Positions 1 to 64,000 of a stretch of DNA of 64,000 bases are shown here, in pieces. Origin of the DNA: Prochlorococcus marinus str. MIT 9301. Lineage in GTDB: Bacteria > Cyanobacteriota > Cyanobacteriia > PCC-6307 > Cyanobiaceae. A program made the translations under genes and the position numbers. A model generated the notes under the pieces. The model worked only from the letters and a program-made list of their open reading frames with translations, was not told where the DNA came from and made no database searches. Numbering within the stretch: the first letter of the stretch is position 1; each line of letters begins with the position of its first letter. Where the stretch lies: assembly GCF_000015965.1 (NCBI RefSeq), contig NC_009091.1, forward strand, positions 930,001 through 994,000, in the 5' to 3' direction.

Positions 1-2459
1 AAAAAAATAAGAATACCAAAAATCTTATCCTTGATGGTACGGATATATTAATAAAAAAATTATTTATAGATGACTCACTAATAGAAAAGCAATACTACAA
101 ACAGCAAAAAAATAACTTAAAAATTGAAAATATAAAGAAAGATATTTTTTTACTAAAAATAGAAGGAATAATTAAACCGAAGGAAAATACCTCCCTTTTA
201 GGAATGTATGAGAGCAATGGAATTATAACTACTCAATGCGAGGCAGAGGGATTTAGAAGAATAAGTTTTCACGCTGATAGGCCTGATATTCTAAGCAAAT
301 ACACCGTGAGAATTGAGGCAGACAAAAATGATTATCCTGTCTTACTTTCAAATGGTAACGTCTTAAAAGAAAATAATCTTACAAATAATCGACATGAAAT
401 AATTTGGGAAGATCCATATCCGAAACCCTCATATCTTTTTGCATTGGTAGCAGGGAAACTTAATTGTGTAAAAGATAATTTCATAACAAAATCAAATAAA
501 AAAGTAAAAATAAATATTTATGTTGAGTATGGCGATGAAAAATATGTTCAACATGCAATAAGTTCCTTAAAGAAATCTATGAAATGGGACGAGGATAAAT
601 ATAACCTTGAATACGATTTGTCATTGTTTAATATTGTTGCAATCAGGCACTTTAATATGGGAGCAATGGAAAATAAAAGTCTCAATATATTCAATTCAAA
701 ACTAATACTCGCTAATTCTGAAACAACAACTGATGAGGAACTAGAAAGAATAGAGGGTGTGATCGCCCATGAATATTTCCATAATTGGACGGGTAATAGA
801 GTGACTTGTAGGGATTGGTTTCAATTATCTCTAAAAGAGGGTTTAACAGTATTCAGAGATCAACAATTCACTGCAGACGTTCATAATAGTGAAATCAAGA
901 GACTTGATGATGCAAAATTTCTTAGAAGAAATCAATTTAGAGAGGATTCTGGTCCAACATCACATCCTGTAATGCCAGAAAAATATCAAGAAATTGACAA
1001 TTTCTATACGACCACGATTTATGAAAAAGGATCAGAAATAATTAGAATGCTTAACAAGCTTGTAAAAGATGAAAATTTCTATAAAGGATTTAGTAATTAC
1101 ATCTCAACATATGATGGAAAGGCAGCAACAATAGACCAATTTGTCGACAAAATTTTAGAGCACAATAAGGAAATCGATCCTAAAAAGTTTAAAATCTGGT
1201 ACAAGCAAAATGGGACACCAAAAGTTAAATTCAAGAGAATCTGGGATCAAACAGACGAAAAACTTACAATTGAAGCCTCTCAAAGTAATCCAATAAAGAA
1301 GAACCTATATAATGATTTACCTCTAATAATTCCTATAAATCTGGCTATATTTTGCGATGAGAATAAAACGATAGAAAAAACAGTTGTTTTAAAAACAAAA
1401 AAACAAGAATTTGTTTTTAGGAATATAAGATCTCACCTACAAATTCCTTTAGTCACTTATTTTCGAGAATTCTCTTCACCTGTTGAGTGGGAATCAGACA
1501 CTACCTTTGAGGAAAAATTTTTAATCTTAAGATATGAAAAAGATTTTTTTACACTATCTAATACTGTAAAAGTATTTTATAAAAAAATCATATTATGCAG
1601 ATTAGATGAAAAACCAGATCATAAAATTGAAAATAAATTTATAAGCACCTTAATATCATTTATAAAAAATAGAGATATTAATTTATCCCTTTTATCAGAA
1701 TTACTAAGTATTCCGACATTTGCGGAAATTGAATCAGAAATGGAAAATTTAGACCCATTAAAGATATATAAAACTATTGACGAATTAAATCATTTATTCG
1801 GTACCAAATTAAAAGAAGAATTATATTTTAAGCTCCAAGAAATAGAGACAAGTCTAGATAAAGTTTGGCCAGAAGGTAAAAATGAGAGAAAACTAATCGA
1901 AACAATTTGGAAACTACTCTTGCACAGTGATGATGAGGAAATTAAAAGCAAAATAATTAATTATGTCGATAGTAATTCGATGACGCTAGCAAAAGCTGCA
2001 TTGAATTCTTTCAGTAGGATTAATTGTCCTGAAAGAAAAATTATATCAAATATATTCTTTAATAAATGGAAAAATAATAGTGTAGTTTTGGATAGTTGGT
2101 TCTCATTCAATGCATCTATAGAAATTGATGAAAAAACAAATAGCATTGAAAAATTATTTGAAAATACGTATTTTGATTCAAAATCACCAAACACTCTAAG
2201 AGCTATATTAAATACTTTCGTAACAAGAAATAGTACTTTTCATGCAATAGATGGTTCTGGGTACAAATATATTGCAAAAAAGATAATTGACTTTGATAAA
2301 TTAAATCCAATCGTAATTTCCCGATTTATAAAAGTATTTAGTAGATACAATTATTATTCAGAGCCTTACAAAAGTAATATGTTAGAAACAATAAAACAGA
2401 TTAAAAAAAATAAACTATCAACAAATACTAAAGAAGTATTAGATGCAATAATAGAGTGA
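1..2459 (+). CDS. pepN: Aminopeptidase N (M1 family), 5' end outside window
   Basis: Zinc aminopeptidase that removes N-terminal residues from peptides in the cytoplasm. The reading frame is open from base 3 without a stop, so the gene starts before the window and the ATG at 204 is internal. Visible M1 features are the substrate motif GAMEN followed by the zinc-binding HEYFHNW motif (HExxH) and its downstream glutamate in SLKEGLTVFRDQ. The C-terminal half is the long helical domain usual for the PepN/alanyl aminopeptidase branch. Seen: motifs and length. Known: M1 PepN function. The call is secure. Confidence 0.95.
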   Translation, partial: KNKNTKNLILDGTDILIKKLFIDDSLIEKQYYKQQKNNLKIENIKKDIFLLKIEGIIKPKENTSLLGMYESNGIITTQCEAEGFRRISFHADRPDILSKYTVRIEADKNDYPVLLSNGNVLKENNLTNNRHEIIWEDPYPKPSYLFALVAGKLNCVKDNFITKSNKKVKINIYVEYGDEKYVQHAISSLKKSMKWDEDKYNLEYDLSLFNIVAIRHFNMGAMENKSLNIFNSKLILANSETTTDEELERIEGVIAHEYFHNWTGNRVTCRDWFQLSLKEGLTVFRDQQFTADVHNSEIKRLDDAKFLRRNQFREDSGPTSHPVMPEKYQEIDNFYTTTIYEKGSEIIRMLNKLVKDENFYKGFSNYISTYDGKAATIDQFVDKILEHNKEIDPKKFKIWYKQNGTPKVKFKRIWDQTDEKLTIEASQSNPIKKNLYNDLPLIIPINLAIFCDENKTIEKTVVLKTKKQEFVFRNIRSHLQIPLVTYFREFSSPVEWESDTTFEEKFLILRYEKDFFTLSNTVKVFYKKIILCRLDEKPDHKIENKFISTLISFIKNRDINLSLLSELLSIPTFAEIESEMENLDPLKIYKTIDELNHLFGTKLKEELYFKLQEIETSLDKVWPEGKNERKLIETIWKLLLHSDDEEIKSKIINYVDSNSMTLAKAALNSFSRINCPERKIISNIFFNKWKNNSVVLDSWFSFNASIEIDEKTNSIEKLFENTYFDSKSPNTLRAILNTFVTRNSTFHAIDGSGYKYIAKKIIDFDKLNPIVISRFIKVFSRYNYYSEPYKSNMLETIKQIKKNKLSTNTKEVLDAIIE

Positions 2460-2473
2460 TTAATTGATGGTAT

Positions 2474-2695
2474 TTAATTAAATATAATTACAACAATTAT
2501 AAATATTAAAAATAAAATAATTACAAGATACTTATTAATAAAAATATAATCAAATACATTATTATTATTATCTTTATTCCACTTTTTATTAACGTATTCC
2601 CTAGTTATAAATTTATTAGGTCTGCCACAATATAAACATGTTGGAGAAGTTTTCAAAATTAAATTTTTACATTGAGGGCACTTTTTTTTTTCCAT
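2474..2695 (-). CDS. Small zinc-ribbon membrane protein
   Basis: A 73-residue protein with an N-terminal zinc ribbon (CPQC at residues 7-10 and CLYC at 20-23), a charged linker, and one hydrophobic segment close to the C-terminus. This gives a soluble metal-binding head on a single membrane anchor. It is convergent with pepN, 14 bp away. Zinc-ribbon plus transmembrane architecture is common in bacteria and does not fix a function. A second gene of similar design lies at 27333. Probably real because the four cysteines are intact and spaced as in zinc ribbons. Confidence 0.7.
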   Translation of the reverse strand: MEKKKCPQCKNLILKTSPTCLYCGRPNKFITREYVNKKWNKDNNNNVFDYIFINKYLVIILFLIFIIVVIIFN

Positions 2696-2835
2696 AAATC
2701 CATTTTACTGAATAAACAAAATAATTTAAATTTTATTTATTATATTTTGAATAATTAAATATCATTGCAAAAAAAAATTTGATTCTAACTATTTAAAAAA
2801 ATTCAATATAATGGGAAATTAGTATTTGTTTTGAA

Positions 2836-2997
2836 ATGTTTGCTATTGCACTTGGAATGTCCCCTATCGAAAAAATCACTGTTGCGATATCTGCTTCAAT
2901 TTTTATAATCGCCTTTACATGGGTTTCGATTAAGGGAGATTTAAGAAAACTTGCTAATGAATTAATTGAAGATAATGAAAATAATCAGGATAATTAG
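2836..2997 (+). CDS. Small membrane protein, 53 aa
   Basis: Short ORF from ATG at 2836 to TAG at 2995-2997. It has a hydrophobic helix (roughly residues 11-32) followed by a charged, acidic tail ending in NENNQDN. The composition is protein-like and it fills an otherwise empty gap. Function unknown. It resembles the many one-helix proteins of picocyanobacteria. Confidence 0.55.
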   Translation: MFAIALGMSPIEKITVAISASIFIIAFTWVSIKGDLRKLANELIEDNENNQDN

Positions 2998-3011
2998 AAA
3001 AATCTTTTACC

Positions 3012-3212
3012 CTACTTTTCATGCAAACTAGGGTAATCAATAATATGCCTAATTTCTTTTAAAGAAGAACCATAGATTTTTTCACCATTCAAGTGAACAC
3101 CAATCCATTTTTCTTTTTGATTAAAAATATTACTTTTAATAGTACCCCTCTCAAGATAATCTTTATTATCCCAATTTAAATTTATATCCCAACCTTTATA
3201 ATTTTCTATCAT
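3012..3212 (-). CDS. Conserved-looking hypothetical protein, 66 aa
   Basis: Soluble 66-residue protein rich in Trp and Asp near the N-terminus (YKGWDINLNWDNKDY), with no signal peptide or membrane segment. I do not recognise a family. It sits between two intergenic spacers, so translation of this frame is the simplest reading. Confidence 0.5.
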   Translation of the reverse strand: MIENYKGWDINLNWDNKDYLERGTIKSNIFNQKEKWIGVHLNGEKIYGSSLKEIRHIIDYPSLHEK

Positions 3213-3305
3213 TGTGAAAGAGATAACTTATTCAAATAATACCCAGAGAGACATAGAACAAAAACAAAGGAAATAAGTATTTTTTTCGTTATTTTTATTT
3301 AATAT

Positions 3306-4481
3306 TTATGTAGTACTCACTTTTATCTTACGAGCAGCTTCATCTGCATTTTTTCTAGCCAAATAAATGTCAGAATTTGATGAGAGAACAACACCCATTC
3401 TTCTGCCTTTTCTGGAAACTGGTTTGCCAAATATTAGCACTTTAGTCTTTTCAAATTCTAATGCTTCGTTAAGACCCTCATAAATAGGATTTAGATACTC
3501 TTGGTTAGAAAGTATAACTCTGGTTGCAGAGGGTTCTATTAGATAAATATGCGGTATTGGTAAATCCAAAAAAGCCCTTAAGTGTAATTCAAATTCATTA
3601 ATATTTTGACTAACTAATGTAACCATACCAGTGTCGTGTGGTCTTGGAGATAATTCTGAGAATATAACCTCACTTCCTTTTATAAAAAACTCTACTCCGT
3701 ATAATCCAGCTCCATTAAGGTTATTTAATATTCTGCTTGTCATTCTCTTAGCTTCAATAATTAAGGAATCCTTAATCTCTAAAGGTTGCCAACTACATTG
3801 ATAGTCACCATTAGATTGAAGATGCCCAATTGGTAAACAAAAAATATTTTCACCATTTTCTTTTCTTACAGTTAGAAGAGTAAACTCAAAATCAAAGTTA
3901 ATAAATTCTTCAATAATTACACCTTTAACCTTTCCTCTTGAATTTGCTTGTGCCTGTTTCCAAGCATTTTGTAAATCATTTTTTGTTTCAACCAAACTCT
4001 GCCCTTTTCCTGAAGAGCTCATTAAAGGCTTAAGTAAAAGTGGGAATCCAATTTCATCTGCTTTTTTTTCTAAATCATCAAATTCAAAAATATAATCAAA
4101 CTTTGCAGTTTTAATTTTTAAATCTTTAGAAGCTAAGTCTCTAATTTTATCTCTATTCATTGTGATTTCTACAGTTCTGGCATTGGGAACAATATTGAAT
4201 CCTTCATCCTCGAGTTCTTTAAGGGCTTCAATTGAAAGTGCCTCTATTTCTGGGACAACATAGTCAGGATTGAATTCTTTTATAACATTTTTTAAAATAT
4301 TTTTATCTCCCATATCAATTACTCTTGAATAATCAGCAACTTGCATGGCAGGTGCTTTTTCATATCGATCAATTGCAATAACTTCTAATCCTAATCTTTT
4401 GGATTCTATTACTAATTCTTTTCCAAGCTCGCCACTACCAAGCAATAAAATTCTCTTTTTAGAAAAAATTGATTCTTTCAT
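3306..4481 (-). CDS. purT: Formate-dependent phosphoribosylglycinamide formyltransferase
   Basis: ATP-grasp enzyme that makes formyl-GAR from GAR, formate and ATP in purine synthesis, replacing folate-dependent PurN. The 391 residues match the PurT length. It starts with a pre-ATP-grasp Rossmann-like segment (LLLGSGELGKELVIE). The ATP-grasp core has KPLMSSSGKGQS around residue 155 and IIEEFINFDFEFT, and the metal-binding and substrate region SELSPRPHDTGMVT lies near residue 275. The start fits the glycine-rich loop. It lies 11 bp downstream of the small membrane protein gene on the same strand. Confidence 0.95.
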   Translation of the reverse strand: MKESIFSKKRILLLGSGELGKELVIESKRLGLEVIAIDRYEKAPAMQVADYSRVIDMGDKNILKNVIKEFNPDYVVPEIEALSIEALKELEDEGFNIVPNARTVEITMNRDKIRDLASKDLKIKTAKFDYIFEFDDLEKKADEIGFPLLLKPLMSSSGKGQSLVETKNDLQNAWKQAQANSRGKVKGVIIEEFINFDFEFTLLTVRKENGENIFCLPIGHLQSNGDYQCSWQPLEIKDSLIIEAKRMTSRILNNLNGAGLYGVEFFIKGSEVIFSELSPRPHDTGMVTLVSQNINEFELHLRAFLDLPIPHIYLIEPSATRVILSNQEYLNPIYEGLNEALEFEKTKVLIFGKPVSRKGRRMGVVLSSNSDIYLARKNADEAARKIKVSTT

Positions 4482-4492
4482 GTAAATAAAAC

Positions 4493-4735
4493 TTATTCGT
4501 CATCTCCAAAAGTTTGTGAAGATGTATCATCTGTAATTTTTTTATCTTTAGAATAACTAAATAAAAAATTTCTACCAAACGAATTTTGACTTCGCATGCT
4601 ATTAATTATTGATCTTGAAATTGCTCCTAAAAAAAAGATTCCAATCATTGCCCAAATAATTCTTTCTAAAGCAATTGCAGGTAAAAAACCTTGACCGGAA
4701 TTAATAATTTCAGTAAGTGGGTCTAAAGGGTCCAA
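4493..4735 (-). CDS. Small single-pass membrane protein, 80 aa
   Basis: Eighty residues with one membrane helix (about residues 20-42, around IIWAMIGIFFLGA), then a basic stretch and an acidic tail ending GDDE. It precedes purT by 11 bp on the same strand and may be cotranscribed with it. The helix resembles thylakoid one-helix proteins in size, but the ExxNGR chlorophyll-binding signature of Hli proteins is absent, so I do not call it one. Confidence 0.65.
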   Translation of the reverse strand: MDPLDPLTEIINSGQGFLPAIALERIIWAMIGIFFLGAISRSIINSMRSQNSFGRNFLFSYSKDKKITDDTSSQTFGDDE

Positions 4736-4880
4736 AATTAAACCTATTTATAATATTAATTATAAAGGGTTAAATAAATGAAAAATTAAAACTTATAAAA
4801 GAAATAACCAAAACCACTATAAAAATTAAACACAATAAAGTCTATACAATGCTATCTTCAAAGGGTGATTTTTTTTAAAC

Positions 4881-5360
4881 ATGCAAGTTGACGTACAAAA
4901 TACTACTGTTCTTTCCGCAGACGGATCATCCATACAACTAGGTGAATATTCAGGGGAAGTAATTTTAGTTGTTAATGTAGCTAGTTACTGCGGAAATACT
5001 GCTCAGTATGAGGATCTTCAAAAGCTACATGATTTATATTCAACAAAAGGCCTAAGAATACTTGCATTCCCTTGTAATGATTTCGGAAAACAAGAACCCG
5101 ACTCTCTTTCAGAAATAAAAGATTTTTGCACAACAAAATATGGAATTAAATTTGAAATCTATGAAAAAGTTCATGCCAAAGGCAACACAACAGAACCATA
5201 CACAACCCTTAACAAAGTTGAACCTGAAGGTGATGTTGAATGGAATTTCGAGAAGTTTCTGATAGGTAAAGATAGTAAAGTAATTGCAAGATTCAAGCCA
5301 ACTGTTAAACCGTTTGACGAAAACTTAATAGCCGCTATCGAAGTTGCTTTAGATTCATAA
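4881..5360 (+). CDS. gpx: Glutathione peroxidase family protein
   Basis: Thiol peroxidase of the GPx fold that reduces lipid or hydrogen peroxides. The peroxidatic residue is cysteine (NVASYCGNT, about residue 37) rather than selenocysteine. The second family motif LAFPCNDFGKQEP and the active-site WNFEKFL are present. The 159 residues are normal for a bacterial GPx. The cysteine in LAFPCNDF is the usual resolving residue in thioredoxin-dependent members, so thioredoxin is a plausible reductant (inference); trxA lies at 46904. Confidence 0.95.
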   Translation: MQVDVQNTTVLSADGSSIQLGEYSGEVILVVNVASYCGNTAQYEDLQKLHDLYSTKGLRILAFPCNDFGKQEPDSLSEIKDFCTTKYGIKFEIYEKVHAKGNTTEPYTTLNKVEPEGDVEWNFEKFLIGKDSKVIARFKPTVKPFDENLIAAIEVALDS

Positions 5361-5399
5361 AAACCTTCCTAGTAATAATTAATTTAATTTAAAATTACA

Positions 5400-6035
5400 T
5401 TAATTATCAGAATCAACTTCTACGTCTATTATTTCATCTTTAACAGTTCTTTTTTTAGGTTTAATTGATTTTACCTCCGGCTCTGTTATCTCTTCCTTAA
5501 CTTCACCTTCTTCTGCTTCCTCTGCCTTTACCTCTGACTCTACTATTTCTTCTTTAACTTCACTTTCTTCTGCTTCCTCTGCCGTTACTTCTGACTCTAC
5601 TATTTCTTCTTTAACTTCACTTTCTTCTGCTTCCTTTGCCTTTACTTCTGACTCTACTATTTCTTCTTTAACTTCACTTTCTTCTGCTTCCTCTGCCGTT
5701 ACTTCTGACTCTACTATTTCTTCTTTAACACCACTTTCTTCTGCTTCCATTGCCGTTACTTCTGACTCTACTATTTCTTCTTTAACCTCACTTTCTTCTG
5801 CTTCCTTTGCCTTTACTTCTGACTCTACTATTTCTTCTTTAACTTCACTTTCTTCTGCTTCCTTTGCCTTTACTTCTGAATTTGCTATTCTTTGATCTTT
5901 ATCTTTACTTAAAAGGAATTTTAATAGTTTTTTGAATAATAAGAAACCTTTTTCAATTCTTTTTGGACCTAAAATTGAAAGCAAAATTACAAAAATTATG
6001 AATATTTCAGGTGAATTTAAACCTAATAGTTTCAT
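5400..6035 (-). CDS. TatA/Hcf106-like protein with long repetitive acidic tail
   Basis: The N-terminus resembles TatA/TatB proteins: residues 8-28 form a hydrophobic helix after NSPE, then the GPK turn, then an amphipathic basic helix (LLFKKLLKFLLSK). The remaining tail is seven 19-residue repeats of the type SEVKAKEAEESEVKEEIVE plus a degenerate eighth, giving a highly charged glutamate/lysine region likely to be helical or disordered. The tail is much longer than in a normal TatA of about 60-90 residues. It could be a Tat component or a Tat-like membrane protein with another role. The N-terminal similarity is seen directly; the function is inferred. Confidence 0.7.
   Translation of the reverse strand: MKLLGLNSPEIFIIFVILLSILGPKRIEKGFLLFKKLLKFLLSKDKDQRIANSEVKAKEAEESEVKEEIVESEVKAKEAEESEVKEEIVESEVTAMEAEESGVKEEIVESEVTAEEAEESEVKEEIVESEVKAKEAEESEVKEEIVESEVTAEEAEESEVKEEIVESEVKAEEAEEGEVKEEITEPEVKSIKPKKRTVKDEIIDVEVDSDN
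5481..5879 (-). repeat. 57-bp coding tandem repeat, seven copies
   Basis: Seven in-frame 57-bp units encode residues 53-185 of the TatA-like protein. Copies differ at a few codons (KAKEA, TAMEA, TAEEA, KAEEA variants; one G for E). A degenerate eighth unit follows toward the C-terminus. The near-identity of the units implies recent expansion or ongoing homogenisation, and copy number is likely to differ between strains. Confidence 0.9.
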
Positions 6036-6082
6036 AAAATTTCATATTCTATTTATATATTAGTACATGCTAAAAATTTAAT

Positions 6083-6475
6083 CTAATTATTCTCAAAAGT
6101 TGGTAAGTAAAGTTCTCTATTTGATGCAATTAAACCTTCTTCTTTAAAAAATAACTCTAGGTCTTTTAGATCATTTATATCTACAAATTCACCGCAATTA
6201 TCTAATATATTATTATGGGTGAAATTCCATAAATTATCCAAATATTCGTCATCGTCTGGGAAGGCTACAAATTTTAAATATGTATTATTCAAAGCATATT
6301 CACTAGCAAAATCAGAATCTAATCCTTCCCTCTTAGCATCACAGAAAACCTTAGCAAATCTTTTGCCTACAGAAGTTTGAGCACTCGATAAATCTAAATT
6401 ACTTTGAATAGCTATTACATTTATGGGTGCAATAAAAAAAATTATTGGGAGAAAAATAGATACTAATATAAACAA
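6083..6475 (-). CDS. Secreted hypothetical protein, 130 aa
   Basis: The N-terminal hydrophobic stretch (residues 2-22) looks like a signal peptide with possible cleavage after VIA. The mature part is about 105 residues, acidic, with two cysteines (KVFCDAKREG and ILDNCGEF). I do not recognise a domain. It lies 47 bp upstream of the TatA-like gene on the same strand, so the two may be cotranscribed. Confidence 0.65.
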   Translation of the reverse strand: MFILVSIFLPIIFFIAPINVIAIQSNLDLSSAQTSVGKRFAKVFCDAKREGLDSDFASEYALNNTYLKFVAFPDDDEYLDNLWNFTHNNILDNCGEFVDINDLKDLELFFKEEGLIASNRELYLPTFENN

Positions 6476-6646
6476 AAAAATTTCCTTTTTTTAATTTTTA
6501 CTCAACATAAACTAGCAAAAAAATTAATCAATTAGGCATATTTAAGTAAAAGCACTTAATTATAAATTAAGAAATAAATAGAAAACATAAAAACAGCTCC
6601 ATATATGAATTTATAATAAAGGAAAATTAAATAAATTTAAAATTAT

Positions 6647-7654
6647 ATGTCTTCAAATATAAAGCTAAAAGGAAGGGGGGTTAACAGAATAATTAAGAGT
6701 AAGGTCATGCTATCGCCATTAGCAGGAGTTACAGATATCATTTTTAGGCGACTTGTACGTAAATGGGCTCCAAACTCTTTACTTTTTACAGAAATGATAA
6801 ATGCCACAAGTCTTAAAAAAGGATATGGCACACAAAAAATCAATCAAATAGATTTAGAAGAAGGTCCAATTGGAGTTCAAATATTTGATAATAGGCCATA
6901 TGCTGTTTCTGAAGCAGCAAAACAAGCTGAGGACTCTGGAGCTTTCTTAATTGATATAAATATGGGATGTCCAGTAAAAAAAATTGCAAAGAAAGGTGGA
7001 GGCAGTGCTTTAATTAAAGACCGAAAACTTGCTATAGAATTAGTCAAAAATGTTGTAAAAGCTGTTAGGGTTCCAGTAACTGTAAAAACACGACTCGGAT
7101 GGGATAGTAAAGAAGAAAATATAGAGGATTTCCTATTTAAACTTCAAGATGCGGGAGCAACGATGATCACACTTCATGGAAGAACTAGAAAACAAGGTTT
7201 TTCAGGCAAGTCAGATTGGGAAATGATCGGGAGACTTAAAAAGTTGTTGGAAATTCCAGTAATTGCTAATGGAGATATAAAAAATCCAGATGACGCTCTT
7301 AATTGTTTAAAAAAAACAAATGCTGATGGTGTAATGATTGGACGAGGAATTTTAGGATCCCCATGGAAAATAGGAGAAATAGATTATGCCCTTAGAGAAA
7401 ATAAAAATTTTAAAGAACCAAACATAGAAGAAAAACTATATTTAATTATTGAGCATCTTGATGAATTAGTAAAAGAAAAAGGAGATCACGGATTGCTAAT
7501 TGCAAGGAAACATATTTCATGGACGTGCAAAGACTTTAAAGGAGCATCAAATTTGAGAAATAACTTGGTTAGAGCTGTTGATAAAAATGAAGTTAAAAAT
7601 TTAATAAATAAAATGATTAAAACTTTGAATAATAAAAAAAATATATTAGCTTAA
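6647..7654 (+). CDS. dusB: tRNA-dihydrouridine synthase
   Basis: FMN enzyme that reduces specific uridines in tRNA D-loops. The 335 residues form a TIM barrel plus helical C-terminal domain. Motifs: MLSPLAGVTD (FMN/substrate loop, residue 21 on), IDINMGCPVKK with the catalytic cysteine (about residue 110), VKTRLGW, LHGRTRKQGFSG, VIANGDI and GVMIGRGILGSPW. The ATG at 6647 adds about 20 residues before the barrel; the ATG at 6707 is a possible alternative. Cyanobacterial Dus of this type is close to DusB/Dus-like NifR3. Confidence 0.93.
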   Translation: MSSNIKLKGRGVNRIIKSKVMLSPLAGVTDIIFRRLVRKWAPNSLLFTEMINATSLKKGYGTQKINQIDLEEGPIGVQIFDNRPYAVSEAAKQAEDSGAFLIDINMGCPVKKIAKKGGGSALIKDRKLAIELVKNVVKAVRVPVTVKTRLGWDSKEENIEDFLFKLQDAGATMITLHGRTRKQGFSGKSDWEMIGRLKKLLEIPVIANGDIKNPDDALNCLKKTNADGVMIGRGILGSPWKIGEIDYALRENKNFKEPNIEEKLYLIIEHLDELVKEKGDHGLLIARKHISWTCKDFKGASNLRNNLVRAVDKNEVKNLINKMIKTLNNKKNILA

Positions 7655-7672
7655 AACATATTTATTTTTTAA

Positions 7673-7942
7673 ATGAAAATTATTAGCAAAGAGACAAGTA
7701 AAAGAGTTTGTGATCACATGAACAATGATCACATAGATTCAGTGCACAAATATCTTGTTCATTATGGGAAGATATCAATATTTGAGAATGCTTATATGGA
7801 AGAAATTAATAATAGTTATATAAAAATCAATTACGATGGCCAATCAGCAATTATCAATTTTAAAAATAAAATATCTGAAGAAGAAATTCATTCAACTTTA
7901 GTATCAATGATTAAAAACATTAAAAAATTGAATAATTTATAA
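7673..7942 (+). CDS. DUF2470 domain protein, 89 aa
   Basis: Single DUF2470 domain, recognisable from the DHMNNDH motif near residues 14-20. This domain is found at the C-terminus of HugZ-type heme-related proteins and in plant proteins binding chlorophyll-pathway enzymes. Here it stands alone. The conserved histidines suggest a heme or tetrapyrrole link, which is an inference from the family. It follows dusB by 18 bp and may share its transcript. Confidence 0.8.
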   Translation: MKIISKETSKRVCDHMNNDHIDSVHKYLVHYGKISIFENAYMEEINNSYIKINYDGQSAIINFKNKISEEEIHSTLVSMIKNIKKLNNL

Positions 7943-7949
7943 AAAAATT

Positions 7950-8114
7950 CTAATTTTTATTTTCATAGTAATCAGTTATCTTTTTACATTCTTCAAATGA
8001 AAGCATGCTTAATCTTGATGTGGCTCTTATTTTTAGAATTGCACAAACAGCTAGTAAATCAGCGCTATCAACATTAAGTGCTTCAGAAAGTTCTAGGACC
8101 CTAAGACCTTTCAT
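7950..8114 (-). CDS. IF2 N-terminal-like mini-protein, 54 aa
   Basis: ORF from ATG (complement of 8112-8114) to TAG (complement of 7950-7952). The 54 residues look like one IF2_N domain: RVLELSEALNVDSADLL, a hydrophobic strand, then RLSMLSFEECKKI. These match the pattern of the small helical domains at the N-terminus of translation initiation factor IF-2. A stop lies nine codons upstream, so the domain really is isolated and not the end of a longer gene. Convergent with the DUF2470 gene at 7 bp. A role in binding RNA or protein is inference. Confidence 0.65.
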   Translation of the reverse strand: MKGLRVLELSEALNVDSADLLAVCAILKIRATSRLSMLSFEECKKITDYYENKN

Positions 8115-8156
8115 TAGTATTAAAAAATCATGCCTACATTATCAAGAACCTTAAAA

Positions 8157-8393
8157 TCAATGGGCTGCATTTTTCCCTAAACCTGCAACGAATGGGAAAG
8201 TTTGTTCATCACCAAATATATCTTCTACCGAAGAATTAGAAATATTATTTTTTTTATTATCAGGCTTAATTACTTCAATTTCATTAGAAATATTATCTTT
8301 AATGTTATTTTCAATTTCTTTTGCTAATAAATTATTCGTATTAGAAAATATTGAAAAAACTAATACACATAAAAACAAAACAATTCTTTTCAT
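8157..8393 (-). CDS. Small secreted protein, 78 aa
   Basis: The N-terminal signal peptide (MKRIVLFLCVLVFSIFS, then NNLLA) is followed by an Asn/Lys/Glu-rich linker and a distinct C-terminal motif, EDIFGDEQTFPFVAGLGKNAAH in two parts (EDIFGDEQ and FPFVAGLGKNAAH). The unlike composition of linker and tail suggests that the tail is the functional part, exported to the lumen or periplasm. Family not recognised. Confidence 0.65.
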   Translation of the reverse strand: MKRIVLFLCVLVFSIFSNTNNLLAKEIENNIKDNISNEIEVIKPDNKKNNISNSSVEDIFGDEQTFPFVAGLGKNAAH

Positions 8394-8494
8394 AAAAAAA
8401 ATTTATCTAATACTATTGTTATATGCCAATAGAGTTATTTAGAAAAACTAGATAATTTTAAAACAAATCTATATAAATCAAAATCAGAAAATAT

Positions 8495-8731
8495 TCATCT
8501 TCCCAACTTATTTCTATTTTTAAATCTAATTAGAAAATAAAGCCCTAGCAAAAGAAGAATTGCTAAGGAGTACTGATTAAGAAAAACATAAACCATATAA
8601 ACGAGAAAGGGGAATAAGCACGCCCTTTTGAAATTTAATTTCTGTTCCTTTGACATGTCTTTCCAATTTAAATACTCTTCCCATTGAAAAATTTTCTTCA
8701 TTTTTCTCTTTCTATTTTTACTATTAAACAT
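8495..8731 (-). CDS. Small basic membrane protein, 78 aa
   Basis: A basic N-terminus (KNRKRKMKK) and an aromatic segment (FQWEEYLNWKDMSKEQK) precede two hydrophobic stretches near residues 38-52 and 54-66, followed by a basic tail. Probably an integral membrane protein with a cytoplasmic basic head. An internal Met at residue 11 is an alternative start. Function unknown. Confidence 0.55.
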   Translation of the reverse strand: MFNSKNRKRKMKKIFQWEEYLNWKDMSKEQKLNFKRACLFPFLVYMVYVFLNQYSLAILLLLGLYFLIRFKNRNKLGR

Positions 8732-8834
8732 AATTTTCTAAATATATTTTGATGATTCTTATGTTAATAAACAAAATTAATCTACAATATCAAAATAAGT
8801 TTTTCATTGAATAAAAATATTTTTTAAATAAAAG

Positions 8835-9254
8835 ATGAACTCAAAACCAGTTTGGAAAATAGAAAAAATTGTTTTACCTCAACATGCAGATCATGCAGGC
8901 GTAATGTGGCATGGTAGATATTTTAATTGGCTTGAAGAGAGCCGAATAAATGCACTTTCGGAAGTAGGTATAAGTTATTTCGAACTAACTAAAAATGGCT
9001 TAGATTTACCTTTAATCAATACTTCAATAAAATATAAATCTCCTTTATTTCTTGGTGAAAAAATAACAATCGAGAGCGAATTCAATATTGATAAAAGTCC
9101 TAGGATTAATGTAATTTCAAAATTTCATAACAAGAAAAATGAAATCTTAACGATTGCTGAAGTCAATTTAGTCTTAATAAATAAACTGAATTTTTCTATA
9201 ATAAGAAAAAGGCCAGATTTCCTATCGGAAGCCTTTAGTAAATTAAACGGTTGA
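8835..9254 (+). CDS. Acyl-CoA thioesterase, 4HBT hotdog family
   Basis: Hotdog-fold thioesterase of 139 residues. The family signature is near the N-terminus: HADHAGVMWHGRYFNWLEESR in two overlapping parts (DHAGVMWHGRYF, then FNWLEESR), with the putative catalytic aspartate just before AGV. Relatives include YbgC and the cyanobacterial DHNA-CoA thioesterase of the phylloquinone pathway; the latter role is possible but not shown here. Single-domain length is normal. Confidence 0.85.
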   Translation: MNSKPVWKIEKIVLPQHADHAGVMWHGRYFNWLEESRINALSEVGISYFELTKNGLDLPLINTSIKYKSPLFLGEKITIESEFNIDKSPRINVISKFHNKKNEILTIAEVNLVLINKLNFSIIRKRPDFLSEAFSKLNG

Positions 9255-9296
9255 AATTATTATCCGCCAATTGAATGATTTATTAATCTATTAATT

Positions 9297-9494
9297 ATGA
9301 ATATATTTCAAGTTATTGATTCATATCAATATGATATGGAATCAAGATATCAAGAAAAATCAATGCTCACAAATCTTTTTACAGAGCACAAATTTATAGG
9401 ATGGTTAGGGTTATTTATAGTATTTTTCTCTATCTTTGCAATTTTTGTTTTTCAATTTCTTGAATGGGAAAGTAATGACAATAATAAAAGTTAA
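9297..9494 (+). CDS. Small single-pass membrane protein, 65 aa
   Basis: Soluble N-terminal half (residues 1-30) followed by one strongly hydrophobic helix (about residues 33-55, WLGLFIVFFSIFAIFVF) and a short acidic tail. No family recognised. Same strand and close to the next two genes. Confidence 0.5.
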   Translation: MNIFQVIDSYQYDMESRYQEKSMLTNLFTEHKFIGWLGLFIVFFSIFAIFVFQFLEWESNDNNKS

Positions 9495-9534
9495 GAAGAT
9501 TTAATGCTTATAATTCAACTGAAAGACTTAAAAA

Positions 9535-9786
9535 ATGGCTATCTACTTAAAAATAACTAACCCAACAGAGGTTGTAAAAAAAAAGACCTCAAAATGGCTT
9601 ACAGATATTACACCTGAAAGAATTGACCGAAAATTGGTCGAGGATGAAGTAATAAAAGGCATTATCGAGCAATTAACATTAGAAGGCATAAAAGGAGAAA
9701 TATCAGCAATTAATGGTTTTGAAGTAAATGAATCTTCAGTAATAACAAAAAATAATTTTGTTATTAGAAAAACAAAAACTTTTTAG
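9535..9786 (+). CDS. Conserved-looking hypothetical protein, 83 aa
   Basis: Soluble alpha/beta-looking protein beginning MAIYLKITNP, with a charged middle region (TPERIDRKLVEDEVIKGIIEQL, in parts) and a beta-rich end. No signal peptide or membrane helix. It sits 20 bp upstream of the Mrr-like nuclease gene. Function unknown; a link to the nuclease is only positional. Confidence 0.6.
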   Translation: MAIYLKITNPTEVVKKKTSKWLTDITPERIDRKLVEDEVIKGIIEQLTLEGIKGEISAINGFEVNESSVITKNNFVIRKTKTF

Positions 9787-9806
9787 ATTGAAAATAAAAA
9801 ACTTTA

Positions 9807-10676
9807 ATGAAAAATTTTTTTATTTTAATTATTATTATCCTTTTTTTAATTTTTATAATTGCAAGAGATTATCAAATTAAAAAGAAAAAGTTAAAATTAA
9901 TTAATGCATTAAATTCCAATTTCTTTATTCAAACAATTAATAATTTAATAGACGAGAACAAATACAATTTGTTAGAGGAGAGGATAAGATTAAGGGAAAT
10001 AGATGCTTACGGTAACGAGGATTATAAAAAATGGATTGGCAATCCACCCCTTGATGAAAAAGCCATTGAGGAAAATATATTTCATGGATCTAAGCGATTT
10101 AAAGAGGGTATACCATACTTCTGGGAAAAAGTAATTTTAAAAAAATTTGGAAATATGGAATTATTTTTCGAAAAGTGGAGATCGTATTGTAATGAAAATC
10201 CTACTATTGACGATGAGATAGTGGGATCTATTAGAAAGCTCGAGACTGAAGATTGGTTTGTTTTCATAGCAAGTCAAATAGAGAAATCATGCTTAAACTT
10301 AATAGAAAAAAACTACTCAAGCAAAAACAAGGGGAACTACAAAAAAGGTATTAGATTTGAAAATCATTGTATGGAAATTCTCAAACAATGTGGCTGGCAA
10401 GTAAAAGAAACCCCTAATACAGGAGATCAAGGGGTTGACTTAATTGCGTCAATAAATGATTTGAGAATATGTATACAATGCAAAGATCATGAAAAAGCCA
10501 TTGGAAATAAAGCAGTTCAGGAAATATCAGCTGGTAAATTATTTTGGAAAGGTACACATGCAATAATAGTTTCAAAATCTGGCTTTACAAAGTATGCTCA
10601 TCAACTAGCAAAATCAAATAAAGTGGAACTAATCAATGAATATCAATTAAAAGATTTAAAAAATTTTATTGTTTAA
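9807..10676 (+). CDS. Membrane-anchored Mrr-like restriction endonuclease-fold protein
   Basis: 289 residues. The N-terminus has a membrane helix (IIIILFLIFIIA) and the middle is uncharacterised. The C-terminal third is a restriction-endonuclease-like domain of the Mrr/DUF2034 type: GIRFENHCMEILKQCGW with the glutamate, GDQGVDLIA with the acidic metal ligand, and ICIQCKDH giving the Q-x-K half of the active site. All core catalytic residues are present, so nuclease activity is plausible. No methyltransferase neighbour is seen, so this is not a classical R-M pair. It may act on modified or foreign DNA near the membrane (inference). Confidence 0.8.
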   Translation: MKNFFILIIIILFLIFIIARDYQIKKKKLKLINALNSNFFIQTINNLIDENKYNLLEERIRLREIDAYGNEDYKKWIGNPPLDEKAIEENIFHGSKRFKEGIPYFWEKVILKKFGNMELFFEKWRSYCNENPTIDDEIVGSIRKLETEDWFVFIASQIEKSCLNLIEKNYSSKNKGNYKKGIRFENHCMEILKQCGWQVKETPNTGDQGVDLIASINDLRICIQCKDHEKAIGNKAVQEISAGKLFWKGTHAIIVSKSGFTKYAHQLAKSNKVELINEYQLKDLKNFIV

Positions 10677-10681
10677 ATAGT

Positions 10682-11086
10682 TTATATCAATTGAGTTAAG
10701 CCCTCTTTGTAAAGCAAAAGTGTTGCAAAAATTCCTGAGGCCCACAATAAACCTCTAGCTTTGGGAATATTAAAAACGTATGCACCTATATATAAAAAAC
10801 GAAAAATAGGATGAATCAATGCTGCAATTATTGCAATATTCGAGTCAGTTAAAGTAATCAGACAAAGAAGACATGCGGGTGCATGTAGGGAAATACTTTC
10901 CCAACAATTTTGATGACACCAAACTGCTCTTTTTCCAAAAGAAGGTAATTCATCGAATAAAGCCCTTGGAGCAGACATATTTTCAACAGAATATCCCGCT
11001 TTAACTCTCCCTATACTTAATGGAATAATTGATAATAAAACAACACCAACTGATAGACAAAGGCTCCAGACAAAAGCTACTTGCAT
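10682..11086 (-). CDS. MAPEG family membrane protein
   Basis: 134 residues with about four hydrophobic segments. The family pattern is visible in AVWCHQNCWESISLHAPA and in HPIFRFLYIGAYV, which contain the conserved Asn/Glu and Arg positions of MAPEG proteins (membrane-associated proteins in eicosanoid and glutathione metabolism). The substrate is unknown in cyanobacteria. Convergent with the nuclease gene at 5 bp. Confidence 0.8.
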   Translation of the reverse strand: MQVAFVWSLCLSVGVVLLSIIPLSIGRVKAGYSVENMSAPRALFDELPSFGKRAVWCHQNCWESISLHAPACLLCLITLTDSNIAIIAALIHPIFRFLYIGAYVFNIPKARGLLWASGIFATLLLYKEGLTQLI

Positions 11087-11203
11087 ATGATTTAAATAAT
11101 ACTATTAGCTTAATAATTAAAGCTCTTTATCGTGATAAATGAAAAATCATTACCATAGATAAAACTTTGCAAAAAATGCTGTAATTTATAAAAAAAATCA
11201 TTT

Positions 11204-11329
11204 ATGGATATTACAAAGATAGTTTTAATTTTTGGCATAAGTTTACTAATATATTTTGCTTTTCTGTTTTTAGGATTTTTTCTTAAAAATAAAAATCTAA
11301 AGGCGCAGAATCTAAAAAAAGAAGAGTAA
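11204..11329 (+). CDS. Mini membrane protein, 41 aa
   Basis: ATG at 11204 to TAA at 11327-11329. One hydrophobic helix (about residues 5-27) followed by a basic tail ending KKEE. The opposite-strand ORF over the same bases (11110-11343) has an irregular composition and appears to be its shadow. Function unknown. Confidence 0.5.
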   Translation: MDITKIVLIFGISLLIYFAFLFLGFFLKNKNLKAQNLKKEE

Positions 11330-11460
11330 ATTATTAATGCCACGAAAATTTACTATTTTCTCAATATTTTTATATCTTTTTGAATATATTTCATAGAAAT
11401 AAAATTTGATCCAAATAATAATAAAGGATATTTGAAATTAAATAAGACAGTTGCTGGTAT

Positions 11461-11754
11461 ATGAAAAAATTTTATAAATTTCTTAAAAGTTTTCTATTTA
11501 TATCACTTTGGCTTATTTTATCCTCATTTTTAACCCAATATTGGAATACCTTTCATTGGGAATATATTTACTTTAACTTCAGAATTATATTTGATAAAGA
11601 ATTTTGGTTTGTTGTAGAAAAAATTCTTCTAGGATTTGATATTGGTTACTGGTTAGAAGAAGCACTAATATTCTTAAGCTATGAAATACCAAAAGAATCA
11701 TTCAAATATTTACCAATTTATTTCGTTTTAAAGTCTATTTGGATAAAGAATTAA
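11461..11754 (+). CDS. Hypothetical aromatic-rich membrane-associated protein, 97 aa
   Basis: A basic N-terminus precedes a hydrophobic segment (residues 11-26). The rest is rich in Phe, Trp and Tyr (WNTFHWEYIYFNF). Ends 8 bp before the convergent PAP/fibrillin gene. No family recognised. Confidence 0.5.
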   Translation: MKKFYKFLKSFLFISLWLILSSFLTQYWNTFHWEYIYFNFRIIFDKEFWFVVEKILLGFDIGYWLEEALIFLSYEIPKESFKYLPIYFVLKSIWIKN

Positions 11755-11762
11755 TTTATATT

Positions 11763-12305
11763 TTAAATAGATTTTAAAAATTCCTTGAAATTCTTGAATA
11801 AAGTCGTTGAATTTATTTTTCTTAAAACAAATAAAGTTCCTTTATCACCTCTACAGATTCTCAGCTTATTACTTAAATAAGTTATCTCTAACCACCCTAA
11901 TTGTTCATTATTTATTTCTTTCATAGCCTTTATATTTTTTCTTCCAAATTTAGGACCTATAACGCCAGCATGTGTAAATTTGACCCCAATTTTTTTTTCA
12001 TCTATGTAATTAAGTCTTATTAAAATACCAGTACCAATAATTGATTTTATTCCTCTAGGTTTAAGTAAATTAAGACCATTTAAATTTAAGGGATCAAGAA
12101 TTTGAAGGTTATCAATAAAAGGAGAATATTTTAAAAAAGGACTATTAGAACTACTCCACCTAAGCTCCCAAACACCCTGTAAATCATTTTTATCTTTGCT
12201 AAAGGAAAAATTATGATCAATTTCAAGTTGTTCGGCAATAGTACGTATACTCTCTGAATTTGGAGATTTAAGAAGTAAATTTAATAAATTATTTTCGGTT
12301 TCCAT
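11763..12305 (-). CDS. PAP/fibrillin (plastid lipid-associated) family protein
   Basis: 180-residue lipocalin-like protein. Family features: the first strand LQGVWELRWSSSNSPFLKYS (about residues 42-60) and the closing motif LRICRGDKGTLFVLRK near the C-terminus. Members associate with thylakoids or plastoglobule-like lipid and bind small hydrophobic molecules such as quinones or carotenoids. Thylakoid association is inferred. A second, larger paralogue is at 14735. Confidence 0.85.
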   Translation of the reverse strand: METENNLLNLLLKSPNSESIRTIAEQLEIDHNFSFSKDKNDLQGVWELRWSSSNSPFLKYSPFIDNLQILDPLNLNGLNLLKPRGIKSIIGTGILIRLNYIDEKKIGVKFTHAGVIGPKFGRKNIKAMKEINNEQLGWLEITYLSNKLRICRGDKGTLFVLRKINSTTLFKNFKEFLKSI

Positions 12306-12384
12306 TTAATAAACGTTGGAGTATATAGCTAAGGATAAATACTTACCTCCATATGCTATATTCTATCCAGAATATCTTGATTTG

Positions 12385-12669
12385 ATGACAAAGAGCTATT
12401 GGCTAAAGAAAATTTCTATTCCAAATGCAGATTTATTTCTGGAATATATAAGGACAGTATTGCCTTGGATTAAATCTGTGGGAGGAGTAATAGTAAAAAG
12501 AGATTTAATACAAGAATCAACCTCAAATGAATGGGATGGAGGGCAGCTTGGACTAGTAATTGAATTCGAATCAAAATTTGCTGCTAAAAAAGCATTTTAT
12601 TCTGAAGTATTTCAAAAATATCTGCAGTCCAGAGATTTAATGGAACTAGTTACTATAAGTACTCTTTAA
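12385..12669 (+). CDS. DUF1330-like ferredoxin-fold protein, 94 aa
   Basis: The frame is open from a TTG at 12316, but the ATG at 12385 gives MTKSYWLKKISIPN, which fits the usual beginning of DUF1330 domains (small dimeric alpha/beta-barrel proteins). I therefore choose 12385. The motif GGVIVKRD and the region VIEFESKFAAKKAFYS correspond to the conserved core. Function of the family is poorly defined. The TTG start would give 117 residues and place it 10 bp from the divergent fibrillin gene. Confidence 0.75.
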   Translation: MTKSYWLKKISIPNADLFLEYIRTVLPWIKSVGGVIVKRDLIQESTSNEWDGGQLGLVIEFESKFAAKKAFYSEVFQKYLQSRDLMELVTISTL

Positions 12670-12805
12670 AAAATCAACCAATAGCGACCTCAAACAAACA
12701 ACTTATAAGTATTTATTACTATTAAATTATTTATGTAATATTTATAACTTCACTAGCAATAGCATATTTTGCACAATTTAATTGTAAAAGTAATCCGTTA
12801 ATCAA

Positions 12806-12985
12806 ATGAACTATTCAACAGAAAAAGATGATTATTTGATGACAACTCCATATACAAAAAAAATTCAGCAAAAATTTGAAAAGGTTAAATCTTTTTTAGA
12901 GCAAAATGGATTTAATCCATCATCAGAGAGCTTAATGCAAGATATAGTTAGTTCAGAAGAATATATTGCTAAAAATGGCTTATAA
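12806..12985 (+). CDS. Small hypothetical protein, 59 aa
   Basis: ATG at 12806 to TAA at 12983-12985. Soluble and charged, with a predicted helix over IQQKFEKVKSFLEQNGF and an acidic C-terminal part. No membrane segment. It fits a gap between annotated genes and its codon use looks like that of its neighbours. Function unknown. Confidence 0.55.
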   Translation: MNYSTEKDDYLMTTPYTKKIQQKFEKVKSFLEQNGFNPSSESLMQDIVSSEEYIAKNGL

Positions 12986-12988
12986 ATA

Positions 12989-13168
12989 TCAGAATATATT
13001 CAGAGACCTTAAATAATAAAAACCACCTATTAGGAAAGGCATTAATATTCCTATAAATAAAAATATCGATTTCCTTGATTCGCCTTCTGATATGGGGTTA
13101 ATTTTTGGTTCAATTGCGAAACCATTTTGTCTACCACCGCTTTCGGTTGTATAACCTTTTTTATCCAT
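12989..13168 (-). CDS. Small C-terminally anchored membrane protein, 59 aa
   Basis: ATG (complement of 13166-13168) to TGA at 12989. The polar N-terminal half begins MDKKGYTTESGGRQNGFAIEP. The C-terminal membrane helix spans about residues 34-52, with a short tail. The ordered polar motif before the helix looks conserved rather than random, typical of cyanobacterial thylakoid mini-proteins. Convergent with the preceding gene at 3 bp. Function unknown. Confidence 0.65.
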   Translation of the reverse strand: MDKKGYTTESGGRQNGFAIEPKINPISEGESRKSIFLFIGILMPFLIGGFYYLRSLNIF

Positions 13169-13253
13169 AAGAAAAGTAATTTATGCAGATTATCTCATGT
13201 AAATACTTATTTAAAAAAATTTTTTACATTTAGAATTAAACTACTTTTAAGAT

Positions 13254-13388
13254 CTAACAATTGATTTCAATCTGAGATTTCAACTTTGCAGCTTTTTTTA
13301 AAAGACCTACAACTTCCTTACGGCCAGTAGCAAACTCAGCTTTGTTAAGTAACTCGCTATATTTTTTTGTGATTTCTCTATGGTTCAT
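13254..13388 (-). CDS. Small helical protein, 44 aa
   Basis: ATG (complement of 13386-13388) to TAG at 13254. Lys/Glu-rich, likely one or two helices (YSELLNKAEFATGRKE, then LLKKAAKLKSQIE). Soluble. Looks like a conserved picocyanobacterial mini-protein, but I do not recognise the family. Confidence 0.5.
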   Translation of the reverse strand: MNHREITKKYSELLNKAEFATGRKEVVGLLKKAAKLKSQIEINC

Positions 13389-13474
13389 TTTGAAAATTAT
13401 ATTCTATAAATTATAAAGCTCCTAAAAAAAGTTTTTGTATAAAAGATATCAAAAAAGAGTTTAAGTACCTTTAC

Positions 13475-13777
13475 CTATTTAAACCAACCTTTTTTCTTTG
13501 GTTTAATCTCTTCTTTAGTAACTTCTTTTTTTCTCCCAAATAATCCCTTTTTTTGGACTGGTAAATTCTCTTCAATAGGTTTAGATTTTCTGTTAAATAA
13601 GCCTTTTTTAGGTTCTTTTTTAATTGATTCCTTTGTTTCGGAAATCTTTGTTTTTTTAGGATTTGGTTTTGAATTTTTGGATTTTCTATCTGCAAATAAA
13701 GTTTGATATACAAAAAACCCAAAAACAGCAAAGAAGCCTAATGCCTGTACTAGAGCAGTTCCAAGATTATCAAACAT
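13475..13777 (-). CDS. Membrane-anchored lysine-rich protein, 100 aa
   Basis: N-terminal hydrophobic helix (residues 5-28) followed by a very basic tail with repeated short motifs (KKGLFNRK, KKGLFGRK, KKGWFK). The start codon directly abuts the stop codon of the secreted protein gene upstream, so the two are translationally coupled. The basic tail could bind acidic lipids, nucleic acid or ribosomes (inference). An overlapping frame (13471-13731) is a shadow of the Lys-rich coding sequence. Confidence 0.65.
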   Translation of the reverse strand: MFDNLGTALVQALGFFAVFGFFVYQTLFADRKSKNSKPNPKKTKISETKESIKKEPKKGLFNRKSKPIEENLPVQKKGLFGRKKEVTKEEIKPKKKGWFK

Positions 13778-13963
13778 TTAGGCCTCAACTTTGTATAGTG
13801 ATTCTTTTTCTTTCGCTTCTATGCATTTTTTATCATCAGATAAGCATTCAATTTCTGCCTTCTTCTCAGTATGAGAACTGCAACCACCTGCATTTGCATT
13901 AGATATTGAAAACAAAGTTAGTACCCCTAAAATTAAGGCGCATGAGGTGTTAATGGGTTTCAT
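13778..13963 (-). CDS. Small secreted cysteine-containing protein
   Basis: I choose the second Met of the frame (13963), which gives a clean signal peptide: MKPINTSCALILG... with cleavage expected after SNANA. The mature peptide begins GGCSSHTEKK and carries further cysteines (EIECLSDDKKCIEAK). The GGC-x-x-H start is shared with the secreted protein at 27633. Abuts the next gene without a gap. Confidence 0.7.
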   Translation of the reverse strand: MKPINTSCALILGVLTLFSISNANAGGCSSHTEKKAEIECLSDDKKCIEAKEKESLYKVEA

Positions 13964-14048
13964 AAGTTTTATTTTTATTATGGAAAAATAATTTCGCAAT
14001 TGCGAAGATAATCTTATCTTCTGCTAAAAGTATCCCCTTTTTATATAT

Positions 14049-14228
14049 CTATTTGTAGTAATTAATTAAATCGATAATTAATATTGCTAGTAATGAAAAA
14101 CCTAAAATGAAAGGTAAATAGGGATATTTATTTAAAATTTTGTTTAGTTGATTTTTCGATGTTTTTTTTTCCTTTTTCTTCTCTCTAGGTGGTAAACCTA
14201 ACTCTTCTCTTCTCTTAGCTTCTCCCAT
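14049..14228 (-). CDS. DUF2839 family protein, 59 aa
   Basis: Begins MGEAKRREELGLPP, the recognisable start of cyanobacterial DUF2839 proteins, followed by a Lys-rich linker and a C-terminal membrane helix (about residues 38-55). Start is the complement of 14226-14228; stop TAG at 14049. Function unknown in the family. Confidence 0.75.
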   Translation of the reverse strand: MGEAKRREELGLPPREKKKEKKTSKNQLNKILNKYPYLPFILGFSLLAILIIDLINYYK

Positions 14229-14354
14229 AATTTTTTAAACTATTTTAGACTATTTTATACACCGAGAAAAAGTATTGTATTGTTCTTGATTTAAATTATT
14301 AACGGTTAATTTAGTCTAAATTTTGGATATATTAAAAATATAAAAAAAAATTAC

Positions 14355-14462
14355 ATGATAGAAGTAGTTTGGTCAGTAAATATAATGATTGCAATTCTGA
14401 TTATTGGTGTTGCCTGGGTTCTTTATTACATATTTACTTATGATCAAAAATTTACTTCCTAG
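14355..14462 (+). CDS. Mini membrane protein, 35 aa
   Basis: ATG at 14355, TAG at 14460-14462. Almost entirely one membrane helix (residues 5-27) with a short polar C-terminus. Four bases before the Nif11-like gene on the same strand, so probably cotranscribed. The size is like small photosystem or cytochrome b6f subunits, but it is not PetG (found at 45566) and I do not recognise it. Confidence 0.55.
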   Translation: MIEVVWSVNIMIAILIIGVAWVLYYIFTYDQKFTS

Positions 14463-14466
14463 ATAA

Positions 14467-14649
14467 ATGTCAGATAAAGATCTAAGTAATTTTCTAAAAA
14501 AAATAGAGCAACTTAATCAAATTGCTGAGCTAATAAAAAATAATCCTAGTAAAAAGTTATCCCTTTCAAAATGCAAGAATCATGATGAAGTAATTAGATT
14601 AACCACTGAATGGGGTTTTGATATTGGTAAAAGGTGGGGAGAATATTAA
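14467..14649 (+). CDS. Nif11-like domain protein, 60 aa
   Basis: Begins MSDKDLSNFLKKIEQ and contains the Nif11 pattern: an N-terminal helix, then KCKNHDEVIRLTTEWGFDI, ending GKRWGEY. Nif11-like domains form the leader of many cyanobacterial RiPP precursors, including prochlorosins. Here no GG/GA cleavage site followed by a Cys/Ser/Thr-rich core is present, and no LanM or protease gene is nearby. It may be a stand-alone relic or a regulator. The family call is by pattern only. Confidence 0.65.
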   Translation: MSDKDLSNFLKKIEQLNQIAELIKNNPSKKLSLSKCKNHDEVIRLTTEWGFDIGKRWGEY

Positions 14650-14734
14650 TTGATTTTATTACCAGTATTATTAAAATTGCCATCAACTTCAAATTAAATT
14701 CCTAAGATAAATTTGTATTTCTTGTATTGGAGTT

Positions 14735-15505
14735 ATGAAAGAAATTGGAGAAATAAAGTCAAATATATATAAAATAGCTGCTGTTACAGATAGAGGTCAA
14801 AGATTAAATAAATTAATTTCTCCTATGTATGAGGAAAAAGCTAATGAAATGGATGAATTGATTGATGCTCTTAAAAACTTTAGTTTTGAAATATCAGAAA
14901 AATTATTGTCTGGAGAGTGGGAATTAATTTTTTCTAATGTTGAATTATTTCGAAGTTCACCTTTCTTCCTTGCTATTGAAAAGGCATTAAATGATGAATT
15001 TAAAAGTAATCTTTTTTTTAAATTACATCAATTGCAAGTAGGATCCTTTGGCATTTCAACTATTGGGAGAATTGCTCAAAAGATTGATTTTGACAAAAAA
15101 GAATTTATATCTACTTTTGACACTACAATATTTGGGCTCACAACAATTCCTATCTTGGGTTGGTTCAAACTATTACCTACTTTTGGTGGAAGAGTAATAA
15201 CCTTAGCAAGTGATTTAGTTTTAAGAAATAATTTACTTGATATGAACTTACAAAAGACAAAAGTTTCTAAAGTTGATGGACTTAATAAGATTCCATTATT
15301 TAGTGAATTACTTATGGATAGATGGTATCCAGTTAAAGAGGTATGGAATAAGTTACCTTGGAATAAAGAATCGCCAAATTGCCAGGTTTCAATTGTATAT
15401 TTAGACGATGAAATGAGAATTATGCAGGATATGTATGGGTCTCTTTTTATTTATATAAGGCCTTCAATTTCCTTGTTGAATTCAAATACAATCTCTAATT
15501 ATTAA
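14735..15505 (+). CDS. PAP/fibrillin family protein, 256 aa
   Basis: Longer relative of the 11763 gene. N-terminal helical part, then the fibrillin beta-barrel: LLSGEWELIFSNVELFRSSPFF around residues 57-78 (in parts), an insertion with hydrophobic strands, and the final motif DDEMRIMQDMYGSLFIYIRP near residues 225-244. Expected to be thylakoid- or lipid-associated. Two fibrillin genes within about 3 kb suggest related roles in quinone or carotenoid handling (inference). Confidence 0.82.
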   Translation: MKEIGEIKSNIYKIAAVTDRGQRLNKLISPMYEEKANEMDELIDALKNFSFEISEKLLSGEWELIFSNVELFRSSPFFLAIEKALNDEFKSNLFFKLHQLQVGSFGISTIGRIAQKIDFDKKEFISTFDTTIFGLTTIPILGWFKLLPTFGGRVITLASDLVLRNNLLDMNLQKTKVSKVDGLNKIPLFSELLMDRWYPVKEVWNKLPWNKESPNCQVSIVYLDDEMRIMQDMYGSLFIYIRPSISLLNSNTISNY

Positions 15506-15633
15506 TTAAAACACTGAATAATAATTTTGTAATTTATAGAAAAAACCATAAAAAAATTATTTTAAAGATTAATTAATAAAAACATCTCACATCTTAAATA
15601 CAAATAGGTTATGTTCATGATGAACATTTTTTT

Positions 15634-15951
15634 ATTATACTTAGAAAACAAGAAAAAAATTCAGTTGTTAGAGGAATATTCCTAATAGGAGGTTGGGGCT
15701 TTGGTCTAGACAGATTCTACGAAGGAGATAAAAAAGGTGGTTTCTTATCAATCATTGGTTGGAGTATCACATTTTTTAGCTTTATCTTTCTTAAATGTTC
15801 AGGTTATGAATATGCTGAGGGTGTGAAAAATTATTCAGATTATTCCCCTAACCCTTTAATAGTATTACCTTTACTGGCAGGATCATATGGTGGCTTTCTA
15901 ATAATTAAGAAGGCATTTAGATTAGCGAAGCAATTTGAAAATGTTGAATAA
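15634..15951 (+). CDS. TM2-domain membrane protein without a normal start codon
   Basis: The frame encodes a TM2 domain: RGIFLIGGWGFGLDRFYEGDKKGG (in parts), two hydrophobic segments and a basic tail ending QFENVE. The frame is open from 15598 but contains no ATG, GTG or TTG before the domain; ATT at 15634 or ATA at 15637 are the only start-like codons nearby. An ATG at 15611 lies in the neighbouring frame and would join this one through a single-base slip in the seven-A run at 15653-15659. Either a rare start, a slippage site, a decayed gene or a sequencing error. Confidence 0.6.
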   Translation: MILRKQEKNSVVRGIFLIGGWGFGLDRFYEGDKKGGFLSIIGWSITFFSFIFLKCSGYEYAEGVKNYSDYSPNPLIVLPLLAGSYGGFLIIKKAFRLAKQFENVE

Positions 15952-15969
15952 TAATACCAGCGGGCAAAT

Positions 15970-16131
15970 TTAAGATAATAATCCAGATCCTTTCAAATAA
16001 AATTTAAATAAAAGAATTACTAAAAGGTTTACTATTGCTAAGGCTACTAAACCATTTCTGTTTTTTACATCTAATTTTTTGACTAAATTAGAAAGATAAA
16101 TGACTGGATTTTCTGGCTCTTTATTATCCAA
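15970..16131 (-). CDS. Small membrane protein, TTG start, 53 aa
   Basis: TTG (complement of 16129-16131) to TAA at 15970. A stop lies two codons upstream, so TTG is the only feasible start. Polar N-terminus (DNKEPENPVIYLSNLVKKL, 19 residues) and a membrane helix around residues 27-45. The ordered sequence supports coding. Convergent with the TM2 gene. Function unknown. Confidence 0.5.
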   Translation of the reverse strand: MDNKEPENPVIYLSNLVKKLDVKNRNGLVALAIVNLLVILLFKFYLKGSGLLS

Positions 16132-16227
16132 ATTTTATTTAAATATTAATTTGACAAGAAAATATCACAGTTTCATTTGAAGAATCAAAATTGTAAAGAT
16201 GATTATCCAAAAAGAAATAAATAATTT

Positions 16228-16602
16228 CTAACCCATAATTCCAGCATTTCTTAAAAACGCTTTACCCATATTGCCAATTACAAAAAATAGAGACAAATTA
16301 ATTAAAAGGATTATTAATAATGCCAACATTTTATAGTTTGGATTTGTTGAAATTCCATCAAATCCATTATTAAGAAATCTTTTAAAAAGTGATTTATCAA
16401 TTTTTGTTTTTTGTTGATCAGAATCAAGTTTTACATTTTCTTTTGAAGAATCTTGACTGCTTGCTTTCTCTAGAAATTCTGTAAATGCTTTAACATTTTC
16501 TTCTTTTTTAATCCCCTCATTAAGATCTTTATTGTCTTCATTCAAATTGGGGGACGATTCGATTGAATTATTTTCTTCAGGATTAAGTTTTGAATCTTCC
16601 AA
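16228..16602 (-). CDS. C-terminally anchored acidic protein, 124 aa
   Basis: The first 75 residues are disordered-looking and rich in Asn, Glu, Asp and Lys, followed by a basic patch (KSLFKRFLNNGF) and one membrane helix (about residues 92-112) near the C-terminus. Topology suggests a cytoplasmic acidic domain held at the membrane. Family not recognised. Confidence 0.6.
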   Translation of the reverse strand: MEDSKLNPEENNSIESSPNLNEDNKDLNEGIKKEENVKAFTEFLEKASSQDSSKENVKLDSDQQKTKIDKSLFKRFLNNGFDGISTNPNYKMLALLIILLINLSLFFVIGNMGKAFLRNAGIMG

Positions 16603-16633
16603 ATTAGTATTAAATGCTAGGAGTATATTACAC

Positions 16634-16726
16634 CATAAAAAAAACCCACTCGATCAATTGAAGAGAGGGTTAGCTAAGGTTAAAGTTCTTGTATAAATAG
16701 TAATTTATTTTAATTAAGTTTGCGGT
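16634..16726 (-). ncRNA. Candidate small RNA (promoter and terminator only)
   Basis: On the minus strand a TATTAT -10-like box lies at 16733-16738. About 60 bases downstream there is a terminator hairpin (arms 16643-16651 and 16663-16671, with one A-A mismatch) followed by a run of eight U at 16637-16644. No ORF of note lies between. The nearest minus-strand gene starts further downstream at 16602. The terminator thus seems to end a short transcript starting near 16726. No known family is recognised. Confidence 0.35.
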
Positions 16727-16782
16727 TGTAGCATAATAAAGTTTTAATTTAGATTAAACTCAAGGTGTTTTTTTTAGTAAAT

Positions 16783-16989
16783 ATGTTAGATGCGAATACT
16801 AAAAAAGCATGTAAAGATAATCCATCAATAAGAGAAATTAAAATTAAAAATATAGAACATGCTATTGAACAAGCAGAATTGATGATAAAAGAATCAAAAA
16901 TGAGCCAAGAAGAATTAATCTTCTTAAAAAGAAAAATATCGGACTCTAGACAGGATTTAGAAATACTTTATTTAATGAAAATTCAATGA
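16783..16989 (+). CDS. Small helical protein, 68 aa
   Basis: Start chosen at ATG 16783 (MLDANTKKACKDN); the frame also has a GTG at 16765. The protein is charged and almost fully helical (IEHAIEQAELMIKES and SQEELIFLKRKISDS), likely forming a coiled-coil hairpin. Soluble; function unknown. Confidence 0.6.
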   Translation: MLDANTKKACKDNPSIREIKIKNIEHAIEQAELMIKESKMSQEELIFLKRKISDSRQDLEILYLMKIQ

Positions 16990-17105
16990 ATATAAATTTT
17001 TTAATCTTTTTAAAGAATTGAATTTTTGCAAAGAAAATTAATTTGTATATTTGAAGACTTATAAATTTTAAAGAGAATGTAAGAATTTTATAAAGGGCTT
17101 TAGTT

Positions 17106-17207
17106 ATGTCTAAAAATAATCTATATATTCCTTTAAAGGTTGTTCCATACATCTTAATTTCAATTACTGCTGTAGCAATAACAGCAGCTACATATGTAAT
17201 TACTTAG
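17106..17207 (+). CDS. Mini membrane protein, 33 aa
   Basis: ATG at 17106, TAG at 17205-17207. Basic/aromatic start (MSKNNLYIPLKVV) and one Ala/Ile/Thr-rich helix to the end. The opposite-strand ORF 16946-17152 is a shadow. The design resembles small thylakoid subunits, but I cannot assign it. Confidence 0.5.
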   Translation: MSKNNLYIPLKVVPYILISITAVAITAATYVIT

Positions 17208-17271
17208 TTCTATAAGCTATGTAAAGTTTTTAGATATTAAATTAATTAAAATATTTTTAATAACTAATTGT

Positions 17272-17514
17272 ATGAATAAAATCAAAATCGCAATTTTTAC
17301 AATATCAATAATCATATTTTCCCTTATTGGGATTAAAAAATTAATTTATATAAATCAAGTTAAAGATTTAAAAAATAAAGAAGAATCATTTTTAAATGAA
17401 TCTATACGTGTTTTAAATGAATGTTTCGATCTAGAAAATAAAAACAAAAGAACTCTTAATAAATCAATTGAATTAATTGAGTATTGCCTAGAGGAATATG
17501 GATATAAAAACTGA
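17272..17514 (+). CDS. Single-pass membrane or secreted protein, 80 aa
   Basis: N-terminal membrane anchor or signal (residues 4-22), then a Lys/Asn/Glu-rich helical region with two cysteines (LNECFDLE and IEYCLEEYG). Could be a periplasm- or lumen-facing coiled-coil peptide. Family unknown. Confidence 0.55.
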   Translation: MNKIKIAIFTISIIIFSLIGIKKLIYINQVKDLKNKEESFLNESIRVLNECFDLENKNKRTLNKSIELIEYCLEEYGYKN

Positions 17515-17640
17515 TTTCAAAACCTGAATGATGAATTTCCTTAATACTCCACTAATATGCAAATAAAAATTTCTAATCAATAATCTTGTTATGTTCCATA
17601 ATTTTTTATAAATAATTTTTTCCTAATTTAATTTTTTAAA

Positions 17641-18048
17641 ATGACTAAAGTTAAATGTTCTTATTTAGGAAATTTAAACTGTGAGGCTATTCATCTACAA
17701 TCTGGAAGTCTTATTAGAACTGATGCACCTTTAGATCACTGCGGTAAAGGTGAAAGTTTTTCCCCAACTGATTTATTAGCAACATCTCTAGGTACTTGCC
17801 TGCTAACCATTATGGCAATCAAAGCTAATTCGAAAGGATTTGATTTGAAAGGTATATATTTAAATATTGAAAAAGTAATGACACAAAATAGCGAGAGGAA
17901 GATAAAAAAACTAATAATAGATATTTTTATCCCAGTAAGCACTTCTAATGAAACTATTGATTTTTTGAAAAAAGCTTCCAAAGAATGTCCAGTTACAAGA
18001 AATTTATCTCAAGAAATAGATATTAAAATTAGTTGGCATCATGAATAA
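17641..18048 (+). CDS. OsmC/Ohr family protein
   Basis: 135 residues of the OsmC fold. Two redox cysteines are in place: SLGTCLLTIMAI (about residue 58) and KECPVTRNL (about residue 119). The GESFSPTDLLA loop precedes the first. OsmC/YhfA-type proteins reduce organic peroxides or carry thiol chemistry as dimers. The short length without extra domains is normal. Confidence 0.88.
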   Translation: MTKVKCSYLGNLNCEAIHLQSGSLIRTDAPLDHCGKGESFSPTDLLATSLGTCLLTIMAIKANSKGFDLKGIYLNIEKVMTQNSERKIKKLIIDIFIPVSTSNETIDFLKKASKECPVTRNLSQEIDIKISWHHE

Positions 18049-18078
18049 ATCTCAAAGATAGTAATTACATTAAAAATA

Positions 18079-18189
18079 ATGAAATACTTTATTGGAATAG
18101 TCATTCTTTTATTTGGAATATATGTAATGACAGACTTGGCATTAAAGACTAGGTATACAAGAAAAAGACTTTCAAAAGGAAAAAAATAA
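18079..18189 (+). CDS. Mini membrane protein, 36 aa
   Basis: ATG at 18079, TAA at 18187-18189. One helix (residues 3-20) and a basic tail (TRYTRKRLSKGKK), with the positive tail expected in the cytoplasm. It follows the OsmC gene by 30 bp on the same strand. Confidence 0.5.
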   Translation: MKYFIGIVILLFGIYVMTDLALKTRYTRKRLSKGKK

Positions 18190-18264
18190 ATCTTATAAAT
18201 TTTAATATTGCAGATTAAGGAAATAGATTTATTTTTGTACTAAAAATTAAGGCATATTTTAGTT

Positions 18265-18549
18265 TTATTTTTTCACTATTTTTTGGTCAATCAAACTAAT
18301 CAAAGGGATCATGAAATTTACATTTATTCCAACAGTGCACCATGTATAAATAACAAGAAAAAGTATTTTTGTAAATAAATTAGGGGGTAAGGTGAAAAAT
18401 ATTTTGAAAAACCCTCCAATGAATAATACCAATATTCCAATTTGAAAAAGACCTTTGATTATCCATTTAAGTCCATATTTTTTAATGTTTATATAAAACC
18501 AGAAAAAAACAAAACTAGATAACAATAAATATATAAAATTTATGATCAT
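18265..18549 (-). CDS. Integral membrane protein, 94 aa
   Basis: Three hydrophobic segments over 94 residues, with a basic loop (NIKKYGLKWIIK) after the first. No domain recognised. Isolated gene between AT-rich spacers. Confidence 0.55.
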   Translation of the reverse strand: MIINFIYLLLSSFVFFWFYINIKKYGLKWIIKGLFQIGILVLFIGGFFKIFFTLPPNLFTKILFLVIYTWCTVGINVNFMIPLISLIDQKIVKK

Positions 18550-18686
18550 CTTTTAAGAGAAAATCTAAAAATTTGCCATTATCAAGGCATGATGACAATT
18601 ATTACTTTTTTATCTGCTAATTTTTTTTAAAAATGGAAAAGTTATACAAAAAACAATAAAAACAAATTAGTTTTTTTTACTTTTAT

Positions 18687-19070
18687 TTAAAACATTTTCG
18701 ATTTTAGTAAATCAACTCTTTTTTGATTTACTCCCAAATCACTTTCTCCAACTCTTGATTCTGATCTTATTGATAAGATGTTTGATTCAGGTAAAAAGGA
18801 TACTTCTAAGTCGTCTACATACTTCATCCATTTACTGGTAGCCTCAGCATGAAGATAATCGCCATCAATTTCTACAATCTCAGTTCTTGGAGTATTTTCG
18901 ATAAATGTTTTAATCTCTTCAAAAGGTTTCTCAATATTGTTAACCTTCCATTCTTCTCGTACACAATGAGCAATCTCTACACAAGGTTTTAGTTCTACAT
19001 GTGAGGCAAATGATGAAGAAGGGAATAAAAAGCTTGAACAAATTAAAATTGCTAAAAAAAGTATTTTCAT
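18687..19070 (-). CDS. DUF1499 family secreted protein
   Basis: Start taken at Met 9 of the open frame (19070), which begins a normal signal peptide: MKILFLAILICSSFLFP, cleavage after SSFAS. The mature part has the DUF1499 pattern: paired cysteines (KPCVEIAHCVREEW), the segment IVEIDGDYLHAEATSKWMKYVDDLEV (in parts), and the C-terminal SRVGESDLGVNQKRVDLL. Family members are lumenal or periplasmic in cyanobacteria and plants; the role is unknown. Confidence 0.82.
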   Translation of the reverse strand: MKILFLAILICSSFLFPSSSFASHVELKPCVEIAHCVREEWKVNNIEKPFEEIKTFIENTPRTEIVEIDGDYLHAEATSKWMKYVDDLEVSFLPESNILSIRSESRVGESDLGVNQKRVDLLKSKMF

Positions 19071-19202
19071 TAACAGAAGAATTAAACAAATCATAATCTA
19101 ACTAAATAAATTACTAATTTGTAATGAAGTATCTAATTATTTTTTTAAGAAAGCATATATTTTTTTATATTCAGGATTTAATATGTATTTCCAATAATAT
19201 CC

Positions 19203-19300
19203 AAAAAAAAAGATCTCTCAAAGAGAGATCTTTTTAAAATTAATTTACATCAAGTGTTACCTTGTTTCCACTGAAATAAATCAATTCCTCCTACACACAA
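19203..19300 (-). ncRNA. Candidate Yfr2-family small RNA with terminator
   Basis: Minus-strand element: an AGTG/CACT hairpin (19253-19272) displays a loop containing GGAAACA (complement of 19263-19269). It is followed by a 13-bp hairpin with an AAA loop (19207-19235) and a U run. Cyanobacterial Yfr2-Yfr5 RNAs are about 90-100 nt and carry a conserved GGAAACA loop element, which is the basis of the call. The 5' end near 19300 is a guess. The next minus-strand gene starts at 19070, after the terminator. Confidence 0.5.
19207..19235. terminator. Strong intrinsic terminator, 13-bp stem
   Basis: Perfect stem of AAAAAGATCTCTC and its complement around an AAA loop. It has a U run in both directions, so it can act on either strand; the useful direction here is minus, ending the Yfr2-like transcript. 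Confidence 0.85.
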
Positions 19301-19369
19301 ACTTAATATCACACTTAAATTTGAAATATGTAATGCCTAATAGACCTCTATCTTAACTGTCACATAGCA

Positions 19370-19480
19370 AAAAAAACAAAAAGTACCCTAACATTTCAGT
19401 CGAGTACTTTTAAAGTTATCAGAAAAAAGTGTGTGAGGAGTTTCTGATATATTTAATCTACTCTGTAAGTAATTTAAAAG
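19370..19480 (-). ncRNA. Candidate small RNA carrying a second Yfr1 core motif
   Basis: On the minus strand ACTCCTCACACAC (complement of 19429-19441) equals the Yfr1 core. It lies mostly in the loop of a perfect 9-bp hairpin (arms 19417-19425 and 19441-19449). Downstream, an 8-bp terminator stem (AAAAGTAC and complement, with the loop near 19387-19402) is followed by a U-rich tail. A TATACT -10-like box at 19486-19491 would start the transcript near 19479. The scaffold differs from true yfr1 at 47321. The plus strand could instead be a Yfr1 target site. Confidence 0.55.
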
Positions 19481-19564
19481 GCTACAGTATAAATTACTAA
19501 TTATTTAAAACTTTCAGAAGAATTGGGCTTGGATGAAAAAAATAATCAAAAACATAAAAAATTC

Positions 19565-19699
19565 ATGAAAAGCATTTACAAAAAAATCATTTTTATTATT
19601 TCGGCAATTGCTCTTTTTTCAGTAATAGTCGGTGTTGTCAAATATTCGCTTACTTATATTGAAAATAATCCAGAAAAATACTTACCTAAACAAAAGTAA
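19565..19699 (+). CDS. Mini membrane protein, 44 aa
   Basis: ATG at 19565, TAA at 19697-19699. Basic start (MKSIYKK), one membrane helix, and a polar end (ENNPEKYLPKQK). Upstream in-frame TTG codons could extend it by 13 or more residues. Function unknown. Confidence 0.5.
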   Translation: MKSIYKKIIFIISAIALFSVIVGVVKYSLTYIENNPEKYLPKQK

Positions 19700-19776
19700 G
19701 ACAAAAATTAAGTATAAATTCACTTCAAAAAATCTATAAAGTGTCTTAAATATGTTCTACATAGACAGCTTTAGTC

Positions 19777-19920
19777 ATGAAAATCAAAAATACTTCTGTT
19801 CTTAATAAGAATAATATTCATTTAAGTCAATTCAAAAATAAGCATAAATATCAAATACTTGAGAATTACTGGAAGAAAAGAAAGAAAGAATGTGAAAAAA
19901 ATCTTTCAAAATTTTGCTAA
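19777..19920 (+). CDS. Small basic protein, 47 aa
   Basis: ATG at 19777, TAA at 19918-19920. Strongly basic with a helix-like end (LENYWKKRKKECEKNLSKFC). No membrane segment. It lies 9 bp before the next gene on the same strand. Possibly nucleic-acid binding, but this rests on charge only. Confidence 0.4.
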   Translation: MKIKNTSVLNKNNIHLSQFKNKHKYQILENYWKKRKKECEKNLSKFC

Positions 19921-19929
19921 CCGATAATT

Positions 19930-20178
19930 ATGAATTTTATTTTTTCTTTTTTATTAGCATCTGTGATGTGGGTACAAGTTCCACAGTGGGAAGCTGACTG
20001 GTCAAAATGTGCTGTAGATGTTCCCGATTCATCGTGTCACTGGTACGTAGCTGCTCCCGATAATACGTTTGGTGAAGGATTTAATTGGGAAAACGCTCCT
20101 TGGTTTGATGCTAATGGATTACAGGATGTAGCTAAAATTGAGAAAGAATCTGTAGTAGAAAAACTTCAAAATAACTAA
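19930..20178 (+). CDS. Small secreted Trp-rich protein, 82 aa
   Basis: Hydrophobic N-terminus (MNFIFSFLLASVMWVQV) acting as a signal or anchor, then a tryptophan- and aspartate-rich domain with two cysteines (WSKCAVDVPDSSCHWYV) and the segment FGEGFNWENAPWFD. The ordered aromatic motifs point to a conserved picocyanobacterial protein. Function unknown. Confidence 0.65.
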   Translation: MNFIFSFLLASVMWVQVPQWEADWSKCAVDVPDSSCHWYVAAPDNTFGEGFNWENAPWFDANGLQDVAKIEKESVVEKLQNN

Positions 20179-20263
20179 AGTTTCTATTTCATCAATTAAC
20201 TTTTAAAAGTATTTAAATCTAGTTGCTTAGTGGTTAACTTTTGATTAATTAAAAAATTTTTTT

Positions 20264-20410
20264 ATGCGTTTCAAAGTAAGTCTCAAAAAAAATGGAAAGG
20301 AATTTGATGAAGTTGTTATAGCTAATAATAAAAAAGAGGCTATGGAAGTAGCTTTAAAAAACAATCCAGAAGCTCAAGCATTAAACTCTGATTGGACATT
20401 TAAGATTTAA
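20264..20410 (+). CDS. Small protein, 48 aa
   Basis: ATG at 20264, TAA at 20408-20410. Beta-strand-like start (MRFKVSLKKNGKEFDEVVIA) followed by a helix (KEAMEVALKNNPEAQ) and NSDWTFKI. This compact alpha/beta pattern looks like a complete tiny domain. It ends directly against the stop of the convergent znuB. Confidence 0.6.
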   Translation: MRFKVSLKKNGKEFDEVVIANNKKEAMEVALKNNPEAQALNSDWTFKI

Positions 20411-21196
20411 TTATTTACGAAGTTTAGGAATAAAAAGAGATGCGACACAAATAACACTAATTGCAGGTCCAGGCGAAAGATTAAAGACTATAGAGAGAAT
20501 AAATCCAAGAAGTGAGATACATAATCCAAAAAATGAAGACCTCATCATTGCAATTCTTAAACTATGAGCCTTATTTAGCCCTAACAAAGTTGGAGTAGAA
20601 AGAAGAGCAATTACAAGAATTACTCCCACTGCTGACATTGAACTAACAATTACTAATGCCGTCGTAAAACTCAAAGCAAGATTTAATAAAGAAACGTTTA
20701 TACCGCTCGCGGATGCACCTTCTGGATCCAATCCCACATAAACAACCTTTTCATATCCAAAAGTCATTAAAAGTATAAATACTAAAAAAGCAATTATTGT
20801 TCTAAGTAAATCTCCAAAATTTGCTGTCAATAAATCGCCAAATAATACTGCCTCCAAATCAATCCTTATTCCGAGTAAAGGGATTATAAGGACCCCAAAT
20901 CCAAGCATTCCAGCGAGAATAGTATTCATAACTGCTTCATAATTTTCACTTTTTCTATTAGTTAAACTTTCCGCAATTACTGAGCCCAGAAGACCACTTA
21001 TAACACCACCAATTGAGGGGTGAACTCCAAGCGCTAATGCGAGAGCTAGTCCGGGCAACACACAATGAGAGATTAAATTAACTTGTAATAATCTCTTATG
21101 AGTGATTAATACAGTTCCCATAGCTGGGCATAAAATCCCGGAGAATATAGTTATTATTAATGGAACCAGCCACCAGTTGTTATTAATAAAAGACAT
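20411..21196 (-). CDS. znuB: Zinc ABC transporter permease
   Basis: 261 residues with about eight membrane helices of the ABC-3 family. Visible family regions are the N-terminal ALALALGVHPSIGG and the cytoplasmic EAA-like part LDPEGASASGINVSLLN. It forms the channel of the zinc uptake system with ZnuC and ZnuA, both encoded nearby. It is divergent from zur with a 17-bp gap. Metal specificity is inferred from the zur and znuA neighbours. Confidence 0.93.
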   Translation of the reverse strand: MSFINNNWWLVPLIITIFSGILCPAMGTVLITHKRLLQVNLISHCVLPGLALALALGVHPSIGGVISGLLGSVIAESLTNRKSENYEAVMNTILAGMLGFGVLIIPLLGIRIDLEAVLFGDLLTANFGDLLRTIIAFLVFILLMTFGYEKVVYVGLDPEGASASGINVSLLNLALSFTTALVIVSSMSAVGVILVIALLSTPTLLGLNKAHSLRIAMMRSSFFGLCISLLGFILSIVFNLSPGPAISVICVASLFIPKLRK

Positions 21197-21213
21197 TATT
21201 CGAATGATTCGGT

Positions 21214-21648
21214 ATGATCAAAAATACGGGACAAAAAAAGATTTCGGAAACAATGGTAACTAAGTCTGACATTACCAAAAGACAAGAACAACTTCTTGAA
21301 GAACTTAATAAATGCGAGGATGAATTGACTGGTCAAGAGTTGCATAGACAATTGATAGAAAGCGGAAAAGCTATGGGACTGACGACTGTTTACAGGAATC
21401 TTCAAGTTCTGATAAAGCATGGTTTAATTCGTTCTAGACATCTCCCAACTGGAGAGGTTCTGTACACTCCCGTAGATAGAGACATTCATCATTTGACTTG
21501 TGTTCAATGTGGTGAGACATCAAAAATGGAAGGATGCCCGGTAAAAGATATTCATACACCCAAAACAAATCCAAAGAAATTCCAATTGTTGTTTCATACC
21601 CTCGAATATTTCGGGCTTTGCCAAAACTGTTATCAAGCTCAGAATTAA
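21214..21648 (+). CDS. zur: Zinc uptake regulator, Fur family
   Basis: 144-residue Fur-type repressor: winged helix (TTVYRNLQVLIKHGLIR) followed by a dimerisation domain with HHLTCVQC and the C-terminal FGLCQNC, two CxxC pairs for structural zinc. Its place inside the znu region makes it Zur rather than Fur or PerR. It starts at ATG 21214; ATG 21253 (MVTKSDITKRQEQ) would also give a complete domain. It binds zinc and represses uptake genes, probably through the palindrome at 22532. Confidence 0.93.
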   Translation: MIKNTGQKKISETMVTKSDITKRQEQLLEELNKCEDELTGQELHRQLIESGKAMGLTTVYRNLQVLIKHGLIRSRHLPTGEVLYTPVDRDIHHLTCVQCGETSKMEGCPVKDIHTPKTNPKKFQLLFHTLEYFGLCQNCYQAQN

Positions 21649-21661
21649 AAAGGAACATTCT

Positions 21662-22432
21662 CTAATCACAGAAATTATTTTCGTTTATAGAGCTAATGTT
21701 TATTGCCTCTAATTTGTCTTGTATTTGGTCAGGACTACCAACTGCCAAGACACTTTTATCAAGAACGATTACTTGATCATAGTTATTTAAAGAATCGCCC
21801 CAATCATGGCTACTTACGAGCAAAGAAAGTCCGGCATCTGCAAGTTGACGAACAATTTTAAGAAAATCCTCTTTTGCAGGCGGGTCCAAAGCTGCACAAG
21901 GTTCGTCTAAAAGAAATATTTTTGCCGGGGACATAAGAGTTTTTGCTAATAGAGCTCTTTGCTGCTGTCCTCCTGAAAGAGAATCGAGTCTTCTATTCGC
22001 CAAACTTGCAATGCCTACTCTCTGCATTGTCGCCTCTAATTCACAACATTTATTAATCCAAGAATTAGGATATGCTAGAAGAGTCTTAATTTGAAATGGG
22101 TTATTACTTCTTGATTTTGAATACTTTATTTGACCAAGAGATACCAATTTTTCAACTGTGATGGGGAACTTCCAATTCATAGAACTTCTTTGAGGCATAA
22201 GTGCCACAAGAGCTCTAGATCTATTTAAATTTTCACCATCAATTTTTATTTCTCCTTTATCAGGAGTATTTTGTCCTTGCAAAATTCTCAAAAGAGTTGA
22301 TTTACCTGCGCCATTTGGACCAATTAACGCTGTTAAAGTTCCAGGTTTAATCTCAACCGATACCTTATTCAAAACTGGCTTACTTTTTTTTGCGTATGCA
22401 AAGGTTAAATTTTCAGCGACTAAAGTAGCCAT
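21662..22432 (-). CDS. znuC: Zinc ABC transporter ATP-binding protein
   Basis: 256-residue ABC ATPase. Walker A GPNGAGKST, Q-loop in LMPQRSSMNWKFP, signature LSGGQQQRALLAKTL, Walker B IFLLDEPCAALDP and the switch SSHDW are all intact. The family pattern and location assign it to zinc uptake. Convergent with zur by 13 bp, divergent from znuA over a 136-bp control region. Confidence 0.94.
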   Translation of the reverse strand: MATLVAENLTFAYAKKSKPVLNKVSVEIKPGTLTALIGPNGAGKSTLLRILQGQNTPDKGEIKIDGENLNRSRALVALMPQRSSMNWKFPITVEKLVSLGQIKYSKSRSNNPFQIKTLLAYPNSWINKCCELEATMQRVGIASLANRRLDSLSGGQQQRALLAKTLMSPAKIFLLDEPCAALDPPAKEDFLKIVRQLADAGLSLLVSSHDWGDSLNNYDQVIVLDKSVLAVGSPDQIQDKLEAINISSINENNFCD

Positions 22433-22471
22433 TAATTAATCTTTTAAAAAAGTCACTTTACAAGCTTACCA

Positions 22472-22492
22472 ATAATACAAGTTGCGTATTAT
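22472..22492. promoter_or_regulatory. 7-7-7 inverted repeat in the znuC-znuA control region
   Basis: ATAATAC (22472-22478) and GTATTAT (22486-22492) form a perfect inverted repeat separated by 7 bases. It lies nearer znuC than the Zur box and may be an operator or part of a promoter. No known factor is assigned. Confidence 0.4.
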
Positions 22493-22531
22493 TTTCATAA
22501 CATTTGATACCTTCACTTGTCAGAGATAATG

Positions 22532-22548
22532 AAAATGATTATCATTTT
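22532..22548. promoter_or_regulatory. Zur-box-like palindrome upstream of znuA
   Basis: AAAATGAT, one central T, then ATCATTTT: a perfect 8-1-8 inverted repeat, 20 bp before the znuA start. It resembles Fur/Zur operators of cyanobacteria (TGATAATnATTATCA type). It sits between znuC and znuA, so one site could control both. Confidence 0.75.
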
Positions 22549-22568
22549 TAAGTATTTAATTATTTTTC

Positions 22569-24110
22569 ATGTCAATTTTTAAAAGACTTTTAACAAATAA
22601 AAAAGGTGCGAGTAAGTCAATTATTAAAAATTCCGTAATCGCAGGAACAATTATATTTTCTGGTTTTGGGCAGGATGTTATGGCTAAAGGAAAGTCATAT
22701 GTAGCAGTAGAACCACTAGTTTGTGATTTAGTTAAATCAATTGCATTACCGTCTGACGAAGTTACATGCTTAGTAGATAGAAAACAAGATGTTCATGACT
22801 TAAAGATCAATCCAAGGCAAGCTAAATTACTAAATAGCGCAGACAAAGTATTTACTCTTGGTAGAGAAATGACGCCAAGTATGAGAAATTGGGAAAATAA
22901 AAAGAATACTGTTGTTGTAGGTGTTAGTGCAATAGACGTAGATGATCATTCTGATCATGGAGGTCATGATGATCACTCAGACCATGGTGGACATGACGAT
23001 CATTCTAAACATTCCGCTAAAGTAGATGATCATTCTGATCATGGAGGTCATGATGATCACTCAGACCATGGTGGACATGATGATCATGCTGAAGGTGCTT
23101 TCGAATGGGCAGGCAAATTTCAACTTTCTAAGGGTTCTTACAAATGGTCATTTGAAAAAGTAGATGGCGAATATGCAGATCCTGCAATGAAGATGGTGAT
23201 TCTCAAATCTAATGACATAGAAGGGTCTGAAGATTTAGCTAAAGAATTATTAGGATCTAAAGACTCAATAAGCAGAAAAAATGATGGTACTTTGATAGCA
23301 AGTAATAAAGCTTTTGTTCTTAACTTTGATCAAAAAAAAGAAAGTACTGTTTTTAACGTGGATATCAAAGAAGATGGTCAATATATATTTTTTACTGAAC
23401 ACATGCCTTTTGAGTTTGAAGCAACTCAACACTTTTTTAAAGACGTTTCAAATAGTGATGTAGAACCAATAGCACAAGTTCCAGACGAAGGTGAGGGGCA
23501 TCATCATCATGACCATGGAGGTCTAGATCCACATGTATGGCATGATCCGCATAACATCATAAAAATGGGAGATCTTATAAGCAAAAGTTTAAAGAAAGAT
23601 ATTTCAGTTTTTAATAGAGGTGACAGAAAACTAATTAATGAAAGATTCGAAAAAGCTGATTCTCTCTTAGAAGACTTAGATAGTTGGATCGTCGAACAAG
23701 TAAGTTCTATTCCTGAGGAAAACAGAGTAATTGTCTCTAAACACAAAGCAATGGAATACTACGGGGATGCATTTGGTTTTGAAACCATTAGTTTACTTGA
23801 CTTTCTTGGAGACTCCTCAAGCTTAAGGCCAGACAACATAAGTTCTACTTTAAAAATGTTAGATGAAGAGAAAGTTCAGGCAATATTTCCTGAACAAATT
23901 CCAGCATCTAAGTTATTAAGGAACTTAAGTAGACAAAGTTCAGTTCCTTTAGCTTCTAATCAAATATTCGTTGATGGATTGATGATGGATGGTAATACGG
24001 TTTCAGTAGCTGTTCACAATACTTGTACAATTGTTGATTCATTAGGTGGAAGCTGTGATAAAGAATCTGGCTCCAATCTTGAGTCTGAATGGTACAAACT
24101 TTCAGATTAA
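22569..24110 (+). CDS. znuA: Zinc-binding periplasmic protein with His-rich repeats and an inserted domain
   Basis: Captures zinc for the ZnuBC permease. 513 residues, far longer than the usual 300 or so. Order: export region and the first lobe (YVAVEPLVCDLVKSIALP); His/Asp-rich segment at about residues 124-173; an extra domain at about 178-283 starting FEWAG; second His run (311-316) leading to LDPHVWHDPHN; and the C-terminal lobe with SKHKAMEYYGDAFG. The lobe ligands HVWHDPH and KHKAMEYY are intact. The inserted domain also occurs in the adjacent CobW-type protein. Confidence 0.93.
   Translation: MSIFKRLLTNKKGASKSIIKNSVIAGTIIFSGFGQDVMAKGKSYVAVEPLVCDLVKSIALPSDEVTCLVDRKQDVHDLKINPRQAKLLNSADKVFTLGREMTPSMRNWENKKNTVVVGVSAIDVDDHSDHGGHDDHSDHGGHDDHSKHSAKVDDHSDHGGHDDHSDHGGHDDHAEGAFEWAGKFQLSKGSYKWSFEKVDGEYADPAMKMVILKSNDIEGSEDLAKELLGSKDSISRKNDGTLIASNKAFVLNFDQKKESTVFNVDIKEDGQYIFFTEHMPFEFEATQHFFKDVSNSDVEPIAQVPDEGEGHHHHDHGGLDPHVWHDPHNIIKMGDLISKSLKKDISVFNRGDRKLINERFEKADSLLEDLDSWIVEQVSSIPEENRVIVSKHKAMEYYGDAFGFETISLLDFLGDSSSLRPDNISSTLKMLDEEKVQAIFPEQIPASKLLRNLSRQSSVPLASNQIFVDGLMMDGNTVSVAVHNTCTIVDSLGGSCDKESGSNLESEWYKLSD
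22938..23087 (+). repeat. Direct repeat encoding His-rich metal-binding segment
   Basis: Two 66-bp copies (22938-23003 and 23022-23087), offset by 84 bp, with one mismatch. Each encodes VDDHSDHGGHDDHSDHGGHDDH (in parts). A duplicated metal sponge inside znuA; the near-identity points to a recent duplication. Confidence 0.9.
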
Positions 24111-24187
24111 ATTTTTCTAATAAAAACGGTTTTCATTTCTTATTATTACTATTATTAAACTATTATTTATTTAGTAAAAATCAATAA

Positions 24188-25537
24188 ATGAGCATCAAAG
24201 ATAAAGTTCCCGTAACCATCCTCACTGGATTCTTAGGTTCAGGAAAGACTACTTTGCTTAATAGAATACTAAGTGAAGAGCACGGGAAAAGAATAGCCGT
24301 AATTGAGAATGAATACGGTGAAGTAGGTATAGATCAAGGTCTCGTAATTAATGCCGATGAAGAAGTGTTTGAGATGTCAAACGGGTGCATTTGTTGTACT
24401 GTTCGCGGTGATCTAATAAGAGTCCTTGGCAACCTTATGAAAAGAAGAGATAAGTTTGACTATGTTTTAGTAGAGACGACAGGATTAGCAGATCCAGGGC
24501 CAGTTGCTCAGACATTTTTCATGGATGAAGAAATTAGTTCTGAATTTACTCTCGATGGAATTGTGACTTTAGTTGATGCTGCACATATTGATCAACAGTT
24601 AGGCAGGAGTGATGAAAGTTCAGAACAAGTCGCATTTGCAGATGTTCTTGTCCTTAATAAAACTGATTTAGTATCTGATGATGCACTAGATACTCTTGAA
24701 TCGAGATTGAGAGATATGAACAGAATGACCCGAATTATTAGAGCCGAGAATGCCAAAGTACCAATTGAAACAGTCTTAAATTTAAGTGCATTTGATCTTG
24801 ATCAAATCCTTAAACGCAGGCCAACATTCCTTGAACCAGAATATCCTTTTGAATGGACAGGTGTTTACGATCTTGATGCAGGTAAATATGAATTAATGCT
24901 AGAAGAAGGACCCGATCCAGAAATGTCCTTAGTAGCCCTCGCTAACCAAGGAGAGAGTGAAGAAGAACTTAAAGATGGTTCTGAATCCTCCGTGAGACTT
25001 TATGCAGAAAAAGCTAATAGTTTAGTTCCTGGAAATACCATCCCATATGGAGAACATATAAATCTCAAATTGGAGGATAAAGGAAATAAATCTTTCATCC
25101 TGAACATAGAAAAACCAACAAAAATAGGTTTGTTTACACAGCACACCGCTGAAGAATTCAATATGAAAGTCATTAAAAGTGACGAAAATAAAGAGATTCC
25201 ATTAAATACTGAAAGATTCTGGCAAGCAGAGCACGAACATGATGATGAAGTAGGCTCAATTGCTATAGAGCGTTTTGGAGATGTTGACCCAGAAAAACTA
25301 AATACTTGGATGGGAAGACTTCTATCAGAAAAAGGAGTGGATATATTCAGAACTAAAGGTTTCATAAGTTACTCAGGTAACCCAAGGAGAATAGTTTTCC
25401 AGGGAGTTCACATGTTATTTACTGCACAACCTGATAAAGAATGGGGTAACGAACCTCGTAGAAATCAACTTGTTTTTATCGGTAGAAATTTAAATGAGAA
25501 AGAGATGCAAGAAGGCTTTGATAAATGCCTGATATAG
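24188..25537 (+). CDS. CobW/COG0523 family GTPase, probable zinc chaperone
   Basis: 449 residues. G3E GTPase motifs: GFLGSGKTTLLNRIL (Walker A, from residue 14), NEYGEVGIDQGL, the metal-binding SNGCICC, VETTGLADPGPV and LNKTDL. Residues 221-325 are an extra domain beginning FEWTG that resembles the ZnuA insertion. The C-terminal CobW_C domain (from about 355, DPEKLNTWMGRLLSEKGVDIF) closes the protein. The neighbours argue for zinc delivery rather than cobalamin synthesis. It follows znuA and overlaps the next gene by 13 bp. Confidence 0.9.
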   Translation: MSIKDKVPVTILTGFLGSGKTTLLNRILSEEHGKRIAVIENEYGEVGIDQGLVINADEEVFEMSNGCICCTVRGDLIRVLGNLMKRRDKFDYVLVETTGLADPGPVAQTFFMDEEISSEFTLDGIVTLVDAAHIDQQLGRSDESSEQVAFADVLVLNKTDLVSDDALDTLESRLRDMNRMTRIIRAENAKVPIETVLNLSAFDLDQILKRRPTFLEPEYPFEWTGVYDLDAGKYELMLEEGPDPEMSLVALANQGESEEELKDGSESSVRLYAEKANSLVPGNTIPYGEHINLKLEDKGNKSFILNIEKPTKIGLFTQHTAEEFNMKVIKSDENKEIPLNTERFWQAEHEHDDEVGSIAIERFGDVDPEKLNTWMGRLLSEKGVDIFRTKGFISYSGNPRRIVFQGVHMLFTAQPDKEWGNEPRRNQLVFIGRNLNEKEMQEGFDKCLI

Positions 25538-26598
25538 AACCATTTAGCCCAAGAGGCATGTTCCATGAAGGATGGACTGCTGAAGTTAGCGATTATGCCA
25601 TAGCATGTGGTTGGGCTCTTAAAGGGAAACAATTTATTGTTGGCGACGTGGCAGGTGGTATTTTTGCATTCGAAGGAGATACTGGAAAAATTATTTGGAA
25701 AAAAGAAAATACACACTCCGGTGGTCTATTAGCAATGTCCATTCATCCAGAGGGCGAGATTTTTGCAACATCAGGTCAGGATGGAAATGTTCAAATTTGT
25801 AATTGCCACGAGGGTAAAGTAATTAAAACACTTAATCTTGGTAAGGGTTGGGTAGAACACCTCAAGTGGTCTAATGACGGTTTGTTTCTAGCGATAGCTT
25901 CCTCAAAAAAAGTATATGTTTTTAATGAAATTGGAGAAGAGAAATGGATCTCAGAAGACCATCCAAGCACAGTAAGTGCAATAACATGGTCAAATAAAAA
26001 TGAGCTTGCAACTGCATGCTACGGAAGAGTGACATTCTTTGACATTGTTAAAAATAAAACGAATCAAAAACTGGAGTGGCAAGGATCATTGGTCTCTATG
26101 GAATTAAGCCCTGATGGAGATATAGTCGCCTGTGGTAGTCAAGACAATTCAGTTCATTTTTGGAGAAGATCAACAGGAATGGATGCTGAAATGACTGGAT
26201 ACCCTGGAAAACCAAGTCACCTTTCTTTTGATGACAGCGGAAAATTATTAGCGACTAGCGGCAGTGAAAGAATTACAGTATGGAGCTTTATAGGCAATGG
26301 TCCAGAAGGGACTATGCCAGGAGAGCTATGTCACCATACAGAACCTATTTCGAGCTTAGCCTTTTCAAATAAAGGTATGCTTGTAGCCTCAGGATCTAGG
26401 GATGGTTCTGTTGTCGCAAGTTTCCTAAAAAATGACGGCAATGGAGACCCAGTTGGGGCTGCATTCGCCGGAGATTTGGTAGGGGCAATATCATGGAGAC
26501 CTGATGATTGTGCACTTGCAGCAGTTAATGCAAAAGGTGTTGTAAATGTATGGAAATTTAAAGTTCGTACTAACTTTTTTTCAAAGGGATTTAAGTAA
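25525..26598 (+). CDS. WD40 repeat protein of the zinc region
   Basis: 357 residues forming a beta-propeller; the repeats are recognisable from units such as GQDGNVQICN, GSQDNSVHFWRR, ATSGSERITVWS and SGSRDGSVVAS. No signal peptide. Its start overlaps the end of the CobW-type gene by 13 bp, implying translational coupling and a shared function. WD40 proteins of this type commonly accompany cyanobacterial COG0523 genes; it may act as a scaffold for the chaperone (inference). Confidence 0.88.
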   Translation: MPDIEPFSPRGMFHEGWTAEVSDYAIACGWALKGKQFIVGDVAGGIFAFEGDTGKIIWKKENTHSGGLLAMSIHPEGEIFATSGQDGNVQICNCHEGKVIKTLNLGKGWVEHLKWSNDGLFLAIASSKKVYVFNEIGEEKWISEDHPSTVSAITWSNKNELATACYGRVTFFDIVKNKTNQKLEWQGSLVSMELSPDGDIVACGSQDNSVHFWRRSTGMDAEMTGYPGKPSHLSFDDSGKLLATSGSERITVWSFIGNGPEGTMPGELCHHTEPISSLAFSNKGMLVASGSRDGSVVASFLKNDGNGDPVGAAFAGDLVGAISWRPDDCALAAVNAKGVVNVWKFKVRTNFFSKGFK

Positions 26599-26616
26599 AA
26601 AGTAGAAATTTATTAA

Positions 26617-26772
26617 TTACCAATAGTTAGCTTTTAAATGTCTTTCCATACATATGACCTCACAGTCATTATCTATCCCTTTTGGGTGAATATCGCAATA
26701 TGAGAGACATTGAAAATATTCGTCTATGGGATTTGATTTATCAGTTTTACTAACTTCTTTCGAATGATTCAT
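26617..26772 (-). CDS. Small cysteine-rich protein, 51 aa
   Basis: ATG (complement of 26770-26772) to TAA at 26617. Soluble, with four cysteines (YFQCLSYCDI and NDCEVICMERH). Pairs of CxxC/CxxxC type suggest metal binding or disulfides. Placed next to the zinc genes but on the other strand. No family recognised. Confidence 0.6.
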   Translation of the reverse strand: MNHSKEVSKTDKSNPIDEYFQCLSYCDIHPKGIDNDCEVICMERHLKANYW

Positions 26773-26983
26773 AAAAGATTTCCTCAATTATTTAAAATTA
26801 AGATAGACGAATTAAATATCAAAAGAAATAAGCAAAACTTACTAAAAATATCTCAAAAAATTAGCACGATTGATTACTACTCTCGGACATTTTTAATTAA
26901 AAAGCAATGCGTATAAAAACGGATTGTCTTTAGAGAAATATTTTCCTAATTTTATATTGTTGAGTTCTAGGAGGTCTTTCAAA

Positions 26984-27016
26984 ATGATCGATAGCCTGCC
27001 TGAAATTTCGGAATAA
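26984..27016 (+). CDS. Ten-residue ORF behind a perfect Shine-Dalgarno
   Basis: MIDSLPEISE then stop. AGGAGGT lies 8 bases before the ATG, an unusually strong ribosome site for this window. Possibly a leader peptide; equally it may be chance inside a structured RNA. Confidence 0.25.
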   Translation: MIDSLPEISE

Positions 27017-27057
27017 ACCGAACTAATTTAATTAACTGCTCCAATTATTTTTTATTA

Positions 27058-27147
27058 ATGTCTAAGCTTCCTTCTTCTGCATCGTTTAGGTGCCCTTTAA
27101 GAAACAAGCTTAATTCTAGAGTTTTTGCCCCAGTTAAAGACAATTAG
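27058..27147 (+). CDS. Possible 29-residue ORF
   Basis: ATG at 27058, TAG at 27145-27147. Basic, with no membrane segment (MSKLPSSASFRCPLRNKL...). No clear ribosome site. Included because it lies within the unexplained transcript region; coding status is doubtful. Confidence 0.25.
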   Translation: MSKLPSSASFRCPLRNKLNSRVFAPVKDN

Positions 27148-27242
27148 TTAATTTTGGTGAGCATTAGCTTAATAGAAGTTAGCAACAAGGATCCATGATT
27201 TAGGTGCGTTATTAACTTCAGTAAAAAATATAAGTAAGAGAT

Positions 27243-27273
27243 AAAAGAGGGCTTAAATTAGCCCTCTTTTTTT
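27243..27273 (+). terminator. Intrinsic terminator
   Basis: Ten-bp stem AAAAGAGGGC with its complement, 8-base loop, and a T run after the 3' arm. The strongest plus-strand terminator in the window; it ends the unexplained region upstream of 27333. Confidence 0.85.
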
Positions 27274-27332
27274 GTTGTAAGATGACTTTCTTCTAATTTT
27301 ATAGATAATGATTAAAGCAATAAAATTTTTAA

Positions 27333-27608
27333 ATGGTTCAATATTATTGCCCATATTGCAATCCTAAATATCAATTTCAAAAACAATCCTCAAATGGTAC
27401 TTTGATTTGTGGCTTGTGTGGAGAGGATCTTGTAAAAAAACCATTTATTAGGTTGAACCAGATAATTGCTTTAGTTGCTGCGTCATCATTACTTCTACCT
27501 TTAATATATACTTTTATTTATTTAATTAAAAATCAAATAAATCCTCCTAATAAAAATTATCAAGCAAATAGTACTTTAATGATAATTATCAAAGAAACAC
27601 TTTCATAA
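27333..27608 (+). CDS. Small zinc-ribbon membrane protein, 91 aa
   Basis: N-terminal zinc ribbon (CPYC at residues 6-9, CGLC at about 27-30), then a membrane helix (about residues 44-67), then a polar tail. Same layout as the 2474 gene: metal-binding head plus one anchor. Function unknown. Confidence 0.7.
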   Translation: MVQYYCPYCNPKYQFQKQSSNGTLICGLCGEDLVKKPFIRLNQIIALVAASSLLLPLIYTFIYLIKNQINPPNKNYQANSTLMIIIKETLS

Positions 27609-27632
27609 AACAATTTAAAAAATCTCGAGAGG

Positions 27633-27866
27633 TTAACCTCTACATAGTGATTTATTTAAACAAGAATTTTTATTCTCAATATTTAATTGATCATCAATAT
27701 TTTTTAATTTGTTTTTATTACTTATTACTTTAACTTTTTGGCCGCAATGTTCTTTGCAACCACCATTAAATAAATTATGTGCATGCAAATTAGAAATATT
27801 CGTAAGTAATAAAAGTAAAATTATTTTATAAATTTGATAAAAATAAAACTTAATTTTTAATATCAT
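27633..27866 (-). CDS. Small secreted Cys-rich protein, 77 aa
   Basis: Signal peptide of about 28 residues ending HA (TNISNLHA), mature part starting HNLFNGGCKEHCGQK, with C-terminal cysteines (NSCLNKSLCRG). The GGCxxHC motif resembles the GGCSSH start of the protein at 13778 and could bind metal or heme or form disulfides. Confidence 0.65.
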   Translation of the reverse strand: MILKIKFYFYQIYKIILLLLLTNISNLHAHNLFNGGCKEHCGQKVKVISNKNKLKNIDDQLNIENKNSCLNKSLCRG

Positions 27867-27897
27867 TTTCTCAGAATTAGTAAGTAAATAATATCAG

Positions 27898-28134
27898 TTA
27901 ATTCCAAGGAGTGTTTATAAGTCCCCAGATATCGAAGAAGAAAAATAAAACTGCAATAACGACAAGATCCCATGCTCTTTCCCTAAAAGCCCAAGGAGCA
28001 ATAAAAACTTCCCCAAGTCCATGAAGTGCCGCCCCTACTGGTAGATGATCAAGAACCAGCAAACTATGAGAGAGGATAAAAAGAAAGCTTGCGAAATATC
28101 TAAAAAAAACAAATTGCCAATTACTAGAACTCAT
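27898..28134 (-). CDS. Conserved-looking membrane protein, 78 aa
   Basis: Two or three hydrophobic segments with ordered motifs (DHLPVGAALHGLGE, then FIAPWAFRERAWDL, and FFDIWGLINTPWN at the end). The many Trp, His and Gly residues look conserved. It is divergent from the ATP-grasp operon. Function unknown. Confidence 0.7.
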   Translation of the reverse strand: MSSSNWQFVFFRYFASFLFILSHSLLVLDHLPVGAALHGLGEVFIAPWAFRERAWDLVVIAVLFFFFDIWGLINTPWN

Positions 28135-28262
28135 GCTTTTTAGATTTTTAAGAAATATACTTCAATGATCAAAATAATGATATAGATCGAGTCAAGAGAT
28201 ATTATTTTTGGTAGCTATAAATACGAATAAAGATATAAAGCTAAAGTAAAAGTTACTAAACG

Positions 28263-29705
28263 ATGAAATATATGTTTTCAAGTTATCAGCCTAAAAATAG
28301 TTTTGATGAATACTTTAAGGACAATGTTAACTCTGCTAGAGAAATATTGATTCCACTTCTTTCATCCTTAGATAATATGGGACTTGAAGAATTAAACAGG
28401 AATCACTCTGCCGCAAAAAAATTATTACTAAGACATGGTGCAACTTTTAGATTAAACGATACTGGTTTAAAAGGTACTGAGAGAATATTACCTTTTGATC
28501 CACTTCCCAGAATAATTAGTAAAGATGATTGGGTAACGTTAGAAAAAGGCCTAAAACAAAGGCTTGAGGCAATAGATTTATTCCTTGATGATATTTATAA
28601 TTCTCAAAAAATAATAAATGATGGAATAATTCCAAGAGAATTAGTAGAGAGTTCAGAAGGTTGGAGACCACAGATGATAGGTTTCAAACCTCCACTAAAT
28701 AAATGGTGTCAAATTTCAGGACTTGATTTAATAAGGGATAGAAAAGGAGATTGGCATGTTTTAGAAGATAATTTAAGGTGCCCTTCTGGGGTTGCTTATT
28801 TTTTAGAAAATAGATTAGTTATGAAAAATATTTTTCCTAATCTTTTCTCAGGAAGAATAGTAAAACCAATTGATGAATATCCATCATATCTTTTAAAAAC
28901 GCTTCAAGAGCTTGCTGTTTGGACTGACACTCCCAAGATAGTTCTACTTACTCCAGGAATTTTTAATAGTGCTTATTTTGAACATAGTTATCTAGCGCAA
29001 GAAATGGGCATCCAACTAGTTCAAGGTCATGACTTAATTTGTAATGATGATTATGTATATTTAAAAACCACCTCTGGATTAAAAAGAGTAGATGTCATTT
29101 ACAGGCGAATTGATGATGATTTCTTAGATCCTCTTAATTTCAGAAAAGATTCCTGCCTTGGTGTTAGCGGATTACTTGATGTTTTTAAGGCAGGTCATGT
29201 TGCTTTAGCAAATGCACCTGGTACTGGAATAGCAGATGACAAAATGATTTATTCATTTGTTCCAAAAATGATTAAATATTATCTTGATGAAGAAATTATT
29301 ATTAAAAATGTAGAAACGTATATTTGTCATTACCAAAAGGATCGAGAATATGTTCTAGAAAATTTATCAAAACTTGTTGTTAAGTCTGTTGCAGAAGCCG
29401 GGGGTTATGGAATGTTAATTGGCCCTCACTCAACAACCAGTGAAATAGAAGAATTCGCTAATAAAATTAAAAAAAATCCTAGAAATTTCATAGCACAACC
29501 AACGTTAGAATTATCTACTGTGCCATCGTTATGTGATGGAGAACTATATCCATGTCATGTTGATTTAAGGCCATACATCTTAAGAGGAAAAGATTCATGG
29601 GTTAGCCCAGGCGGGCTAACGAGGGTAGCATTAAAAAAAGGATCATTAGTCGTCAATTCTTCTCAAGGTGGAGGATGCAAAGATACATGGGTTGTAGGTA
29701 AATAA
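28263..29705 (+). CDS. Circularly permuted ATP-grasp protein
   Basis: 480 residues of the CP-ATP-grasp family (old DUF404/DUF407). Visible regions: LRHGATFRLNDTG, FDPLPRIIS, the conserved WHVLEDNLRCPSGVAYFLENR (in parts), VIYRRIDDDFLDP, and the nucleotide loop SVAEAGGYGMLIGP followed by PSLCDGELYPCHVDLRPYI. These enzymes are predicted to form peptide-like amide bonds. First gene of a three-gene operon; the next starts 1 bp after its stop. Confidence 0.9.
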   Translation: MKYMFSSYQPKNSFDEYFKDNVNSAREILIPLLSSLDNMGLEELNRNHSAAKKLLLRHGATFRLNDTGLKGTERILPFDPLPRIISKDDWVTLEKGLKQRLEAIDLFLDDIYNSQKIINDGIIPRELVESSEGWRPQMIGFKPPLNKWCQISGLDLIRDRKGDWHVLEDNLRCPSGVAYFLENRLVMKNIFPNLFSGRIVKPIDEYPSYLLKTLQELAVWTDTPKIVLLTPGIFNSAYFEHSYLAQEMGIQLVQGHDLICNDDYVYLKTTSGLKRVDVIYRRIDDDFLDPLNFRKDSCLGVSGLLDVFKAGHVALANAPGTGIADDKMIYSFVPKMIKYYLDEEIIIKNVETYICHYQKDREYVLENLSKLVVKSVAEAGGYGMLIGPHSTTSEIEEFANKIKKNPRNFIAQPTLELSTVPSLCDGELYPCHVDLRPYILRGKDSWVSPGGLTRVALKKGSLVVNSSQGGGCKDTWVVGK

Positions 29706-29706
29706 T

Positions 29707-30648
29707 ATGCTTTTAAGTCGTGTAGCAGAATCTCTTTATTGGATCAATCGTTATTTAGAACGTGCGGAAAACATATCTCGTTTCGTGGAAGTAAGCGAAG
29801 CAATGTCATTAGATTGTCCGCCAGGAAGTGCAGAACCCTGGCTACCGTTAATTGACGCTTCTAGTGACAGAGAATCTTTTGATAAAAGATTCCCAGAGAA
29901 AAAACCTGATGACGTTATTAATTTTTTAATAAGAGATCGTTTAAACCCAAACAGTATAATTTCTTGCATTCAAATGGCAAGAGAAAATGCACGACAAATC
30001 AGAGATGTTATGACCACAGAAATGTGGGAACAAATTAATATTTTATATTGGAATATGCAAGAAGGAGAAGCAATATGGAATAAACCAAGACAAGAACAAT
30101 TAAGCGAAATAAGGAGAGAATGTCAGCTTTTTTACGGAATTACAGATGCGACTCTAAGCAAAGATCTTGCCTGGAGATTCAGCATTCTTGGTAGATTAAT
30201 CGAAAGAGCTGACAAAACGTCAAGAATTTTAGATGTTAAATATTATTTACTCTTACCCAGCTTAGATGAACTTGGAGGAGTTCTTGATGAACTGCAATGG
30301 ATTGCACTTTTACGTTCAGCTGGAGCTTATCAAATGTTTAGGAAAGCAGTGCAAAATTCTATAAAGCCGAATTCAGTTGCGAGATTTCTTTTACTTGATC
30401 CAATTTTCCCTAGATCAGTAAGATACTGTCTTGATGGGATAAGCAATACTCTTAAATCAATAGATAACTCTCCAAGTACTGAAAATCCTTCAGAATTAGA
30501 ATGCATGAGAGGTTTGCTTAAAGCAAAGTGGAGTTATATCAGAATTGAAGATATAATCAATGATGGTTTACATGAGGCGATTGATTCATTGCAAATGGAT
30601 TTAAATAAATTAAATGATCTCATTCAAGAAAAATATTTTATTAATTAA
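29707..30648 (+). CDS. Alpha-E domain protein
   Basis: 313 residues, all helical, of the alpha-E (old DUF403) family. It begins MLLSRVAESLYWINRYLERAEN, the family hallmark, and contains ENARQIRDVMTTEMWEQIN and FSILGRLIERADKTSRILDV (in parts). Always found with CP-ATP-grasp and transglutaminase partners. Biochemical role unproven. Tightly packed in the operon. Confidence 0.92.
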   Translation: MLLSRVAESLYWINRYLERAENISRFVEVSEAMSLDCPPGSAEPWLPLIDASSDRESFDKRFPEKKPDDVINFLIRDRLNPNSIISCIQMARENARQIRDVMTTEMWEQINILYWNMQEGEAIWNKPRQEQLSEIRRECQLFYGITDATLSKDLAWRFSILGRLIERADKTSRILDVKYYLLLPSLDELGGVLDELQWIALLRSAGAYQMFRKAVQNSIKPNSVARFLLLDPIFPRSVRYCLDGISNTLKSIDNSPSTENPSELECMRGLLKAKWSYIRIEDIINDGLHEAIDSLQMDLNKLNDLIQEKYFIN

Positions 30649-30659
30649 TAAGTTTATTA

Positions 30660-31517
30660 ATGAGAATTAAATACATTCACAAACTTGAATATAAATACGA
30701 AGACCCTGTTCAATTAGGCGAGCATAGATTATGTATAAAGCCAAGGTCAAATGGATTCCAAAAGCTAAAGAATTTTGAATTAAAAATAACCCCAGAACCA
30801 GAAATTATTTATCCATTACTTGCGGCCAGCGGGGAAGAGATTAATAGAATCAGATTTAATGGATTAACAGATAATTTAATTATTGAATCAGTCAGTGAAG
30901 TTGAAACTATTAAACATCCAAACATTATTGATGGAGTTAAAAATAGAGATTTAACATTACCTTTTTGTAGAAGCATTATTAACAGAGATTTACAGGGAGC
31001 ATTAGAGGGATGGATGCCAAATGGACAACACGATCCCGCTGCAGTAGAACTTGCTCAAGAAGCCTTAGCAGGAAGCATTAATAACGCATTATCATTTACC
31101 TACCAACTAATAGAGATTATTCAAGATCGGGTTAAATATACCAAAAGACACACTGGTCCAGCATGGCCGGCTAGCAGAACACTTAGAGAACGTATAGGTT
31201 CATGCAGAGATTTAGCAATGCTTATGGTTGAAGCTTGCAGGTCTATAGGTATCCCAAGTAGGTTTGTAAGTGGTTATCATTTTGAAGATCCGTTACCATC
31301 TGAGTTGGATTTACACGCTTGGGCTGAATTATATATTCCAGGTGCTGGTTGGAGAGGTTTTGATCCAAGCGGAAAAGGATTAATAGATGATAGATATTTA
31401 ACATTGGTATCCTCTTCAAAATCTAATTTAACCTCTGTAATTACAGGAAACTTTATAGGAAAAAATAATTTAGAAAATACTTTATCCTGGGAAATCAAAC
31501 CTCTTGAAATTAAATAA
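30660..31517 (+). CDS. Transglutaminase-like protein
   Basis: 285 residues. N-terminal beta domain (Bact_transglu_N), then a papain-like core with the catalytic cysteine in RIGSCRDLAMLMVE, histidine in LHAWAELYIPG and aspartate in GFDPSGKGL. The triad is complete, so a protease or amide-transfer activity is plausible. Third gene of the operon (11 bp after alpha-E). Related operons in other bacteria also contain an Anbu peptidase; none is here. Confidence 0.92.
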   Translation: MRIKYIHKLEYKYEDPVQLGEHRLCIKPRSNGFQKLKNFELKITPEPEIIYPLLAASGEEINRIRFNGLTDNLIIESVSEVETIKHPNIIDGVKNRDLTLPFCRSIINRDLQGALEGWMPNGQHDPAAVELAQEALAGSINNALSFTYQLIEIIQDRVKYTKRHTGPAWPASRTLRERIGSCRDLAMLMVEACRSIGIPSRFVSGYHFEDPLPSELDLHAWAELYIPGAGWRGFDPSGKGLIDDRYLTLVSSSKSNLTSVITGNFIGKNNLENTLSWEIKPLEIK

Positions 31518-31643
31518 ACACTAAATTTTTAATCTTTTAAAATAACAAAACAATATAAATAATAATATGTTTCTTTTTTAGTGTTAATTGATACGTTCTT
31601 GTATATATATATCTGTTTTTATTTGTTTAATCTTTAAAGAAAA

Positions 31644-32165
31644 TTGAACTCAAGTTTAGAAATTCCAGTTATCAAATCAAACAAATCGAAAATGTTTGAA
31701 TTGATAAGTTATGAAAAATTTCGCGATACAAAAGATGTAAGATTTTTTGATATTAGTGTTAATGAATCAAACTATAGAGATCTAGTTATTCACAGTGGGC
31801 CTGCAGTTAGTCCTCCAAATGATGAAGAATTTAAGAATTGGCAATTTTACATACATCACAATCAAGAAGATAATCTACTGGCTATCTCCGGGGGAAGAAC
31901 ATTTTTTCTTGTCAATTTTGGCTGGGATTATCCTTTTTATAAAGTTAGATTAGAATCTTGCGGATACATTTTAAGAATACCTAGAGGAACTTTTCATAGA
32001 TCAGTATCTGACCAAAACGGTTCTATAGTTTTAAATCAAGCTATAAGAGATAAAGAAGGTACAGTTGAATCTGAATTCAAGGTTACGAATAGCAAAGATA
32101 ACAAAAAACTTCTAGATTGTATAACCAATTTAGAGCCTAGATTCAAAATTTATAGTGTTAAATAA
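31644..32165 (+). CDS. Cupin-like protein, TTG start
   Basis: 173 residues from a TTG at 31644; an ATG at 31692 is an alternative. The cupin pattern is visible in WQFYIHHNQEDNLLAISGGRTFF (in parts) and GYILRIPRGTFHRSVS, with histidines that could bind a metal. Likely a soluble single-barrel protein. Substrate unknown. Confidence 0.6.
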   Translation: MNSSLEIPVIKSNKSKMFELISYEKFRDTKDVRFFDISVNESNYRDLVIHSGPAVSPPNDEEFKNWQFYIHHNQEDNLLAISGGRTFFLVNFGWDYPFYKVRLESCGYILRIPRGTFHRSVSDQNGSIVLNQAIRDKEGTVESEFKVTNSKDNKKLLDCITNLEPRFKIYSVK

Positions 32166-32248
32166 TTTTAAAAAGGAGTTCCAAATTTAGTCATCAATTT
32201 TAAAAATTATCTAATTGTTATAAAATAGAATTACTCAAATTTATTAAT

Positions 32249-32767
32249 ATGAAATTTTTTAGGTTTTTAAGATATTTTTTATGTATAACTTTTTCTTTCT
32301 TAGTTTTATCCTCTCCAGTTTTTGCTGGAGCGAATGTTGCTGTTAAGGGAGAAGGAGATGAAGTTCCAAGTTATGTAAGATCTAATATCACAGGATTCGA
32401 TTTCCATGGAGAGGATCTTCATTTATCTTCTATAGCTGGAGCAGTTGCTAGAGATGCAGATTTTAGTGATGTTGATTTACATGGAACTACATTAACCCTA
32501 TCTGATTTAAAAGGTTCTAATTTAAATGGAATCGACCTGACCGATACTCTTTCTGATCGAGTTAATTTCCAAAAAACAGATCTTAGAAATGCTGTTTTAA
32601 TAAATATGATCGCATCAGGCAGCAGTTTTGCAGGAGCTCAAATAGAAGGAGCAGATTTTTCTTATGCCATCCTTGACAGCGAAGACCAAAGAAATCTTTG
32701 TGAAATCGCTGATGGGATCAATCCAACAACAGGAGTTTCAACAAGAGAAAGTCTTGAGTGTAGTTAG
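32249..32767 (+). CDS. Secreted pentapeptide-repeat protein
   Basis: 172 residues. Signal peptide at 1-26 (cleavage after PVFA), then a right-handed quadrilateral helix of repeats with Leu/Phe at the centre and Ala/Ser/Asp around ([52 protein letters not shown]). The C-terminal [11 protein letters not shown]...LECS has two cysteines. Such lumenal pentapeptide proteins are common in cyanobacteria; function unknown. Confidence 0.88.
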
Positions 32768-32776
32768 CATTAAAAA

Positions 32777-33130
32777 TTATAAGTAAACTTTCTTACCGTC
32801 ATTAAATTTATAAATCCTTTGTTCATCGTCTTGAAATATCATCTCGCCATTTAATTTGGATTTCTTAAATTTTGAAAGTCTTGCTCTGTGTATATTGGAT
32901 TTTCTATTTATATTTTCTTCATTGTCATAAACACCAATATAAATATTTATATTAGGATTTGAAAAAGTTTTTTCTTCCTCTCTTAAAAAAATCCTGTCAA
33001 TATTTGTTTGCGTGCTCTGTAATTTATTTTTAAATTTATCTAATTTTAAGTTTTTTGTTTTTTTAGAACTAATTTTTTTGAAGACCAAAAAAATAACTCC
33101 TAAAATTAGAAAAACTAAAAATACATTCAT
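32777..33130 (-). CDS. Membrane-anchored hypothetical protein, 117 aa
   Basis: N-terminal helix (residues 2-19), then a basic Lys-rich part and a beta-like C-terminal section (MIFQDDEQRIYKFNDGKKVYL, split). Its ATG shares one base with the stop of the preceding gene (TAATG), so it is translationally coupled to it. Confidence 0.55.
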   Translation of the reverse strand: MNVFLVFLILGVIFLVFKKISSKKTKNLKLDKFKNKLQSTQTNIDRIFLREEEKTFSNPNINIYIGVYDNEENINRKSNIHRARLSKFKKSKLNGEMIFQDDEQRIYKFNDGKKVYL

Positions 33131-33321
33131 TACTTAATTTTTATTTTTATATCTACGCCTAAGTTACTTTTAGTAGTTAATATTTCTTTTTTTATGATTC
33201 CATAGGTAAAAATTTTAGATAAAGTTTTTAAAGAATTAAAAACTAAAAAAACAGTAAATAAAAAGAAAACAATAATGTTTTCTACAAGTAGATTTTTATT
33301 TTTATTATCTAGATTGCTCAT
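33130..33321 (-). CDS. Small membrane protein, 63 aa
   Basis: One helix (about residues 14-29) flanked by polar, Lys-rich ends. It overlaps the next gene by one base and lies 16 bp after the PfkB-type kinase gene, so these three form an operon. Function unknown. Confidence 0.5.
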   Translation of the reverse strand: MSNLDNKNKNLLVENIIVFFLFTVFLVFNSLKTLSKIFTYGIIKKEILTTKSNLGVDIKIKIK

Positions 33322-33337
33322 ATAAGTCTTAATTCAA

Positions 33338-34207
33338 TTATTTTTCATCACTATTTGCATATGGGCCGAAAAATTCACTTGCGTCTCTTCCCATTACTTT
33401 AGCAAGATTTAAACTTTTATCTATATCCCATTTAGATGCCATTCCATAAAGAATCCCAGCAGCAAATGAATCGCCACATCCATAAGAATCAACCTTTAAT
33501 TTTTTGTTTTTAAGAGCCTTATATCTTCCTCCTGGGAATATTATGCCTCCCTTCTCTCCCTCGGTTTTAATAGTATATTTTGGTTTTAACGATAATTCAG
33601 AAAATGAAAAAACTTCTCCTGGATCAAGATTACTGCCAATTAATCCATCTAAAAGAACATTTGAATTATTAATTGTATTTAATCCTACCCTTGGTGTTGT
33701 ACATAGTATTGAAGCTGCTCTAGCCATTTTAAAAATCTCTGAATCAGATGCCGTAATAAAAATTCCGTCCATTTTTTTTAAAATATTCCATTCCAACTTG
33801 TCTTTATGAGTTGGAGCTAACCTTTCACCAATAACTGTTATTGCTCTTTCACCTTGAGAGTCAATTAAACTAAATCCTCTTCTAGTTGGTTTATCACGCC
33901 AAGCTACATGCATCTTAATTCCCATATTTGAGAGAATCTTGAAACACTTATCTCCATATTCATCATTACCTAATGCCGTAAAAAAATGAATTTGGTTTAA
34001 AGTTAAATCAGAAAGTATTTTCGCGATAATAGAGCCGCCACCAGCTGGATACTCAAGAGATTTTTCAGAATGAGAAATGACGCCTGTTTTTGGTAATTGA
34101 TCGACCTTTAAGAAATTTATCCACTCAACATGACCAACAACAGCAAAATTTAAATTTCCTTTTTTAAATTTATAGTCTTCAACTTTATTATTCTTTTCAA
34201 CAACCAT
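33338..34207 (-). CDS. PfkB/ribokinase family sugar kinase
   Basis: 289 residues. PfkB features: FAVVGHVEWINFL start, GGGSIIAKILSDL substrate region, TALGNDEYGDKCFKIL, and the C-terminal DSYGCGDSFAAGILYGMA with the catalytic aspartate and anion hole. Substrate not determined; carbohydrate or nucleoside is likely. It is the lead gene of the small minus operon. Confidence 0.88.
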   Translation of the reverse strand: MVVEKNNKVEDYKFKKGNLNFAVVGHVEWINFLKVDQLPKTGVISHSEKSLEYPAGGGSIIAKILSDLTLNQIHFFTALGNDEYGDKCFKILSNMGIKMHVAWRDKPTRRGFSLIDSQGERAITVIGERLAPTHKDKLEWNILKKMDGIFITASDSEIFKMARAASILCTTPRVGLNTINNSNVLLDGLIGSNLDPGEVFSFSELSLKPKYTIKTEGEKGGIIFPGGRYKALKNKKLKVDSYGCGDSFAAGILYGMASKWDIDKSLNLAKVMGRDASEFFGPYANSDEK

Positions 34208-34248
34208 AAGCTTTTAAATACTATTATTAAATGAAATATTTTTGACAA

Positions 34249-34620
34249 GTGAATTCATTTAACATTTTAAAAGATAATAAACAGATACTATCTTATCTTT
34301 ACCTTTTTCTATCAATTTTGGGTGCTGTACTGCCAATGATGGCAAATTTCGAATTTGCTAGGGAATATGGAAACAGCTTTGATATAAATAACTTCATTTC
34401 TTTAGCGAATGCAAACCCTGCAGCTCAGTCAATTTCTAGAGATTTATTAGTAGGTGCAAGTGCTATTTTTATATGGATAGTAAATGAATCAAAAAAACTA
34501 AACATGAAGAATATGTGGGTTGTATACATTGGAACTTTTCTTATAGCCTTCGCATTCTCTGCACCTTTTTTCTTATTTCTAAGAGAGAGAAGAATTATTG
34601 AATTAGAAAAAATTAATTAA
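34249..34620 (+). CDS. DUF2834 membrane protein, GTG start
   Basis: 123 residues with three hydrophobic segments; the middle loop REYGNSFDINNFISLANANPAAQSISRDL (in parts) matches DUF2834. GTG at 34249 is the start. It overlaps the 3' end of the convergent MFS gene by 4 bp. Function unknown. Confidence 0.75.
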   Translation: MNSFNILKDNKQILSYLYLFLSILGAVLPMMANFEFAREYGNSFDINNFISLANANPAAQSISRDLLVGASAIFIWIVNESKKLNMKNMWVVYIGTFLIAFAFSAPFFLFLRERRIIELEKIN

Positions 34621-35846
34621 AATAATCTCTTAAATAGAATTGTAAAGGCAATAAAGCAACAACAAGAAATTGAAAGCCAAATTATTGAAGCATAACCAAA
34701 TAGATCTAATATGCGTCCTGAAATAAATGGTCCAAAGAAATAACCCATAGCGAAACATTGTGATAATAGAGCAAGTGCAAAACCTTTTTTATTTGAAGGA
34801 GCTATTCTGAAAACGACATCTGTTGATGTTGGAAGAAATGAAGCAGTCCCTAAACTTACTAAAATCAATGCCAAAGAAATTAAATAAAATGCTGGGATAT
34901 TTAAATAACTAGAAATAAATAATAAAAATGAAGCGAAAGTGAAATTTATTAAACTAAATTTCAAGCCAAATAATCTTTCTTTCCTAGATATCCAAGAACC
35001 TACGGGCCATTGTAAAAACAACAATAAAATTAACTGAATAGAAATTATAAAACTAATAATTTCTTTGCTTAATGCATTACGATATACTCCACCTTTAACA
35101 AGATCCAGAGGCAAAGTTACTTGTATCAAGGCTAAAGAGGTAGTTATCAATAAAATAGATAAGATTATTATTGTTGAATTTTTATTCCATTTCAATTGTC
35201 CCGAATTAATTGGATCTACTAATTTTTTTTGAAAATTATCTAATTTCCTTTTTATAGAAGAACTATTTCTAGATATTAAATACGTAATAACTAACATGCA
35301 AAATATATCATTTATAAATATTGATTTAGAATACAAAAAATTCGTCATATACCCCCCTAAGAATACCCCTAGAAATATTCCTAAAGCTTCCGAACTCCTA
35401 ACAAGGGCATAAGCTTTACGTGTTTCGATAGGATGACAAAAATAGGGAACCCCAAACTCGGCAGCAGGCCAATATATTCCTGCAGCAGCCCCAACAAGTG
35501 ATTGTCCAATTATGTACAAAAAAGTATCTCTTGAAAAAATGAGGCATAAGCTAGCGGCAATACTTAGTATTGAAGAAGTAATTATCGGAAATTGTATTTT
35601 TCCCGTTTTATTAAGATAATTACCTGTAAAGAGTCTTGTTACGGTTCCAATTATTGCTGAAATGGTAAATCCCAGGCCAATATCTGTCGCCGATAATCCT
35701 AGGTTATTAAAAATAAGTGATGTTAAATAAATAACACCTCCTGCTCCAAATGCAGCGAAAAATCTTATCTTGGTTATTAACCTTAAATGATAAGGAAATT
35801 GAATCCACCAATTTTTGCTAATTTGTAAACTATTTGGACTAATCAC
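34617..35846 (-). CDS. MFS transporter
   Basis: 409 residues with about twelve membrane helices. MFS landmarks: the loop RLFTGNYLNKTGKIQFP after TM2 and the second-half SWISRKERLFGLKF. Start is GTG at 35846, only 2 bp from the GTG of the divergent hydrolase gene. Substrate unknown; drug or metabolite efflux is the usual guess. Confidence 0.88.
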   Translation of the reverse strand: MISPNSLQISKNWWIQFPYHLRLITKIRFFAAFGAGGVIYLTSLIFNNLGLSATDIGLGFTISAIIGTVTRLFTGNYLNKTGKIQFPIITSSILSIAASLCLIFSRDTFLYIIGQSLVGAAAGIYWPAAEFGVPYFCHPIETRKAYALVRSSEALGIFLGVFLGGYMTNFLYSKSIFINDIFCMLVITYLISRNSSSIKRKLDNFQKKLVDPINSGQLKWNKNSTIIILSILLITTSLALIQVTLPLDLVKGGVYRNALSKEIISFIISIQLILLLFLQWPVGSWISRKERLFGLKFSLINFTFASFLLFISSYLNIPAFYLISLALILVSLGTASFLPTSTDVVFRIAPSNKKGFALALLSQCFAMGYFFGPFISGRILDLFGYASIIWLSISCCCFIAFTILFKRLF

Positions 35847-35848
35847 TA

Positions 35849-37396
35849 GTGAAATACATTTTTATAATTTTTTTTAGTTTTTGTGGTTTATTTTTTAATA
35901 ATGGTTTAAAGGCTGCTGAAAAGATAAATATTAAATTTGAAGAGATGGAAATCCCTCTTACTATAGAACAATTATCAAAATTAGAAAAATACAAAGATGA
36001 TTCAACAGAATTAATAGATTGGTTAAAAAAAAATGGATTTATAAGAGTTTTTGAATTATCAAAATTTTTAGAATTTCCAGTTTTCAAAGAAGAGGGATTA
36101 AATAGAGAAATATTAAGAAGTTGGATAGGGCGTAAAATTCTTACAGAATTAAGCAAAAGCATTAAAGTTCCAAATGATAATAATGGAACAGAAATATATA
36201 ACACTATAGAAAATTTATTAGATCAAAAAAAAGAAGTTTCAACCTTAGACATCATAAAGGCATTACCATCAGAAGAAATTTCACTAGATATTGATAATCT
36301 AATTTTAATAATTTCATCTTGGAAAAATGAATTATCAATGCAACAAGAACTGTTGTCCAAATTAAATCAACTTGAAAGAACTAAACAAAATGCCTTTAAA
36401 AATACTAAAAAATCAACTAAAGATCTAATAAAAATTGAAAAAAAAATTTATGCTCCTCACCGAGTGAAACCTTTTGAAGTTGAAATATGGAAAAGCAATA
36501 AAACAAATTTTGATAAAGAATTAATAATATTTATGCCAGGACTTGGAGGCGAAATTAATAATTTCAAATGGATAGGTAACGAATTGGCTAATAGGGGTTG
36601 GCCAATATTATTCATAGATCATAGAGGGAGTAATTTAGAATCATTCATAGAAGTACTCGATGGTAAGGGAACAATACCAGGAAGTGCAGACTTTTTCTTA
36701 TATAGAGTTAAAGATTTAGACACTGTATTGAAAGCTCATGAAAATGGAGAATTTGGTTTACCTAATAATTCTTATATTTTAATGGGGCATTCACTTGGTG
36801 CTTTAATAGCACTTTTATATGAAGGCAAGAAACCTACTGATCAACTAGGGGAAAAATGTAATTCTGCATTAAAAGACTTTGCGGTAACAAATTTATCTAA
36901 ATTACTTCAATGTCAGTTGAGTGAAATACCATTCCCTAAGAAAAATAACACTAATAAGGCCAGTGCCATAGTAGGTTTTAATTCATTTGGAAGTCTAGTA
37001 TGGCCAAAAGAAAATAGTACAGGCATTAAAGCACCAACTCTTCTAATAGGTGGTACTTATGACCTTATTACACCGTTAATGAATGAACAATTTAGAGTTT
37101 TTTATGCTTTAGATAATCCATCAAATAGATTTCTAATTATTGAAGGAGCAAGTCATTTCTCTCCAATAAGAATTAATAAAAGCTATGAAGAAAATAATGA
37201 CCTATTCAAAATAAGTGAATCTTTTATTGGCTCAGAGCCAATATTAGTACAAGATTTATCTACTAAATTTATAGTTGAATTTTTAAAAAATATTAAAGAC
37301 CAAAAGATCCCTAATGTAGTTAAAAACCAAAATGATTTGGGACTTGACTTCCATCTCTTAGATCTTGAAACAATAAAAGAAATTTCCGAAAATTAG
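35849..37396 (+). CDS. Alpha/beta hydrolase with DUF1400 N-terminal domain
   Basis: 515 residues. Signal peptide (GLFFNNGLKAA), a helical DUF1400-type domain (about residues 25-180), then an alpha/beta hydrolase core: GLGGEINNF, the nucleophile elbow GHSLGAL (about residue 314), GGTYDLITP with the acid and ASHFSP with the histidine. The triad is complete. Exported esterase or lipase-like enzyme; substrate unknown. GTG start; overlaps the ABC permease gene end by 4 bp. Confidence 0.88.
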   Translation: MKYIFIIFFSFCGLFFNNGLKAAEKINIKFEEMEIPLTIEQLSKLEKYKDDSTELIDWLKKNGFIRVFELSKFLEFPVFKEEGLNREILRSWIGRKILTELSKSIKVPNDNNGTEIYNTIENLLDQKKEVSTLDIIKALPSEEISLDIDNLILIISSWKNELSMQQELLSKLNQLERTKQNAFKNTKKSTKDLIKIEKKIYAPHRVKPFEVEIWKSNKTNFDKELIIFMPGLGGEINNFKWIGNELANRGWPILFIDHRGSNLESFIEVLDGKGTIPGSADFFLYRVKDLDTVLKAHENGEFGLPNNSYILMGHSLGALIALLYEGKKPTDQLGEKCNSALKDFAVTNLSKLLQCQLSEIPFPKKNNTNKASAIVGFNSFGSLVWPKENSTGIKAPTLLIGGTYDLITPLMNEQFRVFYALDNPSNRFLIIEGASHFSPIRINKSYEENNDLFKISESFIGSEPILVQDLSTKFIVEFLKNIKDQKIPNVVKNQNDLGLDFHLLDLETIKEISEN

Positions 37397-38415
37397 TACT
37401 CTATTCGTGGATCTAAATATGCGATTAAAATATCCACTAAGAGATTTAGAGAGACTATAAGCATAGAGGTAAAAATTACAATTCCTTGAACCAAGGTATA
37501 GTCTCTTTGAGAAATAGCCTCATGTAATCTTAAAGCTATACCTGGCCATGAGAAAGTCACCTCGAACAACAGAGCACCTCCTGCTAAAGAGGCCAGAGTC
37601 AAGCCAGAAATAGTGACAATTGGCAATAGAGCATTAGGCAATGCATGGTTTAAAAATATTTTTTTCCTCGATATTCCTCTACATATAGCAGCATTTACAT
37701 AATCACTTTTTAATGTCTTATCCAAATTTACTCTTAATGAGCGGCTGAATATACCACTCAATAAAAAGCCAAGGGTAATCGAAGGAAGTGCGAGATGATA
37801 AAGACTATCTTTCAAGGCAATAATATTATTTGAAAGAATACTATCTAAAACTAGAAAACCTGTAATTTGAGGTTGTTGCTGAAATATAGGAAATCTCCCT
37901 CCAATTGGGGAAATATTAAAAAATACAGAAAATAATAATTGAGCTAACATTGCACCCCAAAAAGGAGGGATCGCATATGTAGCAATTCCTAATATTCTCG
38001 CAATATAATCAGTCTTTTTTCCTCTATTTCTTAAGCCAATTAATCCTAATGGAAATCCTATTACTATGGCACTTAATATTGAAAAGAATCCAAGCTCAAG
38101 ACTTGCAGGCAATGACTTTATAATAATTTTAAGGACTGGCTCTTGGGTACTAAGAGATTGGCCAAAATCTAAGTGCAATATATTTTTAATATATGAAAAA
38201 TATTGATTTATTAAAGGTTCATTTAGCCCCAATTTATTTCTTAGAAATTCCCTAGAAACCTCATCTGCACCAGATCCAAGTATGGCATCCACAGGATCGC
38301 CGGGAGCAACTCTTAATAAAATAAAAACTAATGAAGAAATTATCCATAGCATTATCGGTATTAATGAAATTTTTAATAAGGAATAATTTAGTAGTTTATT
38401 TAAATTTCTACTCAT
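37393..38415 (-). CDS. Peptide/nickel-type ABC transporter permease
   Basis: 340 residues, DppB/OppB family with six helices. The N-terminal RVAPGDPVDAILG and the cytoplasmic EAA loop YVNAAICRGISRKKIFLNHALPNALLPI (in parts) are typical. It overlaps the solute-binding gene by 8 bp. No DppC, DppD or DppF gene is near, so the rest of the transporter is elsewhere. Confidence 0.92.
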   Translation of the reverse strand: MSRNLNKLLNYSLLKISLIPIMLWIISSLVFILLRVAPGDPVDAILGSGADEVSREFLRNKLGLNEPLINQYFSYIKNILHLDFGQSLSTQEPVLKIIIKSLPASLELGFFSILSAIVIGFPLGLIGLRNRGKKTDYIARILGIATYAIPPFWGAMLAQLLFSVFFNISPIGGRFPIFQQQPQITGFLVLDSILSNNIIALKDSLYHLALPSITLGFLLSGIFSRSLRVNLDKTLKSDYVNAAICRGISRKKIFLNHALPNALLPIVTISGLTLASLAGGALLFEVTFSWPGIALRLHEAISQRDYTLVQGIVIFTSMLIVSLNLLVDILIAYLDPRIEY

Positions 38416-39979
38416 TAATTAACTCAAGATTACTCAATGAAATTATTCCTGCGCCATTAAAAATAGGTTTTGATATTTTATTTTGTGACCATGCTTTTTG
38501 AGAGGAGATCCAAATAGGAATATAAGGTATTGAACTTGCTGCTATTTTTTCAATTTCAACAAGTTTTTCTAATCTTTTAATTCCACTTATTTTTTCACTC
38601 TCAAGAAATAAACTTTCCACTTTATTAGATCCCCAAAAACTCCCGCTATAAACTGATTCTCCTTTTTTACATATGCCGTCAACTATTTCATTACAACTTA
38701 AAAGAGGGGTAAGATAAGCCTCTGGATCTGAATAAGCCCCAGTCCAATCGAGAAGGACTGCCGTATAAATTCCTAAACTTAGATTCTTATAAACTGTTGT
38801 AGATTCAACCCCATTGAGTTCAATATCAATACAATCTTTCAAAGAATTTTTAATTTCTTCTTGCCATGTCAGAGCAATAAGCTTGTCAGCTGGTACATTA
38901 GATCTATAAGTAAGGGGTATTTTTAGAATATTTCCATTGCAATAATTTTCTTTTTGCAATAACCTTCTTGCTTCTAAATAATCATATTTAGGCCACAGTT
39001 CTTGATTATCTTTTTTTAATATCGGAGGAATAATTGATCTAGATGGCTTCCTTAATCCATAACTTACTTTCTCACTAATCAATTTTCTATTAAGACTTTT
39101 TGCCAAAGCCAATCTTAAATTAAGATTACTTAAGGGATAAGAACTAGTTTTGAGGCTTATAAAACTTAATTCAGTGAAAGGGCTATTACCTTCATTAAAC
39201 TGTTTATTTTTGCTTAAATCATTTAAACTTTTTCTCTGACTATCATCAATTGAATTTGATAAAAGCACGTCAATTTGTTTACTTTTTAAAGCCCCAAAAA
39301 GAGAGGATGAATTTGAATAGCCCACAAAATTAACGCCGTTATTGAAGGGCTTTTCACCCCAATAATTCAAATATGGATCAATTGATTGAACTTCATTAGA
39401 AAAACTGGTCAGCACATACTTGCCAGTACCAACAAATTTTTCATTTAGAAACTTATCAGAATATTGTTTGTAAAATGTAGGGGATATTGGAGTTAAATTT
39501 ACTGATGTGAGTAAACCATTTAAAGAACTTGATGGTTTATTCAAATTTATTATGACTGAATATTCACTTGGCGTTTCTATTGATTTAATCTTATTTCCTA
39601 AAATGTAGTTCATAGTTCCAATTCTTTTGAATCTATCAAAGGTAAACTTCATAGCATTTGAGTTAAAAGCAGTTCCATCGTGAAAAAAAACATTCTTTCT
39701 TAAATTGATAGTTATTTGAAGTCTATCCTTTGAAATAACTGGCATCCCCGAGGCCAATTCAGGTATTAATTCTCCCTTAGAATTTAATTCATATAATGTG
39801 TCTCCAAGAGAACTGATTAATTGAATTGCTTTAAGAGTATTTGCTCTAGCTGGATCTAAAGATTCAATTTTTCCAGAACTTGCTACTATAATTTTTTTAG
39901 ATATTCTTTTTGAGCCGCAAGAATTCTGTAAAAAAGAAATTAAAATTATAAATATTGATAAAACAATTTTTTTTTTCAT
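38408..39979 (-). CDS. Peptide ABC transporter solute-binding lipoprotein
   Basis: 523 residues, SBP_bac_5 family. The signal peptide ends SFLQNSCG with the lipobox cysteine at about 21. Core motifs include LDPARANTLKAIQL, FHDGTAFNSNAMKFTFDRF and LNRKLISEKVSYG. It binds peptides or similar ligands for the adjacent permease. Confidence 0.92.
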   Translation of the reverse strand: MKKKIVLSIFIILISFLQNSCGSKRISKKIIVASSGKIESLDPARANTLKAIQLISSLGDTLYELNSKGELIPELASGMPVISKDRLQITINLRKNVFFHDGTAFNSNAMKFTFDRFKRIGTMNYILGNKIKSIETPSEYSVIINLNKPSSSLNGLLTSVNLTPISPTFYKQYSDKFLNEKFVGTGKYVLTSFSNEVQSIDPYLNYWGEKPFNNGVNFVGYSNSSSLFGALKSKQIDVLLSNSIDDSQRKSLNDLSKNKQFNEGNSPFTELSFISLKTSSYPLSNLNLRLALAKSLNRKLISEKVSYGLRKPSRSIIPPILKKDNQELWPKYDYLEARRLLQKENYCNGNILKIPLTYRSNVPADKLIALTWQEEIKNSLKDCIDIELNGVESTTVYKNLSLGIYTAVLLDWTGAYSDPEAYLTPLLSCNEIVDGICKKGESVYSGSFWGSNKVESLFLESEKISGIKRLEKLVEIEKIAASSIPYIPIWISSQKAWSQNKISKPIFNGAGIISLSNLELINE

Positions 39980-39996
39980 ATTTCAATAGTTCCTAA

Positions 39997-40269
39997 TTAT
40001 TCTGAAGAATTATTTGAGCAGAAAATTTGTAAGGTTATTTGACTAATTTCTAAAGCAAATGTTTTTTTAGAATTACAAGCAAAAGGCCACTCTCTCACCC
40101 AACAAATTTCTTTACCTCTATTTAAACCAATTACTTGAAAAGTCTTATTGCTATTTTTAATTTTTACACAAGCACCTTTATAAAGGTTTTCAGAAAAAAT
40201 TAAATTATTATTTTCATTATTATTATCTAATAGTTTTGAATGAATCATTAAGGTGCTAAAACCAAACAC
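39997..40269 (-). CDS. Hypothetical protein, 90 aa
   Basis: Soluble, with strand-rich core (NLYKGACVKIKN, FQVIGLNRGKEICWVREWPF). The Met at residue 8 (MIHSKLL) may be the real start. It follows hom by 49 bp on the same strand. Family not recognised. Confidence 0.55.
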   Translation of the reverse strand: MFGFSTLMIHSKLLDNNNENNNLIFSENLYKGACVKIKNSNKTFQVIGLNRGKEICWVREWPFACNSKKTFALEISQITLQIFCSNNSSE

Positions 40270-40318
40270 TTACTTTCTTCGGTTTACCAAGCTATAAAGA
40301 AATTTGCAAACTATTTTT

Positions 40319-41620
40319 TTAAATACAACTTAATTGACTTGCAATAATTTTGACTTCATTTAGCGAATTTATTTCATCTTTCGATCTCTCAAAATCTCCA
40401 TTATTCACCTCATGAGTAATAACGACAATTTCAGCTTTGTCCTCACTAGCATCAAGTTGAACAATTGATTCAATTGATACATTATTCTTTCCAAAAATAT
40501 CTCCAATCTTTCCTATGACACCTGGACTATCAAGACAAATAATTCTAAGGTAATTTTTTTTATTTATTTGTGAGGAGCTTGTTATATGGCAGTTTCTCCA
40601 GAAATCAAAAGATAATAATGGATCGACTGAATTATTATTTTTTTCTTTGGCGGCATGCAGATTTAATATATCTGATACCACTGACGCTGCAGTTGGGCCA
40701 CTCCCTGCACCTGGACCATATAACATTATTTCACCAAGAGGATCAGCTTCAATCAATAAGGCATTATTAACTCCCTTAACTGTTGACAATGGATGAGATT
40801 TTGGAATCAAAGAAGGTCCTACCCAAATATTTAAAGCGAGTGAATCATTACTATTAATTTGTCCCCTTTCGGATAGCGCTAAAAGTTTTATTTCAAACCC
40901 TAATTTATTGGCATATTCAATATCCTTTAGATTAATTTTACTAATGCCCTCAAAATGAATCTCCTCTCTTTTGATTTTCCCTCCGAATGCAAGTTCACTA
41001 AGAATTGAAATCTTATCAGCAGCATCATGGCCCTCAACATCTGCAGTTGGATCAAATTCTGCATATCCAAGGCTTTGAGCCAATTTTAAGGTCTCCTTGT
41101 AATCAGCTTTTTCATTTGTCATCTTTGAAAGAATAAAATTTGTTGTGCCATTTATTATCCCAACCATTCTTTTTATACAGTTACTTTTTAATGATCTTTT
41201 TAAGGGTTCAATGATAGGAATCCCTCCGCAAACTGCTGCCTCTGACAATATATAAACTCTTTCTTTAGATGCAGTTTTATATATTTCTTCTCCATATCTT
41301 GCGATAACTGCTTTATTTGCTGTAACAACAGATTTACCTAATTTTAAAGATTGCAGAATAATATCTTTAGCTAAATCAACCCCACCCATTACTTCAACAA
41401 TTACATCAATAGAGGGGTCATTAATTAATTTAAATGGATCATCAGTTAATAAATTATTATCTAGCTCAATATCCCTTTTTTTATTAAGATCTTTAACTGC
41501 TATTTTTGCAATTTCTATTTCTTTTAGAATTGGATGTGAATCAACTTCAGAACTTAATATTTTATAAATCCCTGAACCTACAGTTCCAAAACCTACAATC
41601 CCAATTTTGCATTTTCTCAT
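40319..41620 (-). CDS. hom: Homoserine dehydrogenase
   Basis: 433 residues. NAD(P)-binding GIVGFGTVGSGIYKIL at the N-terminus, VVTANKAVIARYG, the catalytic and substrate region INGTTNFILSKM and AEFDPTADVEGHDAADK, and a C-terminal ACT domain (LRIICLDSPGVIGKIGDIF) that allows feedback control by threonine. Third step from aspartate to Thr and Met. Confidence 0.96.
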   Translation of the reverse strand: MRKCKIGIVGFGTVGSGIYKILSSEVDSHPILKEIEIAKIAVKDLNKKRDIELDNNLLTDDPFKLINDPSIDVIVEVMGGVDLAKDIILQSLKLGKSVVTANKAVIARYGEEIYKTASKERVYILSEAAVCGGIPIIEPLKRSLKSNCIKRMVGIINGTTNFILSKMTNEKADYKETLKLAQSLGYAEFDPTADVEGHDAADKISILSELAFGGKIKREEIHFEGISKINLKDIEYANKLGFEIKLLALSERGQINSNDSLALNIWVGPSLIPKSHPLSTVKGVNNALLIEADPLGEIMLYGPGAGSGPTAASVVSDILNLHAAKEKNNNSVDPLLSFDFWRNCHITSSSQINKKNYLRIICLDSPGVIGKIGDIFGKNNVSIESIVQLDASEDKAEIVVITHEVNNGDFERSKDEINSLNEVKIIASQLSCI

Positions 41621-41665
41621 TTTTTATTTCTTTTTAACTTTGAGTTTAATTTTATATTATTAGGC

Positions 41666-42085
41666 CTACAAAAATTCATTTGCTTGAGACTGCATTTTCA
41701 ATAAAATGTTTAAAAAACCATTTGATCGTGAAGGGGTTAAGCTTGTTTTCAAACCAGTATCTTCTATAAATTTCTTATCTATTTCAACAACTTCATTTGG
41801 TGTTAATTCATTTAATCCACTTATTAGAAAGGCCAATAAACCCTTTGTTATCAAAGCATCAGAATATCCTTCCCAAAATAATTTACCGCCTTTAATATTA
41901 GCCTTAACAAAAACTTCTGAAACGCATCCCTTAACTTTATTTTCTTCAATAAGGATTTCATTACCTGGTTCTTTCAATTTTTTCCCTAACCACAAAATGT
42001 ATTCATATTTTCTTTTTGGATCTTCTGATTTCTTCAACTTTTCTACTAATTTTGATAAATTATTGTATTTTTCCTGATTTACCAT
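41666..42085 (-). CDS. sufE: SufE family sulfur-transfer protein
   Basis: 139 residues. SufE features are YEYILWLGKKL, the acceptor cysteine in NKVKGCVSEVFV (about residue 49), and the C-terminal LTPSRSNGFLNILLKM. It accepts sulfane sulfur from SufS for Fe-S cluster assembly. Length and motifs are normal. Confidence 0.93.
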   Translation of the reverse strand: MVNQEKYNNLSKLVEKLKKSEDPKRKYEYILWLGKKLKEPGNEILIEENKVKGCVSEVFVKANIKGGKLFWEGYSDALITKGLLAFLISGLNELTPNEVVEIDKKFIEDTGLKTSLTPSRSNGFLNILLKMQSQANEFL

Positions 42086-42122
42086 TTTAAAACTATAAAT
42101 TAATCACTTTATTAATCTTCTA

Positions 42123-42680
42123 TTATACAAATATTTCTTTTTCTGTGATAAAACCTGATAAAGGAATATCCCAATCAGCTCTGGCTAATGGAATCGTACT
42201 TACACAATTAGAAGTTAATACTCCAATACATGGAACATTTCTCCAATCATTATTTCTCCTTAATTTATCAAAATAACCTCCTCCATAACCTAATCTTGTT
42301 AAATTTTTATCAACGGAAAGACATGGTACAAATATCATGCTTATCTGCAAATGACTTAGTGGGGAAGAGTTATTTGGACTTAATATTCCCTCAGAATCTT
42401 TGGTAAGAGGTCTCTCATCCCATGGATAAAATAACAACTCTTTTTTATCTTTACATCTTGGCAAAGCTAAAGTGAATTTATTCTTAAGACTTCTTATATC
42501 AACTTCATTTTTTAGAGGCCAATATATGGCTATGTAACCAATATTTTTATATCCCCTAACAAATGAATCAATATATGATCTTACATTCTTTTCAACATTT
42601 TCTCTTTGATTAAAAGAAATTTCATCTCTTAATTTTCTAAACGTATCCCTTTCCAATTTCTTATTTTGAAAGATCGTCAT
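42123..42680 (-). CDS. 5-formyltetrahydrofolate cyclo-ligase
   Basis: 185 residues. The family signature LTRLGYGGGYFDKLR near residue 130 and the basic ATP-binding start (KLERDTFRKLRDEI) are visible. It recycles 5-formyl-THF to methenyl-THF with ATP. It lies 9 bp downstream of ruvC on the same strand. Confidence 0.93.
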   Translation of the reverse strand: MTIFQNKKLERDTFRKLRDEISFNQRENVEKNVRSYIDSFVRGYKNIGYIAIYWPLKNEVDIRSLKNKFTLALPRCKDKKELLFYPWDERPLTKDSEGILSPNNSSPLSHLQISMIFVPCLSVDKNLTRLGYGGGYFDKLRRNNDWRNVPCIGVLTSNCVSTIPLARADWDIPLSGFITEKEIFV

Positions 42681-42689
42681 ATTAAATTT

Positions 42690-43163
42690 TCAGTTAAAGC
42701 CATCCTCATTTAGTTTTGTGAGTGCTATTGCCAATGCATCTGCTGAATCATCAGGTTTTGGAGGTTTGTTTAGATCTAAGTTATACATAACAGCATCAAG
42801 AATATCTTTCTTAGATGCCTTTCCAGACCCAGCAATTGTTAATTTTATCTGAGCAGGTGAATACTCACTAACATTAATTTTTTTAGAGGCCAATACCATC
42901 ATAATCACGCCTCTGGCCTGCACGACACTAATTGTGGTACTTGACCTGTAAAAGAAAAATTTTTCTACTGCAGCTGAAGTTGGATTCCAATGATTTATTA
43001 ATTCATTAAGATCTTGGAATATCTCATAAAGTCTATCTTCTTCTTTTTTATCTTTACCTGTCTCAATAACGCCGCAATCCAATAATATCTTTCTTTCATT
43101 TTCTATCTCAATTATTCCATAACCAACTCTAGCTAATCCAGGGTCAATCCCAATTATTCTCAC
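42690..43163 (-). CDS. ruvC: Holliday junction resolvase RuvC
   Basis: 157 residues. Active-site motifs: [13 protein letters not shown] at the start, VEKFFFY near residue 66, and the C-terminal [11 protein letters not shown]. Resolves recombination intermediates together with RuvAB. Packed 5 bp after chlI. Confidence 0.95.
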
Positions 43164-43168
43164 TTTTA

Positions 43169-44257
43169 TTAAGCTTCAGCAGACAATTGAAATTTTGAAA
43201 GATTTTCTTTCTCATCTAAATCAAATACTTTACAAAAAGCTTGAATAACTCTTTCACCTGAATCAACTTGTTCCAAGGGATCTTTTCTAAGTCTATGTCT
43301 TAAAGAACAAGAAATTACCCTTGCTATGTCATCTTCTTGCACTTCAGTTCTGCCCTCAAATGCTGCAATTGCCCTTGCTGAACGATTTGTAACAATATCT
43401 CCACGTAAACCATCCACATCTAGTTCACCGCAGATTGCAGAAATATTCAATCTTAAGTCATCGTCCATTTGAACAGAATTTAGTATTTCTTGAGCTTTAA
43501 TAACTTTTTGTTGAAGTTCATCCTGTTGTTTCTCAACACTCAATGAAAACTCATCAGGATTATCGTCAAAAGAAGTTCTTTGATCAACTACTTGAACTCT
43601 TAATTCAGCATCTCTAACTGTCTTAACTTCAACACTCATTCCAAACCTGTCCAATAGTTGAGGCCTTAATTCACCTTCTTCTGGATTTCCTGAACCAATA
43701 AGGACAAACCTCGCAGGATGTCGAACTGATACCCCCTCCCTTTCAACTGTATTCCACCCGGAAGCTGCTGAATCTAAAAGGACATCAACTAAATGGTCAT
43801 CAAGTAAATTCACTTCATCAACGTATAGTAAACCCCTATTAGCTTTTGCTAATAGACCTGGTTCGAATGCCTTAACACCTTCGCTCAAAGCCTTCTCTAT
43901 ATCGATGGTTCCACAAAGCCTGTCTTCCGTAGCTCCCAAAGGCAAGTCAACCATAGGTACTTGTTTTTTAATACTCTCTAGATTTTCTCCTTGAGTAATT
44001 TTTTCCAAAACTTCTTTACTTTGCAAATCAGGATCGACTAGTGAACTATTATATGGATCGTCTTTAACAACATCGATTGCAGGCAACAAATCAGCTAAGG
44101 CTCTGATTGTAGTAGACTTTCCAGTCCCTCTATCACCCATTATCATCACTCCTCCAATTCTAGGATCAATAACATTTAACAAGAGTGCCAATTTCATTTC
44201 TTCTTGACCAATTACTGCAGTAAAAGGAAAAACTCTTCTTTTCTTCGTTGTAAGCAC
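43169..44257 (-). CDS. chlI: Magnesium chelatase ATPase subunit I
   Basis: 362 residues, AAA+ subunit that powers Mg insertion into protoporphyrin IX with ChlD and Chl[19 protein letters not shown], Walker [16 protein letters not shown], sensor and Walker [17 protein letters not shown], and the C-terminal helical lid are all present. Essential for chlorophyll synthesis. Confidence 0.97.
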
Positions 44258-44374
44258 AGTTTTAGTTTTCTTAAATATTCAAATAATCAATAGATGCTAC
44301 TTCAGAAAATGTTTTTAGTAAATATCCCTATCAAATTTAAACAAGAAGTAATTAACAACTAATCAAATTTATAC

Positions 44375-45127
44375 TTACTTATTTTTTTTTGAATTGTTCA
44401 AAAACCAGTTTATTTGATGGACAATTCCTCTTAAAACATTTATTTCGTGCATTGATGTATTTGCCCTTAAAGTAAAATTCTTAAATTTACTGATTTTTGC
44501 CTTAGAGGTATGTTTTAAAAGATATCCAACTCGCATAAGCATTTCCTCTATCTCCATAAATGTATCATGCACTGCTTTCGATGATGCTAAGTTAAAAGCT
44601 CTTGATTCATTATTTAAATTCTTTTTAGAAGACTTATTTAATTCATATAAAACTATTGAAACAGCGTGGGAAAGATTTAATGAAGGATTATCCTGAGAAG
44701 TTGGAATATTAAAAGTTTTATTTGCTAGAAGCAATTCATTGTTAGTTAAACCTCTATCTTCTCTTCCAAATATAATTGCTAAATTATTTATCTTCTTAAA
44801 GGATAAAGTCCAATCAAATATATCTTCAGAAGATACAAAAAAAGAATCTTTATTTACATCAATCCTCCCACAAGAGGCTAGAACCAAATCACAATCAAAA
44901 ACTGCTTTTTGAAGATCATCAAAAACCCTACAATGTTTAAGAAATTTTTGACCTTTAAGAGCCATTTTTCTTGCTTCTAAAGAAAATATATCGCATTTTG
45001 GAGAAACAATTCTTAATTCATCAACTTCAAAATTACTGCATAATCTAGCAACGCTTCCTACATTTAAGGGGCCATTTGGTTCAACTAAAATTACCTTTAA
45101 ATTAGAAAAATTTTTTCCCAAAATCAT
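44375..45127 (-). CDS. SpoU-family RNA methyltransferase (TrmJ/LasT-like)
   Basis: 250 residues of the SPOUT fold: VEPNGPLNVGSVARLCSNF near the start, AIIFGREDRGLTNNEL and LNLSHAVSIVLYEL forming the knotted cofactor site. Group 1 TrmH family; tRNA 2'-O-methylation is likely. The start overlaps the end of cytM by 4 bp. Confidence 0.9.
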   Translation of the reverse strand: MILGKNFSNLKVILVEPNGPLNVGSVARLCSNFEVDELRIVSPKCDIFSLEARKMALKGQKFLKHCRVFDDLQKAVFDCDLVLASCGRIDVNKDSFFVSSEDIFDWTLSFKKINNLAIIFGREDRGLTNNELLLANKTFNIPTSQDNPSLNLSHAVSIVLYELNKSSKKNLNNESRAFNLASSKAVHDTFMEIEEMLMRVGYLLKHTSKAKISKFKNFTLRANTSMHEINVLRGIVHQINWFLNNSKKNK

Positions 45128-45510
45128 TCAAGACTATGAAGATATTTTAATAAATTGGACATATTTACAGGATCAATTTCAAAACTTGGCATTGGAGGAG
45201 TCAGGCCTCCAGTAACTTGTTTTATTATCTCTTTATCATTCAAACGTTGAGTTATTGAGTGTAAGTCTGGGCCCACTAATCCTCTCGCTGTAATTCCATG
45301 ACATCCAACACAATTTATCTTAAAAAGAGCATCTCCTTCCTCAACAGAGCCATTAAGCTCAAGAGTTTCAATAATATATTTGTTATTGTCATGATGATTT
45401 ACGAAAATTATAGAAAAACAAATCAATAAAACTCCAAATACAACAAAACCTATTTTTAAGAATTCTCTCTTAAAATTACTTTCTGCTGCAGTTGATGAAG
45501 ATGTTGACAC
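45124..45510 (-). CDS. cytM: Cytochrome cM
   Basis: 128 residues: N-terminal membrane anchor (residues 18-37), then a class I cytochrome c domain with the heme motif CVGCHG (about residue 73) and axial methionine in TPPMPSFE. Next to petG, overlapping the methyltransferase gene. CytM is thought to affect photosynthetic or respiratory electron flow; the anchor is typical. Confidence 0.88.
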
Positions 45511-45565
45511 AAAAAATAGTCTCTATGTAACAATTGTGAGTAAGAAATTCAAAAAAGGCAAAAAA

Positions 45566-45685
45566 ATGATCGAGCCTCTTCTATGTGGAATTGTTTTAGG
45601 TTTAGTTCCAATAACTCTTCTTGGATTATTCGTAAGCGCATGGAATCAATACAGAAGAGGTTCAGGTATGTTGGACATTGATTAA
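45566..45685 (+). CDS. petG: Cytochrome b6f subunit PetG
   Basis: 39 residues from ATG 45566 to TAA at 45683-45685. The sequence [15 protein letters not shown]... with [14 protein letters not shown] at the end is unmistakable PetG. One-helix subunit that stabilises the b6f dimer. The last 24 bp overlap the 3' end of rsmD on the other strand. Confidence 0.97.
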
Positions 45686-46261
45686 AAATGTTAATCTTGA
45701 TTGCCCATAATTTCTTACATCTATAGTTTCCCACAAAGTACTTTTTTTAATTAATAGGTTTGGTGAATGTTCACAAATAACTATTGAATCTTTTTTTAAA
45801 ATGTCACAATCAAATAATTGATTTAAAACTAATTCATGGAAATCTACATCGTATGGAGGATCTAGATAAACAAAATCAAATTTTAATTTGTTTAAATCCA
45901 TATTTCTAGATGATAAGTTTCTTTCATAATTAGGTTTTGTCCATTTCAAAACGTCTTTACAAATAACTTCTATGTCATTTCTCCTATTCTCTATATTCTC
46001 CAACGAGAGTAAATTTTCTAAGCAAATTTTTGAGTTGATTTTGTTTTTTTCAATTGCAATTATTTTTCTTGCCCCATGGTTATAGGCTTCACAGGATATG
46101 GACCCTGTTCCACTAAATAAATCTAACCAGTTACTGTTTTCAACTCTGCTGTTCAGTATATTAAATACAGCCTCTCTCACTCTCAAAGTTGTAGGTCTGG
46201 TATAAGAATTATTTGGACTTTGGAGTTTTTTACCACCTATTAATCTTAAGTTTGTCTTCAT
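45662..46261 (-). CDS. rsmD: 16S rRNA guanine methyltransferase RsmD
   Basis: 199 residues. SAM-binding [19 protein letters not shown] (about residue 42) and the catalytic FVYLDPPYD identify RsmD/YhhF. The early [16 protein letters not shown] is also typical. Methylates G966 of 16S rRNA (E. coli numbering). Its C-terminal end overlaps petG. Confidence 0.93.
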
Positions 46262-46274
46262 CAGTAATTATCAA

Positions 46275-46892
46275 TTATTGAATATTACTAAGCCATCTTC
46301 TCAAAAGTTTTTCACCGGTTTTTCCAGATTTTTCCGGATGAAATTGACAGGCCAATAAATTATCATTCTCAATCATTGCAGTTAATTTTTCAGAGCCATA
46401 ATCAACCTGAGCTGCAATAATCTTTGAATCATCTGGGATTGCATGATAGGAATGTACAAAATAGACCCAATTATTTAATTCTTCTAGCTCTAATAAAGTA
46501 TTTGGTTTTGTAGGTAAAAGTTGGCACCAACCCATGTGTGGAATTCTTTTGTTAACAATATTCGGAATTTTTTGTATATTTCCTTTTAAAATTGCCAGCC
46601 CTTGAACCTCTCCCTCATCACTTGATTCAAAAAGGAGTTGAAGGCCTAAACATATCCCCAAAAAAGACTTCCCACTTTTAATCCAATTTTTCAAATCAGT
46701 TATCAAATCAGTCTCTTTGAGATTATTCATAGCTGGATCAAAGGCTCCAACCCCAGGGAGTATTATCGCTTTACAAAGCTTAGAGTCATTAAAATTTTTA
46801 ATTAATATGATTTCTTCTCCAAGACTTTCTAGAGATTTTGTTACAGAATGAATATTACCCATCCCATAGTCTATTAGTCCAATTTTATGCAA
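46275..46892 (-). CDS. hisH: Imidazole glycerol phosphate synthase glutaminase
   Basis: 205 residues, class I glutamine amidotransferase. Catalytic cysteine in GICLGLQLL, histidine in CQFHPEKSG, and the start IGLIDYGMGNIHSV are typical. Supplies ammonia to HisF for histidine and purine intermediates. 13 bp from rsmD. Confidence 0.96.
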   Translation of the reverse strand: MHKIGLIDYGMGNIHSVTKSLESLGEEIILIKNFNDSKLCKAIILPGVGAFDPAMNNLKETDLITDLKNWIKSGKSFLGICLGLQLLFESSDEGEVQGLAILKGNIQKIPNIVNKRIPHMGWCQLLPTKPNTLLELEELNNWVYFVHSYHAIPDDSKIIAAQVDYGSEKLTAMIENDNLLACQFHPEKSGKTGEKLLRRWLSNIQ

Positions 46893-46903
46893 AGCTTTTA
46901 AAT

Positions 46904-47227
46904 TTATAAATGCTTAGTTAAAGTGCTCGAGAGAGTTGCTTTTGGCACAGCACCAACAACGGTATCAACCTTTTGACCTCCTTTAAAGATCATTAAAGTA
47001 GGAATACTTCTAATTCCGTATTGACTGGCAACATTTGGATTCTCATCAGTGTTTAATTTAAAAACTTTAATTTTCCCTTCAAAGTCTTTTGAGATTTCTT
47101 CTACAACTGGTGCAACCATCCTACATGGACCGCACCATGGTGCCCAAAAATCAACCAATACTGGTAGATCACTTTGCAGTACATCCTTGTCAAATGAAGA
47201 ATCAGTTACGGCTGGAGCTGATGACAT
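46904..47227 (-). CDS. trxA: Thioredoxin
   Basis: 107 residues with the active site [10 protein letters not shown] and the cis-proline region [11 protein letters not shown]. Main disulfide reductant; length is exact. Upstream, on the same strand, lies yfr1, then guaB3. Confidence 0.97.
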
Positions 47228-47320
47228 AATTTAAGTATTCCTTTTTTGAAAATTTAGCAGGCAATTCTTTTAAGTGATGATTTCATTACAGATAAAATAA
47301 TATAAGTAACAAAATATCTA

Positions 47321-47375
47321 AAAAAAGCCCGATTAATCGGGCGATTTAGTGTGTGAGGAGTATGGGGTTTCCCCC
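47321..47375 (-). ncRNA. yfr1: Yfr1 small RNA
   Basis: About 55 nt: a 5' GGGGG-AAA-CCCC hairpin, the unpaired Yfr1 core ACTCCTCACACAC (complement of 47349-47361), and a terminator stem GCCCGATTAATCGGGC (47327-47342) with a U tail. Position between guaB and trxA is the known location in picocyanobacteria. A TATTAT -10 lies just upstream on the minus strand. Binds mRNA such as outer-membrane porin messages by its core. Confidence 0.95.
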
Positions 47376-47461
47376 ATCATTTAATAATAACTCCTAATTA
47401 GAAAATTTTTCAATTTAATAACTTATTCACTAAGGTTTTTTCTCATTTTGCTCTAGATGAA

Positions 47462-48625
47462 CTACTTACCCATCCCGAGCTGCTGAGCTTTTTGATAAAC
47501 CTTACCCTCAGTAAGAAGCGATGGTGCGATAACTATTTCAACTTCTTGCATTTCTTTAATATTTTTTGCACCAAGAGTACTCATTGATGTTCTAATGGCT
47601 CCTAATAAGTTATGTGTCCCATCATCAAGTAGGGCCGGGCCTTTAATTATCCTTTCCAAGGATCCTGTAGAACCAACTTCAATTCTTGTGCCCCTCGGCA
47701 ACACTGGACTTGGAGTAGCCATACCCCAGTGAAATCCTTTACCTGGGGCGTTTGAAGATTTAGCTATTGGTGATCCAATCATTACTGCATCTGCTCCACA
47801 TGCTAAACATTTACAAATATCTCCGCCAGTAACAATTCCTCCATCACCAATAATAGGTATATAACGACCACTTTCTTCAAAGTAATCATTTCTTGCCGCA
47901 CTACAATCAGCAATTGCAGTTGCTTGAGGGATTCCAATTCCCAATACTCCTCTTGATGTACATGCTGCTCCTGGTCCTATCCCAACCATCAATCCCGCAA
48001 CTCCAGCATTCATGAGAAGTTTTGCAACTTCGTAAGTAACACAATTACCAGCTACAACTGGAACATTCATAGATTGGCAGAGATCTTTAATATTTAAGGT
48101 TTCCTTACCTTCCATTCCAAGATGTTCAGTTGAAACAACTGTTCCTTGAAGAAAAAATAAATCTATTTTGGAATTATTTAGTGTTTCTTTAAACTTGATG
48201 GCGGCTTGAGGAGTCCCACTAAAAGCTGCGATACCTCCTCTTTCTTTGACCTCATTTATTCTTTTTAAAATCAATCCTTCCTTGACCGGTTCACTGTATA
48301 TTTTCTGCATTAATGGAACAAAATCATTCTTCCCAACTGATGCTATTTGCTTCAATATTTCATCAGGGTTTTCATATCGTGTTTGTACGCCCTCCATATT
48401 AATAACCCCTAGGGAACCTAATTTTGTGAGCTCTACAGCTGTATTGACATCGACAACACTATCCATGGCACTAGCTACGATCGGAACTTCTCTTTTGAAA
48501 TCACCTATTGACCAAGAAGGATCAGTCAAATCGTAATCAAGTGTTCTTTTACCAGGGACTAAAGCTATTTCATCAATGCCATAAGCCCGTCTGACTTCTT
48601 TATTTAAACCAAGTTCATTATTCAC
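47462..48625 (-). CDS. guaB3: GuaB3-type IMP dehydrogenase
   Basis: 387 residues: a TIM-barrel IMPDH without CBS domains, the GuaB3 length class. Motifs: DEIALVPGKRTLDYD (start), VPIVASAMDSVVDV, GIGPGAACTSRGVLGIG with the catalytic cysteine, and IPIIGDGGIVTGGDICKCLACGADAVMIG (in parts). Converts IMP to XMP in guanine synthesis. Regulated by no visible site other than its own promoter. Confidence 0.9.
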   Translation of the reverse strand: MNNELGLNKEVRRAYGIDEIALVPGKRTLDYDLTDPSWSIGDFKREVPIVASAMDSVVDVNTAVELTKLGSLGVINMEGVQTRYENPDEILKQIASVGKNDFVPLMQKIYSEPVKEGLILKRINEVKERGGIAAFSGTPQAAIKFKETLNNSKIDLFFLQGTVVSTEHLGMEGKETLNIKDLCQSMNVPVVAGNCVTYEVAKLLMNAGVAGLMVGIGPGAACTSRGVLGIGIPQATAIADCSAARNDYFEESGRYIPIIGDGGIVTGGDICKCLACGADAVMIGSPIAKSSNAPGKGFHWGMATPSPVLPRGTRIEVGSTGSLERIIKGPALLDDGTHNLLGAIRTSMSTLGAKNIKEMQEVEIVIAPSLLTEGKVYQKAQQLGMGK

Positions 48626-48805
48626 GATAGTTTTCTTTTTATTCTGATTAAATTAACAACTAAAGGGGTAATAAGCCAAGGTTTATTCAAAAACAACAGG
48701 TTTTATTTTGATTTGTGTGTAAATGTGAGTATTTGGGAATTAAATAAATCTTTTTTTTTATTCATTATGACAATCAGCGATTATTATTAAAGAAAGGTTT
48801 TTTGT

Positions 48806-51403
48806 ATGTCTGATATTTTAGATTCCGATAATTCAGGATTAAGCGAAGATAATGACCGAATTATTCAGACTGACCTAAGAAATGAGATGTCTCGTTCATA
48901 CCTTGAGTATGCAATGAGCGTTATAGTTGGTCGCGCTCTTCCAGATGCAAGAGATGGATTAAAACCTGTTCACAGAAGAATTCTTTATGCAATGTATGAA
49001 CTTGGTTTGACTAGCGGTAGACCATATAGAAAATGTGCAAGAGTTGTTGGAGAAGTACTTGGTAAATACCACCCTCATGGCGATACTGCTGTTTATGATG
49101 CTTTGGTTAGGATGGCCCAGGATTTCTCTATGAGGATGCCACTCATAGATGGCCATGGGAACTTTGGTTCTGTTGATAACGACCCTCCAGCAGCAATGAG
49201 ATATACAGAATCTCGTTTACAGTCTCTTACGGATGAAAGTTTATTAGAGGATATTGAATCTGAAACTGTGGATTTCGCTGATAATTTTGACGGTTCACAG
49301 CAAGAGCCAACAGTTTTACCTGCTAGGATCCCTCAACTACTTCTAAATGGATCATCAGGAATAGCAGTAGGAATGGCAACTAATATTCCACCTCATAACT
49401 TAGGGGAATTAATTAATGGCCTTAAATCAATAATCAATAACCCTTCAATTGAAGATAGAGAACTTTTTGAAATAATTAAGGGCCCTGATTTTCCGACAGG
49501 TGGTCAAATCTTAGGCAGAGACGGTATTAGAGAAACTTTCAAAACAGGAAGGGGGTCAATAACCATGAGAGGAGTAGCAAATATTGAGCAAATTAAATCC
49601 ATTGGAAGAGCAGAGAAAGATGCAGTAATAATTACCGAGTTGCCATTTCAAACCAATAAAGCAGCATTGATAGAAAGAATTGCTGACTTAGTTAATGAAA
49701 AAAAATTAGAAGGTATTTCTGACATTAGAGATGAAAGTGATCGAGATGGGATGAGGATAGTTATTGAACTAAAAAGAGATGCCTACCCACAAGTAGTTTT
49801 AAATAATTTATTTAAGTTAACACCTCTTCAAAATAACTTTAGTGCAAATATCCTTGCTTTAGTAAAAGGAGAGCCCACAACACTTTCACTCAGAAAAATG
49901 TTAGATGTATTTTTAGATTTTAGGGTTGAGACAATAAGGCGGAGAACAGCATTTTTATTAAAAAAGGCAGAAGAAAGAGATCATATTGTAAAGGGTCTTT
50001 TATTGGCATTAGATGCTATGGATGAAATTATAAATCTAATAAGATCTGCGAAAGATTCAATTTCAGCCCGTGAAAAATTACAAAACGACCATAAATTATC
50101 TTCTATACAGGCAGATGCTATTCTACAAATGCAGTTAAGAAGATTAACAGCACTAGAAGCAGATAAAATAAAGGGTGAACATAATGATTTAACCCAAAAA
50201 ATCAACCTATATCAGCAAATATTAAATAGTAAAGAAAGAATTTTTGAAATTATTCTTGAAGAACTTAATAAAATCGATGAAAGATTCTCTTCTCCAAGGA
50301 AAACAGAAATATTAGATTTAGGCGGCGGACTAGATGATATTGATCTCATAGCTAATGAAAGATCTGTAGTGCTATTAACTGAAGCAGGTTATTTAAAAAG
50401 AATGCCTGTTAATGATTTTGAATCTACCAGTCGTGGTTCGAGGGGTAAAGCTGGCACAAAAACCAAAGAAGATGATGATGTGAAATTATTTATAAGCTGT
50501 AACGATCATGATACTCTTTTGCTTTTCAGTGATAAAGGAGTAGCTTATGCTCTCCCTGCATATCGGGTTCCTATGAGTAGCAGAACAGCAAAAGGGACTC
50601 CATCGGTTCAACTTCTCCCAATTCCAAGAGAAGAGAAAATAACCTCAATCGTTGCTGTGGATTCTTTTGTTGACGATAGTTATTTATTAATGCTAACCAA
50701 AGCTGGCTTTATAAAAAGAACTGCACTTTCTGCTTTCTCAAAAATTCGTTCAAATGGACTAATAGCAATTAATCTTGAGGATGGAGATGCCCTAACCTGG
50801 GTCAGACTATCAAAAGAAGGTGATAGTGTTTTAATTGGATCAAAAACAGGAATGGCAATTCATTTCAGACTAGATATCAATGAATTAAGACCACTTGGTA
50901 GAACAGCAAGAGGGGTAAAATCAATGAACTTGAGAGAGGGAGACAATCTAGTTTCTATGGATGTTTTAACATCTAATTTGGCTGATCAATTGGCTAAAAT
51001 TGAGTATCCGAAAGAAGATCTTGATGATAATGTTGAGGAAAACTCTTCAGATGGTCCATGGGTATTAATAGCCAGTGCATTTGGACTAGGAAAGAGAGTA
51101 CCTGTAGCTCAGTTTAGATTACAAAAAAGAGCAGGCATGGGTTTGAGAGCAATAAAATTTAGAATTAAATATGATCAGCTGGTTAGTTTGAAGGTCCTTG
51201 GAGAGGGAGAAGAATTACTACTTGTGACCGAAAAAGGCGTAATAGTAAGAACAAATGCAGATCAAATCTCTCAGCAATCCAGAGCAGCTACAGGAGTAAA
51301 ATTACAAAGATTAGATGATGGTGATCATTTATCTGAAGTAGTATTGGTACCTCGTGAACAAATAGAGGAAGAAGACCAACCTAGCTCAGTTGAACAAAAT
51401 TAA
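48806..51403 (+). CDS. gyrA: DNA gyrase subunit A
   Basis: 865 residues. Breakage-reunion domain with [19 protein letters not shown], the DNA-gate helix and active-site tyrosine in [10 protein letters not shown] (about residue 130), and [22 protein letters not shown] (in parts). The C-terminal beta-pinwheel carries the GyrA box region [13 protein letters not shown]. Negative supercoiling of DNA with GyrB. The 180 bp upstream hold no other feature I can identify. Confidence 0.97.
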
Positions 51404-51427
51404 AAGCCTTATGGTTAGCTAAATAAT

Positions 51428-52639
51428 ATGGAAATACTTGATATTTTAATTTTAGGTTCAGGTCCTGCAGCATTATGTTTAGCCTCAGAATTAGCAAAGC
51501 AGGATCTTAAAATTAAAGGAATATCAACAAAATCTCCAAATCAAAAATGGGAGAATACATATGGTATCTGGGCATCTGAATTAGAAGAATTAGGGTTAGA
51601 GAACTTGTTATCTCATCGATGGTGTAAAACAGTTAGTTTTTTTGGAGATGGGGAAAATAAAAAAGGGGATACTCCGACAAAGCATAACTACGATTATGGT
51701 TTGATAAATCAGGAAGCCTTTCAAAATGAGCTTTTAAAAAAATGTAAAGGGATTGAATGGTTGAATGAAACAGCAACAGACATTAAAGAAAAAAATAAAC
51801 TATCTGAGGTAATTTGTTTTTCAGGTCTCAAAATAAAGGCGAGATTAGTTATTGATGCAAGTGGTCATAAAAGTAATTTTGTAAAAAGACCAGTTCAAAA
51901 TGAAATCGCTCAACAAGCTGCTTACGGAATTGTAGGTAAATTTACATCACCACCTGTTAATAAAGAACAATTTGTCCTAATGGATTTTCGTCCAAATCAT
52001 TTAAACAATGAAGAAAAGTTATCATCTCCTTCCTTTCTTTATGCAATGGATCTTGGCAACGAGACTTTTTTTGTTGAAGAAACTTCATTAGCTAGTTACC
52101 CTGCATTAACCCAAGAAAATCTTAAAAAAAGACTTTATAAAAGACTTAAGAGCAAAGGTATTGAGGTAAGTGAAATTTTTCATGAAGAGAATTGCCTTTT
52201 CCCTATGAATTTACCCCTCCCATTTAAAAAACAATTTGTACTTGGTTTCGGAGGGGCTGCAAGTATGGTTCATCCTGCATCAGGATACATGGTTGGATCC
52301 TTATTAAGAAGGGCTCCACTCCTTGCACAAAAATTAGCACTCTTTTTAAAAGAACCTCATCTTAGTTCACTAGAGTTAGCTTCAAAAGGTTGGGAAATCC
52401 TATGGCCTTACGAGTTAACACAAAGGCATAAACTTTACCAATACGGTCTAAGAAGATTGATGAGTTTTGACGAAAGTAGATTAAGAAGCTTTTTCTCAAA
52501 TTTCTTTAGATTATCAACCAATGAATGGGTAGGTTTTCTTACTAATACACTTCCACTTCCAAAACTAATTTACGTGATGAGTAAGATGTTTATAAATTCA
52601 CCCCTAAAAGTAAAACTAGGGATGCTCAAGTTAAATTAG
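51428..52639 (+). CDS. crtL: Lycopene cyclase (CrtL family)
   Basis: 403 residues of the flavoprotein-like plant/cyanobacterial CrtL group: dinucleotide-binding LILGSGPAALCLASELAKQ, the conserved NTYGIWASELEELGL, DYGLINQEAF, and QFVLGFGGAASMVHPASGYM (in parts). Prochlorococcus carries two cyclases (beta and epsilon types), and I cannot separate them safely from sequence reading alone. Starts 24 bp after gyrA. Confidence 0.85.
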   Translation: MEILDILILGSGPAALCLASELAKQDLKIKGISTKSPNQKWENTYGIWASELEELGLENLLSHRWCKTVSFFGDGENKKGDTPTKHNYDYGLINQEAFQNELLKKCKGIEWLNETATDIKEKNKLSEVICFSGLKIKARLVIDASGHKSNFVKRPVQNEIAQQAAYGIVGKFTSPPVNKEQFVLMDFRPNHLNNEEKLSSPSFLYAMDLGNETFFVEETSLASYPALTQENLKKRLYKRLKSKGIEVSEIFHEENCLFPMNLPLPFKKQFVLGFGGAASMVHPASGYMVGSLLRRAPLLAQKLALFLKEPHLSSLELASKGWEILWPYELTQRHKLYQYGLRRLMSFDESRLRSFFSNFFRLSTNEWVGFLTNTLPLPKLIYVMSKMFINSPLKVKLGMLKLN

Positions 52640-52644
52640 TATTT

Positions 52645-54228
52645 TTATTTTCGCCAATCATCAATATTTATATTTGGGAAGACATTATCCTCTTCCTCAA
52701 TATCTTCAAGAAATTTGAAGTTAATATTAGAGTGATTTTTAATCATTTCAACCAATTTCCAGAACCTGAATAAGTGTCTTTCTATTCTCTCTTTTGCGAG
52801 CTCAGTTGTGGTTCCAGCTCTTAGAATAAAACTCCAATCAGAAGACTCAGAAAGAAGTAGTTCTCTAGCAGCTTGATTGAAGAGTCTTAGAGATAAATCA
52901 TTATTAAAATTTTCCAAGCACAAATCTACAAATGTTGAGCCTGCTTTTGTAATTTCTGGAACGATCCATGCATTTGCATCATTAATCCAGTAATTATGGT
53001 AACCCCCTTGCCCCCAGCTTGATGGCGATGGATCGCAAATCTGAAGATTTGGTTTTTGAATTAAGAATTCTTTTAAATTTGTAAGCTTAATTGAATATTT
53101 ATTAGAGTTCTTAAGTATATTTTCAATAAAAAAAGGTCCCTCATACCACCAATGACCAAATAACTCTGCATCAAATGGAGCCACCAATAAAGGCTTAAAG
53201 GAAGAGGATAAAGTCAATTTTTCTAGCTGTTTGGATCTCGCGAGAAGATAGGCGTCAGCATGTTCTGCCGCTTTATTTTTGGCTTCATTTTCAAGGTAAA
53301 ACTCTTTTTCCCCTAAAGATATATTTTCATCTGTAATCTTATGAAACTTTAAACCCAAAGGTCTTTTTGTCGAAATACCCTTCTTCTGGAGCTTTGAGAG
53401 AGGTAATTCCCACCCCAGATCTTTATGAAATTCCCTATAAACTTTGTCGCCCGGAAATCCTTCCTTAGCAGACCAAACGGGCAATGTTGACTCACTATCT
53501 CTCCCAAAAAATGCCACTCCTTTTTTCGAGCATATTGGGGCATACACACCATATCTAGGTCTTGGTGTCGAGTTTAGAATCCCGTGTCCATCTAAGATCG
53601 TATATCTAATTCCAGAATTAAATAGTATTTCATCTAAACCCTCATAATATGCGCATTCAGGTAACCAAATACCTAGAGGCTTTGTTTCAAAAATATTTTC
53701 ATGGCTCCTAATAGCCGTATTAATTTGTCCTTTGATAGTTTCAGGATTCTCCCTTAGAATTGGTAAATATCCATGAGTGGCAGCACAAGTGAGAATATCC
53801 AAATTTCCAGAGTTATTTAATACCTTAAACTTCTCAATTAAATTTCCAGAGCAATTTTCCCAATATAGGTATTTATCATTAAGATTTTTAATTAAAAATG
53901 CAGAGGCATTTTTTTCTTTTAGCGGCAGTTCGTTTAAGAAATCATTCCTTGTTTTAATCCAGCTTGGGAAAGTTTCTTGAATTTGTATATTATTTAAGAG
54001 TGATAATAATGTTGGAGACAAACTAATAGTAAGCTTTGTATTTTCAGGATTTTCTTTTTTGGAAGATTCTATTGATTGAAGTAGCGGTATATAACATTCC
54101 AGAATCGCCTGAAATAACCAATCCTCTTCTAAGGAGTTTATTTCATTTTTTCTGACATAAGGTAGATGAGCATGTAAAACTATCGCTAACTGACCTAAAA
54201 CATTTTTTGGGGGGTATCGCCCATTCAT
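52645..54228 (-). CDS. GH57 family glucan branching-type enzyme
   Basis: 527 residues. Glycoside hydrolase 57 features: GQLAIVLHAHLPYVRKNE at the N-terminus, the nucleophile glutamate in GIWLPECAYYEG, the acid in APFDAELFGHWWYEGP, and the helical C-terminal (DUF1957-like) domain. Homologues act as 1,4-alpha-glucan branching enzymes in glycogen metabolism. Convergent with crtL. Confidence 0.9.
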   Translation of the reverse strand: MNGRYPPKNVLGQLAIVLHAHLPYVRKNEINSLEEDWLFQAILECYIPLLQSIESSKKENPENTKLTISLSPTLLSLLNNIQIQETFPSWIKTRNDFLNELPLKEKNASAFLIKNLNDKYLYWENCSGNLIEKFKVLNNSGNLDILTCAATHGYLPILRENPETIKGQINTAIRSHENIFETKPLGIWLPECAYYEGLDEILFNSGIRYTILDGHGILNSTPRPRYGVYAPICSKKGVAFFGRDSESTLPVWSAKEGFPGDKVYREFHKDLGWELPLSKLQKKGISTKRPLGLKFHKITDENISLGEKEFYLENEAKNKAAEHADAYLLARSKQLEKLTLSSSFKPLLVAPFDAELFGHWWYEGPFFIENILKNSNKYSIKLTNLKEFLIQKPNLQICDPSPSSWGQGGYHNYWINDANAWIVPEITKAGSTFVDLCLENFNNDLSLRLFNQAARELLLSESSDWSFILRAGTTTELAKERIERHLFRFWKLVEMIKNHSNINFKFLEDIEEEDNVFPNINIDDWRK

Positions 54229-54454
54229 ACTTTTTATAATTTATGTCAGAAAATTCTATAAAAAATCAAAATTAAAATTTTATAAAAGGAAGCTTTGATC
54301 ATAAAAGAATACTTTAATAATTTAAATATTTCATTTTTTTCTTTAGAATTTTAACCAATATTATTTAAGTTATAAATTTGCAGCAAATTTTTTTAAATTA
54401 AATCTAGTCAATTTTTTTTAATTAGCTTAATATAAGGCTAGTATCATTCATCTT

Positions 54455-56095
54455 ATGTCAAAAAATCCTGGAAGAATTTTGATATTTGATACAACTCTTC
54501 GAGATGGAGAGCAATCTCCTGGTGCAAGTTTAAATCTTGAAGAAAAACTTGCCATAGCTCATCAATTAGCAAGATTAGGGGTAGATGTTATTGAAGCTGG
54601 ATTCCCTTTCGCAAGTCCAGGAGATTTTAAAGCTGTTAATAAAATTGCCAGTGCCGTTGGGAAAGAGCATGGGCCTACAATATGTGGTTTAGCTAGAGCG
54701 TCTAAAGGAGATATAAAAGCATGTTACGAAGCAGTAAGTCCAGCTCCCAAGAAAAGAATACATACTTTTATTGCTACAAGTGATATTCATCTTAAACATA
54801 AACTTAAAAAATCCAGAAAAGATGTTCTTCAAATAGTCCCAGAAATGGTTAATTATGCCAAATCATTGGTTGATGATATTGAGTTTTCTTGTGAAGATGC
54901 CTCAAGGAGTGATCCTGATTTTTTATACGAAGTGATTCAACTAGCAATTTCTGCAGGAGCGACAACAATCAATATCCCCGATACTGTTGGATTTACAACT
55001 CCAAGTGAATTTGGCAACCTAATTGCCGATATAAATAAAAATGTTCCAAATATTGATGAGGCAGTAATCTCGGTTCATGGTCATAATGATCTGGGTTTAG
55101 CAGTAGCCAATTTTCTTGAAGCTGTAAAAAATGGTGCAAGGCAACTAGAGTGTACTATAAATGGAATTGGTGAAAGAGCCGGGAATGCCTCTTTAGAAGA
55201 ATTGGTCATGGCTCTACATGTTAGGAAAAGTTTTTTTAATAGTTTTTTCAAAAGAAATCCAGATTCACCAACTCCTCTTACAGCTATAAGAACAGAAGAA
55301 ATAACAAAAACCTCAAGACTTGTTTCCAACCTAACTGGAATGACTGTACAACCTAATAAAGCAATTGTGGGAGCTAACGCTTTTGCACATGAGTCAGGCA
55401 TTCATCAGGATGGTGTTTTAAAAAATAGACTAACTTACGAAATTATCGATGCAAAAACTGTTGGTTTGAGTGACAACAAAATATCTTTGGGGAAACTTAG
55501 TGGAAGAAGTGCAGTTAGAGCAAGATTAGAAGAAATGGGATATGATTTGAGTCGAGAAGATTTAAATGATGCTTTTGCCCGTTTTAAGGATTTAGCAGAC
55601 AGGAAAAGAGAAATTACTGATAGAGACTTAGAAGCAATTGTTAGTGAACAAGTTCAACTCCCAGAAGCTAAATTTCAATTAAGTCTTGTACAAGTAAGTT
55701 GCGGTAACGCATCTAAACCTACTGCCACCATTTCGCTTTTAAATACAGAAGATAATACTGAGGATACGGCTGTATCAATAGGGACAGGACCCGTTGACGC
55801 TGTATGCGAGGCTTTAAATAAATTAGCTAAAGTTCCTAATGAATTAATTGAATTTTCTGTTAAGTCAGTAACAGAAGGAATTGATGCTTTGGGCGAAGTG
55901 ACAATAAGAATAAGAAGGGATAATAAAATATATTCTGGTCATTCTGCTGATACGGATGTTGTTGTTGCTGCAGCGAATGCTTACATTAATGCCTTAAATA
56001 GGCTTGTATTTTCTGAGAAAAAAAATTCAATTCATCCACAATTTGATAATTTAGAAAATTCTAATAATACATATATATCTAATCCTGCAAATTAA
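54455..56095 (+). CDS. leuA: 2-isopropylmalate synthase
   Basis: 546 residues. Catalytic [17 protein letters not shown], the metal site [28 protein letters not shown], and a C-terminal LeuA regulatory domain (from about 390; [11 protein letters not shown]... ) for leucine feedback. First committed step of leucine synthesis. Roughly 225 bp upstream with no coding signal. Confidence 0.97.
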
Positions 56096-56177
56096 ATTAT
56101 TTCTTAGGATTATTAAGTGTCATTAAAAAATAGTCTCTTAATACTGTAGATTAAATTTATAGTTAAAGCAGCAAATA

Positions 56178-56570
56178 ATGAGAGAAAGGTTACTTGGATA
56201 TTGGGCGCTTTCGTGGGTTGGTTTAATCAGCAACATAATTGCACTTCCAATAATCGCATTAATAATTAGTTATGGGCCTCCACTAAAAGTTGCAAATATA
56301 ACTCTTGCCATAAGTCTTGGATGGCCTGCTGCTATTGTTGGAATAGTTTCTTCAGCGGCTCTTTTAGCTGAGAGAAAATGGGGAGTAACTTTAACTCTAG
56401 TTTCTCTATCAATGGTAATTTCTGGTATGGGTCCTTATTCAGTTGTAAGACTTATAACTCTTCAAGACATTTTTGGAATTGGTGGGTTTACTCTTTTAAC
56501 AACATTATTAAGTACGTTAGCTCTTCTATATTGGTGCAATCCAAAACATCGTAGAAGTATTAGGCTTTAA
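56178..56570 (+). CDS. Integral membrane protein, 130 aa
   Basis: Four hydrophobic segments; the loops are short and contain conserved-looking motifs (ISYGPPLKVANITLAISLGWP in parts, and SGMGPYSVVRLITLQD). Family unknown. Convergent with the HD gene at 7 bp. Confidence 0.65.
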   Translation: MRERLLGYWALSWVGLISNIIALPIIALIISYGPPLKVANITLAISLGWPAAIVGIVSSAALLAERKWGVTLTLVSLSMVISGMGPYSVVRLITLQDIFGIGGFTLLTTLLSTLALLYWCNPKHRRSIRL

Positions 56571-56577
56571 ATTTAAA

Positions 56578-58050
56578 TTAAGAAAAAGTATTATTCTTGC
56601 TAGTTGGATATTGAATTCTTCTATGTCTAATTCTTTTCCACACATTCAAGAACGACCTTTTTATTAAAAAAATTTCTCCCTTCGATAAATTACTATTATC
56701 TAATTGGCCATCTATTTGACGTGAGAAGATAATTTTAGATATTGTTTCCAAAGCTTCTTTATCAGATGCATTAATATTCATAGCTCTTAGTGCTGCTTCA
56801 CATCCATCTGCAAGCATTAAAATAGCCGTTTCTTTTGACTGTGGAATAGGGCCTTTATATCTAAAATAATTTTCATTAATGACTAGATTTTTTTCTTTAG
56901 CTTTTTGAAAAAAATATCCCATTTTTAGAGTGCCTTGATGTTCTGGAATAAAATTAGCAATCAGTTTAGGCAATCTATTTTTCCTTGCATACTTCAATCC
57001 TTCATCAACATGTGCCTGTAATACTTCTGCACTTTTAATAGGATCGTCTATTTCATCATGAGGATTCTTTGAACCATCTTGATTTTCAATAAACCAACTT
57101 GGTGCATGCAATTTGCCAACATCATGATAAAGCGCACCAGTTTTAATTAGATCAATATCACCACCAATCATTCTTGTTGCTTCCTCTGCTAAACCACATA
57201 TAAGTAAGGTGTGTTCAAAAGTACCGGGGGCTTCAAGAGATAATCTTCTAATGAGAGGTTTCTCTTTATCAGCCAATTCGAGTAATCTTGCTTTAGTTAA
57301 CAATCCAAAAATCGATTCAAAAATAGGTATAAATAAAATGGTAAAAAGCATTACTATTGCTAACAAAAGAGAATCTGAAAATATATTGTCGTTAGCAAAA
57401 ACAAATTCTTGTTTTTCAATAAAAGAAATTTTATCTTTACCTATAAATATCCATTGACTAAACAAAGCGCCAATAGGAACAAAAATTGATAGTTGAAGTA
57501 ACTGAGCTCTACTTCTTATTCTCCCTCCAAGAAGAGATACTACTGAAGCGCAAACTAATAAAATAAAAAATAAATTGTTGTTGAAAGAAACTTCTGGTTC
57601 AGGCCAACTAATGCTTGCTATTGATACCCAAACTAAAGCCGTTATGCTTCCCATTCCTTGAGATATTATTAACGCTGGTGGAATAATTAAAGATAATGGA
57701 CTTATGGTTGCAGCCAAGGCTAATTTCGAAACCTGCACTGCCAAAAGAAGAGTTACGATTAAGATGATTTGTCTTGAGGAAAGTGTAGGATTTTCTTTTT
57801 TTGATACTAAGATCAAAATCCAGGAACCAACAAATGCTTCAGTAAAGGTCAAAATCCAGGAAAATATATTTGAAATATTTAAAGGGGAAGTAAGAAGTAA
57901 CTTATAAGAAGAAGTTATTGAAATTAAAATGCATATTAAAAAAATTATTAGATTATCAATTTTTGAAATTTTAGTTGGTTGTTTTACGGGAACTTGACTC
58001 CTCTTCCACAGATAAAACAATTTTTTTAAAGTAGATGTGATGTTTTGCAC
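56578..58050 (-). CDS. Multi-pass membrane HD-domain phosphohydrolase
   Basis: 490 residues. About eight membrane helices in the first half, then a cytoplasmic HD domain: FEHTLLICGLAEEATRMIG, ALYHDVGKLHAPSWFIENQ (HD motif), SAEVLQAHVDEGLKYARKNRLP (in parts), IPEHQGT. It resembles 7TM-HD (PgpH-like) proteins that degrade cyclic di-AMP, but the extracellular 7TMR-HDED domain is not present. c-di-AMP hydrolysis is inferred. Confidence 0.83.
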   Translation of the reverse strand: MQNITSTLKKLFYLWKRSQVPVKQPTKISKIDNLIIFLICILISITSSYKLLLTSPLNISNIFSWILTFTEAFVGSWILILVSKKENPTLSSRQIILIVTLLLAVQVSKLALAATISPLSLIIPPALIISQGMGSITALVWVSIASISWPEPEVSFNNNLFFILLVCASVVSLLGGRIRSRAQLLQLSIFVPIGALFSQWIFIGKDKISFIEKQEFVFANDNIFSDSLLLAIVMLFTILFIPIFESIFGLLTKARLLELADKEKPLIRRLSLEAPGTFEHTLLICGLAEEATRMIGGDIDLIKTGALYHDVGKLHAPSWFIENQDGSKNPHDEIDDPIKSAEVLQAHVDEGLKYARKNRLPKLIANFIPEHQGTLKMGYFFQKAKEKNLVINENYFRYKGPIPQSKETAILMLADGCEAALRAMNINASDKEALETISKIIFSRQIDGQLDNSNLSKGEIFLIKRSFLNVWKRIRHRRIQYPTSKNNTFS

Positions 58051-58124
58051 AGAATATGATTAAATCTATTTGAATAATTTAAAATTATAGGCATCCTAGA
58101 TGTAAAAAGGAGATCTTTTCATAA

Positions 58125-59021
58125 ATGTCATTAAAATTAGACGGTAAAAAATTATCCCTTGAAATTGAGGAGAGATTAAATGAATATATTTCTAGTAATA
58201 AAGAAATTGCAAAAAGAGCTCCTGGTTTAGCTGTGATAAGAATAGGTGAAGACCCAGCAAGTGGTGTTTACGTTAATAATAAGGAAAAAGCATGTTCAAG
58301 GGTAGGAATAAAAAGCTTCATATTTCATCTAAAAGATAATATAGAGCAAAAAGAAGTTGAACAATTAATAAACAAACTAAACTTAGACAAGAATATAGAT
58401 GGAATGTTGCTACAACTTCCCATCCCAAAGAAGTTTGATGAGCAAAAACTAATCAGCCATATTAATCCAAGCAAAGATGTAGATGGATTAAATGAGATAA
58501 ACATCGGGAAATTAGTGAAAAATGAGCCTGCGATGAGATCATGTACACCAGCAGGAATTATTAATTTATTAAGATCCCAAAATATTAAAATTGAAGGCAA
58601 GAAAATTGTTGTTGTAGGAAGAAGTTTGCTTGTTGGGAAACCCCTATCGCTTATGTTGTTGAATCTAAATGGCACGGTAACAATGACTCATTCAAAAACA
58701 TTAAATTTGAATAAAGTCTGTAGAGAAGCCGACATACTAATTGCGGCTGCAGGAAAACCCAATCTCATAGATTCTAGTTTTGTGAAAGAAGGAGCAATAA
58801 TAATTGATGTTGGAATACATAGATTAAAAAGTTCCAATAAAAATCAAACCAGATTATGTGGCGATGTATTATTAGAAGATGTCATTTCTAAAGTATTTGC
58901 ATACACACCTGTACCAGGAGGCGTTGGACCAATGACCGTAACAATGTTACTTGTGAATACTATTTTTAGCTGGCAAAAACAATTTGGTTTATCATCAAAT
59001 CTTAATGATCTTTTGCCATAA
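58125..59021 (+). CDS. folD: Methylenetetrahydrofolate dehydrogenase/cyclohydrolase
   Basis: 298 residues. Active-site lysine region [15 protein letters not shown], substrate loop QLPIPKKFD, dinucleotide-binding [17 protein letters not shown], and closing [15 protein letters not shown] are present. Provides formyl-THF and NADPH for purines and fMet. Confidence 0.96.
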
Positions 59022-59057
59022 ACTCCAAGATGAAAAATTTTTTACTAAAAGGATAAA

Positions 59058-59957
59058 ATGACTAAAGTAATAAATAGCTATGATTTTGAAAAATATCTTA
59101 AACAAACAAAAAAGGTTATAGAAGAAGCACTTGATTTTTCCTTGGGCCCTGAGAATCCAGAAATATTAAGAGAATCAATGAGATATTCCCTTTTGGCTGG
59201 AGGAAAAAGGATACGTCCAATTTTATGTTTAGCATCTTGCTCACTGGCTGGAGGGGAGCCCTCTCTTGCTGTTCCTACTGCAGTAGCGATAGAAATGATT
59301 CATACAATGTCCTTGATACATGATGATCTTCCCGCGATGGATAATGATGACTTAAGGAGAGGAAGACCAACGAATCATAAAGTATATGGGGATGCAGTAG
59401 CTATTCTTGCAGGCGATGCTTTATTAACTAGGGCCTTTGAAATGGTCTCTTTAAGAAGCCCTGGAGTAGATCCAAATAGATTATTAAATGTAATTGGCGA
59501 ATTATCCTTAGTCGCAGGCGCACCAGGCCTAGTCGGGGGACAAGTTGTTGATTTAGAATGCGAAGGCAAAGAAGTCGACCTTGATACTCTCGAATATATT
59601 CATCTTCATAAGACTGGGGCTTTATTGAAGGCTTGTGTAAGAACAGGCGCGATGATCGCAGGCGCTAACGAAAAACTTTTACAAGCTCTTACAACATATG
59701 CAGAGGGAATTGGTTTGGCCTTCCAAATAATTGATGATATTCTTGATTTAACTTCAAGTAGTGAAAAGCTTGGTAAAACTGCTGGTAAAGATCTTTTAGC
59801 CGACAAAACTACTTACCCTAAATTACTTGGTATGGAGGAGTCAAAGAAAAGAGCATTTGATTTAGTTGAAAAAGCAAAAAAAGCAATTGAACCTTGGGGG
59901 GCAGATGCAAATCATTTAATATCATTAGCCGACTTTATTACAAACAGAGATAGATAA
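59058..59957 (+). CDS. crtE: Geranylgeranyl diphosphate synthase
   Basis: 299 residues, all-helical prenyl transferase. First aspartate motif [19 protein letters not shown] (about residue 83 on), second motif [12 protein letters not shown], and GGKRIRP. Supplies C20 precursor for carotenoids and the chlorophyll phytyl tail. Farnesyl diphosphate synthase specificity cannot be excluded from the sequence alone. 36 bp after folD. Confidence 0.9.
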
Positions 59958-59970
59958 ATAGTTTTAGTTC

Positions 59971-60450
59971 ATGGCTGAGTTTTTTACCTTTTTTAATAAT
60001 TCAGTTCTTTTCTGGAGCTTATTATCATGTTTACTAGCTCAATTTTTTAAAATTGTATTCAATTTCTTTTCAACTGGAAAGATCAGGTTTGGAATAATGT
60101 TCGAGACTGGTGGTATGCCTTCAAGCCATTCGGCCTTAATAACTGGTGCTGCATCTGGTGTAGGTTATGAATTGGGATTTGATAGCTCAATATTTGCATT
60201 ATCAGTTGCTGTAGCACTAATAGTTATGTATGACGCTAGTGGTGTTCGAAAATCAGCTGGTATTCAAGCTGTAGAAATCAATAAACTATCAAAAAAACTA
60301 GACCCTAAATCTGAATTACTTTTAAAAGAAAACTTGGGCCATACAAAAATTGAAGTCATAGTGGGAAGTTTTTTAGGACCATTAATTACTTTGCCTGGTA
60401 TGTTTTTTTTAGGTTCACCTCTAAAAATATTTGATTTGATAATAAATTAA
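59971..60450 (+). CDS. DUF212 (divergent PAP2) membrane protein
   Basis: 159 residues. The motif ETGGMPSSHSALITGAASGVG (in parts) and DASGVRKSAGIQA mark the DUF212/YuiD family, related to PAP2 phosphatases. Three to four helices. 13 bp after crtE, so it may dephosphorylate a prenyl diphosphate (inference). Confidence 0.88.
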   Translation: MAEFFTFFNNSVLFWSLLSCLLAQFFKIVFNFFSTGKIRFGIMFETGGMPSSHSALITGAASGVGYELGFDSSIFALSVAVALIVMYDASGVRKSAGIQAVEINKLSKKLDPKSELLLKENLGHTKIEVIVGSFLGPLITLPGMFFLGSPLKIFDLIIN

Positions 60451-60458
60451 GAACCCTT

Positions 60459-61838
60459 TTAAAAACTAATTTGGGTTGCATCTATAAAGTTTTTTGCGAC
60501 TTTTGGAGAACTTGGCAAATGTAAGTGAATCCAACTTGCATGCAATTTTTGATCAAAAAAACCTTCATTTTTATATTCAGTTTCCCAAGATTTAATTTTC
60601 CATGGGGAAGAAAGTTTCATATGATGCTCAGCTTTTCTTAAATCAAGTTCAGATAAATTATTTTCAATTTCCCAATAATGAAATTCATGTCCTCTAATTA
60701 ATTGATTTTGTCTAATGATCGGAGTGTCTTTTAGACCTTCAATATATCTATAACCTACTGTGAGCTTACTTTTTTTTGATCTAAAAGGAAGGATCCCACT
60801 CATTTTATGATTATTACCACTTTCATCTTTTATAAAGTCTCCTAAAATCATCATCCCTCCGCACTCAGCATATATAAATCCATTTTCGCGGAATTTCCTT
60901 AACGAATTTAAGCTTTTTTTAGAGTTACTTATATGCTCAGCATATTTTTCAGGGAACCCCCCAGGAATAATTAAAGAAGAAGCCTCGTTGGGTATCTCTT
61001 CATCATCATAAATACTCCATGAAATCAATGGAATACCTACGTCACTCAAAAACTCCTTAGTTTCGGGGTATTGAAAATGAAAGATTTTATCTTCTGCAAT
61101 TGCAATAGGTTTACTTTTTTCAATTTTAAAGTCTTCAAAACTAGCAGAATTAAAAATTTTCTTTTGAGGAGATTTCAGGAATTTAATAAGAGAAAATAAA
61201 TCAAGATTTCTTTCCGCATAATTAGCAAAATATTCAATATCAATTTGTTTCCCATTATCCAATGGAGAAATTAAACCTAAATTAGATTTGTTTAAAGTTA
61301 TTTTTGAATCGGACGGCAAAAAACCAAGAATTTCGATATCTTCATTTTTAAAAACTTCTTCAATTAATTTTTTATGTCTATCAGAATTAACGTTATTGAA
61401 AATAATCCCTGCTATTGACAATTCACTATCAAAATCTTTAAAACCTCTAACAGTCGCTAAAAGAGAAGCTACTTGACCTCTAGCATTAACAATAAAAATT
61501 ACTGGAGCATTGAGAAGTTTAGATATATTTGCTGTGCTTGAATAGGTTGTTGCTCCTAACCCATCAAATAGACCCATTGCTCCTTCAATTAATGAGAATT
61601 CATATTTCAAAGAATGTTTAAAAAAACTTTCTTGAACCCATTCCTCACCATTTAAAAAAATATCTAAATTTCTACAAATAGGTTGGCCAATGGAGCTAAG
61701 TTGTTGTTGATCAAGATAATCTGGGCCAACCTTGAAAGTTTGTATCTTTATACCTTTTGAAAACGCCCAACAAGATATCAAAAGGGATAATGTAGTTTTC
61801 CCACTATCAGTTGAAGGAGAAGATATTACACAAGGCAT
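60459..61838 (-). CDS. cobB: Cobyrinic acid a,c-diamide synthase
   Basis: 459 residues. N-terminal P-loop PSTDSGKTTLSLLI, Mg-binding region EGAMGLFDGLGATT, and C-terminal glutaminase-like domain with the catalytic cysteine in IYAECGGMMILGDFI. Uses glutamine to amidate cobyrinate in cobalamin synthesis. 3 bp downstream of opcA on the same strand. Confidence 0.94.
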   Translation of the reverse strand: MPCVISSPSTDSGKTTLSLLISCWAFSKGIKIQTFKVGPDYLDQQQLSSIGQPICRNLDIFLNGEEWVQESFFKHSLKYEFSLIEGAMGLFDGLGATTYSSTANISKLLNAPVIFIVNARGQVASLLATVRGFKDFDSELSIAGIIFNNVNSDRHKKLIEEVFKNEDIEILGFLPSDSKITLNKSNLGLISPLDNGKQIDIEYFANYAERNLDLFSLIKFLKSPQKKIFNSASFEDFKIEKSKPIAIAEDKIFHFQYPETKEFLSDVGIPLISWSIYDDEEIPNEASSLIIPGGFPEKYAEHISNSKKSLNSLRKFRENGFIYAECGGMMILGDFIKDESGNNHKMSGILPFRSKKSKLTVGYRYIEGLKDTPIIRQNQLIRGHEFHYWEIENNLSELDLRKAEHHMKLSSPWKIKSWETEYKNEGFFDQKLHASWIHLHLPSSPKVAKNFIDATQISF

Positions 61839-61841
61839 TTA

Positions 61842-63143
61842 TTAGTTTTTAAAACCATTAAATATTTGAAGAGCTATTTTAATAGAATTTTCAAAAAGAG
61901 GGCTTGTATTACCTCTACTACTACCCAATAATTTACTAACGTCATACTCTGATGAAGAAAAAGAATTTGGAACAACTTGCTCTATTAATTCCATATTAGC
62001 CATTCCCCCTGCTTCAAGTCTCATACATTCCACTGATTCACAGCCAAGTATTACACAAGTGTTATTTTTTTGAACCTCACTAATTCTTGAAATCAACCTC
62101 AATCCAATCACTTGTCCTGAATGAATACTTGGATTCCCCAAAGATAAAGGATTAATTGACGCAGAAATTATTTCGCCATTAATTCTTTCAAACTCTATTT
62201 TTGTTGATTCTGTACCCCTTTCAACTCTTAGAAAAGACCAACCAAGTTTATCGCTAATCCATGAGATCAAAAACAAAGCTTGAATCATATGATCCCCTGC
62301 GATATCAATATCAACATCAGTAATATGATCTAATATTGGTCTTCTCGAAGGCGGATCAAAAATCATTGCCAATGATTCCCTCCAATTTTTCAACCTAACC
62401 CAATTTAAATCATTAATAGCTTTGTCTGAATTATTTAATTGATCTAAAACTTTTAAACATCTGTATGGTGATCCAAGAGCAGTATCAATTATTAACCTTA
62501 GACCATAATTAGTAAAATATTCGAAGATTTCAGGTGATTCATCCAAGCTTCCATTCCACCACAACCATGAAGGTAATTCCTCAATAGATAATTCATCAAT
62601 TATTTTTAATCCTTTATTGGATATTGAGGCTGAGTCTCCCCTAATAACGACTAAATCCCCACAGATAGGTTGCATAGCTGGAGTATCACTTAATGGACAG
62701 TAAGCGGATACAAAAGTTTTGATATCTGAATTTTTATTTAACGTTGGCGCTAGAGTTATTAATCTTCTTGGATTCAATGTACTTATTGATGATTCAAAAA
62801 ATTGTCCTCTAAAGTCTTCAAAGTCTTTATTAGATAAATTTTCCTTCAATAAATTCAATAATTCTTCACTATTAAGGGATGTAGAGATTGGGAGTCCCTC
62901 ATCTAATATGAACTTTTTAGCAACTTCAATTATCTCAGGACTTAAATTTCCAGTAATTGGTCCATTTAATAATCCTTTTTGAACCAAACATTGTTCTAGC
63001 CAAGCAGGCTGCCAGATCATTAGTGTAAAAGTATTAGCGCCAGTATTATCACTATCTTCTGAAACCCATAATTTATTAAGGTAATTAGAAATCTCCTCAT
63101 AAGGCAGCTCTAGCGGGGTTTGGAGTGTAAGTTGAGGTTTCAT
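61842..63143 (-). CDS. opcA: Glucose-6-phosphate dehydrogenase assembly protein
   Basis: 433 residues. Place directly after zwf and its sequence (TLMIWQPAWLEQCLVQKG, ITLAPTLNKNSD, GDLVVIRGDSAS) identify OpcA, the redox-linked activator of cyanobacterial Zwf. Soluble, with several cysteines (QPICGDL, YCPLSD) that may sense thioredoxin state. Confidence 0.93.
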   Translation of the reverse strand: MKPQLTLQTPLELPYEEISNYLNKLWVSEDSDNTGANTFTLMIWQPAWLEQCLVQKGLLNGPITGNLSPEIIEVAKKFILDEGLPISTSLNSEELLNLLKENLSNKDFEDFRGQFFESSISTLNPRRLITLAPTLNKNSDIKTFVSAYCPLSDTPAMQPICGDLVVIRGDSASISNKGLKIIDELSIEELPSWLWWNGSLDESPEIFEYFTNYGLRLIIDTALGSPYRCLKVLDQLNNSDKAINDLNWVRLKNWRESLAMIFDPPSRRPILDHITDVDIDIAGDHMIQALFLISWISDKLGWSFLRVERGTESTKIEFERINGEIISASINPLSLGNPSIHSGQVIGLRLISRISEVQKNNTCVILGCESVECMRLEAGGMANMELIEQVVPNSFSSSEYDVSKLLGSSRGNTSPLFENSIKIALQIFNGFKN

Positions 63144-63145
63144 TT

Positions 63146-64000
63146 TTAAGGTCTACGCCAGAAAATATTATCTTTTGAGAGTAATTGATCAGATTCAGGA
63201 GGTCCCCACGTCATGGATTCATAATTATAAATAGGTAACTTCCAAGGAGAATTATCCATCAATTCTATTAATGGGGTATAAAGTTTCCAGGCTGCCTCTA
63301 CTTCATCGCTTCGAGTAAATAAAGTTGGGTCAGAAAGCATTGCATCCGCTAATAATCTTACATAGCCTTCATCTGATGGTTCTCCAAATGATTCATCATA
63401 AGAAAATTCCATTTCAACAGGTCTTGATTTCATTCCAGAACCTGGAGATTTTACCTCAAACTTGAAAGTCGCCCCTTCATTTGGCTGAATTCTAAGGATA
63501 AGTTGATTTGGGGCAGGATTTATTATTGTTGATTCAAATAAATGAACAGGAACGTCTTTAAAAGTCAAGACTATTTCTCCAAGTCTTTTAGGCAGTCTTT
63601 TACCTGTTCTCAAATAAAATGGAACACCTTGCCAACGCCAGTTATCAACGAAAACTTTTGTCGCGATATAAGTTTCTGTTGTGCTATTGGAATTAACACC
63701 ATCTTCCTGCCTATATCCTTTCAGTTGATTTGAAATATTCCCTCCCTCTCCATATTGACCTCTTATGCAACAATTCCACGGTTCATTTTCGTCAGCAAGT
63801 TTTGAAGCTTGAAGAACCTTAGCTTTTTCATTTCTTATTGCTTCTGGCTCAAACTTCCCAGGAGGTTCCATAGCAGTAACAGCAAGCATTTGTGTCATAT
63901 GGTTTTGAAGCATATCCCTTAAAGCACCTGAGCTTTCGTAATAACCTGCCCTATCTTCAACACCCACTGTTTCAGATGAAGTAATTTGAACACTTGATAT
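63146..64000 (-). CDS. zwf: Glucose-6-phosphate 1-dehydrogenase, 5' end outside window
   Basis: C-terminal 284 residues or so; the frame runs off the window edge at 64000 without a stop (ending ...VQITSSETVGVEDRAGYYES when read into the retained part, in pieces). Motifs: GVEDRAGYYESSGALRDMLQNH (in parts), YLRTGKRLPKR, LRIQPNEGATFKFEVKSPG. The Met at 63967 is internal. It starts the oxidative pentose phosphate pathway and works with OpcA. Confidence 0.95.
   Translation of the reverse strand: MSSVQITSSETVGVEDRAGYYESSGALRDMLQNHMTQMLAVTAMEPPGKFEPEAIRNEKAKVLQASKLADENEPWNCCIRGQYGEGGNISNQLKGYRQEDGVNSNSTTETYIATKVFVDNWRWQGVPFYLRTGKRLPKRLGEIVLTFKDVPVHLFESTIINPAPNQLILRIQPNEGATFKFEVKSPGSGMKSRPVEMEFSYDESFGEPSDEGYVRLLADAMLSDPTLFTRSDEVEAAWKLYTPLIELMDNSPWKLPIYNYESMTWGPPESDQLLSKDNIFWRRP

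Follow-up and report, generated by a model that had tools for sequence, protein, structure and literature searches.

On the evidence of pairwise and profile comparisons, ZnuA and the CobW-type GTPase encoded next to it carry homologous inserts that share common descent. The module is about 105 amino acids long, is predicted to form a β-sandwich and is apparently undescribed; we call it the FEW domain. The two genes and their neighbours are listed in Table 1, with positions counted in the window, i.e., the whole stretch of 64,000 nucleotides that was analysed.

Table 1. Genes, insert segments and sequence motifs of the region.
Feature	Position	Strand	Basis or remark
znuB-type permease	20411..21196	-	named from sequence and neighbours
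zur (Fur family regulator)	21214..21648	+	named from sequence and neighbours
znuC-type ABC ATPase	21662..22432	-	named from sequence and neighbours
Zur-like box TGAAAATGATTATCA in the divergent znuC/znuA promoter	22530..22548		1 mismatch to the Zur consensus used
Palindrome AAAATGATTATCATTTT in the Zur-like box	22532-22548		
znuA, zinc-type (cluster A-I) substrate-binding protein, 513 aa	22569..24110	+	ORF; PF01297
His/Asp-rich repeat of the ZnuA loop, 27-bp unit, 5.5 copies	22941..23092	+	N-terminal to the insert
Insert domain of ZnuA, residues 176-293	23094..23447	+	inside the His-rich loop
Conserved core of the ZnuA insert, F178-F283	23100-23417	+	
HHHHDHGG stretch of ZnuA	23499..23522	+	sequence, alignment; C-terminal to the insert, immediately precedes LDPHVWHDP
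cobW-type COG0523 GTPase, 449 aa	24188..25537	+	GTPase domain 8-184, CobW_C 356-448
CobW insertion, residues 217-345 (129 residues)	24836..25222	+	between GTPase domain and CobW_C; absent from insert-less orthologues
Conserved core of the CobW insert, F221-F324	24848-25159	+	
HEHDDE motif	25232..25249	+	directly C-terminal to the CobW insertion, immediately precedes CobW_C
WD40-repeat protein gene	25525..26598	+	overlaps the cobW end by 13 bp

ZnuA was recognised by PF01297 (E 8.7e-42, 143.8 bits against a curated cut-off of 29); the match is split into two stretches, which appear as separate matches in a genome search. The CobW-type protein matched PF02492 (E 2.4e-61) and PF07683 (E 1.9e-24) and contains the GCICC motif. 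Zinc is the probable metal transported by ZnuA, judging from the gene neighbourhood and the Zur-like box. The box was scored against what we take to be the Zur consensus and is the sole site in the window with no more than one mismatch to it, while sites with up to three mismatches show no excess (21 vs. a chance mean of 18.6).

The idea of one module inside two otherwise known metalloproteins, put forward in the earlier note, is borne out by BLASTP, by profiles and by orthologues lacking the insert. The segments lie where the note had placed them in both proteins and its nucleotide coordinates are right; only the residue end of the CobW segment shifts by one, from 325 to 324. BLASTP aligned the two inserts at E 3e-7, and the whole proteins at E 1e-5. 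A profile comparison had been named as a possible refutation, and it gave significant similarity (hhalign, 95.8%, E 6.6e-9, 107 columns). Among the 436 frames of the window, the profile of each insert type ranked the other protein second (1.7e-14 and 2.2e-7). The CobW-only profile scored 53.2 bits on the ZnuA insert vs. 11.4 bits for the best of 2000 shuffles, and the ZnuA-only profile scored 29.8 bits on the CobW insert vs. 8.1 for the best shuffle. Both inserts are under purifying selection, with dN/dS well below 1 in all 11 pairs compared (e.g., dS 1.10 and dN 0.084).

It is hardly credible that the likeness reflects chance, convergence or recent copying between neighbouring genes. The pairwise identity is only 28%, and znuA and cobW are adjacent, as such explanations would have it; however, the scores stand far above those of shuffled sequences and of every other frame in the window, and both insert types lead to the same relatives among archaea and bacteria. 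Chance likeness is ruled out by the BLASTP, hhalign and shuffle scores. Recent local duplication is rejected as well: a clade of ZnuA inserts and Prochlorococcaceae CobW inserts received a p-AU of 0.00128, in a test that shares the model's long-branch pull, the stem of the ZnuA inserts being long (1.69 changes per column). In the best tree, the cyanobacterial and haloarchaeal ZnuA inserts stand apart, but a single clade of both has a p-AU of 0.336, and therefore we do not claim separate origins for them. The tree and the residue counts given below left out near-copies within a host type (more than 72% identical) and three cut frames.

Of the motifs that had been listed as common to both inserts, FEWxG, GxY, DPxM and the FTxH..EF ending are truly shared, whereas FxLN and SExxL are not. 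FxLN cannot be one homologous strand, since FVLN of ZnuA aligns to INLK of CobW and FILN of CobW aligns to FNVD of ZnuA; SExxL is unconserved in the wider family. GxY is present in both inserts of the window and is not kept in every wider relative. Four polar residues are near-invariant, namely, the E of FEW (47/49 rows), the D of DPxM (47/49), the H of FTxH (48/49) and the E of the EF ending (47/49), corresponding to E9, D30, H106 and E110 in CobW insert numbering. A near-invariant Trp is also found in 47 of the 49 rows. The first Glu, the Asp and the last Glu are replaced (by K, Q and D, respectively) in one and the same pair of related Poribacteria rows, one of which also has Tyr in place of the His; both carry HHHEHDDD adjoining the domain. 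The joint loss of the four residues counts as a single event in two related rows. It should be added that only one His and no Cys is near-invariant.

Alignment with insert-less orthologues indicates clean insertions, immediately before HEHDDE in CobW and within the His loop in ZnuA. Insert-less ZnuA orthologues occupy the same locus in three genomes (G024, G376 and G320). Neither host requires the insert, given that it is missing from some orthologues of both COG0523 and ZnuA. In 77 distinct cyanobacterial ZnuA inserts, His makes up 20.5% of the 40 residues before the domain and 19.7% of the 40 residues after it, vs. 1.6% of the rest; in four haloarchaeal ZnuA-type inserts, these values are 22.5%, 16.9% and 3.3%, and in three lipoprotein-like proteins the stretch after the domain contains 22.7% His. 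These counts left out exact repeats and eight frames mislabelled as stand-alone (seven cut by contig ends and one Paraburkholderia CobW). In CobW-type proteins, 204 of 206 inserts (counting repeats) are followed by an HxH[DEN] motif, and insert-less CobW orthologues also have a HEHDDE-type HxH motif. A His-rich stretch is not a constant companion of the domain: on recount, 200 of 332 instances (repeats included) have fewer than three His in both 40-residue flanks, and those listed are mainly CobW copies and the first copies of tandem ZnuA inserts.

AlphaFold models of the two inserts, built from separate alignments, have the same order of strands and helices. Differing folds had been named as another possible refutation, and the predicted folds agree both in the order of their elements and in the structures that rank best. 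With either model, the top rows are GOLD domains of SEC14-like proteins (1o6u, Z 6.2, 3.1 Å, 87 residues; 4uyb, Z 4.6, 3.3 Å, 88 residues, with an unrelated sandwich next at Z 4.5), at Z values that are below the meaningful level of the tool and within chance for such folds. Neither insert has a Pfam sequence match to GOLD domains, which are known from SEC14-like proteins and p24. Foldseek returned nothing significant for either model among the families listed (best E 0.032 and 0.027, both to other folds). The isolated inserts matched no family in Pfam (E up to 10) or NCBIfam and had no significant match in PHROGs (only phrog_13536, E 0.21), and three stand-alone haloarchaeal proteins likewise matched no Pfam or NCBIfam family. 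Among PDB sequences there was no significant match, 3cx3 (E 0.095) disappearing with the wider family profile. The titles and abstract openings of the literature searched do not mention the insert, and a mention in work on zinc genes of marine cyanobacteria is possible.

The pairing within one region, pointed out in the earlier note, is not peculiar to that region: at least four types of protein serve as hosts of the domain in bacteria and haloarchaea. These are COG0523 GTPases of several phyla, ZnuA-type proteins of Prochlorococcaceae and haloarchaea, haloarchaeal lipoprotein-like proteins and an Alicyclobacillus membrane protein. Some ZnuA relatives carry two inserts in tandem. The Alicyclobacillus host is not assigned to a family: its C-terminal part resembles PF02659 (Mntp) only at E 0.0041, below the cut-off, and presumably also the NicO/RcnA transporters. 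Most of the hosts are metal-related by family or neighbours; a clear metal-related gene is missing from the surroundings of two of the three haloarchaeal genes that encode the domain alone. No relative was found among 42 pattern matches in viral contigs. Spread by phages was considered and rejected, five weak partial matches to Pseudomonas phages (best E 0.01, 61% of the query) being taken as chance.

Based on residue conservation, placement and genomic context, we regard an accessory metal-holding domain as the likeliest reading, with a nearly even chance of being right, and suggest the following scheme. The E/D/H/E set at the strand ends would serve as a site for Zn2+, or perhaps for Ni2+ or Co2+ in some hosts, and the bound metal would exchange with the adjacent His stretch. 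In ZnuA, this exchange would fill the cleft as metal is taken up, whereas in the GTPase the metal would pass between the HEHDDE motif and a client or the GCICC site. We infer that these four side chains come together in a metal site, and propose the transfer direction on the same footing. That the domain is used by exported proteins as well as by a cytoplasmic GTPase (locations deduced from their families) favours a shared ligand over a single protein partner. Conserved W, G and F residues occur in the same motifs, which could point to a structural role of the E/D/H/E set. Of the zinc-sensing or zinc-transfer role supposed at the outset, holding or transfer is made plausible by context and residue conservation, whereas nothing was found for sensing. 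More tentatively, the FEW domain may be a widespread undescribed metal-binding domain of bacteria and haloarchaea that cooperates with His-rich or HxH segments in an uptake protein, a lipoprotein, a membrane protein and a cytoplasmic GTPase; on either side of the membrane, it would serve as a general relay or buffering part for zinc, and perhaps also for nickel or cobalt.

It is possible, if rather unlikely, that the insert is instead a protein-interaction or spacer domain, a GOLD-like β-sandwich that docks the host to a partner and holds no metal of its own. The proposed partners are the WD40 protein for the GTPase, and a permease or outer-membrane factor for ZnuA. The heading GOLD rows would fit docking, as would the genomic association with WD40. 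A WD40 gene adjoins insert-bearing cobW in 34 of 37 distinct loci (a ZnuA homologue is found in the fetched flanks of 15 of these 37), and in 35 of the 37 loci measured, counting repeats, the nearest WD40 start overlaps the stop of cobW. A search of 39 cyanobacterial genomes found close WD40 homologues (E ≤ 7e-59) in the five with an insert-bearing CobW and in no other. The scarcity of His around most CobW copies also lowers the metal reading and raises that of docking. However, a more distant WD40 gene also adjoins insert-less CobW (loci L255-L258), so that the WD40 pairing can do without the insert, and exported proteins carry the same domain without a WD40 partner. Moreover, conservation among polar residues is highest for three acids and one His, which lie at strand ends and do not make up a broad surface, and the GOLD rows of one model are tied with unrelated sandwiches at chance-level Z values.

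Improbable, too, is a zinc sensor, in which the bound metal would alter the reach of the His loop or the GTPase rate and tune uptake and delivery to the zinc supply. In both proteins of the window, the insert separates the His stretch from the working parts, which would suit such a device, and a Zur-like box lies in the region; on the other hand, no feature of sequence or structure suggests a regulatory switch, the region already has Zur as its regulator, and the stand-alone forms have no second known domain to regulate. Still less probable is the binding of a ligand other than a metal ion, e.g., a carbohydrate, metal chelate or peptide, as in many small β-sandwich domains: the weak structural rows of either model include CBM35 modules and the near-invariant Trp would fit, but most hosts are metal-related, the near-invariant set is acidic plus His, and a carbohydrate role is hard to picture in a cytoplasmic GTPase.

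COG0523 GTPases and ZnuA-type proteins are central to zinc acquisition and allocation, and natural orthologues with no, one or two inserts offer a direct route to test the role of the His stretches. The insert may also shed light on how Prochlorococcus, which lives where zinc is very scarce, takes up this metal.

Among known systems, the ZnuA family (PF01297) is here a host, with the insert in its His-rich loop upstream of the DPHVWHDP motif. Prokaryotic members of COG0523 subfamily 5 are described with a WD40 neighbour, a znuABC neighbourhood and Zur sites, and most eukaryotic COG0523 homologues, including the human one, are placed in the same subfamily (Haas et al. 2009, PMC2770081). Going by that description, the CobW-type protein of the window resembles subfamily 5 in domains (GTPase and CobW_C) and in neighbourhood (WD40, znuABC and the Zur-like box) and differs by the 129-residue insertion between the two domains, which the passages of Haas et al. 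2009 on subfamily 5 do not mention (PMC2770081). ZepA, a zinc-handling exoprotein of Anabaena, is presented as a two-domain protein with a β-sandwich domain, linked to zinc limitation and to nearby COG0523 genes, and the passages on its homologues report none in Archaea (PMC10957091). As a candidate for the same domain, ZepA has in common with the FEW domain a β-sandwich, predicted in the latter, and a link to zinc; the two are set apart by description, the FEW domain being also haloarchaeal and occurring alone. AztD is described as a periplasmic zinc chaperone with a β-propeller, which hands zinc to AztC (PMC6689063). As in the window, a propeller protein and often a CobW-family gene are there linked to a zinc ABC transporter (PMC6689063), and the likeness may be one of analogy; AztD is periplasmic, whereas the WD40 gene of the window follows that of a GTPase that is probably cytoplasmic.

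The likeness between the inserts of ZnuA and the CobW-type GTPase is real. The earlier note had claimed a shared domain in the two proteins, and this claim holds: BLASTP aligned the two segments at E 3e-7, a CobW-only profile ranked the window ZnuA second among 436 window frames (E 1.7e-14), and a ZnuA-only profile ranked the window CobW second in the same set (E 2.2e-7). These profiles gave 53.2 bits for the ZnuA insert against a maximum of 11.4 among 2000 shuffles, and 29.8 bits for the CobW insert against 8.1 among 2000. The profile–profile comparison that the note had asked for was significant (95.8%, E 6.6e-9), and the predicted folds, also asked for, agree in the order of their elements: AlphaFold models from separate alignments both run three strands, a helix and more strands (pLDDT 84.1 and 83.1). 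Purifying selection acts on both inserts (11 pairs). FxLN and SExxL, proposed as motifs of both inserts, failed to match. The isolated inserts gave zero matches in Pfam and NCBIfam and no convincing match in PHROGs, and a search of solved structures by insert sequence returned none at a significant level. The insert is a real, widespread domain, unnamed in the libraries and literature listings searched, in kinds of host protein that are already known.

The gene order in the window, from a genome of 1.64 Mb, is znuB (-), zur (+), znuC (-), znuA (+), cobW (+) and WD40 (+). The PF01297 match in ZnuA (E 8.7e-42) is split into two stretches, and CobW matches PF02492 and PF07683. The divergent znuC/znuA promoter contains a Zur-like palindrome (22530-22548), the window's only site with at most one mismatch to a Zur consensus; with up to three mismatches, 21 sites occur across the window, not above chance. 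In Synechococcus WH8102, a Zur site is likewise reported between znuC and znuA (PMC9337993). The genome also encodes a second PF01297 binding protein outside the window, possibly with manganese as its substrate.

Features of the insert-bearing loci and related sites
Feature	Location	Strand	Remarks
Zur-like palindrome	window 22530-22548		
ZnuA insert core	window 23100-23417	+	
CobW insert core	window 24848-25159	+	
WD40 gene	window 25525-26598	+	
Second PF01297 protein	G000:C1:555593-556381		302-aa frame, ordinary length; profile match unbroken
Haloarchaeal stand-alone protein	L193:4875-5426		lipoprotein-like; immediately follows urease and urease-accessory genes
Alicyclobacillus plasmid membrane protein	L188:4794-5705		domain in His-containing loop; metal-related genes near
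Poribacteria CobW inserts	L268:3648-5006; L269:3337-4722		E9/D30/H106/E110 much eroded; adjoining HHHEHDDD stretch longer
Second CobW insert fragment, cyanobacterial genome G108	L095:4322-4525		broken, internal stop codon; behind P-type ATPase-like frame (by eye)

The boundaries of insertion can be read from insert-less relatives. In two cyanobacterial CobW orthologues beside a WD40 gene (L257 and L258), 'FL(E/N)' joins 'xAHEHDE' directly, and against these the window CobW has 129 extra residues immediately ahead of HEHDDE; two further orthologues (L255, L256) show the same gap by tblastn. The ZnuA insert lies inside a His-rich loop. At the same znu locus, genomes G024, G376 and G320 encode an insert-less ZnuA with only a His/Asp-rich loop; over the aligned part, the window ZnuA is 66%, 66% and 64% identical to these. 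An additional, insert-bearing ZnuA of G320, 94% identical to that of the window, lies about 620 kb from its znu locus, in an 8 kb stretch where ZnuA alone was matched among the window znu, zur, cobW and WD40 proteins; the two forms (L262, L261) offer a natural side-by-side comparison. Two inserts in tandem were found in the ZnuA of G023 (L026/L033), G032 and G114, and in G023 the first copy occupies the place of the N-terminal His repeat of other strains.

Among 37 genomes of the genus (G000-G036, window genome included, many incomplete), the ZnuA type was present in 23 and the CobW type in 28, counting a partial copy at a contig end in G008; all 23 ZnuA-type genomes have the CobW type, which occurs alone in 5. 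A review (PMC8786288) describes CK_2462, a ZnuA cluster of picocyanobacteria, as nearly missing from Prochlorococcus; the ZnuA with the insert may fall into a different cluster. Within the class, 33 of 388 genomes, from two families only, gave a match, the ZnuA type being confined to the window's own family. Outside cyanobacteria, the wider insert profile A5 matched 7/246 genomes of Actinomycetota (phylum of Rubrobacter, G422), 2/398 of Pseudomonadota (Steroidobacteraceae, G421), 9/149 of Acidobacteriota (Bryobacteraceae, G423) and 38/84 of Poribacteria (G424), the centre genome being included in each count. A scan of genome contigs yielded at least 554 confirmed relatives. Most of the 80 matches listed were Prochlorococcus records, and all 12 examined outside Prochlorococcus and Synechococcus among those listed were of the CobW type.

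Matches occurred in 11 of 72,556 plasmid records; the host breakdown below covers all of these but Pantoea soli. Four are haloarchaeal ZnuA types (Halorientalis, Haloarcula halophila and Halorubrum by annotation, the unannotated Haloarcula rara by sequence), two are CobW types (Pantoea agglomerans, Paraburkholderia), and another three, from haloarchaea, are proteins that stand alone, end in a His-rich tail and have a twin-arginine-like start and a lipobox-like Cys (the latter two by eye). The urease genes before one of these hint at nickel. The last, from Alicyclobacillus, has several membrane-spanning stretches by hydropathy and matched no Pfam family above the cut-off. On the Haloarcula halophila plasmid (L277/L199), the binding-protein gene with the insert is present in a second, interrupted copy, which follows a duplicated row of genes. 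No relative was found in the viral sequences searched.

Over 49 aligned rows (CobW insert numbering), G12 is invariant, and E9 (47), W10 (47), D30 (47), H106 (48), E110 (47) and F111 (48) are nearly so. E9, D30 and E110 are all replaced (by K, Q and D) in L268 and L269 and nowhere else; these are related copies from Poribacteria, both with HHHEHDDD immediately downstream; in L268, Tyr additionally replaces H106 and Leu replaces F111. A further two rows have Tyr at position W10. The joint loss in Poribacteria suggests that E9, D30, H106 and E110 serve one site, but it is a single event; in the models, they are predicted at or past strand ends. The surroundings vary with the host protein. Copies in exported proteins sit within His-rich loops or next to them. 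In GTPase copies, a short HxH motif follows the insert in 204 of 206 instances and also occurs in insert-less orthologues; in 200 of 332 instances (repeats included), each of both flanks has fewer than three His.

The His/HxH setting, the zinc neighbourhood and the use on both membrane sides point to a metal as the common partner. We tentatively favour a metal-holding accessory domain, which would exchange metal with the neighbouring His stretch. A docking domain seems less likely, though the models weakly resemble GOLD domains in structure (Z scores of 6.2 and 4.6), a likeness that suits docking equally well. A sensor is improbable, and a binder of something other than metal more improbable still. 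The function of the domain is open to direct testing.

In the 49-row tree, one branch (support 93/86) separates 13 exported-protein copies (cyanobacterial and haloarchaeal ZnuA types, lipoprotein-like proteins and the membrane protein) from all 36 CobW copies; an initial 47-row tree gave it 97/91. This split is suggestive, not decisive. A grouping of cyanobacterial ZnuA inserts with Prochlorococcaceae CobW inserts was rejected (p-AU 0.00128), and therefore the two window neighbours carry separate domain lineages. One origin for all ZnuA-type inserts was not rejected (p 0.336).

After removal of 3 repeat fetches from 40 annotated loci, a WD40 gene adjoins the insert-bearing cobW in 34 of 37 distinct loci (absent at L096, L264 and L271), and 15 of the 37 have a ZnuA homologue inside the fetched flanks. 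Of 37 loci measured with repeats counted, from several phyla, 35 have a WD40 gene whose nearest start codon overlaps the end of cobW; the overlap in the window is 13 bp, the commonest length elsewhere, which suggests coupled translation. Among 39 cyanobacterial genomes, all 5 with insert-bearing CobW have a WD40 homologue that is close, at E 7e-59 or better. Four others have only a distant homologue (E 4e-24 or weaker), and because it stands beside an insert-less CobW, the pairing is independent of the insert. COG0523 subfamily 5 with WD40 and znuABC was already described by Haas et al. (PMC2770081). For comparison, the propeller protein AztD passes zinc to the binding protein AztC (PMC6689063).
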